This document shows positions 1 through 35,444 of a stretch of DNA of 35,444 nucleotides, piece after piece. Source of the DNA: Treponema sp. (GTDB lineage Bacteria > Spirochaetota > Spirochaetia > Treponematales > Treponemataceae); the NCBI GenBank assembly GCA_024697295.1, contig JAILFZ010000089.1, positions 1 through 35,444 on the forward strand, written 5' to 3'. The stretch's first letter is position 1, and every line of letters starts with the position of its first letter. Both the position numbers and the translations under genes were made by a program. The notes under the pieces are model-generated. The model was not told the DNA's origin. It saw only the letters and a program-made list of their open reading frames with translations, and did not search any database.

Positions 1-16
1 AAAAAATCTGTGGCAT

Positions 17-395
17 TGGAGATGGGGGGAATTGAACCCCCGTCCGAAAGTGTAATCCAAATACATCTACATGTTTAGTTATGCGAGGTAGTTGTCGGAA
101 GCAGGTAGCAGCATAACAAGCGTCTGCTTCGTATCCGGCCAAAAAGTCCCGTAAAGCAGGTCAGAATACTTTACAGCAAGTCCCTGTTAGCGACAGAACA
201 TTACAAAGTTAGGAACAGCGCCCCGTAAGTTCCGGCCAGGCTGCTTACGCAGCGAGAGCTTCTGCAGAAGAAGCTTCAACAACTTCTTCTTCTTTTCTTG
301 CGAAAATTGCAGTTATTTGTTTGTCAGTTTGGGGAACCTTCACTCCCACATGCAGTAAGTGCATTATTCACAGTCGTCGAAACCAGTGCACCCCC
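17..395 (-). ncRNA. ssrA: tmRNA (transfer-messenger RNA)
   Basis: Rescues stalled ribosomes by acting as alanyl-tRNA and then as a short message. Read on the minus strand, the 5' end GGGGGTG (389-395) pairs with the 3' CATCTCC (18-24) through Watson-Crick and G-U pairs to form the acceptor stem, followed by the conserved TGGTTTCGACG block. The T arm (GGGGG TTCAATT CCCCC) lies near 24-42. The tag frame appears to resume at GCA (308-310, preceded by TAACT) and ends with GCT CTC GCT GCG TAA (stop 245-247), giving a 21-codon tag that starts AIFARKEEE and ends EALAA. The discriminator A is followed by ATG, so the CCA end is not encoded and must be added. The identity is certain; the exact resume codon is inferred from the TAACT-GCA context. 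Confidence 0.95.
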
Positions 396-410
396 AGATT
401 TTTCTTTAAT

Positions 411-439
411 AAGATAATCAAGAATTCAATAAAGGTCAA
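411..439 (-). promoter_or_regulatory. Promoter of tmRNA
   Basis: On the minus strand TTGACC (434-439), 17 nt, then TATCTT (411-416), located 15 nt upstream of the mature tmRNA 5' end at 395. It directly follows the terminator of the upstream gene, so tmRNA has its own transcription unit. A short 5' leader would be trimmed by RNase P. Confidence 0.7.
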
Positions 440-440
440 G

Positions 441-472
441 AAAAAAGGCTCTCTAGATTGATGAGAGCCTTT
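441..472 (-). terminator. Rho-independent terminator of the SPOR-domain gene
   Basis: On the minus strand AAAGGCTCTC (463-472) pairs perfectly with GAGAGCCTTT (444-453) around a 9-nt loop, followed by more T residues. It lies 14 nt beyond the stop codon of the SPOR-domain gene and immediately before the tmRNA promoter. Confidence 0.9.
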
Positions 473-485
473 GGTTAAACATCAG

Positions 486-1865
486 TTATTTTATCTTTCT
501 AAGGAAGCAGTCCTTAAAGCCGTATGACTGGAACCGTTCAATAATCATTCCGTATTCGTCGGCAGTAAGAGGTCCTACAAGCACCTGATATCCTTTTCCG
601 TTTGAAAGAGGAACAAGTACAACAGGATATTTCGGTGTATATTTTGCAAGCAGGCTTTCGATATTTTCTTTCTGGCCGAGACTTGCAATCTGAACGTAGT
701 ATTTTCCGCTTTCAAGATCTTTAAGTGACGGCTTGATAAAGTTTTCAAAATTAATATCGCCAGACGTTACTGATTCAACAGGAGCGATTTCAATAGCAGG
801 AGCTGTTTCTGTTACAGGAGCTGTTTCAGCTGCAGGACCTGCAATTTCAACCGGTGTTTCAACCGGCACTTCTTTAGGAACTTCAGTTTCTTCCGGCGGA
901 TTCGGCTCAGAAGGAACAAGAACGATAGGCGCATATTCGTCAGCAGAAGGTTCTTCTACCACAGACTCTTCTGAAGGAACTTCAGGTGCGCTTTCACTTA
1001 CAACTTCCTGAACCGGTGCCTTTCCTGCTTCATTTGCAAGTTCTTCAAAATTATCAGGAATTACTACATCGTTTGGAGTTACTGTTGCAAGAGAAGGAGC
1101 TTCGGCTTCTACAAGTTCTTCCGGAACTGCTTCTTCAGGGATTTCTTCTTCTGCAACAAGTTCTGTTTTTTCTTCTTCTGCCGGAGCTTCTACAACAACT
1201 GCTTCTGCCGGAGTTTCTGCAGGAGCTTCTTCTTCAGCAACTGCTTCTGCCGGAGCTTCTTCAACTGGTTCTTCAGCATCAAAACTGTCGGCACTCATTA
1301 CAGGCCCTTCAGAATCAGCTTCTGTAACTTCTACAGGCTCTGATGCAATTTCTTCAGCAACTTCTTCAGCAGGAACTTCACTAGATTCACCAGAAGTTTC
1401 TTCTGCCAAAGCCTCTGCAGCTTCAGGAGCAGGTGTTTCTTCCGGTGCCTGTGCAGTTTCTTCTGTTAATGAACCGCTGTTATAGTCAGTGTCGTCTTCG
1501 TCGGAAAGTGTTGCAGTTCCGCTTACGTTTTCGTCAAGGCTTCCTGTTCTTTTGGTAATTTTTACCTGAACATTGCTGTCTTTGCGGATTGCAAGGCGGT
1601 CGGCAGCTTCAGGGCTGAGGAGAATTGCAACTCCTTCGCTTGCGTCGATGGAACCTAGAATAAGGACATCACAGGCATTTCCGTTTGCAGGATTTGTAAC
1701 TGTTACGCTGTCACCCGGCAGATAGCCGATAGTTCTTGCAAAAAGTCCTTTTGGCATTTCACCGTCTTCTGCAACAACTGCACGACCATCAAGCGAAGGT
1801 CTGGCTGCCGCAAAAAGAATTGCTACTGTAAATGTGGTCAAAATCAAAGAAATTATCTTTTTCAT
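486..1865 (-). CDS. Exported SPOR-domain protein with long acidic Glu/Pro/Ala linker
   Basis: Likely periplasmic peptidoglycan-binding protein. Residues 1-22 (MKKIISLILTTF...) form a signal peptide without a lipobox. Residues about 35-120 form a globular N-domain with a beta-rich look (PGDSVTVTNPANGNACDVLI), which could be an RlpA-like double-psi barrel, though I cannot confirm it. Residues about 125-370 are low-complexity Glu/Pro/Ala/Val, with repeated EEAPAE-like units. The last 70 residues (KYYVQIASLGQ... to GFKDCFLRK) are a SPOR domain, which in other bacteria binds denuded glycan strands at the division site. The start has a good GAGGGG ribosome site. It lies 10 nt after an exported unknown protein and is probably co-transcribed with it. 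SPOR assignment is firm; the catalytic role, if any, is unknown. Confidence 0.85.
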   Translation of the reverse strand: MKKIISLILTTFTVAILFAAARPSLDGRAVVAEDGEMPKGLFARTIGYLPGDSVTVTNPANGNACDVLILGSIDASEGVAILLSPEAADRLAIRKDSNVQVKITKRTGSLDENVSGTATLSDEDDTDYNSGSLTEETAQAPEETPAPEAAEALAEETSGESSEVPAEEVAEEIASEPVEVTEADSEGPVMSADSFDAEEPVEEAPAEAVAEEEAPAETPAEAVVVEAPAEEEKTELVAEEEIPEEAVPEELVEAEAPSLATVTPNDVVIPDNFEELANEAGKAPVQEVVSESAPEVPSEESVVEEPSADEYAPIVLVPSEPNPPEETEVPKEVPVETPVEIAGPAAETAPVTETAPAIEIAPVESVTSGDINFENFIKPSLKDLESGKYYVQIASLGQKENIESLLAKYTPKYPVVLVPLSNGKGYQVLVGPLTADEYGMIIERFQSYGFKDCFLRKIK

Positions 1866-1875
1866 AGGTCCCCTC

Positions 1876-2388
1876 TTATTTTGCGTTCTTCAAGCCGGCA
1901 CTTATTTTGCTGGCTGCAAGACTTGCAAAATTATATATTCCGCTTTCATTGTTATTTGTACTGTCTATCGGTCCCGGCAAAAGCGAGCCTTCAGAAATCA
2001 GTATTCCGGTACTTCCTGAATAAGATTTCCATGAAACGCTTTTTACCAGTTCAAGTAAAAATACATTCGGATTTTTGGCGTTTATCTGATCATAGTTTAC
2101 AAAAACACGAACCAGAATATCCATACTGCCGATTGTAGTTTCTACAAGAGCCTTCTTTAATATTTCCTTATCGTCTTTTTCGTCACTGTAAATGATTGCA
2201 GGAGAATTTGAAACGATATGTCCGGATTCAAAAAAGAAATCAACCATCGCCTGTTCAAAAAGGTATGATGTTACAAAAACTTCTTCAGATCCCGGATTAT
2301 TCTGGACAATCTGAAAATTTATGTTTTTTGCGAAAATACCGTTTGCTGCGAACAAAAATGCAATGATTGCAATTAAATTCTTTTTCAT
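1876..2388 (-). CDS. Exported protein of unknown function
   Basis: I do not recognise the family. I place the start at 2388 because MKKNLIAIIAFLFAANGIFA is a textbook signal peptide; the longer open frame reaches to 2502, but that extension runs through the rpsD terminator and the end of rpsD. The mature protein is about 150 residues, has no cysteine lipobox and no further membrane segment, and contains a stretch IGSMDILVRVFVNYDQ suggestive of a beta-rich fold. An AAAGAG lies directly against the ATG, which is closer than usual for a ribosome site, and TATTCA sits 7 nt upstream. It precedes the SPOR-domain gene by 10 nt, so an envelope or cell-wall job is the reasonable guess. Confidence 0.7.
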   Translation of the reverse strand: MKKNLIAIIAFLFAANGIFAKNINFQIVQNNPGSEEVFVTSYLFEQAMVDFFFESGHIVSNSPAIIYSDEKDDKEILKKALVETTIGSMDILVRVFVNYDQINAKNPNVFLLELVKSVSWKSYSGSTGILISEGSLLPGPIDSTNNNESGIYNFASLAASKISAGLKNAK

Positions 2389-2434
2389 CTCTTTATGAAT
2401 ATCGGATTTATTTGTCTGCAGTTTAGCGTAAAGT

Positions 2435-2463
2435 AAAAAAAAACCGCCGGAATTAACCGACGG
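2435..2463 (-). terminator. Rho-independent terminator of rpsD
   Basis: On the minus strand CCGTCGG (2457-2463), a 6-nt loop, CCGGCGG (2444-2450; one G-U pair), then an unbroken run of nine T. It starts 19 nt after the rpsD stop codon. Confidence 0.92.
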
Positions 2464-2482
2464 TATGCAAAGCATTTTAAGA

Positions 2483-3076
2483 TTACTTAGAGTAGAATTC
2501 AACTACCATCTGATCGTTGATCTGTACAGGGATTTCTGCACGGAGTGGAAGACGAGTAAGTTTTCCACAGAATTTTTCTTCATCGCGTTCGAGATAGTCG
2601 AGCTTTGCTCTTGTGTCAGAGAGCCATGATTTCTTGAACTGTTCACTCTTGCGAGCGCTTTCTGTCAAAGTAATAACCTGTCCAACTTTTACAGAATATG
2701 AAGGAACGTTGATTTTAACTCCGTCAACTTCGATATGTCTGTGTGAAACCATCTGACGTGCCATACGGATTGAGCTGGCAAAACCAAGGCGGTAAACAAG
2801 GTTGTCAAGACGACATTCGAGTGTAACAAGCAATGCTGTACCAGTCATTTCTTTTGATTTGTTAGCCAATTCAAAGTAACGGCGAAGCTGGCGTTCAAGA
2901 ATACCATAGTAAGCCTTAACCTTCTGTTTTTCGATTAAGTGAAGACCGTAATCACTTGTCTTCTTTGTTTTCTTGAATGCTGGTGCCCCTGCTCTTTCCA
3001 TAGCCTTTGGGTGTCCACATACGTTTACACCAAGTCTTCTACATTCCTTAAAACGAGGACTGCTTTTTGTAGCCAT
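2483..3076 (-). CDS. rpsD: 30S ribosomal protein S4
   Basis: Primary rRNA-binding protein of the small subunit; nucleates assembly of the 16S 5' domain. The 197 residues match S4 throughout: RFKECRRLGVNVCG at the N-terminus, LIEKQKVKAYYGILERQLRRYF, the S4 RNA-binding domain (LECRLDNLVYRLGFASSIRMARQMVSHRHIEVDG, roughly residues 86-120), and the VEFYSK C-terminus. It is a little short because the Gly/His-rich PPGQHG segment found in many bacterial S4 proteins is replaced by GAPAFKKTKK. The gene stands alone rather than in the usual rpsM-rpsK-rpsD-rpoA cluster. A TAGGAGC ribosome site precedes the ATG. S4 often represses its own translation elsewhere; here the leader is about 100 nt if the proposed promoter is right. 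Confidence 0.97.
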   Translation of the reverse strand: MATKSSPRFKECRRLGVNVCGHPKAMERAGAPAFKKTKKTSDYGLHLIEKQKVKAYYGILERQLRRYFELANKSKEMTGTALLVTLECRLDNLVYRLGFASSIRMARQMVSHRHIEVDGVKINVPSYSVKVGQVITLTESARKSEQFKKSWLSDTRAKLDYLERDEEKFCGKLTRLPLRAEIPVQINDQMVVEFYSK

Positions 3077-3186
3077 TTTTTGCTCCTAAAAGTTCATCAA
3101 GCAGTGAATTTCCACAAGCCGCGCAGAAACTGTTGCTTAATTTTCAAAGTTATGTTTCTGTCTAGAGGGAGCTAAACAGACTTAAT

Positions 3187-3215
3187 AATTTAACATTTTT
3201 AGCAGTTTTAGGCAA
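3187..3215 (-). promoter_or_regulatory. Candidate promoter of rpsD
   Basis: On the minus strand TTGCCT (3210-3215), 17 nt, TAAATT (3187-3192). It would give a leader of about 100 nt before rpsD, enough for autoregulatory folding. Both hexamers match the consensus at 4 of 6 positions, so this is a moderate call. Confidence 0.45.
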
Positions 3216-3221
3216 TAGCAG

Positions 3222-3307
3222 GGTAAAAATCAGTTTTCCCCATAATGTTTTTACCTGGCCTCACTCCGCTCCAGATGGCAAAAAGCTTAAATGCCGTGCT
3301 GATTTTT
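3222..3307. repeat. Two mutually exclusive inverted repeats in the rpsD/dehydratase intergenic region
   Basis: GGTAAAAA (3222-3229) is complementary to TTTTTACC (3248-3255), and the overlapping AAAAATCAG (3225-3233) is complementary to CTGATTTTT (3299-3307). The two stems share bases, so only one can form. The 290-bp gap between rpsD and the dehydratase gene contains these, the two divergent promoters and nothing else I recognise. Confidence 0.5.
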
Positions 3308-3336
3308 TTGACATTGTAAATATTGCTCCATAATGA
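3308..3336 (+). promoter_or_regulatory. Promoter of the sugar dehydratase / aminotransferase / hydroxylase operon
   Basis: TTGACA (3308-3313), a 17-nt spacer and TAATGA (3331-3336), followed by a leader of about 25 nt carrying GGTGGG before the ATG at 3367. The -35 is perfect. This is a leadered promoter, in contrast to several others in the window. Confidence 0.75.
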
Positions 3337-3366
3337 TAAAATTAAAGAAAGGTGGGAAAATTTTAA

Positions 3367-4869
3367 ATGTTACAAAGATCTGATTCCAAGATTTATATTA
3401 TTGGCGCAGGCTTTGCCGGTCAGATGATTGCGCGGGATTTGATGCGCAAAAAAGTTTTTGGTACCGTTGCAGCCTTTCTGGATGATGACAAAAAACTTAC
3501 CGGAACTACAATTGAAGGAATTCCTGTTTTAGGACCGATTGCCGAAGTTGCAAAGGTGTTGCGATGCGGTCCGATTGACGAAGCAATTATCGCCATTCCG
3601 AGCGCTACGACAGAAACAATCAGACAGATCTACGAAACACTCAAAGAAAACGGATTCAGCAGAATACGTATTTTGCCATCGGTAAGCCAGATTGTAGACG
3701 GGCCGGCCCACTTTGTTCAGACAAGGGCTATTGATCCTTTGGACATTCTTGGACGAACCCCGGTTATAATTCCACTGCATCAGAGCCTCAAATACTTAAG
3801 GGGACGCCGCGTCTTAATTACAGGGGCCGGTGGCTCCATCGGATCCGAACTTGCCAGACAGCTTTTAAGCGGCGGCGCCGAAAGACTTTATCTTTTCGGA
3901 CACGGGGAAAATTCAATTGTACAGATTTACCGCGAACTCCACCTTTTACAGCAGGAAGGAGTTGGAGAAAAGGCTACAATCGTTCCAATCATCGGCGACA
4001 TGAAAGATGCCGAATACACCGACTACATTATCAAAAACACCCGCGCTGACGTAATCTTCCACTGCGCAGCCTACAAACACGTTCCAATGATGGAAGAAAA
4101 CCCGGTTGCAGCAGTCCAGAACAATGTATTTGGTACAAAAAACCTTCTGGACGCAGCTCTCAGGCACAACGTAAAAAAGTTTGTTTTGATTTCGACAGAC
4201 AAGGCTGTAAGCCCTGTAAGCGTTTACGGAGCAAGCAAATTCCTCTGCGAAAAACTTCTGCTTTCTTACGCAAAAAAGGCCGCAAAAAACCAGGACTTTA
4301 TGTTTGTACGTTTTGGAAACGTTCTCGGAAGCCGCGGTTCAATTCTTCCGCTGTTCCAGGCGCAGATTAAGGCAGGCGGTCCCGTCACAGTTACAGACCC
4401 CCAGATGGAACGATACTTTATGACAATTCCAGAAGCATGTTCGCTTGTTCTTGAAGCAGGCGGAGTCGGAAAAAACGCGCACTCATATCTTCTCGACATG
4501 GGCGAACCTCTCAAAATTCTGGACATGGCAGAGCAGATTATTAAATTCAGCGGGCTCGAGCCAAACAAAGACATCGAAATTAAAATAATCGGCGCCCGCG
4601 AAGGCGAACGGATTCACGAACCGCTGTGGCTGACAGAAGAAGAACCTAAAAAGACCAAATATGAAAAACTCCTCGAACTTAAAAACATTGAATTCGATGA
4701 TGATGATCTTTCAAAATTACTCGAAAGTCTCAGACCGGTCTGCTATTTTGATTCAGCAAACGAAAGACTTTTCCGTGACAAGGATTTTCTGGTAAAGGCC
4801 TTAAGGGCAAAAATTCCGTCACTTGACGAATATTACAAATTGACCAATAACACTTCAAAAAATCTTTAG
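3367..4869 (+). CDS. Soluble CapD/FlaA1-family nucleotide-sugar 4,6-dehydratase/epimerase
   Basis: Acts on UDP-GlcNAc-type sugars, making a 4-keto-6-deoxy intermediate for surface glycans. It has two Rossmann modules: residues 10-20 (IIGAGFAG; the CoA-binding-like N-domain) and 152-159 (GAGGSIG), the latter starting the SDR catalytic domain. The catalytic segment is STDKAVSPVSVYGASK with Tyr287 and Lys291, so the classical YxxxK is kept, unlike PglF/WbpM relatives where Met or Thr replaces Tyr. At 500 residues it lacks the four N-terminal membrane helices of full-length CapD/PglF/WbpM, so it should be cytoplasmic. The aminotransferase starts 8 nt after its stop, so the two enzymes act in sequence. 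Exact substrate and whether it is a 4,6-dehydratase or 5-epimerase cannot be told from sequence alone. Confidence 0.88.
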   Translation: MLQRSDSKIYIIGAGFAGQMIARDLMRKKVFGTVAAFLDDDKKLTGTTIEGIPVLGPIAEVAKVLRCGPIDEAIIAIPSATTETIRQIYETLKENGFSRIRILPSVSQIVDGPAHFVQTRAIDPLDILGRTPVIIPLHQSLKYLRGRRVLITGAGGSIGSELARQLLSGGAERLYLFGHGENSIVQIYRELHLLQQEGVGEKATIVPIIGDMKDAEYTDYIIKNTRADVIFHCAAYKHVPMMEENPVAAVQNNVFGTKNLLDAALRHNVKKFVLISTDKAVSPVSVYGASKFLCEKLLLSYAKKAAKNQDFMFVRFGNVLGSRGSILPLFQAQIKAGGPVTVTDPQMERYFMTIPEACSLVLEAGGVGKNAHSYLLDMGEPLKILDMAEQIIKFSGLEPNKDIEIKIIGAREGERIHEPLWLTEEEPKKTKYEKLLELKNIEFDDDDLSKLLESLRPVCYFDSANERLFRDKDFLVKALRAKIPSLDEYYKLTNNTSKNL

Positions 4870-4877
4870 GGGCATTT

Positions 4878-6068
4878 ATGACGCAGTTGACAGTACCTTT
4901 TTTTAGACCATCTTTTGACGAAGAAGAAAAACGTGCAGTTTGCGATGTAATTGACAGCGGCTGGCTTACAACGGGAAAAGTTACTCATGATTTTGAAAGT
5001 GAATTTGCGAGCTTTACAGGCGCAAGACACGCACTTGCAGTCAATTCAAATACAAGCGGGATGATTCTTGCAATGGAAGCCTGTGGTATAAAACCAGGAA
5101 AAGCCGTAATCACAACTCCCTACACCTTTGTTTCTACGGCAGCAAGCGCACTTCATCTTGGGGGTGAGGTTTTTTTTGCCGATATCGAAAAAAACTCGTA
5201 TTCAATCGATCCTGATTCAATCGAAAAAATCCTTAAAGAAGATGCGGGACACAGAATCTGCGCAATCGTTCCTGTTCACATTGCAGGAAACCTCTGCAAC
5301 ATGACGGCAATCACAAAACTTGCAGAAAAGTATTCAACACCGGAAAACAAAATCTACGTAATTGAAGACTGTGCGCACAGTTTTCCAAGCCGCACAAAAA
5401 ACGGCATGGCAGGAACTTTGGGCGACGTCGGCGTATTCAGTTTTTATGCGACAAAAACAATTACCACGGGCGAAGGCGGAATGATTACGACAAATAACGA
5501 CGCCCTCGCAAGCCGCATGACAAAAATGCGTCTCCACGGAATGGATCGCGATGCATGGGACAGATATACTTCAAGCAAGGCTTCATGGCAATACGACATT
5601 ATCGCGCCGGGATTCAAGTCAAATCTGCCTGATATTTTGAGCGCCATCGGACGGGTTCAGTTAAAGAAGGCTGATTTATTTTACCAAAAACGTCTTAAAA
5701 CTGTTCAATTCTACAATGATTCATTCAAAAACGAAGACTACCTGACACTTCCGCCTGACGGAGAAGGAAATGCCTGGCACCTTTATTTGATTCAGATAAA
5801 TCCAGACAAATTGAACTGCACCCGTGATGAATTTGCAAAGGCCCTCCAGGACGAAGGCATCGGCATAAGCATGCACTTTATCTCAATTTACAATTTTTCA
5901 TACTGGGCAAAGCGTTATCCCGAATACAACGCAAAAACCCTTCCAAACGCCGAACGTCACTACCAGAACACCATTACACTGCCTCTCTGGCCTGACATGA
6001 GCCTTAAAATGGCACAAAAAGTTGTAGACACTGTAAAAAAAATAGGACACAATCATCATGTGCGCTAG
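4878..6068 (+). CDS. DegT/DnrJ/EryC1/StrS-family sugar aminotransferase
   Basis: PLP-dependent transfer of an amino group to a 4-keto sugar nucleotide, probably the product of the gene just upstream (a PglF-PglE type pair giving a UDP-4-amino-4,6-dideoxy sugar). Family landmarks are the N-terminal PFFRPSFDEEE with SGWLTTGK, VNSNTSGM near residue 55 for phosphate binding, IEDCAH with Asp164 for the pyridine nitrogen, and SFYATKTITTGEGGM with Lys193 as the Schiff-base lysine. Length 396 is normal. A GGGG ribosome site lies in the 8-nt gap after the dehydratase. Its last 11 bases overlap the start of the hydroxylase-like gene. The family call is firm; the sugar is inferred. Confidence 0.92.
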   Translation: MTQLTVPFFRPSFDEEEKRAVCDVIDSGWLTTGKVTHDFESEFASFTGARHALAVNSNTSGMILAMEACGIKPGKAVITTPYTFVSTAASALHLGGEVFFADIEKNSYSIDPDSIEKILKEDAGHRICAIVPVHIAGNLCNMTAITKLAEKYSTPENKIYVIEDCAHSFPSRTKNGMAGTLGDVGVFSFYATKTITTGEGGMITTNNDALASRMTKMRLHGMDRDAWDRYTSSKASWQYDIIAPGFKSNLPDILSAIGRVQLKKADLFYQKRLKTVQFYNDSFKNEDYLTLPPDGEGNAWHLYLIQINPDKLNCTRDEFAKALQDEGIGISMHFISIYNFSYWAKRYPEYNAKTLPNAERHYQNTITLPLWPDMSLKMAQKVVDTVKKIGHNHHVR

Positions 6069-8133
6069 AAAAAAAAGCATTATTCAAAAGAATATACAGT
6101 TCTCAGATGAATTTTATTCCGACCTGACTTTAGACGGAATGATTTATGCAAGTCTTGTACGCACTCCGATTTCCAAAGGCCGAATTCACGGCATTGATAC
6201 CAAAAGGCTTCCAAAAGAATGCCGTTACATCGACGGCTCAGACATTCCAAAAAGAAAGTACGTATTAATCAACGGTACACCGATTACAATTTTTTGCGGG
6301 AGGGACATCGATTTTAAAGGTCAGTCTGCTGCTATAATTACTGCCCCGACCAAGCAGCAGGCAGAAGCCGGTGCTGCAAGCATTGTAATAAACGCAGACG
6401 AAGACTTTTACTACGACGATGATGACGAAAACAACCTCCTTGCAAACCGCGTAGTTGAATACGGGGAAGAAACAAACCGCAGGGAAGACGATATAGAAGT
6501 CGAAGAAACCTGGGAAAGCGAGCTTGTTGCACCATCATTCCAGGAAGCAAACGGTGCGCTTTGTATGTGCAGGGACGACGGCCTTTATGTATGGACTCCG
6601 AGCCAGTGGACAATGGACCTGCGCGAAAACCTTTCTTCAGTCACAGGCTATTCCGAAGACAAGATTTTTATCACTCGAACAAAGGTTTTATCAAAACACT
6701 CAAACCTCATTTTTATAAACACACTTCTTGTCTGTCAGTGCGCCGTTGCGGCAATTGCAAGCAAAAAACCTGTCATGCTTGAATTAACCCGTGAAGAGCA
6801 GAAATCATTTGCAGAGCACTCATCGCTTGTAAAAATAAACCATAAAACCCTCGTAAACAAAGACGGAATTCTCAAATCCATGGAAATAAACATCCACGTT
6901 AATGCAGGTTCCTACAATCCGTTTGCGACAGAAATTGCAGACCGGCTTACAATCGCTTCCATAGGCTTGTACAGCTGTCCGTCAATTCACATAAATACAA
7001 GCATTTACAAAAGCCATTCCGTTCCGTCGTCTATTGATTTTGCGGTAATTGAAGGAAAGGCCTTCTTTGCAATCGAAAACCAGATTAATAAAATTGCACA
7101 ACTGACAGGCATAGATCCGGTTGAACTTAGACAAAAAAACATGTCTGCACCAAAGACACAGCGTCCACCATTTTTTATCGAAACAGACAAGGCTCAAGGT
7201 GCACTCGATGCAATCTGCAGAAAAAGCATATTCTTAAGAAAATACACGGCCAACAAAGTAGAAGGTAAATACAAGTTTGCCCAGGACAATAACTCACCTT
7301 TTGCACCTCCTTTACGCGGTATTGGAATTGCAACAGGTTACGAGGGCTCAGGTTACCTTGGAAGTTCGTTTATCAACCGCAACCTTACGATGGAAATCAC
7401 GATGACAAAAGAAAAAAAGCTTTTGATTCATGCGCTGCCTCCATCACAAAACATATGGAAAATCTGGCAGGATATTGCCAGCAAAACCACAGGAATTGCA
7501 AAAGAAGACATAATTCTGGACAGTGATTTTTTAAACACAACAGAGCCCGACAGTCCTCAGACGACAAGCGCAACGATTACAATCACAACACAGCTAATTC
7601 AAAAAGCATGCGCCGCAATCAACAAAAAAATGGATTCAAAACTTCCGGTAACAATAAAAAAATCATTTACCGTTAATTCAAAAAAAGGCTGGAAAAAAGA
7701 CTCATTTACAGGCTACCCTTTTGTAAGCACGGCCTTTGCAGCCATGGTTGTTGAACTTGAACTGGACGGCTCAACCCTGCAGGACAAAATCCGCGGAGTA
7801 AGTTTTATCATTGATGCAGGAAAGATTTTAAATCCGCGCGCTGCTGAAATTTCAATTAAAAAATCGATTCAAAACGTACTTTCACTTTTAGTAGAAAACA
7901 ATACTCTTGAAACTGAATCTATTTCAATTCAATTTATGCAGTCTGATGCTGAGCCAAGACAGATTGGAGAAGTAGTTCTTTCCCTGCTCCCTGCCGCATA
8001 CACCTCTGCCCTTTCACAGGCTGTAGGCAAAACGATAACGGAACTTCCGATTCAGACAGATACGGCGTTTAACTTAATTTCTGAAGCAAAGGAGGAATCG
8101 GCAAATGAAAATACCAGTTACCCTCAACGGTGA
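6058..8133 (+). CDS. Molybdenum-hydroxylase-like large subunit, cofactor site apparently degenerate
   Basis: Homologous to the molybdopterin-binding subunit of xanthine dehydrogenase/CO dehydrogenase, but probably not a standard member. Matching stretches are the hammerhead region (GRDIDFKGQSAAIITAP, near 80-95), VWTPSQWTMDLRENLSSVTG near 180, ELTREEQ, INKIAQLTGIDPVELRQKNM, LRGIGIATGYEGSG, FIIDAGKILNP and RQIGEVVLSLLPAAY with the likely catalytic Glu638. The GGxFGxKE molybdopterin-binding motif expected straight after ITRTK is replaced by VLSKHSNLIFIN (about 210-221), the RGFGxPQ motif by SSIDFAVIEGK, and the GQG motif by PPSQNIW. Length 691 is below the usual 750-800. It overlaps the aminotransferase by 11 nt and the FeS subunit by 29 nt. 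Family is clear; substrate and whether it still binds molybdenum are not. Confidence 0.8.
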   Translation: MCARKKSIIQKNIQFSDEFYSDLTLDGMIYASLVRTPISKGRIHGIDTKRLPKECRYIDGSDIPKRKYVLINGTPITIFCGRDIDFKGQSAAIITAPTKQQAEAGAASIVINADEDFYYDDDDENNLLANRVVEYGEETNRREDDIEVEETWESELVAPSFQEANGALCMCRDDGLYVWTPSQWTMDLRENLSSVTGYSEDKIFITRTKVLSKHSNLIFINTLLVCQCAVAAIASKKPVMLELTREEQKSFAEHSSLVKINHKTLVNKDGILKSMEINIHVNAGSYNPFATEIADRLTIASIGLYSCPSIHINTSIYKSHSVPSSIDFAVIEGKAFFAIENQINKIAQLTGIDPVELRQKNMSAPKTQRPPFFIETDKAQGALDAICRKSIFLRKYTANKVEGKYKFAQDNNSPFAPPLRGIGIATGYEGSGYLGSSFINRNLTMEITMTKEKKLLIHALPPSQNIWKIWQDIASKTTGIAKEDIILDSDFLNTTEPDSPQTTSATITITTQLIQKACAAINKKMDSKLPVTIKKSFTVNSKKGWKKDSFTGYPFVSTAFAAMVVELELDGSTLQDKIRGVSFIIDAGKILNPRAAEISIKKSIQNVLSLLVENNTLETESISIQFMQSDAEPRQIGEVVLSLLPAAYTSALSQAVGKTITELPIQTDTAFNLISEAKEESANENTSYPQR

Positions 8134-8590
8134 AAAAATTATTCTTGACGAAAACGGCGATGAAACTCTTTTGCATGTTCTCAGAAAAAGAAAGTTTATT
8201 TCGTGCAAAAACGGCTGCGGAAAGGGACACTGCGGCTTTTGTACAGTTCTCCTCAATGACGAACCGGTTTCCTCATGTAAAATCCCGGTCAGCATCGTAC
8301 GGGACTGCACAATAGTTACTCTTGAATATTTTTCTAAGACAAAAGAATATGCGGATATCGAACAGGGCTTTAAGCAGGCAGGAATCAAACTCTGCGGCTG
8401 GTGTAATTCACACAAATACTTCAGCGTTTACAGGCTGTTAAAGGACAATTACCGTCCTGAAAAGGAACAGCTTCTTGAATTATGTCACGAAGACAACTGC
8501 CAGTGCACTGATTCAACAAGTTTGATGAACGGAATTTTGTACGCAACTGCAATAAGGCATAAGCGCGAAGGAAGAAAAAAGAATGTCTGA
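8105..8590 (+). CDS. [2Fe-2S] subunit of a xanthine-dehydrogenase-family complex
   Basis: Electron-transfer subunit (CoxS/XdhC type) passing electrons between the large subunit and FAD. All eight cluster cysteines are present: the plant-ferredoxin set Cys38, Cys43, Cys46 and Cys58 (GCGKGHCGFC...SSC) and the C-terminal set Cys97, Cys100, Cys132 and Cys134 (CGWC and NCQC). The usual context CGYCTPG and CRCTGY has drifted to CGWCNSH and CQCTDS. Length 161 is normal. An AAGGAGG ribosome site lies inside the 3' end of the large-subunit gene, so translation is probably coupled. It overlaps the FAD subunit by 8 nt. The intact cysteines argue that this is not a decaying pseudogene cluster. Confidence 0.9.
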   Translation: MKIPVTLNGEKIILDENGDETLLHVLRKRKFISCKNGCGKGHCGFCTVLLNDEPVSSCKIPVSIVRDCTIVTLEYFSKTKEYADIEQGFKQAGIKLCGWCNSHKYFSVYRLLKDNYRPEKEQLLELCHEDNCQCTDSTSLMNGILYATAIRHKREGRKKNV

Positions 8591-9386
8591 TAAAAAACAA
8601 ATTTATTACGCAAAAAATCTTTCCGACATCTTTTACCAGCTCAAGTCTATTGCAGGCTTAAAAATTATCGGAGGCTGCACCCAGCTCCAGGAACTGCCTG
8701 AAAATTCACTGTGCATCCGCAACATCATGGAACTTGCATTCTGCGAAAAGCACGAACGCCACTTTGATTTTGGACCAGAAACAACGCTCTCGCAAATCTT
8801 ACGTATAGACCCGACAAAGATGCCGTCTGTTTTAAGTGAAGCAGTAAAATCAATCGCAAATTCAAATATCCGTAACATTGCAACTCTGGCAGGAAACATC
8901 TGCGCGCCAAATTACAAACACACACTTTTTGCGCCCCTTCTTGCCCTGGATGCAAAACTTGAATTCAAGAGTGAAACAGAAGTTCAGAACATTCCGATGA
9001 CAAAGTTTACGACGGTTCCGGAAGGTTTTATTCTTTCAAAAATCATGGTCCCGCTTGAAGAATGGGAAGTGTCGGTTTTCAGACGCCTGGGACCTGCGCA
9101 CCAGATAAACGAAAAAAGCGCTTCATTCGTCTTCCTTGCAAATACACTCAAAGGACAGATTGCAAACCTTCGTATCGCCTTTGCAGGACCTTTCAGCATC
9201 CGTAACCGCCAGATAGAAAACAAACTTCTCGGCGCCTACCTTCCTTTAAGCATTGGAAACATTCAGGAAGTTTTGGAAGAAGCAGCAGTTCAGTTTGAAC
9301 AGAAAAAAGGCGACACCGAAGTATCGCCTGTATTAAAAACCCAGTTTTTGAACCTCTTAAAATACTCGCTCGAACAGCTTACTTGA
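8583..9386 (+). CDS. FAD-binding subunit of a xanthine-dehydrogenase-family complex
   Basis: CoxM/XdhB-type subunit that accepts electrons from the FeS subunit. It has KIIGGCTQL near residue 28-35 (usual form VAGGTDL) and the strongly conserved SNIRNIATLAGNICAPNY near 95-112 that holds FAD phosphate, then FRRLGPAHQINEKSASFVFLA, corresponding to the RxxxR..A...A segment of the C-terminal domain. At 267 residues it is only slightly shorter than the usual 280-290. It is the last gene of the plus-strand operon begun at 3367; its final 8 nt overlap the converging 3' end of queA, and no terminator is visible. Confidence 0.85.
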   Translation: MSDKKQIYYAKNLSDIFYQLKSIAGLKIIGGCTQLQELPENSLCIRNIMELAFCEKHERHFDFGPETTLSQILRIDPTKMPSVLSEAVKSIANSNIRNIATLAGNICAPNYKHTLFAPLLALDAKLEFKSETEVQNIPMTKFTTVPEGFILSKIMVPLEEWEVSVFRRLGPAHQINEKSASFVFLANTLKGQIANLRIAFAGPFSIRNRQIENKLLGAYLPLSIGNIQEVLEEAAVQFEQKKGDTEVSPVLKTQFLNLLKYSLEQLT

Positions 9387-10434
9387 TAAGCATACAGTCG
9401 CCGTACGAAAAGAAGCGGTATTTTTCTTCGACAGCCTGTTTATATGCGCTCATGATGTGCTCACGGCCGGCAAAGGCAGAAACGAGCATAATAAGCGTAC
9501 TCTGCGGAGTATGAAAGTTTGTAAACATCTGGTCTACACACTTAAACTTATAGCCTGGATACATAAAGATTCTTGTAGAAGCTGAACCTGCTTTGACAAA
9601 ACCATTATCGTCAGAAGCGGATTCGAGGGTGCGCACACTTGTCGTTCCAACTGCAAGAACCGGACGGCCGTCTTTTTTAGCCTGATTGATTTTTTCTGCC
9701 ACATCAAACGGAATTGAATAAAACTCTTCGTGCATTTTGTGGTCTTCGATTTTATCCGTTCTTACCGGGAGGAAGGTTCCAAGGCCTACGTGAAGTGTTA
9801 AGAATACGCGTTCAATTCCTTTTGAGTCGAGCTTTTTAAACATTTCTTCGGTAAAGTGCAGTCCCGCAGTCGGGCACGCTGAACTTCCGGTTTCTTTGGC
9901 GTAAATTGTCTGGTAGCGCTCGCTGTCGGTATCATCGTCTTCGCGGCGGATATACGGAGGAAGAGGAATATGACCGTTTCTTGCAAACCAGTCGTCATCA
10001 AGAGCGCACTCAAACTGAACCGTCCGGAACTCTGTTCCTTCGTCATTTGGGTTATCAATAATTATTCCGACTGAGCCGTCTGTAAAACTGAACTGATTGC
10101 CGGCCTTTACTTTTTTTGCGCCTTTAACCATTGTGTGCCAGATTTTTAAGTCAGGCGACATCTGGGTCAAAAACATAAATTCCTGCTCGCGCCCGCCCTG
10201 ACCTTCTTTTTCGCCGATTTTAATTCCATAACAACGCGAACGCCTTACTTTTGAATTATTGAATACCATCAAAGTATCAGGAGTAATCAGGTCGGGAAGA
10301 TTTTCCATCTTTAAGTGTTCTACAGCGCCGTCTGCCCTGTGAAGATACATAAGGCGGTCATTTCCGCGCACTCCGGACGGCTTTTGTGCAATAAGCTCAG
10401 GCGGAAGTTCAAAATCAAAATCTGATAAGTTCAT
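9379..10434 (-). CDS. queA: S-adenosylmethionine:tRNA ribosyltransferase-isomerase
   Basis: Transfers and isomerises the ribosyl part of SAM onto preQ1 at the tRNA wobble base, the penultimate queuosine step. Full-length family signature: N-terminal FDFELPPELIAQKP, VFNNSKVRRSR near residue 58, GSSACPTAGLHFTEEM near 190, LHVGLGTFLPVRT, and NFHTPQSTLIMLVSAFAG near the C-terminus. Length 351 is typical. Its ATG overlaps the ruvB stop (TAATG), so it is translationally coupled as the last gene of the ruv operon, an arrangement common in bacteria. Confidence 0.97.
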   Translation of the reverse strand: MNLSDFDFELPPELIAQKPSGVRGNDRLMYLHRADGAVEHLKMENLPDLITPDTLMVFNNSKVRRSRCYGIKIGEKEGQGGREQEFMFLTQMSPDLKIWHTMVKGAKKVKAGNQFSFTDGSVGIIIDNPNDEGTEFRTVQFECALDDDWFARNGHIPLPPYIRREDDDTDSERYQTIYAKETGSSACPTAGLHFTEEMFKKLDSKGIERVFLTLHVGLGTFLPVRTDKIEDHKMHEEFYSIPFDVAEKINQAKKDGRPVLAVGTTSVRTLESASDDNGFVKAGSASTRIFMYPGYKFKCVDQMFTNFHTPQSTLIMLVSAFAGREHIMSAYKQAVEEKYRFFSYGDCMLIK

Positions 10435-11477
10435 TAAAACAAAGTTCCTTGTCCGTTATTGGACTGAGATTTGTGCACCGGTAAACCAAGATGCTCATAG
10501 GCTTTTTCTGTTACCATGCGGCCTCGCGGAGTTCTCTGCAAAAGTCCGCATTGAATTAAATAAGGTTCATAATAATCTTCGAGAGTGTCCATGCTTTCGC
10601 CGATTGAAATTGCAAGTGTTTCGGCTCCTACAGGACCGCCGCCAAAGTTCTGGATTATTGAACGCAAGATTTCGCGGTCGTATTTTTCCAGCCCCATTTC
10701 GTCGATTTCAAGACGTTTAAGGCCCGCGCTGACAATCTGCTCGGTAATAAGATTTGAACCTGAAACCTGGGCAAAGTCGCGCATCCGTCGAAGAACCCTG
10801 TTTGCAACACGAGGTGTTCCGCGGCAGCACTTTGCAAGATTCAATGCAGCTCCGTCTGAAATTCCAATCTGAAGAATATTGGCAGAACGTTTTATAATTG
10901 ATGCAAGTTCCTCATGAGTGTAGAATTCAAATCGTGGAATAAAACCAAAACGGCTTCTTAAAGGACTTGAAACAGAGCCGGCCTTGGTTGTTGCCCCGAC
11001 AAGCGTAAACGGCGGAATCGGAATACGGACTGTGCGCGCAGCGGCTCCCTGACCGATAATCCAGTCAAGCTCAAAGTCTTCCATCGCAATGTAAAGCATT
11101 TCTTCGATAGCAGGCTTTAAGCGGTGAATTTCATCGATAAAAAAAACCGTGCGTTCTGTGATTGTACTTAAAATGCCGGCCAAATCCTTAGGTTTATCGA
11201 GGGCCGGGGCCGAAGTAACCTTAAAATCAACGCCAAGTTCATGAGCGGTAATCTGTGCCAGAGTAGTTTTTCCAAGACCCGGAGGACCAATCAAAAGGAG
11301 GTGGTCGAGAGGTTCTGAACGAAGTTTTGCAGCTTCAATAAATGTAGACAGATTTTTTTTAACGCCTTCCTGCCCTAAAAAGTCGGAAAGCATCTGAGGG
11401 CGCAGTCCGCTGTCCTGGTCGTCAAAACTGTCTTTTAAATCTGCTCTTACAATTGTCGAAAAATCCTGATCTTCCAT
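10434..11477 (-). CDS. ruvB: Holliday junction branch-migration ATPase RuvB
   Basis: Hexameric AAA+ motor that drives branch migration with RuvA. Walker A GPPGLGKT near residue 64-71, Walker B FFIDEIHR near 112-120, sensor and arginine-finger region [21 protein letters not shown], and the winged-helix C-domain ([11 protein letters not shown]...[17 protein letters not shown]). Length 347 is typical. It lies 27 nt after ruvA and is joined to queA by a 1-nt overlap. The only purine-rich site before the ATG (GGAG) is about 14 nt away. Confidence 0.98.
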
Positions 11478-11504
11478 CTGCTTTATAAAAACTCCAGTCT
11501 ATTA

Positions 11505-12116
11505 TTATACCAAAGAAACAATTGCCCGGCGGAACAAGAGGTCTTCTTTTTCTTTTTGTGTTTTTGAATCGAATTGAGGGTCTTTTGAAAATTCTTCAAC
11601 GAGTTCTGCAATTTTCTGTTCAACAAGTTTTTTGTCATACCCCATGCTCGAAAGGGAAAGAACTACATCTGAGTACGGAGAAGAAGCGGAGCGCGGAACA
11701 GAAATTGTCTCTGAGATTTTGAGTTTTCCTTTTAGGGCAAGCATCATCTTGCCGGCAGTCTTTTTTCCAACGCCTGGAATCTTTTCGAGACTGCTTAAAT
11801 CTTCGCGTTCAAGGACATCCATCAAAGTTGCGCTGTTTACGGAACTCATAATTTTGATTGCGCCCTTTGGTCCTACTCCGTCAACTTTTAACAGATCAAG
11901 AAAAACTGAACGCTCATCAGCGCTTGCAAAACCGTACAGGCACATTAACATGTCAGTGTGCTGCAGATAAGTGTACACCTTGCCTTCACCGCCGACAGGT
12001 CCAAGCATATCAAGGTTTGAGTCAGGAATACAAATATCCCATTCAATACCGTTGTTTTCGATAAAAACCTGTTTTGGAAATTTTGCAGTAATTGTACCGC
12101 TGATTGAATTAAACAT
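11505..12116 (-). CDS. ruvA: Holliday junction DNA-binding protein RuvA
   Basis: Tetrameric junction-recognition subunit of RuvAB. N-terminal OB fold (MFNSISGTITAKFPKQVFIENNGIEWDI), then helix-hairpin-helix motifs (LLKVDGVGPKGAIKIM and LEKIPGVGKKTAGKMML, about residues 75-130), and the C-terminal domain that contacts RuvB (residues 150-203). Length 203 is normal. No Shine-Dalgarno sequence is present; instead TATAAT ends 5 nt before the ATG, so a leaderless transcript is likely, in addition to read-through from ruvC. Confidence 0.97.
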   Translation of the reverse strand: MFNSISGTITAKFPKQVFIENNGIEWDICIPDSNLDMLGPVGGEGKVYTYLQHTDMLMCLYGFASADERSVFLDLLKVDGVGPKGAIKIMSSVNSATLMDVLEREDLSSLEKIPGVGKKTAGKMMLALKGKLKISETISVPRSASSPYSDVVLSLSSMGYDKKLVEQKIAELVEEFSKDPQFDSKTQKEKEDLLFRRAIVSLV

Positions 12117-12121
12117 ACTGT

Positions 12122-12150
12122 ATTATAACAATCTAGGCGTGGTAATGCAA
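12122..12150 (-). promoter_or_regulatory. Leaderless-type promoter of ruvA
   Basis: On the minus strand TTGCAT (12145-12150), 17 nt, perfect TATAAT (12122-12127), 5 nt, then the ruvA ATG. The -35 lies inside the 3' end of ruvC. Transcription would begin at or within a base or two of the start codon. Confidence 0.65.
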
Positions 12151-12681
12151 ATGAGTAATTGCGCCAGCCAGGGCATCGGCAGCGTGGTCCGGATTTGGAG
12201 GCTCTTTTAAGCCGAGGAGAATCTGTACGTATTTTTCGACGAGTTCCTTGTCGGCCGTTGTACTTCCGGAAACGGCCTGTTTGATTTGAATCGGGCGGTA
12301 TTCAAAAAGAGGAATTACGTGCTGGGCAAGGCAAAGTGTCACAACTCCGCGCGCTTCTGCAACACCCATTGCAGACGTAACATTCTTTGCAAAATACAAA
12401 GTTTCCATAGACGCTTCAGTCGGATTGAATTCATCAATTACGGCACATAAACGGTTATAAATCGTTAAAAGGCGTTCTGCATGAGGCTGTTCTTTTCTGG
12501 TTGTAATGCAGCCGTAACTTGCCATACGGTATCGTCCGCTGCAGTATTCAACAACTCCAAAACCCGTGTTTGCAAGTCCAGGATCAATTCCTAAAACACG
12601 GCGGATTTTTTTTTGAGAAGTTGAATTATCTGTTTTTATTGAACCCGGAAGCGGGTTAAATTCTGGATTATCAGATACCAT
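12133..12681 (-). CDS. ruvC: Crossover junction endodeoxyribonuclease RuvC
   Basis: Holliday-junction resolvase. Catalytic acidic residues sit in RVLGIDPGLANTGFG, MEAS-like ASMETLYFAKN, and NPDHAADALAGA at the C-terminus. I start at 12681 (MVSDNPEF) because the longer frame (to 12705) begins inside the yebC terminator hairpin. There is still an unusual N-terminal tail of about 27 residues before IRRVLGIDPG, and no ribosome site at 12681, so a non-ATG start further down is possible. It is followed by ruvA after 16 nt, giving the complete ruvC-ruvA-ruvB set. Confidence 0.93.
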   Translation of the reverse strand: MVSDNPEFNPLPGSIKTDNSTSQKKIRRVLGIDPGLANTGFGVVEYCSGRYRMASYGCITTRKEQPHAERLLTIYNRLCAVIDEFNPTEASMETLYFAKNVTSAMGVAEARGVVTLCLAQHVIPLFEYRPIQIKQAVSGSTTADKELVEKYVQILLGLKEPPNPDHAADALAGAITHLHYHA

Positions 12682-12690
12682 ATTTAAAAC

Positions 12691-12727
12691 AAAAAAAGCC
12701 CACAACGGAAAAACCGAGCGAGCTTTT
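12691..12727 (-). terminator. Rho-independent terminator of yebC
   Basis: On the minus strand AAAAGCTCGCTCGG (12714-12727), loop TTTTT, CCGTTGTGGGCTTTT (12694-12708), then three more T. The stem has G-U pairs and one mismatch or bulge. It begins about 20 nt after the yebC stop and ends 10 nt before the chosen ruvC start. Confidence 0.75.
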
Positions 12728-12746
12728 ATATCAAACTTAAACCAGA

Positions 12747-13490
12747 TTATTCTTCCGGTTCAAAGTCATCCGGGAATTCAGCTGTATGATATACGTTCTG
12801 AACATCGTCGTTGTCTTCAAGTCTGTCGATAAGTTTCTGAACTTTTGCGGCAGTATCTTTATCAACTGGAGTATAAGCATCTGGTACAAGACCAACGTCT
12901 GCAGAAAGTGTTTCAAAACCTTTAGCTGAAAGAGCATCAGCAACTGCTGAGAATGCGTCCGGAGTAGTTGTTACAGTGATAACACCGTCTTCATTTACGA
13001 TATCATCTGCACCTGCATCGAGGGCAACTTCCATAACTTCATCTTCATTACATTTTTCGGCATCGAGTTCGATAGTACCTTTGCGCTGGAACATACGTGA
13101 TACAGAACCAGTAGCACCAAGGTTACCGCCGCTCTTATTGAAGATGTTTTTAACATCAGCTGCTGCGCGGTTTTTGTTATCAGAAAGAACTTCAACCATT
13201 ACGGCTACACCGCCGGCTGCATATCCTTCGTATACAAATTCTTCATAAGCTGCTCCGCCGTCTTCACCGGTACCCTTTTTGATAGCACGGTCAATGTTAT
13301 CTTTTGGCATGTTTGCAGCACGTGCTTTAATAATAACAGTACGAAGGCGTGGGTTTGAGTTAGGATCACCACCACCCATTCTTGCGGCAATAGAAATTTC
13401 CTTAATGAATTTAGTAAAAAGCTTACCGCGTTTTGCGTCAGCCAAACCTTTAGCATGTTTTATGGTTGCCCATTTACTATGTCCTGACAT
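12747..13490 (-). CDS. YebC/PmpR-family protein
   Basis: Member of the YebC family, described as DNA-binding regulators and, for some members, as translation factors that help ribosomes through proline stretches. Complete: MSGHSKWATIKHAKGLADAKRGKLFTK, GGGDPNSNPRLRTVIIKARAANMPKDNIDRAIKKG (domain 1, about residues 30-80), and YEGYAAGGVAVMVEVLSDNKNRAAADVK near 90-115. Length 247 is normal. The start has TAGGAG seven nt upstream. Next to ruvC, as in many bacteria where yebC and ruvCAB are linked, but separated from it by a terminator. Confidence 0.95.
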   Translation of the reverse strand: MSGHSKWATIKHAKGLADAKRGKLFTKFIKEISIAARMGGGDPNSNPRLRTVIIKARAANMPKDNIDRAIKKGTGEDGGAAYEEFVYEGYAAGGVAVMVEVLSDNKNRAAADVKNIFNKSGGNLGATGSVSRMFQRKGTIELDAEKCNEDEVMEVALDAGADDIVNEDGVITVTTTPDAFSAVADALSAKGFETLSADVGLVPDAYTPVDKDTAAKVQKLIDRLEDNDDVQNVYHTAEFPDDFEPEE

Positions 13491-13534
13491 TCAAATACTC
13501 CTATAAAAAATGTTTTATTAGTTTATCACAAAAT

Positions 13535-15739
13535 CTATTTTTTTATCAAGCCTTTAAGCGCACTTGAAGCTTTGTCTTTAGCGGCGTTTGTCGCAGCAGA
13601 AGCAGCTTTCTTTTCAAGTTCTTTCTTCTTGGTTTCAAACTGGGCTTTTATTGAATCCAGGCTCTTGTTTGAATCATTGATTTTTGAAGAAATGTCGTTG
13701 AACTGGCTCAGATACTTTTGGGCACCGTCGGAAGAGCCGAGCTGGTCCTGCACCTTCTTCATGGCCTGATCTTTTACATTTGCCATTTCTTTATCAGCTA
13801 CAGATTTGATTGCATCGGCAAGAAGCCTGTCAAAGTCAGTATTGATATTCATATCAATTCCTTTGGACGGGCTGAATCCCACTTTTGCTCCGGCTGTAAG
13901 TTTACTGATGCTCGAAAGCGCATTTGAATAAATTCTGTTTGCGGTTTCTGCCTCAAGAGGTTCAGAAGAAACTGCAACAGGATTCATGGAAAGGTTTCCG
14001 TTGATACCAAAACTAAAGTCTTCATTTGCAGTAAGTTTTGCACTGATTGTGCTCAAACCGTCAAATTTAGGCATTCCCGCGCTGCTTACTTTTTTTGCAA
14101 GGTCCATTACCAGAGGAAAGTTATTGCCGCTGTATTCACCTGTAATCAAAGAGGCTTTTGAATCAGTACGTGAGTCTACAACGAGGTTTGCGTTATGTAC
14201 TCGTTTTTCCTGATTGTAAATGCCGTTGATAACCCAGGGCTGACCGCGCTTATTCATATCGCTTGAAATATTTGTAGCATTAATATCAAGTCCTTTTCCG
14301 CTTCCATGTACTTTTTCAAGAAGGAACTTTGGATAAGGATCAGCCTTCCAGTAAACATCGCGTCCGGCAAAACGTTTACTTTCTTTTTTGGCAGTTTCCT
14401 TTGCCTTCTCGTTTGCCTTTTTTGCTTCTTCCGGATTTGAAGATGAACTCTTCATTGACCCTGCATAGGAAATGAGCTGTTTGAGATAAGGATAATACTG
14501 TCCGAGCAGGGCGTAACCTGCCTGATTGACTGTATCAGTGATAAGTGCACGGCTTTTATTGATATCAAGAACAGAAAGGGAATCGTTCAGCAGAGCCTTG
14601 TCGGAAGCAATTGCATCATTGAGTTTTTTCTGCAATTCCTGAACTCTTTTCTGGTCGCCGTCAAAAGATGTAAGGGAAGAACTGAGGGTGTTCTTTGCTG
14701 AGTTTGTTTCTTTAACGGCAGAATCAATTTCTTTAATCAAGGCGGCCGCTTCTGCAGCAGTTTTTACGTTGTTAACGTTGAGAGAAGCCATTTTTGAAGT
14801 TTTTGATTTAAGCTCGTCAACCGACTTCTGGATTTCTGCCGGTTTATTTTTCCAGGTTTCTACGAGAGTCTTGAGTTCTTCTTCAACTTCTTTGGCAACT
14901 TTCTGTGACTGAAGGTTTTCCTTGAGGTTTTCTGTAATTTTTGCAGGATCGTACATTGCAAAAAGTTCGGCAAATGCATTTTTTGCGGCGTCAGTATCGG
15001 TTCCGGCCTTTTCCTTAAGGCTTGCATAGAATCCGGTAGAATCCGTCTTTTCTTCCTGTTTACGGGCTGGTTCAGGTTTGACTGGAAGTTCTCCGCTGAC
15101 TGTACGTTCGGTATTTGTATCGATTCCGGTAATTTCTACATTTTCGGAAACCAAACGTCCGCGCAAAAGCTGAGCAAGGTTGAACTTTAAGTCGAGCTTA
15201 TCAAACTGGAAAATATTTTTCATCGGGTCATCAGAAGATGCCTGAGCAAGCTTATTGATTGTAAAGCACGAATTCCAGAATTCAATATTTACGGATTCAA
15301 TATCGCATTTTGCTCCAAAAACGCCCTGCATTGCGGAACGGATTCCCCATTTTGCAACCGGATTTTTAAAAATTGTAACTGCAAGTCCAATGGCAGCGAT
15401 TACAACTGCAACGGCGATAAAGGAACCGTAGTTGATGCGGCCTTTGTTTCTGGAAATGTCTTTTGCAATTGACTTGAGGCGTGTCATTTCCTTTTTTGTA
15501 AATTCAATATCTGAAGGAATTTTTAAAACAGCCCTGCCCTTTTTGTCTTTTGTATCTTTGAAAAGATCCGTGACAAAAGTTTTATCCGACGGTACATAAA
15601 GTTTACGGACAATCTTTTTGTCAAACTGTTTGTTTGTGTAGGCTTTTTTGAAAAGCGAAGGAAGTTTTTTTGCAGATACTTTTTTAACAGTCTTCGGCTT
15701 TTTTTCTTTTGATGCTTTTACTTCTTTTTTGTCAGCCAT
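13535..15739 (-). CDS. TIGR03545-type large membrane-anchored protein, AsmA-like
   Basis: Function unknown. N-terminus is about 100 residues, very Lys-rich and cytoplasmic; a single membrane helix (FIAVAVVIAAIGLAVTIF, residues 107-124) is followed by a large periplasmic part. The segment after the helix (IRSAMQGVFGAKCDIESVNIEF...LDLKFNLAQLLRGRLVSENVEITGI) has the character of AsmA-family proteins. Residues about 285-400 and 690-725 are helical and Lys/Glu/Ala-rich, probably coiled coils. The gene overlaps the stop of the upstream small membrane-protein gene by 1 nt. From memory this matches TIGR03545, a family confined to bacteria with outer membranes and usually paired with TIGR03546. A role in moving lipid to, or bridging to, the outer membrane is inference. 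Confidence 0.75.
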   Translation of the reverse strand: MADKKEVKASKEKKPKTVKKVSAKKLPSLFKKAYTNKQFDKKIVRKLYVPSDKTFVTDLFKDTKDKKGRAVLKIPSDIEFTKKEMTRLKSIAKDISRNKGRINYGSFIAVAVVIAAIGLAVTIFKNPVAKWGIRSAMQGVFGAKCDIESVNIEFWNSCFTINKLAQASSDDPMKNIFQFDKLDLKFNLAQLLRGRLVSENVEITGIDTNTERTVSGELPVKPEPARKQEEKTDSTGFYASLKEKAGTDTDAAKNAFAELFAMYDPAKITENLKENLQSQKVAKEVEEELKTLVETWKNKPAEIQKSVDELKSKTSKMASLNVNNVKTAAEAAALIKEIDSAVKETNSAKNTLSSSLTSFDGDQKRVQELQKKLNDAIASDKALLNDSLSVLDINKSRALITDTVNQAGYALLGQYYPYLKQLISYAGSMKSSSSNPEEAKKANEKAKETAKKESKRFAGRDVYWKADPYPKFLLEKVHGSGKGLDINATNISSDMNKRGQPWVINGIYNQEKRVHNANLVVDSRTDSKASLITGEYSGNNFPLVMDLAKKVSSAGMPKFDGLSTISAKLTANEDFSFGINGNLSMNPVAVSSEPLEAETANRIYSNALSSISKLTAGAKVGFSPSKGIDMNINTDFDRLLADAIKSVADKEMANVKDQAMKKVQDQLGSSDGAQKYLSQFNDISSKINDSNKSLDSIKAQFETKKKELEKKAASAATNAAKDKASSALKGLIKK

Positions 15740-16251
15740 CAGTTTCCTCCTACGCCTGAAGCGATTTTTTCAATCAAAGGAATCTTGTTGATAACCTTTG
15801 CAATTTTTGAATTGCGTATAAAGTCTGCTGCATATTTACGCCAGATGTAAACAAAGAGTCTTCCCAAAAAGTAAACCGGAATATAAAGCACGATTCCGCA
15901 GAGGAAAGAACCCATAACCACAGAGTTGTTGAATTTTGTAAATGCAACGAACGGAATGTCGAGCAGAGTTCCAAAGAATCCGGAAAGAGCCGGAATTGTA
16001 AGGAAGGCGTAGCCTATCGTATCAAACAGACCGTCAAAGGCAGGAGAAATCGCCGCACCGATTAGAGTCATAATCAGATATGCAGGTTTATTTATTCTGA
16101 CAAAAAGAATAAAAACAAAGACCAGATACCACAGAAGATTGTTCTTCGGCATCAGACCAAGAATTGTTCCGCATGCAAAGGCATGGGCAATTTCTGCAGG
16201 ATTAACGTTGGCGTTAAGAGCCTTTAATAAATTTGTGATAAACTTAATCAT
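15739..16251 (-). CDS. TIGR03546-type integral membrane protein (DUF2062-like)
   Basis: A 170-residue membrane protein of unknown function. It opens with MIKFITNLLKALNANVNPAEIAHAFACGTILGLMP, reminiscent of DUF2062 proteins (short amphipathic start, then A..FA.G...G..P), followed by hydrophobic segments near 38-58, 60-75, 78-95 and 112-135, and a basic C-tail. Its TGA overlaps the ATG of the large AsmA-like gene, so the two are made together. No Shine-Dalgarno site; TAAAAT ends 7 nt before the ATG. Pairing with the next gene is the main reason for the family call. Confidence 0.75.
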   Translation of the reverse strand: MIKFITNLLKALNANVNPAEIAHAFACGTILGLMPKNNLLWYLVFVFILFVRINKPAYLIMTLIGAAISPAFDGLFDTIGYAFLTIPALSGFFGTLLDIPFVAFTKFNNSVVMGSFLCGIVLYIPVYFLGRLFVYIWRKYAADFIRNSKIAKVINKIPLIEKIASGVGGN

Positions 16252-16258
16252 GTTTTAT

Positions 16259-16288
16259 ATTTTACCATAATGCGTAAAAATGTTACAA
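16259..16288 (-). promoter_or_regulatory. Leaderless-type promoter of the TIGR03546/03545 pair
   Basis: On the minus strand TTGTAA (16283-16288), 18 nt, TAAAAT (16259-16264), 7 nt, ATG. The -35 lies within the first codons of the divergent synthase gene; only 28 bp separate the two start codons. Confidence 0.55.
16266..16271 (+). promoter_or_regulatory. Candidate -10 of the NeuB/SpsE-type gene
   Basis: CATAAT ends 8 nt before the ATG at 16280. No convincing -35 is visible. If used, the transcript would be leaderless from 16280 or have a leader of about 20 nt if translation starts at the in-frame ATG at 16298. Confidence 0.35.
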
Positions 16289-17410
16289 TTAATAAAAATG
16301 AATTCCGGTAAAACTTTAGTAATTGCAGAAATAGGAACCTCACACGGCGGAAGTCTCGACAAGGCAAAAAGGCTCATTGACGGAGCAAAAGAAGCCGGTG
16401 CGGACATAATTAAATTCCAGTGGGTGTATGCGGAAGAAATTCTTCACCCCAACACAGGCTTTGTAAACCTTCCGACAGGTAAAATTCCGCTCTATGACAG
16501 ATTCAGGGAACTCGAAGTGGCCCCGGAATTTTTCAGGGACTGTCTTGAATACACAAAAAGTTCAGGTGCAAAGTTTATGTGTTCTCCTTTTGGGATCCGC
16601 TCCCTTCACGAACTGATTCAAATTCAACCGGATTATATTAAAATCGCAAGTCCCGAATTAAATCACTATCCGCTTTTGAACGAACTTAAAAATTCAAATC
16701 CTGGAATTCCGGTAGTTTTGAGCAGCGGAGTAAGCAAAAAAGAAGACATTCAAAAAGCAGTCAATATCACAGGAACACAAAACGTTACACTTTTACACTG
16801 CATTACAAGTTATCCTGCCCCGGAAGATGAATACAATGTGCGCCTCATAGACACTTTGAGCCGTGATTTTAACATCGAAACAGGAATCAGCGACCATTCC
16901 CTGGACCCGGTACTGGTTCCATGCCTTGCAATAAGCCAGGGCGCCACAATGATAGAAAAACACATTACCCTGAGCAAAGAAACAGACGGACTTGACGACC
17001 CGGTCGCACTTGATCTGGAACAGTTTGCCCACATGTGCTTTTGCGTTCACCAGAGCGACGCTGTTCTTCGGCATTACGGATTTGAAAAAGGACAAAAAGA
17101 AATCATCAGACAGATGGAAGACCAGTACGGCACTGAGCGCGTAAAAAAAGTTTTGGGCAGCGGAATCAAAAAACTCGCCCCGTCGGAAGAAGCAAACTAC
17201 GGCCGCACAAACCGGAGCTGTCACTTTATGGGCGATTTTAAAAAAGGCCATGTAATTCAAAAAGGCGACATCGAAGTTTTACGCACAGAAAAAGTCTTAA
17301 GCGTTGGAATCGGCCCGGAGTTTTATGATTTTCTTGACGGTAAAATTCTCGCTCAAGATGTTAAAAACGGGGATGGCGTTCAGAAAGAAGATTTTGAACC
17401 TGATTTTTAG
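16280..17410 (+). CDS. NeuB/SpsE-type nonulosonic acid synthase with SAF domain
   Basis: Condenses phosphoenolpyruvate with a hexosamine to give a nine-carbon acid of the sialic/legionaminic/pseudaminic type. The TIM-barrel domain shows VIAEIGTSHGGSLDKAKRLIDGAKEAGADIIKFQ, FMCSPFGIRSLHELIQIQPDYIKIASPEL, VLSSGVS, LLHCITSYPAP, GISDHS and GATMIEKHITLSK; the C-terminal 70 residues (CHFMGDFKKGHVIQKGDIEVLRTE) are the antifreeze-like SAF domain. No ribosome site precedes either candidate ATG (16280 or 16298; the second gives MNSGKTLVIAEIG, closer to family starts). hisS follows after 60 nt. The dehydratase/aminotransferase genes at 3367-6068 could supply its substrate pathway. Which nonulosonic acid is made is unknown. 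Confidence 0.9.
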   Translation: MLQLIKMNSGKTLVIAEIGTSHGGSLDKAKRLIDGAKEAGADIIKFQWVYAEEILHPNTGFVNLPTGKIPLYDRFRELEVAPEFFRDCLEYTKSSGAKFMCSPFGIRSLHELIQIQPDYIKIASPELNHYPLLNELKNSNPGIPVVLSSGVSKKEDIQKAVNITGTQNVTLLHCITSYPAPEDEYNVRLIDTLSRDFNIETGISDHSLDPVLVPCLAISQGATMIEKHITLSKETDGLDDPVALDLEQFAHMCFCVHQSDAVLRHYGFEKGQKEIIRQMEDQYGTERVKKVLGSGIKKLAPSEEANYGRTNRSCHFMGDFKKGHVIQKGDIEVLRTEKVLSVGIGPEFYDFLDGKILAQDVKNGDGVQKEDFEPDF

Positions 17411-17435
17411 CAGTTTGTTCAATTTTCTCCGTTAC

Positions 17436-17464
17436 TAGACGGGGCACGCCATTTTGAGTAATAT
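17436..17464 (+). promoter_or_regulatory. Leaderless-type promoter of hisS
   Basis: TAGACG (17436-17441), 17 nt, TAATAT (17459-17464), 6 nt, ATG at 17471. No Shine-Dalgarno sequence fits in between. Confidence 0.55.
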
Positions 17465-17470
17465 GTGGTC

Positions 17471-18775
17471 ATGGCTAATTTAATTCAACCCCGTGTCCTT
17501 AAAGGGTTCAGGGACATTCTCCCTGCTGCAGAAATTGAACGCAGCAGTCTTCAGGAAAAAATCATTGAAGTGTACAGATCTTACGGCTTTGTACCAATCG
17601 ATACTCCGGTTCTTGAGTATTCGGAAATTCTGCTCCGTAAGTCAAACGGTGAAACTGAAAAACAGGTATTCAGATTTTTAGACAACGGCAAACGCGATGT
17701 TGCACTGCGTTTTGATTTGACCGTTCCGTTTGCACGCTTTACTGCAGAACACGAAAGCGAACTTTACTTTCCGTTCAAGCGCTACCATATTGCAAAGGTT
17801 TGGCGCGGAGAAAAACCTCAGGCAGGACGTTACCGCGAATTTGTCCAGTGCGATATCGACACAGTCGGTACTGACAGCGCCTGCGCAGACTTTGAAATTC
17901 TTTCGGTAATGCGCGCCGCCTTAAACAAAATCGGTGTAACAAACATTACCATTCACGTAAATCACCGCGGAATCTTTAACCGCTTCCTCGAAAAGCTCGG
18001 TGTGCTCGACAAAAGCGAAGACATTCTGCGCTCCGTTGATAAGCTTGCAAAAGTCGGAAAAGACGAAGTTAAAAGCGAACTCACAGAGTTTACAGGAGAT
18101 GAAGCCAAGGCGGATCAGATTCTTAATTACATCACCGAAGAAAAGGATTTTGATTCAACACTTTTGAAGATTGAAAACCTTGCCGGTGGTCCTGCCGAAG
18201 ACACTCAGCGTTTGCGGGACATCCGTCAGATGATGATTGCCGCAGGAATCGAAGCAACCTACACTCTCGACCCGTCAATCACACGCGGTCTTGATTACTA
18301 CACAGGAATCGTATACGAAACCTTCCTCAACGATCTGCCTTCCATCGGATCAGTATGCTCAGGCGGAAGATATGATAACCTTGCCGGTTTGTACACAAAG
18401 ACAAAGCTTCCGGGCGTTGGTGCAAGCATCGGTCTTGACCGTCTTATCGCAGGCCTTGAACAGCTTGGAAAAACTACACAGAAAGGAAGTTATCTCGACG
18501 CAGAAATCTTCTGTACTGACATAAATCTTTCGATTCATTACCAGGGAATCGCATCAAAACTGCGCGAACTGGGCGTTAATGTTGAAGTTTTCCCTGAAGC
18601 AAAAAAAATGGGACAGCAGTATTCACTTGCAGAAGCCAAATCAATTCACTGGGGTATTTTGATTGAAGCAGGCGACGTTGATTCAAACACTGTAACATTA
18701 AAGGATTTGACCGACAGAAAGATGTATAATTCGATTACTGTAGAAGAAGCTGCAAAACTTATTCTTGCAAAATAA
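17471..18775 (+). CDS. hisS: Histidine-tRNA ligase
   Basis: Charges tRNA-His. Class II synthetase core: PRVLKGFRDILPAAEIERSSL at the N-terminus, motif 1 region VPIDTPVLEYSEIL, LRFDLTVPFARF, motif 2 FKRYHIAKVWRGEKPQAGRYREFVQCDID, the histidine-specific RGLDYYTG, SGGRYDNL, and motif 3 GVGASIGLDRL; the last 95 residues are the anticodon-binding domain. About 434 residues, normal. I start at ATG 17471 (MANLIQPR) rather than the in-frame GTG at 17465 because it fits the promoter spacing and family starts. It ends 1 nt before the converging lipoprotein gene. Confidence 0.97.
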   Translation: MANLIQPRVLKGFRDILPAAEIERSSLQEKIIEVYRSYGFVPIDTPVLEYSEILLRKSNGETEKQVFRFLDNGKRDVALRFDLTVPFARFTAEHESELYFPFKRYHIAKVWRGEKPQAGRYREFVQCDIDTVGTDSACADFEILSVMRAALNKIGVTNITIHVNHRGIFNRFLEKLGVLDKSEDILRSVDKLAKVGKDEVKSELTEFTGDEAKADQILNYITEEKDFDSTLLKIENLAGGPAEDTQRLRDIRQMMIAAGIEATYTLDPSITRGLDYYTGIVYETFLNDLPSIGSVCSGGRYDNLAGLYTKTKLPGVGASIGLDRLIAGLEQLGKTTQKGSYLDAEIFCTDINLSIHYQGIASKLRELGVNVEVFPEAKKMGQQYSLAEAKSIHWGILIEAGDVDSNTVTLKDLTDRKMYNSITVEEAAKLILAK

Positions 18776-18776
18776 T

Positions 18777-19136
18777 TTACAGTTCTCCGGCGGCGGCCTG
18801 GGCCTTGAGTTTGTTTGAAAAGACTCTCAGACAGCTTTGAGGAACCCAGCCCTCGTCAAATGCATACCAGGTTTCCATACTGTCATCCACGGGAATCGTC
18901 TTTTTACCCTGCACCATTAAAATCTGACCACGCCTGAAATAAGTAACAACATCTTCTTCGTACCCAGCGTTCTTATGGCAGGCCACATACGGAGACGTAA
19001 TCAAAACCCATTCTACGCCGGGCTCAAGCGAAAGTGGCTGGCTGTTATCAAATTTAATTTCGCCTTTTCTGTTAATGCAGGATGAAAGACAGAGAACAAT
19101 CAATAAAGAAAAAAAAGTTTTTACAATAGTTTTCAT
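18777..19136 (-). CDS. Lipoprotein with SH3-like domain
   Basis: Unrecognised small lipoprotein. I start at 19136, where MKTIVKTFFSLLIVLCLSSC is a lipoprotein signal peptide with lipobox LSSC; the longer frame to 19172 would overlap the Nudix gene and bury the signal. The mature part of about 100 residues has VLITSPYVACHKNAGYEEDVVTYFRRGQILMVQGKK... and ends WYAFDEGWVPQSCLRVFSNK, the pattern of a bacterial SH3-like fold, which often binds cell-wall peptides. It overlaps none of the Nudix gene after re-calling the start (19 nt apart) and is probably co-transcribed with it. No clear ribosome site. Confidence 0.75.
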   Translation of the reverse strand: MKTIVKTFFSLLIVLCLSSCINRKGEIKFDNSQPLSLEPGVEWVLITSPYVACHKNAGYEEDVVTYFRRGQILMVQGKKTIPVDDSMETWYAFDEGWVPQSCLRVFSNKLKAQAAAGEL

Positions 19137-19155
19137 TTTTAAATCCGCAAAAAAC

Positions 19156-19569
19156 CTATCCAAGTGTTTCAATAAGAGCTTTACAAACCTGAGGATAAAT
19201 CAGCAAATCGCTGTCCACAAAATTAAGGGTTGGAATCTCAGCAAGTTCTGCCCATCTGTATTCGGTATGTTCCGTCAGGGTAAAAGGCTTTTGAATTCCA
19301 TCATGCGGAAATTCAACAAGGTATGCGTGAAGGGAAAAATCATCGCCGTTATGTTTGAAAGTTGCGTTTGCAATCTGGTTTCCGACTTTGACAGTCACGC
19401 CAAATTCTTCACTAAGTTCGCGGACAATGGACTGTTGGTCAGTTTCGCCTTCTTCAACCTTTCCGCCGGGAAACTCCCAGCGGCCGCCCATCTGCCCTGT
19501 CGGGTTACGGTGTGCAATAAATACCTTTTTATCCTTGAATGCGATACAGGCGATTGAGGTTTTATTCAT
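19156..19569 (-). CDS. MutT-like Nudix hydrolase
   Basis: Hydrolyses nucleoside diphosphates linked to another group; the small size and PTGQMGGRWEFPGGK lead-in fit the MutT/8-oxo-dGTP group. The full Nudix box GX5EX7REUXEEXGU is present at residues 36-58 (GKVEEGE...RELSEEFGV), and the strand before it (IAHRNPTGQMGGRWEFPGG) contains the typical substrate-loop residues. Length 137 is normal. A GGGAG ribosome site lies about 10 nt upstream of the ATG. It precedes the SH3-like lipoprotein gene. Confidence 0.9.
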   Translation of the reverse strand: MNKTSIACIAFKDKKVFIAHRNPTGQMGGRWEFPGGKVEEGETDQQSIVRELSEEFGVTVKVGNQIANATFKHNGDDFSLHAYLVEFPHDGIQKPFTLTEHTEYRWAELAEIPTLNFVDSDLLIYPQVCKALIETLG

Positions 19570-19601
19570 TTTGAATTAATCTCCCACTAAAAAAATGTAT
19601 T

Positions 19602-20108
19602 TTACAGAAACAAAACTCTTGGAAAAACAAAATGCAGAATACCGGCAAGAATACAGAAAATTCCAAGATATTTACGTCCACCCACAAAAATTGAAGTTAA
19701 GAATACAGGAAGATTAAAACCAACATCTGATTTCTGTGAGTAATATTCAATAAGCAGTGCAAAGGCTCCCGCAAGACCTGCAACAGCCGGAATCAGGTCA
19801 CCGATAAGGGGCATATCCCCCTGAACAGTAGAAAGAAGCTTCATCAAACCAACGAGGGCGGAAAGAATTGCGATTACCAGACGGAATGTAGGATCATCAA
19901 AAAAGAGAGGATTTGCAAAAATATTTTTTGATGATTTTGGAACGTCTTCTGCAGAGTCTTCTGTGCTTTCGTCAGACTCATCAGTTGAATCAGCATCATC
20001 TGTTGTTGCAACAGCAGCGGATTCCTGTGCCATAAAATTTGTGGCATACACTAAAATAAGACCAATTATGAGATTCAATAAAATCGAAAGAAAATAAAAC
20101 TGCAGCAT
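19602..20108 (-). CDS. Membrane protein of unknown function
   Basis: Unrecognised; 168 residues. Hydrophobic N-terminal segment (3-22), then an acidic Asp/Glu/Ser/Thr-rich loop of about 28 residues (36-60, DDADSTDESDESTEDSAED), and three or four further hydrophobic segments (76-95, 102-123, 130-145, 147-166), including GLAGAFALLIEYYSQKSD. AAGGAG lies 7 nt before the ATG. It follows the 188-residue protein gene across a 116-bp gap filled by a hairpin element, so co-transcription with the two genes upstream is likely but passes through that structure. Confidence 0.65.
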   Translation of the reverse strand: MLQFYFLSILLNLIIGLILVYATNFMAQESAAVATTDDADSTDESDESTEDSAEDVPKSSKNIFANPLFFDDPTFRLVIAILSALVGLMKLLSTVQGDMPLIGDLIPAVAGLAGAFALLIEYYSQKSDVGFNLPVFLTSIFVGGRKYLGIFCILAGILHFVFPRVLFL

Positions 20109-20130
20109 TTTTTAACTCCTTACAATTTCC

Positions 20131-20231
20131 GCGTTAGCGGTCGTGCAGGAGGCACGATATCGCAGTTTTGCCAGCGGCAAAATCTGCCAGTTATAAAAAG
20201 TACACGGAAGTACTTTTTATAACGCTAACGC
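20131..20231. repeat. Cruciform-like element bounded by GCGTTAGCG / CGCTAACGC, with three internal hairpins
   Basis: Outer inverted repeat GCGTTAGCG (20131-20139) and CGCTAACGC (20223-20231). Inside are three consecutive hairpins: TCGTGC/GCACGA (20141-20157), TTTTGCC/GGCAAAA (20166-20182) and a perfect 14-bp stem GTTATAAAAAGTAC/GTACTTTTTATAAC (20190-20223) with a 6-nt loop. The stop codon of the 188-residue gene (CGT TAG on the minus strand) lies within the right boundary. It fills the gap between two genes of one apparent operon. Confidence 0.85.
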
Positions 20232-20791
20232 TTTTCGACAGTGCATAAAAGGTTCTGGTCTGATTGCCTGAAAGAAACCTCTGCACTTATATAAAATATA
20301 TCATAATCATGGAAAGTTGTCCTTAAAAAAGTTTCTTTTTCTTCATAATTGAGCGTAAAGCTCTGTTTTTCGACAGCCATTTTATCCGCATCAAGAAATT
20401 GAATTTCTACATTGATTACGCTGTCAGGAGTTTTTTCAAATTTTTTTTCCGGCTCCTCAAAACAGAGGCTCACATAAACATTTTCTTCAAATGAAAAGGC
20501 AGAAAGACTGAGCGGCACATGTTCAATAAATGCCTTGTCAGGCTTATTGAATACACCGTTGATAAAGATTACTGCAACAACGATGATGAGGGTAAAAAAC
20601 ATAAAACGGTTGCCTTTAGTGGCAACAAGAGCCTTAAAGAGTCCCGGACGGAAGGCTTTAAAATCACCGGCATAATAGTCCTGAACGATTTTTGGAGCCG
20701 CTTTAATGCGTTCTTCCCTGTTGTAGTGAAAAACCATTTCTTCTTCCGGGGACTTTGTTTCTACTGCTTCAGGAATCGGCTTATAATCCAT
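20225..20791 (-). CDS. Single-pass membrane protein of unknown function
   Basis: Unrecognised; 188 residues. A charged N-terminal cytoplasmic part of about 60 residues (MDYKPIPEAVETKSPEEEMV...) precedes one membrane helix (MFFTLIIVVAVIFINGVF, about 64-81). The remaining 105 residues look beta-rich and extracytoplasmic (LSLSAFSFEENVYVSLCFEEPEKKF). A weak GGA ribosome site is present. It lies 21 nt after the lipoprotein gene upstream. The final codons, AAG CGT TAG, come partly from the boundary of the hairpin element, so the original C-terminus may have been altered by its insertion. Confidence 0.65.
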   Translation of the reverse strand: MDYKPIPEAVETKSPEEEMVFHYNREERIKAAPKIVQDYYAGDFKAFRPGLFKALVATKGNRFMFFTLIIVVAVIFINGVFNKPDKAFIEHVPLSLSAFSFEENVYVSLCFEEPEKKFEKTPDSVINVEIQFLDADKMAVEKQSFTLNYEEKETFLRTTFHDYDIFYISAEVSFRQSDQNLLCTVEKR

Positions 20792-20812
20792 TTTTGTTCC
20801 AGCTCTGAATAA

Positions 20813-22042
20813 CTAGTTTATGATTCCGCTTACAAGGGAATCTGTACGCCACCAGGCAACTTCCGCATTGTGCGACTTTACAAAAAGTCCGCTGATAATT
20901 CCGTTGCCGCTCAGGCCGAGCGAATAATAAAGGATTTCTTCGTGATTAACATCAAGGACACGCTTTAAGATTTTTTGTCCGTTCGGCTGAACCATCTGAA
21001 TCAAAAAACCCTTGTCTACCGGCACGCTGAAGAAGAACCAGCCGCTGTCAGTTACTCCAAGAAAGTCAAACGGAACCTTATAAAGTTCCTTGCTCAGGTT
21101 TTCGCTTACAATGTCTTCATGGCTTGGAATTTCAAGCCCGTCATCATATTTTCCGGAATCCACATCCAGCGGATAGAGAATTGTTTTTTCGTAGTCAATG
21201 CCTGACTGTACTTTTGTTGCAGGGTCAAGATAAGCCTTGAAGTAATCCACCTGAATGTAAAGCCTGCAGCTTATATTGTCAGGAACAACGTTTCCGATGG
21301 AAACATATGAGGCAGATTCAGCTCCGTCACTGTCCTTGAGTTTTGGAACAGTTTCTTCCGTGATGGGAATTGTGTAAAGCAGAAAGCCCTTTTCGTTGAA
21401 CCAGTAAACTACAGGTCCGTTATTTGTTTCTGAAACTACAATAAGTTCGGAGTTTTTTGAAACGTAGATTTTTTTTATAAAAGGAAAAGGAGTTCCACCC
21501 GGGCCCTGCTGTCCGAGATAGTCAATCAGCGTACCGTCGCTGTTAAAGCGCAGGACGATGTAATTCAGCAGGAGGCGTTTGTTTGCATCAACTTCCTGGC
21601 GTTCTGGAGGCAATGTGTCTACGGCGTAAAGACATTTTTTTGCATCTACTGCAACAGGTCCAAGCGAATTGAATGGATATGCAATTGCTTTTTTGGTTGA
21701 ATTAACGTTTTCTGTGGTTGCAAAAGACGGAGCCCTGGTAACTTCTTCGTTGTAATAAAGGCTTAAAAGGTCCCCGTACGAGTTTAATTCCATGATTTTT
21801 TTGGACTCACCGTTTGCAATATAAAAAAATCCGTCCAGCATCGTCATGTAGGTGTTGATAGCCCCTTGACCGCTCAGGTTGAATAAATTGAGTTCGTCCT
21901 CAAAACTTCCGTAGTTGAGGGTAAAGAGCTGGTTTTCACGGATGGAAGCAACGGTTCCGCCGCGACGACAGCCTGCGAAGGTCAATAATGTAATTGCTGC
22001 GGCAAGGATAAATTGAATACGGTGTAACTTTTTATTGAACAT
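20813..22042 (-). CDS. Lipoprotein of unknown function, probably beta-propeller-like
   Basis: Unrecognised. The start at 22042 gives MFNKKLHRIQFILAAAITLLTFAGC, a lipoprotein signal peptide with lipobox FAGC; the frame extends to 22108 but the upstream part contains the promoter. The mature part of about 385 residues has repeated blades of the type KKCLYAVDTL, NYIVLRFNSDGTLIDYLG, KNSELIVVSETNNGPVVYWFNEKGFLLYTI and DFLGVTDSGWFFFSVP, suggesting an NHL/YVTN-like propeller. It heads a three-gene envelope operon with the 188- and 168-residue proteins. There is no ribosome site; a leaderless promoter fits exactly. Confidence 0.75.
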   Translation of the reverse strand: MFNKKLHRIQFILAAAITLLTFAGCRRGGTVASIRENQLFTLNYGSFEDELNLFNLSGQGAINTYMTMLDGFFYIANGESKKIMELNSYGDLLSLYYNEEVTRAPSFATTENVNSTKKAIAYPFNSLGPVAVDAKKCLYAVDTLPPERQEVDANKRLLLNYIVLRFNSDGTLIDYLGQQGPGGTPFPFIKKIYVSKNSELIVVSETNNGPVVYWFNEKGFLLYTIPITEETVPKLKDSDGAESASYVSIGNVVPDNISCRLYIQVDYFKAYLDPATKVQSGIDYEKTILYPLDVDSGKYDDGLEIPSHEDIVSENLSKELYKVPFDFLGVTDSGWFFFSVPVDKGFLIQMVQPNGQKILKRVLDVNHEEILYYSLGLSGNGIISGLFVKSHNAEVAWWRTDSLVSGIIN

Positions 22043-22048
22043 AATTTT

Positions 22049-22077
22049 AGAATATTGAATAAAGAAATAATCGTCAA
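22049..22077 (-). promoter_or_regulatory. Leaderless-type promoter of the propeller-like lipoprotein
   Basis: On the minus strand TTGACG (22072-22077), 17 nt, TATTCT (22049-22054), 6 nt, ATG. This is the clearest example of the arrangement in the window: 5 of 6 matches at -35 and 5 of 6 at -10 with ideal spacing. Confidence 0.7.
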
Positions 22078-22170
22078 CCGACACGGCTTTACTCAGATTA
22101 AATTCCAAACAGCCCTGCAGTAATCGACATTCAGTTATTTTCCTCTTTTCCTAACAAGTTTTTTTTATTA

Positions 22171-22176
22171 TATTAT
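22171..22176 (+). promoter_or_regulatory. Candidate -10 of secA
   Basis: TATTAT ends 7 nt before the secA ATG in a very A/T-rich stretch. No Shine-Dalgarno and no good -35 (TTCCTA at the right spacing) is visible. Fits the leaderless pattern but is weaker than the other examples. Confidence 0.4.
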
Positions 22177-22183
22177 ATACATT

Positions 22184-24976
22184 ATGTTAGATAAAATTTT
22201 TACCGCGATTTTCGGTTCGCAAAATGACCGTGATGTAAAAAAACTTAAGCCTGTTGTTGCGGCTGTTAACGCAAAAGAAGAATGGGCCAAATCCCTTTCT
22301 GCCGAAGATTTTCCAAAACAAACTGAAATTTTTAAAGAAAGAATAAAGAACGGCGAAAGCCTTGATGATATTCTCCCGGAAGCCTTTGCACTCTGCCGTG
22401 AAGCCGCTTACCGCGTACGCGGCGAACGCGCATACGACGTTCAGATTATGGGTTCCATCGTCCTTCACTCGGGACGCATCACCGAAATGAAGACAGGTGA
22501 AGGTAAAACCCTTGTTGCCGTAGCACCTTCATACCTCAACTCGCTCACAGGAAAAGGCGTACACGTCGTAACGGTAAACGATTACCTTGCTGAACGCGAT
22601 GCCAACACAATGCGTCCGGTATTTGCCTACCTTGGCTGCTCGGTTGGTGCAATTCTTTCAAACATGGACAACGATGCACGCCGACAGGCATACGCATGCG
22701 ACATCACCTACGGTACAAACAATGAATTTGGTTTTGACTACCTTCGCGACAATATGCAGATTGACCTGAGCCGAAAAGTTCAGCGCGGGTTCAACTACTG
22801 TATCGTCGACGAAATCGACTCGATTTTGATTGATGAAGCCCGAACGCCGCTCATTATTTCCGGTGCAGGCGAAGACGATACCTACAAATATTATGAAGTA
22901 GACAAATACGTCGGTGAACTTACAGAAGTTGCAAAAGATCCTGCCACAGACGACTACCCGGACGAAGTCAACATGACTCCGGAAGAGCGGGCCGCAATGG
23001 AAGGCGACTATAAAATCGACGAAAAATCAAAACGTGTTTCATTTACCGACAAAGGTATGGACCACATTGATAAAATTCTTCACAAACACAATCTCATCGC
23101 TCCTGACACAAAACTCCAGGACGAACAGAACTTTGAATTCCTGCACTACTTTACACAGGCAGTACGCGCCCACCTTCTCTACGAAAATGACGTAGACTAC
23201 GTTGTAAAAGACGGTCAGGTTCAGATTGTTGACGAATTTACAGGCCGTATTCTTGAAGGCCGCCGCTATTCTGACGGACTGCACCAGGCAATCGAAGCAA
23301 AGGAGCACGTTCACATCGCACAGCGAAACCGTACAATGGCAACAGTTACCTTCCAGAACTTTTTCCGTATGTACACAAAACTTTCGGGTATGACAGGTAC
23401 TGCCCAGACAGAAGCAGTTGAATTTGGAAAGATTTACAAACTCGACGTTGTTGCAATTCCGACAAACCTTCCTGTTGCACGTATCGACGAAAACGACGAA
23501 GTTTACCTCAACGAAGAAGATAAATGGAATGCAATCGTTAAAGAAATAGAAACTGCCCATGCAAAAGGACAGCCGATTCTCGTAGGTACAGTTTCTGTAG
23601 AAAAATCTGAACATCTGTCTGCTCTTTTGACACGCCACGGAATCCGCCACGAAGTATTGAACGCAAAGAACCATGCACGCGAAGCTCTGATTATCGCAGA
23701 AGCCGGCGCCAAAGGTTCGGTTACTGTTGCAACAAACATGGCAGGTCGTGGTACCGACATCAAGCTCGGAGGAAGCTACGAAAGCCGCGCAGTTAAACGT
23801 GCAGGCACTAACGCAACTCCGGAACAACTCAAGGAAGCCATGCAGATTGAAAAAGAAAAATGGCTCAAGGATTACGAAGAAGTCAAAGCACTCGGCGGTT
23901 TGTACGTAATCGGTTCTGAACGCCACGAGTCACGACGAATTGACAACCAGCTGCGCGGTCGTTCTGGACGTCAGGGGGACCCGGGACGATCTAAATTCTT
24001 TATCTCAATGGACGACGACCTTATGAGGCTTTTTGGCGGAGAAAAGATGAAGAACATCATGAAGCGCATCGGTATGACAGACGGTGAACCAATCTTCCAT
24101 CCCTGGCTCAACAAGGGTATTGAAAACGCCCAGAAAAAAGTTGAACAGCGCAACTTTGAAATACGTAAAAACCTTATCGACTATGACGACGTTCTCAACG
24201 AACAGCGCGAATACATCTACGAACAGCGTGACGGCATTCTCGCAGACGACAATCTTTCAGAACGTATCATGAATACAGCAAACGACTACCTGGATGAGTG
24301 GTTTGCTGAATACGCGCACAACCGCAAAACAGGTCTCGGACAGCTTCTGGATAATATCCGCGAAAACTTCGGAATCCAGCTTCCAGCAGAAGAAGTTACA
24401 AAAGAAAAGGTAATTGCCCTTCTCCAGAACGATTTGACAGAAAAAGAAACGCTTGTCGGACACGAACAGTTCAATATGTTTATCCGGTATCAGTATATCC
24501 AGCAGATTGACCGTAAATGGCTCGACCAGCTCGAATATCTGGACGGGCTTCGCGAAGCAGTTCACCTCAGAACATACAGCTCAAAGAACCCGCTCACTGA
24601 ATACAAAATTGACGGCTTTAACATGTTTGATGAACTTATCGAAGGAATCCGCCTGACAATCGCAGGACGAGTATTCAAGGTGCGTGTACGCATCAACGGA
24701 CAGCCTCAGCCGGTTCAGCGCAACATCCAGATGAACGCACAGCACCAGGAAGCTCAGAGCATGAGCCAGGCTGCCGGAGCCGCAGCACAGCAGACTCAGC
24801 AGCAGGCAAGTTCAAACTTTAACAGCTACTCAAGCAGACAGGCCGCAGGAAGAGTAATGGCAGGTGCCCGCCAGGGAGACAACATTACTGTACGCCGTAC
24901 TATGCCAAAGGTAGGCCGTAACGACCCGTGTCCATGCGGAAGCGGTAAAAAATACAAGCAGTGCCATGGGCGTTAG
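22184..24976 (+). CDS. secA: Preprotein translocase ATPase SecA
   Basis: Motor that pushes unfolded preproteins through SecYEG. Walker A MKTGEGKT near residue 102-109, Walker B region [21 protein letters not shown] near 207-227, [25 protein letters not shown], and [20 protein letters not shown] of the second ATPase domain, helical scaffold, then a Gln/Ala-rich linker and the zinc-binding SEC-C tail [18 protein letters not shown]. Length 930 is within range. The last codons GGG CGT TAG coincide with the start of the downstream hairpin repeat, so the repeat supplies the stop. Start codon context lacks a ribosome site. Confidence 0.98.
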
Positions 24977-25117
24977 CCTTCGGCTAAGCCCAACGAGTTT
25001 GCACAGGCAAACTCGCAGTCGTTAGCGTGACCGGGAAAGATGCAAAGCCTCTTACGCACGGGCGTTAGCCTTCGGCTAAGCCCAACGAGTTTGCGCAGGC
25101 AAACTCGCAGTCGCTAA
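24968..25117. repeat. Tandem pair of about 57-bp two-hairpin repeats after secA
   Basis: Copy 1 starts at 24968 and copy 2 at 25060 (92 bp apart); over the first 54 bases they differ at one loop base (CACAGG versus CGCAGG). Each has hairpin A (GGGCgTTAGCC, loop TTC, GGCTAAGCCC) and hairpin B (CGAGTTTGC, 4-nt loop, GCAAACTCG), then CAGTCG[T/C]TA. The loop difference leaves both stems intact. The 32 bases between copies (25028-25059) show no clear structure. Confidence 0.9.
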
Positions 25118-25152
25118 ATCAACTGAGTTGCGCCGGATGCGGCGGGCTTTAG
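25114..25152. repeat. Additional hairpins joined to the secA-downstream repeat
   Basis: CTAAA (25114-25118) and TTTAG (25148-25152) enclose CAACT-G-AGTTG (25120-25130) and CGCCG-GATG-CGGCG (25131-25144). Continuous with the end of repeat copy 2, it makes nearly the whole 24968-25203 interval base-paired. Confidence 0.6.
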
Positions 25153-25203
25153 TTCCATAAAAAAGGTGCGTTTCATTTTGAACGCACCTTTTTTTTTATG
25201 GAA
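25153..25203. terminator. Bidirectional terminator between secA and signal peptidase I
   Basis: GGTGCGTT and AACGCACC form the core stem around an 8-nt loop, extended by A6/T9 and then TTCCAT/ATGGAA. It has T runs in both directions and sits between converging secA and lepB. The remaining bases to 25254 show nothing recognisable. Confidence 0.92.
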
Positions 25204-25254
25204 TGAGGGCTACCGAACCCAAAGCAGCCGGATTTACGCCCAAAAAAGAATTAA

Positions 25255-27027
25255 TTATTTTCTCATTCCGGTGTGTCCGGGAACCCCACGCCTTGTTACA
25301 GGCCAGAAACGGTAGCTTGTTGTGCCAAGCATGCGTCTCATCGGGACATACTGCGGTTCAAGATTTGAATAATATGTAACCGAATACTTGTCATACTTTG
25401 TAAGTTCAATGAGTTTTGGCATGTACGAATGTCTCATATCAAGAGAATTGAATCTGTTGTCCCCCATCATAAAATAACATCCGGCCGGTATGTACTGAGG
25501 TTTTCCGTCTTCTGTATCTGCCGGGAAGGCTCCAAAACTTCTTCTGTCGATAAGGAAAACATAATCATTCAATTTCTGTGCTTCTTTCATGTATTCAAGG
25601 AGCTGCGCGTCAGTTGAATAATCTTTTTCAAAAGTTCCGTTAAGGATGAGTTCAGCATCGCGTACGATAATCTGGGCGATTTTCTGCTTGATCAGCAGAT
25701 TCAATTTATAATTTGCTTCTTCGTAGAGGTTTCCGTTAAAGTCAGTTTTGATAGAAGAAGCCCAGTCTGTTGCAAATGCGCGGAAATACTGTGCTCCATC
25801 TGTTGAATTCAATAATTTTAATGTGTAATCATAATGCCTTGAAAAAATCGAATATTCAAACATTCCTTCTTTGTTAAAAAACTTTTCAAGGTCACCGCTG
25901 TTCTGGTGGCGGCCGTAAAGCTTAAAGGCCCTGTCAAAACGCTCGACAAGACCTGTCAAACGGGAGCGTACAAGATGAACATCGAGTTCGCGGCGTTCTT
26001 TTTCACATTCAAGCATTTGTTCATAATCAGTCTGTGAAAGCGGATAATCCTGAATCTGATTGTTCTTTTTTAAATCAGCGCGTACTTCATTTAAGTTCCA
26101 GCAGGCCCAGCGCGAGTCGTCTTCTACAACGCTCCAGTCATCGCTCTTGGCGGTCCGGTGATATAAAATACCGTCCTGCATCATCAACTGCTCTCCAGGT
26201 ACGCCTGTAACGCGTTTAACGAGGGGATCTGCCTTAGGGTTACCATCGTCGTCAACATTGATATTTACGCGTGTAAGAGTCAGCATATAAACTATCTGGC
26301 TCATAAAGGTTCTGACTTCACTCTTTCTGTCATCGCTGTAATGAGGATTACGGAAAACTACAATGTCTCCCCTCTTATAACGCTTGAGATACGGAAGTCC
26401 CACATCACTCAGCGGAAACTTAGGTCCGCTCAAAGTCTTGAATACAACAACCCGGTCCTTGATTAAAAATTCCGGAACCATGGATTCAGACGGGATTTCG
26501 TAAAGCTGAACGATAAATATATTCAACAGAAGTACCATAAAAACGGCCTGAACAAGAGCATCAATCCAGCTTACTGCTTCCAGAAGGCCTCTTTTTGCGC
26601 CCTTGTATGAAGAAAGCGAATGAGATTCAAGATATTTTAGCCATGCCGGGTCGATTTTACCGATTCTTTTTATATTCAAATAATGAAGAATTACAAAGGA
26701 AAGACCTGTGCTCACACACCACAGGATTACTGTGATAAAGTCGAGGGCAAAAGGAGCTCCGTTTACCCCTGCCCTGCGGAGAACAAAACAGATTAACAGA
26801 ACAAACGGTTCGTACTGCAAAAGTTCGCGGTAAATGCTGATTGATTTTGCTTCATTTTTACAGAAAACACTGTTGTAGCCAAAGTAATACAAAAGTGACG
26901 AATACGACAGTCCCAGAACCGGGGCAAGAAGCGAAATATCAAAACGGCTGTTAATGCACAATATAGAAAAAATTATGGAAGTGATTGCAAGCGAAAGCGA
27001 CTGAATCTTTAATTTGTTTTTATTCAT
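25255..27027 (-). CDS. lepB: Signal peptidase I with large internal insertion
   Basis: Removes signal peptides from Sec-exported proteins. About four hydrophobic segments in the first 175 residues, the last (WIDALVQAVFMVLLLNIFIVQ) leading straight into the catalytic box YEIPSESMVPEF with Ser182 as nucleophile. RYKRGDIVVFRNP (box C) and DPLVKRVTGVPGEQL with the general-base Lys271 follow, and PAGCYFMMGDNRFNSLDMR at about 515-531 is the conserved box E. Between residues about 285 and 500 lies a helical, charged insertion of some 210 residues, making the protein 590 residues instead of the usual 200-350. No Shine-Dalgarno; TATAAT ends 6 nt before the ATG. Divergent from fumarase with 45 bp between. 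Confidence 0.93.
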   Translation of the reverse strand: MNKNKLKIQSLSLAITSIIFSILCINSRFDISLLAPVLGLSYSSLLYYFGYNSVFCKNEAKSISIYRELLQYEPFVLLICFVLRRAGVNGAPFALDFITVILWCVSTGLSFVILHYLNIKRIGKIDPAWLKYLESHSLSSYKGAKRGLLEAVSWIDALVQAVFMVLLLNIFIVQLYEIPSESMVPEFLIKDRVVVFKTLSGPKFPLSDVGLPYLKRYKRGDIVVFRNPHYSDDRKSEVRTFMSQIVYMLTLTRVNINVDDDGNPKADPLVKRVTGVPGEQLMMQDGILYHRTAKSDDWSVVEDDSRWACWNLNEVRADLKKNNQIQDYPLSQTDYEQMLECEKERRELDVHLVRSRLTGLVERFDRAFKLYGRHQNSGDLEKFFNKEGMFEYSIFSRHYDYTLKLLNSTDGAQYFRAFATDWASSIKTDFNGNLYEEANYKLNLLIKQKIAQIIVRDAELILNGTFEKDYSTDAQLLEYMKEAQKLNDYVFLIDRRSFGAFPADTEDGKPQYIPAGCYFMMGDNRFNSLDMRHSYMPKLIELTKYDKYSVTYYSNLEPQYVPMRRMLGTTSYRFWPVTRRGVPGHTGMRK

Positions 27028-27033
27028 ACAAAG

Positions 27034-27062
27034 ATTATAGCAAAATCAGGCAAAACAGACTA
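27034..27062 (-). promoter_or_regulatory. Leaderless-type promoter of signal peptidase I
   Basis: On the minus strand perfect TATAAT (27034-27039), 6 nt, ATG. At 17-nt spacing the -35 is TAGTCT (27057-27062), a weak match, and it overlaps the -10 of the divergent fumarase promoter. Confidence 0.6.
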
Positions 27063-27066
27063 TACT
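27038..27066 (+). promoter_or_regulatory. Leaderless-type promoter of fumarase
   Basis: TATACT (27061-27066), 6 nt, ATG at 27073. The -35 position at 17-nt spacing (TAGCAA, 27038-27043) is weak and touches the -10 of the divergent lepB promoter. Confidence 0.55.
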
Positions 27067-27072
27067 GTTCCA

Positions 27073-28752
27073 ATGAGTTTGTACACCAATTTAGAAAGCG
27101 AATTTGATTTTTACCCGTTTGAGGAATCAGAAAAAAATCACGGTTCAATCCCTTCAATCAACACAGTCGCCCTGAATAAAATTACAAATCAGGCCTTCAG
27201 CACACTTTCTTTTAATTTTACAAAAGAACACATTGAAAACATCATCAAAGCATTTAACCGGAGCGATGCCTCAGAAAATGACAAATACGTCTGTGCAAGC
27301 ATTTTGAAAAACGCACAGATTGCAAGTCAAAAAAAGTTTGCCCTTTGTCAGGACACAGGAATTGCAAACATCTACGGCTGGAATAACGGGCTCCTGTTGA
27401 ATTCAACCGGCGGCAAAAACGCATTTATTAATATTTACGAAGGCGCAAAAGAAGCATACGACAAAAACAACCTCCGTTTTTCAACTTCCTGCGCGCAAAA
27501 CTTTTACGACGAAAAAGATCCCAAAAACAATATGCCTCCACAGGTTGCAATTTTTGACAGTTCGGCAGCTCTTGCCCCACTTCCGTCCTTTATGGAAACC
27601 ATTGTAAAGGAAGGAGTCCCTGCACTTGGAATGGTATTCTGCGCAAAAGGCGGCGGTTCTTCAAACAAAACAAGTTTTGTCCAGGGAACAAAGGCTTATT
27701 TGAATCCGGAAAAAATCCGTTCGTTCTTAAAAGAACAGATAAGTCACCTCGGAACCAGTGCCTGCCCGCCCTATACACTGGCCTTTGTTGCAGGCGGTCT
27801 TAGCCCTGAACAGAACACGCTCACACTCAAACTTGCAACTGCCGGCGCCTACGACAAAATGACAACCGATCCAAATCCGTTCGGCTTCCGCGATAAAGAA
27901 ATTGAACGGCTCATGCTCGAGATTGCAGAAGAAACCGGCTATGGCGCACAGTTTGGAGGAAAGTGTTTTGCCCTTGACGCAATCGCAATCCGCCTTCCGC
28001 GACACGGAGCTTCCTGTCCGCTCAGCGTCGGTGTAAGCTGTTCTGCCCACAGAAACTTAAAGGCAGTCGTTACACCGGAAGGATTTTATTTAGAAAAGAC
28101 AGCAACCGAACCACAAAAAATCAAAGGCTTCAATGAGGCAGTTGAATATTTGAATTCTTCCAGCGCGTCGAATTCTGCAAAAACGGGTTCAACACAAAGA
28201 AACTTTGTCGTAAACACAGACGACGGAATCGCAAAAACTCTGGAACAGTTAAAGGACGCAAAGTGCGGAGACCGTATCAGTTTGAGCGGAAAGCTCCTGG
28301 TTGCACGGGACGCAGCCCATGCACGCTGGCAAAAACTCATCGACAGCGGAAAAGACCTGCCTGATTATACAAAACAGTACCCGATCTGTTACGCAGGTCC
28401 TGCCCGCACTCCCGACGGCTCTGTAATCGGCTCTTTCGGGCCGACAACAGCCGGAAGAATGGACGTATACGCAGAAAGTTTAATGAGATGTGGTGCGGCC
28501 CTTGTAACGCTTGCAAAAGGAAACAGAAGCAGAATGTGGCAGGAAGCCTGCAAAAAATACAATGCATTCTACCTCGGCACCCCCGGCGGCATTGCAGCCC
28601 TGATTGCAAGCAGTTATATTCTTGACCAGAAAATCATAGACTACGAAGATCTTGGAATGGAAGCAGTCCGGCTGATTACGGTAAAAGACTTGCCGTGCTT
28701 TGTTCTGACGGACAAAAACGGAAACGACTTTTATTCAAACTGCGTACAGTAA
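27073..28752 (+). CDS. Class I (iron-sulfur) fumarate hydratase
   Basis: Interconverts fumarate and malate with an oxygen-sensitive [4Fe-4S] cluster. Both parts of the class I enzyme are fused in one chain: alpha part with Cys92 (LCQDTG), Cys190 (FCAKGGGSSNKT) and Cys323 (SVGVSCSAHR), the three cluster ligands, and the beta part from about residue 375 (DAKCGDRISLSGKLLVARDAAHARW, YCAGPA-like CYAGPARTPDGSVIGSFGPTTAGRMD). Length 559 is typical of the single-chain form. A related tartrate dehydratase cannot be excluded. It uses a leaderless-type promoter and is followed 40 nt later by an Hpt-domain gene with its own ribosome site. Use of the oxygen-sensitive class fits an anaerobe. Confidence 0.92.
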   Translation: MSLYTNLESEFDFYPFEESEKNHGSIPSINTVALNKITNQAFSTLSFNFTKEHIENIIKAFNRSDASENDKYVCASILKNAQIASQKKFALCQDTGIANIYGWNNGLLLNSTGGKNAFINIYEGAKEAYDKNNLRFSTSCAQNFYDEKDPKNNMPPQVAIFDSSAALAPLPSFMETIVKEGVPALGMVFCAKGGGSSNKTSFVQGTKAYLNPEKIRSFLKEQISHLGTSACPPYTLAFVAGGLSPEQNTLTLKLATAGAYDKMTTDPNPFGFRDKEIERLMLEIAEETGYGAQFGGKCFALDAIAIRLPRHGASCPLSVGVSCSAHRNLKAVVTPEGFYLEKTATEPQKIKGFNEAVEYLNSSSASNSAKTGSTQRNFVVNTDDGIAKTLEQLKDAKCGDRISLSGKLLVARDAAHARWQKLIDSGKDLPDYTKQYPICYAGPARTPDGSVIGSFGPTTAGRMDVYAESLMRCGAALVTLAKGNRSRMWQEACKKYNAFYLGTPGGIAALIASSYILDQKIIDYEDLGMEAVRLITVKDLPCFVLTDKNGNDFYSNCVQ

Positions 28753-28792
28753 AATAAGTTTAGAAGCGGCAAAAAAGCTTTCAGGAGACAAT

Positions 28793-29143
28793 ATGAATTT
28801 ACCGGTTTTTGATAAACAGGACGCTCTGGACATGCTCGGACATGATATGGAATTATATGAAATTCTCCTCGACGCCTTTATCGGAGTTGAGTTTTCAAGG
28901 GAACACCTGGAAAAGCTCATAAAACAGCTCGATTTTTCCGAGGCTGCTTCCTACGTCCACGCAGTTAAGGGGGCAGGACGGCAGCTTGCCTGTAAAAAAC
29001 TTGCAAAATCCGGTCAGGACCTTGAAGACGTGCTCCGAAAAAAAACTGAAGGTGATTTGGATTTACTTACAGAAGTTTTTGTTGCTGACTATCACGAAGC
29101 CTTTGGCGTAATCAAAGCCGAACTCGATAAAATCCGCGCATAG
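28793..29143 (+). CDS. Histidine-phosphotransfer (Hpt) domain protein
   Basis: A stand-alone Hpt module of 116 residues, relaying phosphate between response-regulator receivers. The phosphorylatable His56 lies in VHAVKGAGRQLACKKL (HxxKG motif) with a helical bundle around it (ALDMLGHDMELYEILLDAF before, LAKSGQDLEDVLRK after). AGGAG is 6 nt upstream of the ATG. No kinase or receiver gene is nearby; it is 40 nt downstream of fumarase and probably co-transcribed. Its last 32 bases overlap the converging tatD gene. The partner cannot be named. Confidence 0.85.
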   Translation: MNLPVFDKQDALDMLGHDMELYEILLDAFIGVEFSREHLEKLIKQLDFSEAASYVHAVKGAGRQLACKKLAKSGQDLEDVLRKKTEGDLDLLTEVFVADYHEAFGVIKAELDKIRA

Positions 29144-29873
29144 ATTCATACAAAGTTTCACTCAGTTCATCGATTGCAACTCCCCTGAGTTCACAGGCTT
29201 TATTGTATACATCAATTATTTGCAGGGGAATCGTAAACTCTTCTCCCTTTAATGTCTGGTAAGGGGCGTCAGTTTCCAAAAAAATGCGTTCCAGAGGCAG
29301 TGACTTTACGCACTCAATTGCGCTTTTTTTACCGTTGATTAAAGGCTTTCCAAAAGAAAAAAAAGCATTTACTCCGCGGTCCAGAAGTGAACGTGCTTCA
29401 TTCAAAGTGCCGGCCCAGCTGTGAAACATAACTGCAGGTAACTTCTTTAATTTCTTGTAATCTCGGAAAAACATGTCGGTACACTTTCTTCCGTGAATTA
29501 CAAGCGGCATATTAAAAGACGCGGCTAATTCAAGCTGGCGGCCCCAGCAGACCTCCTGTTCATTTTTCAGTTTTTTGAATTCATCAGTAAAAAAATCAAA
29601 ACCGCACTCACCTACCGCGTCAATCTTTTCAGTCTTCAACAAATCTTCGAGGGTGGACAGTTCTTTGTAATCCGGATTTTGCGGATGAACTGCAAAGAGA
29701 TTAAAAAAATGGATATGAGGATTATTGGATTCAATTTTAGACGCAAGAGACTTCTGGAGGTTAAATTCATCACGGCTAAAGGCACATGTAGAGCCGTAAT
29801 ACCCGATTTGTGAGGAAAAATCAAAATTATCCCTGCATTGGGTTAAATGCAGATGGCTGTCGAAAATCTTCAT
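29112..29873 (-). CDS. TatD-family metal-dependent DNase/hydrolase
   Basis: Amidohydrolase-fold, metal-dependent nuclease. Metal ligands appear in order: FDSHLHL (HxH at 7 and 9), AVGECGFDFF (Glu), PLVIHGRKC (His), FHSWAG (His) and FLETDAPYQT (Asp). 253 residues is normal. In place of TatD's usual KxxGxGLD it has TEKIDAVGECGFDFF, which is a variation within the family. The 5' leader is A/T-rich without a Shine-Dalgarno; a perfect TATAAT lies at 29924-29929, about 44 nt before the ATG. Confidence 0.85.
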   Translation of the reverse strand: MKIFDSHLHLTQCRDNFDFSSQIGYYGSTCAFSRDEFNLQKSLASKIESNNPHIHFFNLFAVHPQNPDYKELSTLEDLLKTEKIDAVGECGFDFFTDEFKKLKNEQEVCWGRQLELAASFNMPLVIHGRKCTDMFFRDYKKLKKLPAVMFHSWAGTLNEARSLLDRGVNAFFSFGKPLINGKKSAIECVKSLPLERIFLETDAPYQTLKGEEFTIPLQIIDVYNKACELRGVAIDELSETLYESMRGFYRVRL

Positions 29874-29923
29874 AAAAACAAAAAAAATTCAAAAACCGCT
29901 TAAGGTCGTTTTTATTATACCGA

Positions 29924-29929
29924 AAATAA
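29924..29929 (-). promoter_or_regulatory. Candidate -10 of tatD
   Basis: Perfect TATAAT on the minus strand; the -35 position at 17-nt spacing (GTGTCG) is poor. Expected transcript has a leader of about 44 nt containing an imperfect AAAAACGACC/GCGGTTTTT hairpin and no ribosome site. Confidence 0.4.
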
Positions 29930-29950
29930 TAATGTACGACACATAAATTT

Positions 29951-29964
29951 TACGTTTTAACGTA
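29951..29964. repeat. Perfect palindrome TACGTT-TT-AACGTA at the small-protein ribosome site
   Basis: Six-bp arms with a 2-bp centre; its last base is the first base of the AGGAGG ribosome site of the 70-residue gene. It could be a protein-binding site or an RNA hairpin next to the ribosome site. Confidence 0.55.
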
Positions 29965-29977
29965 GGAGGATACACAA

Positions 29978-30190
29978 ATGGGTACATACACACTTAAAAG
30001 CATTGGAAAAACCACAGACTATATGACAGTAGTCCGCGAAATGGATGACGGATATGTTGTACGCATCGTACGCGACGAAGATGGATATGATGATGTAACA
30101 ACAGATTATATCAGCAAGGCATTGTTCGAATCATGCATTCGCACAGGATACCTTACAAAAGTTGCAGCTGTAGTTGAAGCTACTGCCTAA
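29978..30190 (+). CDS. Small acidic cytoplasmic protein of unknown function
   Basis: Unrecognised; 70 residues, no signal peptide or membrane segment. Sequence is acidic and probably alpha/beta: TLKSIGKTTDYMTVVREMDDGYVVRIVRDEDGYDDVTTDY followed by a helical C-half ending VVEATA. It has the best ribosome site in the window (AGGAGG, 8 nt before the ATG) and codon use like the highly expressed genes, so it is probably abundant. It stands alone between the divergent tatD and the converging miaA, with a 4-nt overlap with miaA. Confidence 0.8.
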   Translation: MGTYTLKSIGKTTDYMTVVREMDDGYVVRIVRDEDGYDDVTTDYISKALFESCIRTGYLTKVAAVVEATA

Positions 30191-31206
30191 CTTTTATTCT
30201 TACTCTTTGAAATCAACTGAAGGGCTGCCTCAAACCTTGTCTCAACATCAGGTGTTTGTGGCAGCCAGTTTATTTTAACGCCCTTCTTTTCCATTGAACG
30301 GAACCATGTTTCCTGTCTTTTGGCAAACTGACCGATTGCAAGGTTCAAAAGTTCAAACAACTCTTCTTTAGTTTTTATCTTTCCCTGCAAATATTGAGAA
30401 ACAAAACGGTATTCAAGTCCCAGACTTTCCAGGCGTTCAAAACTTGCGCCGTCATTATAAAGTCCTTCAACTTCTTCAATCAGGCCTTCGTCAAGACGCG
30501 CATTTAAACGTCGGGCTATTCCCTGTCGGACTAGTGAGCGTTCAAAAGTTGTGCCGATTACAAGAGGTTCAATTTTAGGACGACTGGCCATAATTTCTTT
30601 TTTTAACTCCTGGTAACGTTCACTCAAATTGAATCTGTTAATCATTATCGCCGTGATAATCCGCTCTTTTGTAGCAAAATCAGTTGTATTATGAAGCTTT
30701 TCTTTTTCCCGGATAAGAATTTCTTTAAGTTCGTCGTAGGAAAGTTTTTCAAGTTCTGCCCGCTCTGAAGGATCTTCTGTAAAAGGAATCATTTCGTAAT
30801 TACGGATAATTGAATCCAGATACATGCCTGTTCCGCCGACACAGACAGGAAGAACACCTCTTTTCTGGCAGTCTGTTACAGCCTGGTAAAAATCAGCGAC
30901 AAAATCAGCCAGGTTGTATTCGCGCTCGAGTGTGCAGACGTCAATAAGATGATAGGGAACATTATAAAAACCGCCGGTAATTTTATCTTTAAGGGCCGGA
31001 TTGAGTTTAAGGGCATAATCTGCAGGAATTTTAAAGTCTGAAAGGTCCTTGCCGCTTCCGATATCCAGTCCCTTATATACCTGCCGAGAATCTGCACTTA
31101 AAATTTCACCTCCAAGGGCTGTGGCAATTCTGACACCGATTGCAGTTTTTCCTACAGCAGTTGGACCAAGTATAAAAATACAATTAAATGACACGGCACA
31201 CCGCAC
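30187..31206 (-). CDS. miaA: tRNA dimethylallyltransferase
   Basis: Adds dimethylallyl to N6 of A37 in tRNAs reading UNN codons. P-loop ILGPTAVGKT at residues 12-21, SADSRQVYKGLDIGSGK (catalytic Asp and tRNA contacts) near 36-53, VCVGGTGMYLDSII near 120-133, and QFAKRQETWFR at the end of the tRNA-binding region. Length 339 is slightly long. It overlaps the end of the upstream rlmI gene by 23 nt, third gene of a lon-rlmI-miaA operon. Confidence 0.96.
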   Translation of the reverse strand: MRCAVSFNCIFILGPTAVGKTAIGVRIATALGGEILSADSRQVYKGLDIGSGKDLSDFKIPADYALKLNPALKDKITGGFYNVPYHLIDVCTLEREYNLADFVADFYQAVTDCQKRGVLPVCVGGTGMYLDSIIRNYEMIPFTEDPSERAELEKLSYDELKEILIREKEKLHNTTDFATKERIITAIMINRFNLSERYQELKKEIMASRPKIEPLVIGTTFERSLVRQGIARRLNARLDEGLIEEVEGLYNDGASFERLESLGLEYRFVSQYLQGKIKTKEELFELLNLAIGQFAKRQETWFRSMEKKGVKINWLPQTPDVETRFEAALQLISKSKNKS

Positions 31207-32428
31207 ACTTTAAGTATTCGCTCTTTGGATAACCGGCGAGCACCGGATGGTCAGGGCCTGCTCCATATTTTGCAAGTATCTGAACCTTCTTTTTGCTGTC
31301 TTCGGCAGCCTTCATAATCATGCCGTAAAAGTGTTCACTGTCAAAAAAGTATGAACATGAACAGGTTACAAGAATTCCATTAGGATTTAAAAGGCGCATT
31401 GCGCGGAGGTTGATTTCTTTATAGCCGCCGTATGCTTTCTGTATATTTTTTGCGTTCTTTGTAAAAGCCGGTGGGTCAAGAACAATCAGATCGAATTTAC
31501 GGCCTTCTGTCTCGTACTTTTTTAAGATATCAAAAACATCGCCGCACACAGAGCTCATTTTATTGCCCGCATGATTCAATTCAATATTTTTATTGATCAT
31601 ATCAACGGCTTCCTGGCTCAAATCCACGCTGACAACCTGTTTTGCACCGCCTTTAAAAGCATTAAGGCCAAAGGCGCCTGTATGAGAAAATGTATCGAGA
31701 ACAGTTTTACCCTGACTTAGTTCTGCAACTTTTTTGCGGTTGAATTTCTGGTCGAGGAAGTAACCTGTTTTCTGCCCCTTTGCAATATCAACCTGAAGAA
31801 GAACATCGTTTTCGCGGATTGTAATTACGGACTGGCCCGCATCCCCAATCCAGCCTGATTTTTCTTCAAGGCCCTCTTTTTCGCGTACAGCGGCATCGCT
31901 TCGTTCATAGATAAAGTCTGCGCGGACGATTTTTTTAAGGGCTTTTAAAATTTCTTTGCGGTACACTTCGCACGAAAGTGACAAAAACTGAACGACGAGA
32001 TAGATTTTTTTAGTAACGTCAAAATAACGTTCTACGATAAGTCCGGGAATCAAATCAGCTTCACCGTAAATCAAACGGTAACTGTCTTTCATATCGTAGT
32101 ACAATTTGCGCAAGTCGTAGGCATCACTTACCTTTTTTTCGTAATAAGCGGCTGTATCTTCTGTCACCCTGTCGGCGTGTTCATAGCCGATAAGGCGTAC
32201 AGTAATTTTTGATTTACGGTTAATGATTCCAGTGCCTAAAAAGCCGCCTGCATTTGCAAAGACTTCTACAACAGAACCGTCTTCAACCTTACATTCTTCG
32301 AGAGAAGTCTGTTTAACTCCGGATTTTTCTTCAAACTTTACAGTTGAAATTTCATTGTCAAAAACCCAGGGAAAGCCCTGCAGGATTTCCTGCTCTTCTT
32401 TTGGCTTTAAAAATACTCTTGGAAACAT
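31184..32428 (-). CDS. rlmI: RlmI-family class I SAM-dependent rRNA (cytosine) methyltransferase
   Basis: Predicted 23S rRNA 5-methylcytosine methyltransferase. N-terminal PUA domain (residues 1-95; VFLKPKEEQEILQGFPWVFDNEI...VVEVFANAGGFLGTGIINRKS), middle EEHAD-like RlmI region (RKLYYDMKDSYRLIYGEADLIPGLIVERY), then the SAM fold with FLDQKFNRKKV, motif I VLDTFSHTGAFGLNAF near 243, VDLSQEAVD, DPPAF near 325, and LVTCSCSYF with the catalytic cysteine. 414 residues is normal. Nine nt follow the lon stop. Assignment to RlmI rather than a close paralogue is by overall similarity, so the rRNA position is inferred. Confidence 0.88.
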   Translation of the reverse strand: MFPRVFLKPKEEQEILQGFPWVFDNEISTVKFEEKSGVKQTSLEECKVEDGSVVEVFANAGGFLGTGIINRKSKITVRLIGYEHADRVTEDTAAYYEKKVSDAYDLRKLYYDMKDSYRLIYGEADLIPGLIVERYFDVTKKIYLVVQFLSLSCEVYRKEILKALKKIVRADFIYERSDAAVREKEGLEEKSGWIGDAGQSVITIRENDVLLQVDIAKGQKTGYFLDQKFNRKKVAELSQGKTVLDTFSHTGAFGLNAFKGGAKQVVSVDLSQEAVDMINKNIELNHAGNKMSSVCGDVFDILKKYETEGRKFDLIVLDPPAFTKNAKNIQKAYGGYKEINLRAMRLLNPNGILVTCSCSYFFDSEHFYGMIMKAAEDSKKKVQILAKYGAGPDHPVLAGYPKSEYLKCAVCRVI

Positions 32429-32437
32429 CTTTTATTC

Positions 32438-35152
32438 CTAAAATCCATATTTTCTGGCAGAACCTCTAAAAACGGTCTGCATAACTTCCATGGCATGTTT
32501 TACAGGGATAAAGGTAATTCCTGCCTTTACAATGTCCGGAATTTCTTCAAGGTCGCGTTCATTTGCTTTTGGAATAAAGATTGTTTTGATACCGTTGCGC
32601 TTGGCGGCAACAGATTTTTCGCGTAAACCGCCGATCGGCATAACAGCACCGGTCAAATCCAGTTCGCCTGTCATAGCAACGTTCGGTTTTACAAGTCTTC
32701 CAGTCAAAAGCGACATAAATGTTACAGCCATTGTAATTCCGGCACTTGGTCCGTCCTTAGGAGTTGCTCCTTCCGGGATGTGCAGGTGGATTACATTTTT
32801 GCTGAACCACTTAACGTCCTTGATTTTGTGTTCTATAGCATACTGTTTTACCCAGTTAAATGCAATCTGAGCAGACTCTTTCATTACATCGCCCATCTGG
32901 CCGGTAAGCTGCAGGCCGCCCTTTCCGTCTTCAAATGCAATTGCTTCTATCAGGAGACTGTCACCTCCCATGCTTGTCCATGCAAGACCGATATTTGTTC
33001 CTGGAACAGTTGCCTTTTTGATTTCGCTTTCATCAAAGACAGGCTTTCCAAGATAGCGGTCAAGATCTTTTGCATCGATCACAAAGCTGTCAGCTTTAAG
33101 TTTATCAACCTGACCGTCAACGACTGCTTTTACAGAAGACAGAATTTTTGTGTCGGCTGGAATTCCAGCAAGACTTTCTGTGATAATTTTACGGTGAATT
33201 TTATCAATGCACTTTTCGTAGTTACGGACGCCTGCTTCACGGGCGTATTCTTCTGCGATACGTGCGAGGGCCGCCTTTGTGTATTTTACCTGATTTTTTG
33301 CAAGACCGTTTTTTACAAGGTTCTTTGGAATCAGATATTTCTTTGCAATCTGGAGTTTTTCCTGATCAATGTAGCCGGCAAGAGAAATAATTTCTGCACG
33401 GTCGAGCAATGGTTCGGGAATTGAATCCAGTGTATTTGAAGTTAAAATAAAGAATACATTGCTGACATCAAACGGCAAATCAAGATAATTGTCGCGGAAG
33501 CTGATATTCTGTTCAGGGTCAAGAACTTCAAGCAAAGCGCTTGCCGGATCTCCCTGCTGGCTTGAACCCATTTTATCGATTTCATCAATCATAAAAACAG
33601 GAGACTTTGATTTTGTAATCTTCAGGCCCTGAATGATTTTACCTGGCATGGCTCCGATATAAGTACGGCGGTGACCTTTGATTTCGGCCTCGTCTCTCAT
33701 ACCGCCTACACTAAAGCGGTAAAAAGGTTTACCCATAGCGTCTGCAATTGAGCGTCCGATGGAGGTTTTTCCGACACCCGGAGGTCCTACTAAAATTAAA
33801 ATGGAACCTTTGTTATCCTGCTTGATTTTGCGGACAGAAAGGTATTCAAGGATTCTTTTTTTAACATCATCAAGACTGTAGTGGTCGCGTTCAAGAATTT
33901 TATATGCTTTTGCAAGGTCGAGCGCCTCTTTCTGCTCTTCCTTCCACGGAAGGTTACAGATGAGTTCAAGATAATTGCGGGAAACAAAATACTCAGAAGA
34001 GTTAGGGTCCATCAGCTTAAACTTTTCAAGTTCGCTGTCGCAGGCTTCTTTTATTTCACCTTCAAAGTGGAAGCTTTCAATTTTTTCCTTGAACTTGGTG
34101 TAATCGTTTCCTTCTCCGTCTGCTCCGATTCCGAGTTCGTCCTGAATTGCCTTCATTTCTTCGCGGAGAAAGTATTCGCGCTGATTTTTTTCTACGCGGT
34201 CGTTGAGTTCACCCTGGATTTTTTTCTGGATACGTAAAAGTTCCTGTTCCTTTTTGATGAACACAAGAACCTGTTCTATACGGGCACGAACATTCAACTG
34301 TTCGAGAACTTTCTGCTGCTCATTTTTATCGGTGTTCAGGATTGAAGCGATAAAGTCAGCAATTTTACCAGGATGGTCAATATTAACCATATTGAGGCGC
34401 ATTTCTTCGCTGAAAAGCGGATTGTTGTCGCTGATTTCTTTCATTTCAGAAATCAATGCGCGGGTAAGGGCCTTAACTTCAAATGTTTCAGCCTCTTCGT
34501 CTTCAAGATATTCAACAGCCGCATAAACCGGAGTTTTCTGGCTCAATGCGCGCTTAACTTTAAAGCGCTTGATAGTAGAAACAAATATATTTACACCACC
34601 GTCCGGAAGATTGATTTTTTTGATAATGCGGGCAACAGTTCCTACTTCATAAAGTTCGCTGATTGTCGGGTTGTCGTTTTCTTTTTTTGTAAGGCAAAGT
34701 CCAATAAAACCGTTATCTTCAAAAGCCTTTTCAATAGTTTTTACATCTTCTGCATTTGTAATCATCAGAGGAGTAAAAATGCCGGGAAAAATCGGGCGTA
34801 CGTTCAAACCGATTAAAAACAGCTTGTCCGGAAGCATTTTATCTACCGGGACAATTGCGGCTCCTTCTTTTTTTGTATCCGCCTTTTTTGTTCCTCTGGA
34901 AATTTTTGTCTTTTTAGAGTCTTTTTCTCCGGTTGAATTTTTATCGTCTCCGGCTTTTTCGCCGGTCTTTTTAGAAGTCTTTTCTTTTTTTTCTACAGTT
35001 ACTTCAACATCAACAGGAACATCTCCGTCAAAGTTTTCTGAGACAAAATCCCCTATAGCCGAACGTATTTTATCTTCAAACTCTTTTTTAATCTGATCTT
35101 CGGCCTGTTCGGTTATTTTATCGTCATTTTCGTTATTGTTATCTTTAGTCAT
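32438..35152 (-). CDS. lon: ATP-dependent protease Lon, with charged N-terminal extension
   Basis: Degrades misfolded and regulatory proteins. The N-terminal 105 residues are a low-complexity, Lys/Glu/Asp-rich extension absent from standard Lon (780-820 residues); the substrate-binding domain starts at PDKLFLIGLNVRPIFPG. Coiled-coil VLVFIKKEQELLRIQKKIQGELN, Walker A GPPGVGKT near 455-462, IDEIDKMGSSQQGDPASALLEVLDPEQN, and the protease domain with Ser803 in PKDGPSAGITMA and the Lys partner in LREKSVAAKRNG. No ribosome site; TAAATT ends 6 nt before the ATG. It heads the operon with rlmI and miaA. Confidence 0.97.
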   Translation of the reverse strand: MTKDNNNENDDKITEQAEDQIKKEFEDKIRSAIGDFVSENFDGDVPVDVEVTVEKKEKTSKKTGEKAGDDKNSTGEKDSKKTKISRGTKKADTKKEGAAIVPVDKMLPDKLFLIGLNVRPIFPGIFTPLMITNAEDVKTIEKAFEDNGFIGLCLTKKENDNPTISELYEVGTVARIIKKINLPDGGVNIFVSTIKRFKVKRALSQKTPVYAAVEYLEDEEAETFEVKALTRALISEMKEISDNNPLFSEEMRLNMVNIDHPGKIADFIASILNTDKNEQQKVLEQLNVRARIEQVLVFIKKEQELLRIQKKIQGELNDRVEKNQREYFLREEMKAIQDELGIGADGEGNDYTKFKEKIESFHFEGEIKEACDSELEKFKLMDPNSSEYFVSRNYLELICNLPWKEEQKEALDLAKAYKILERDHYSLDDVKKRILEYLSVRKIKQDNKGSILILVGPPGVGKTSIGRSIADAMGKPFYRFSVGGMRDEAEIKGHRRTYIGAMPGKIIQGLKITKSKSPVFMIDEIDKMGSSQQGDPASALLEVLDPEQNISFRDNYLDLPFDVSNVFFILTSNTLDSIPEPLLDRAEIISLAGYIDQEKLQIAKKYLIPKNLVKNGLAKNQVKYTKAALARIAEEYAREAGVRNYEKCIDKIHRKIITESLAGIPADTKILSSVKAVVDGQVDKLKADSFVIDAKDLDRYLGKPVFDESEIKKATVPGTNIGLAWTSMGGDSLLIEAIAFEDGKGGLQLTGQMGDVMKESAQIAFNWVKQYAIEHKIKDVKWFSKNVIHLHIPEGATPKDGPSAGITMAVTFMSLLTGRLVKPNVAMTGELDLTGAVMPIGGLREKSVAAKRNGIKTIFIPKANERDLEEIPDIVKAGITFIPVKHAMEVMQTVFRGSARKYGF

Positions 35153-35158
35153 ATTACT

Positions 35159-35187
35159 AATTTAATCACAAAATGCCCAAACGACAA
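35159..35187 (-). promoter_or_regulatory. Leaderless-type promoter of lon
   Basis: On the minus strand TTGTCG (35182-35187), 17 nt, TAAATT (35159-35164), 6 nt, ATG. The -35 is overlapped by the palindrome at 35185-35198, a possible operator. Confidence 0.55.
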
Positions 35188-35198
35188 GTAAATACTTG
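35185..35198. promoter_or_regulatory. Palindrome CAAGTA-AA-TACTTG upstream of lon, possible operator
   Basis: Perfect 6-bp arms with a 2-bp centre, overlapping the candidate -35 of lon. It does not resemble the CIRCE heat-shock operator (TTAGCACTC-N9-GAGTGCTAA). Confidence 0.4.
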
Positions 35199-35212
35199 AA
35201 TTAAACAGTGTT

Positions 35213-35444
35213 CTATTTTTTGACTTCTTCAGTTTTTTGCATGGCAGCACTGATGATAAGTTCATCCTGATACCAGTCCAAAAGAAGCGAATACACGGCA
35301 TCATCATATCCATCACAGCGTGCGAGAACCTTGATGATTGAACCGCTCCTGATATCTTCTGGAGGAACTTCTTCAATCAAAACCCACTTTCCGCGGTATG
35401 AGAGGAAAAACCTTGTGTCTTCGGTCAGGTTCTTTCCGGTTTCG
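35213..35444 (-). CDS. C-terminal part of an unrecognised protein (gene runs off the window)
   Basis: An open frame enters from the right edge and ends with TAG at 35213-35215. The 76 visible residues begin ETGKNLTEDTRFFLSYRGKW and end ISAAMQKTEEVKK; they include a pattern like DDAVYSLLLDWYQDELI that suggests alpha-helix. I do not recognise the family. No terminator is visible before lon, so lon may be partly transcribed with it, although the candidate lon promoter would make it separate. Codon use resembles the neighbours. Confidence 0.6.
   Translation of the reverse strand, partial: ETGKNLTEDTRFFLSYRGKWVLIEEVPPEDIRSGSIIKVLARCDGYDDAVYSLLLDWYQDELIISAAMQKTEEVKK

What the first reader, a model, noticed from the sequence alone, without database searches (positions are those of the whole stretch)
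20131..20231. Cruciform-like element with three nested hairpins inside an operon gap
Outer GCGTTAGCG/CGCTAACGC arms enclose stems of 6, 7 and 14 perfect base pairs. The stem sequences differ from those after secA, yet boundary word (GCGTTAGC), hairpin-spacer-hairpin design and CGCAG-type spacers are shared. This looks like a family of small non-autonomous modules in which outer boundary and layout are kept while inner stems vary, somewhat like REP/BIME or miniature inverted-repeat elements.
Basis: partly seen in the sequence, partly recalled or inferred. Interest (0 to 1): 0.6.

Follow-up and report, generated by a model that had tools for sequence, protein, structure and literature searches.

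The report
Hairpin element inserted at ribosome-binding sites
This is one copy of a roughly 110-base hairpin DNA element found dozens of times per genome in many Treponema-like bacteria, almost always wedged exactly between a gene's ribosome-binding site and its start codon and bringing a replacement ribosome-binding site with it, so it seems able to spread without silencing the gene it enters.

Summary
The 'outer arms' and the link to the secA repeat come from the upstream gene and secA both ending in CGT-TAG (Arg-stop); relatives lacking the element keep that gene end. The true element reads on the - strand as H3-H2-H1-H0-tail-AAGGAG-ATG. Its genome holds about 30 clear copies plus remnants, and 41 of 59 same-genus genomes have matches. 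Stems covary strongly. In 129 of 137 copies an ORF starts directly after the element's Shine-Dalgarno (SD) sequence; most exceptions run into another element. Relatives provide empty sites, one exact. A distinct 220-nt family (11 copies, 98-100% identical, genome G057) uses the same target, so SD insertion looks recent. The core is distantly related to Rfam TD-2 (focal 43.4 bits, gathering 48.7); sister families resemble TD-1. I read these as non-autonomous mobile elements inserting 3' of an SD and supplying a replacement SD. No enzyme was found: Y1 (IS200/RAYT), reverse transcriptase and IS110 families are absent from several copy-rich, nearly complete genomes. Loops of two hairpins match CsrA-type sites on the + strand; their role is open.

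The parts
20116..20225 (-). whole element (gene sense: H3-H2-H1-H0-tail-SD), about 110 nt
   Evidence: covariance model hit 20107-20233, 129.1 bits; simple copies in own genome are 109-111 nt between the two GGAG
20190..20223 (-). H3, 14-bp perfect stem, loop UUCCGU (gene sense) = ACGGAA on + strand
   Evidence: covariation
20162..20187 (-). H2, GCAG.TTTTGCC/GGCAAAA.CTGC stem
20141..20157 (-). H1, 6-bp stem, loop CUCCU (gene sense) = AGGAG on + strand
20129..20140 (-).
   Evidence: alignment and pair counts
20116..20121 (-). element's own Shine-Dalgarno AAGGAG
   Evidence: conserved as element 3' end; 129/137 copies followed by an ORF start
20106..20108 (-). start codon of downstream gene (ORF 19602-20108)
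   Evidence: same gene end in relatives without the element

Best explanation
A non-autonomous mobile element. A 110-nt unit inserts immediately 3' of the AGGAG of a Shine-Dalgarno sequence, always in one orientation, and ends in its own AGGAG, so the gene's old SD is pushed upstream and the element supplies a new one at the right distance from the start codon. Shown: dispersal, site, orientation, empty sites, stem covariation, retention of the 3' SD in decayed copies. Inferred: that the hairpins are recognised as folded DNA by an unidentified enzyme acting in trans, and that SD-only placement comes from target choice plus selection to keep the gene expressed.
For: Own genome: about 30 clear copies plus about a dozen remnants; 41/59 same-genus genomes positive. 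129/137 copies lie directly before an ORF start, 128 of them ATG; GGAG mostly 5-8 nt from the start. In near-complete G057 all 15 full copies: 13 before ATG, 2 inside a tandem array. Window control: 3 of 5 non-coding AGGAG sites are SDs. Empty sites: L115 in G066 equals the G000 L033 locus minus element exactly at AGGAG; the tsf locus has relatives without it; focal locus: no element in 12 of 14 relatives, a full element in L326. Downstream genes are unrelated. Stems: 97.4% of cells paired, 435 two-sided changes vs 109 shuffled; only 0.5% G-U in gene sense and 1.3% on the other strand, low for RNA helices as I know them. A second family in G057: 11 copies 98-100% identical, all between AGGAG and a start codon.
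Against: No mobilising gene found; Y1_Tnp, RVT_1 and IS110 tested and absent from several copy-rich genomes. SD-only placement is stricter than GGAG targeting alone predicts. A 4-nt GGAG duplication cannot be excluded; upstream and downstream pentamers agree slightly more than chance in single copies (47 vs 41.8, P 0.008). No transposition was observed. The scan model includes the SD and start region, and the 137-copy sample was drawn from the best-scoring matches.
Confidence: 0.75

Rival explanations
1. A cis-regulatory RNA leader (as Rfam classes the relative TD-1): the folded 5' UTR controls translation of the downstream gene, perhaps with UCC loops pairing to the SD, and copies persist because they regulate.
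For: Always in the leader in gene sense, strong covariation, TD-1 is typed Cis-reg in Rfam; H1 loop CUCCU is anti-SD-like.
Against: Downstream genes share no function and orthologues lack it; almost no G-U pairs on the mRNA strand; near-identical copies of the sister family at unrelated genes mean spreading whatever the function.
Confidence: 0.15
2. CsrA-binding RNA: on the + strand H1 and H3 present C[A(N)GGAN]G loops, the form I recall as ideal CsrA/RsmE sites; the element (and TD-2) would act as a CsrA decoy, or CsrA dimers could bridge it to SDs and so direct insertion.
For: Loop form met in 90/100 (H3), 97/100 (H1), 87 both; TD-2 consensus has both loops; CsrA in 22/22 genomes tested; slight excess of G-U on that strand, 36 vs 15.
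Against: In this genus that strand is antisense to the gene entered and no transcription is shown; CsrA is also in genomes without copies; the second G057 family shows no such loop pair by eye.
Confidence: 0.15
3. REP/IS200-type element moved by a Y1 transposase.
For: Hairpins, GGAG tetranucleotide at the foot of H3, one orientation, no clear duplication.
Against: No PF01797 match in G000, G001, G002, G004, G016 or G051, G055, G057, G063, G066, G116, G120, G194.
Confidence: 0.06
4. Chance cluster of palindromes.
For: None beyond the fortuitous outer arms.
Against: All genome-wide data.
Confidence: 0.01

Closest known systems
Rfam TD-2 RNA (RF03162, clan CL00124)
   Same: Three-hairpin core with the same order and GGA loops; focal + strand scores 43.4 bits (E 0.001), sister copy L177 50.4; two loci of other genera score 86
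   Different: Focal is below the gathering score 48.7; this genus adds H0, tail and SD, and its copies lie at start codons; Rfam types TD-2 as sRNA, on the opposite strand
Rfam TD-1 RNA (RF03155, same clan)
   Same: The two sister SD-inserted families score 45-59 bits
   Different: Gathering score 64.5 not reached; the focal element gives no TD-1 match
REP/BIME elements with RAYT transposase
   Same: Small, many copies, hairpins, GGAG-like foot motif, tandem chaining
   Different: No Y1 gene in several copy-rich genomes; target is the SD
MIRU of mycobacteria (from memory)
   Same: Small element lodged at the translation boundary between genes
   Different: From memory MIRUs sit at overlapping stop/start codons; this one sits between SD and start and brings an SD

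Membership tests
Rfam TD-2 (RF03162) | score at or above the gathering cut-off 48.7 bits | tested here: not met
   focal 43.4 bits, E 0.00099; one sibling (L177) reaches 50.4
Rfam TD-1 (RF03155) | score at or above 64.5 bits | tested here: not met
   no TD-1 match for the focal element or other copies of its family; sister families 45-59 bits
REP/BIME with RAYT, or IS200/IS605 derivative | Y1 transposase in carrying genomes | tested here: not met
MITE of a DDE transposon | terminal inverted repeats | tested here: not met
   apparent terminal repeats are chance; the element ends (GCGTGATAAA... and ...TTTATAAGGAG) are not inverted repeats
MITE of a DDE transposon | target-site duplication | tested here: inconclusive
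   five bases or more excluded by 9 of 11 copies of the sister family; a 4-nt GGAG duplication cannot be told from an element-borne GGAG
IS110 with bridge RNA | DEDD IS110 transposase in carrying genomes | tested here: not met
   absent in G057, G064, G063, G018, G116, G120, G194
Group II intron or other retroelement | reverse transcriptase in carrying genomes | tested here: not met
   absent in G000, G004, G006, G018, G057, G063, G066
Integron attC | paired R/L boxes and an IntI integrase | not tested
   no attC or IntI search was run

The most novel reading that the evidence does not exclude
A new class of mobile element, including Rfam's TD-1 and TD-2, that targets Shine-Dalgarno sequences through an RNA- or CsrA-guided step rather than a known transposase, with the hairpin loops acting as guide or protein docking sites.
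Probability: 0.12. Interest if true: 0.92.

Novelty: new variant of a known kind. Interest (0 to 1): 0.72.

Why it matters
If right, it recasts candidate regulatory RNAs in Rfam (TD-1, TD-2) as spreading elements and describes a 'safe haven' I do not know from other bacterial elements: entering the ribosome-binding site while replacing it. It also adds a structured leader to dozens of unrelated genes at once, which makes its effect on expression directly testable.

Tried and rejected
Outer-arm boundary and secA kinship: rejected. Y1, RT and IS110 as drivers: not found in several carriers. Copying from the 3' end with 5' truncation (retroelement-like), suggested by truncated copies upstream of full ones (32/137): internal deletions that also keep the SD (L278, L281) make decay under selection simpler. 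Loop-to-target pairing as the rule: not seen in the sister families. Phage and plasmid origin: no match in phages or plasmids, one hairpin-only match in viral contigs. Literature: no held paper on TD-1/TD-2 or on SD-targeted repeats of this kind; the 2017 paper I believe described TD-1/TD-2 is not held. The joined-flank query left out the L030 and L028 pieces by my error. A tRNA control for G-U frequency was not carried through.

Full report
OBSERVATION. The hairpins exist as described and the region folds far better than shuffles (z -7.7 RNA, -8.2 DNA). The window is contig C183 of a 1.93-Mb, 83%-complete genome. A DNA search found 21 matches in that genome and matches in 12 of 39 genomes searched, all in the same genus.

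ANATOMY. Read on the - strand, the strand of both neighbouring genes, copies align as AGGAG-H3-H2-H1-H0-tail-AAGGAG-N(5-8)-ATG. In the copies measured in the own genome the piece between the two GGAG is mostly 109-111 nt, or about 173-187 nt in copies with a 62-nt insert in the H3 loop. The right arm is the upstream gene's AAG CGT TAG; relatives lacking the element keep GAAAAGCGTTAG (L331, L333, L336, L337). secA also ends CGT TAG, which explains the shared word. The focal copy lacks the usual upstream AGGAG: the gene end abuts H3.

FAMILY. A covariance model found matches in 41 of 59 same-genus genomes and none in 18. Match counts (up to 49 per genome) overstate copies, because the palindromic H3 also gives weak matches on the opposite strand; in the own genome I count about 30 clear copies plus about a dozen remnants. 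Beyond the genus, weaker matches occur in other genera and families of the order; those inspected mostly keep three hairpins with NTCCNT-type loops and are not tied to start codons, except in G147 of the same family, where an SD and ATG follow. One record, Treponema berlinense ATCC BAA-909, has a contig of exactly the length of G018:C13 (359593), so G018 is probably that species.

PLACEMENT. Of 137 copies examined, 129 have an ORF start right after the element's SD. The exceptions: L165 and L158 run into another copy; L087, L113, L068 and L190 run into a second element type; L029 has an ATG with a short frame; L189 is followed by an unclear stretch. Decayed copies in the own genome also keep the SD and an ATG. 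Non-coding AGGAG in the window is an SD in only 3 of 5 cases, so placement is stricter than the motif alone. Downstream genes include ones I recognise from sequence as tsf, leuS and fabF, with no common function.

EMPTY SITES. Removing the element from the L033 locus gives, at the junction, the G066 sequence CTTTAGGAGATAACCATG letter for letter; the tsf locus is empty in several relatives. At the focal locus, L326 has a full copy, L327 only a tail-like AGGAG-GC-GGAG stretch, and the other 12 neither.

JUNCTIONS. In a 220-nt sister family with 11 near-identical copies in G057, the upstream pentamer is always AGGAG while the downstream one is GGGAG in 9 and AGGAG in 2. This favours an SD carried by the element over a duplication of five or more bases; a 4-nt GGAG duplication is not excluded. 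In the focal family the two pentamers agree a little more often than by permutation, which lineage habits could cause. Tandem or remnant copies lie upstream of 32 of 137.

STRUCTURE. On 100 copies, 97.4% of paired cells are standard, 23 of 28 pairs change on both sides, 435 two-sided cells against 109 in shuffles, and sliding the partners destroys it; the alignment was fitted to the structure, which favours it. Wobble pairs are rare on either strand: 15 (gene sense) and 36 (other strand) of 2788. I take this as pointing to folded DNA, with the caveat that no RNA control was completed. H3 and H1 loops read C[ANGGAN]G and C[A(N)GGAN]G on the + strand in 90 and 97 of 100, which resembles CsrA sites as I recall them.

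KNOWN FAMILIES. Rfam gives TD-2 on the + strand at 43.4 bits for the focal copy, below the cut-off, and 50.4 for one sibling. Two loci from other genera of the family, which I take to be oral treponemes near T. denticola, score 86. The sister families resemble TD-1 at 45-59 bits. The focal element is therefore a distant TD-2 relative, not a member by Rfam's threshold.

MECHANISM. Shown: spread, site, orientation, empty sites. Inferred: recognition of folded DNA and an enzyme in trans. Pfam searches for Y1 transposase, reverse transcriptase and IS110 did not find a candidate shared by carriers; other recombinase families were not searched.

Noticed in passing
L291, L293, L295, L297, L299, L301, L303, L305, L307, L309, L311 (G057): A 220-nt multi-hairpin family, 11 copies 98-100% identical, each between AGGAG and a start codon; TD-1-like; related copies in G064.
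   Followed up: partly
L087 1652-1771, L113 1661-1778, also L068 and L190: A TD-1-like SD-inserted element directly downstream of focal-family copies, in several species.
   Followed up: partly
L022, L026, L032, L033, L036, L162: A 62-nt insert in the H3 loop, nearly the same in several copies, itself containing a small hairpin and AGGAG.
   Followed up: no
window 24968-25115: 92-bp-spaced duplicated hairpin repeat after secA; no match to the family's covariance model and not seen in other fetched loci.
   Followed up: partly
L247-L266: TD-2-like three-hairpin modules, sometimes in tandem, in other genera; two hairpin loops carry GGA on one strand, like CsrA sites.
   Followed up: partly
window 14-395: tmRNA gene on the - strand (Rfam, 122 bits).
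   Followed up: no
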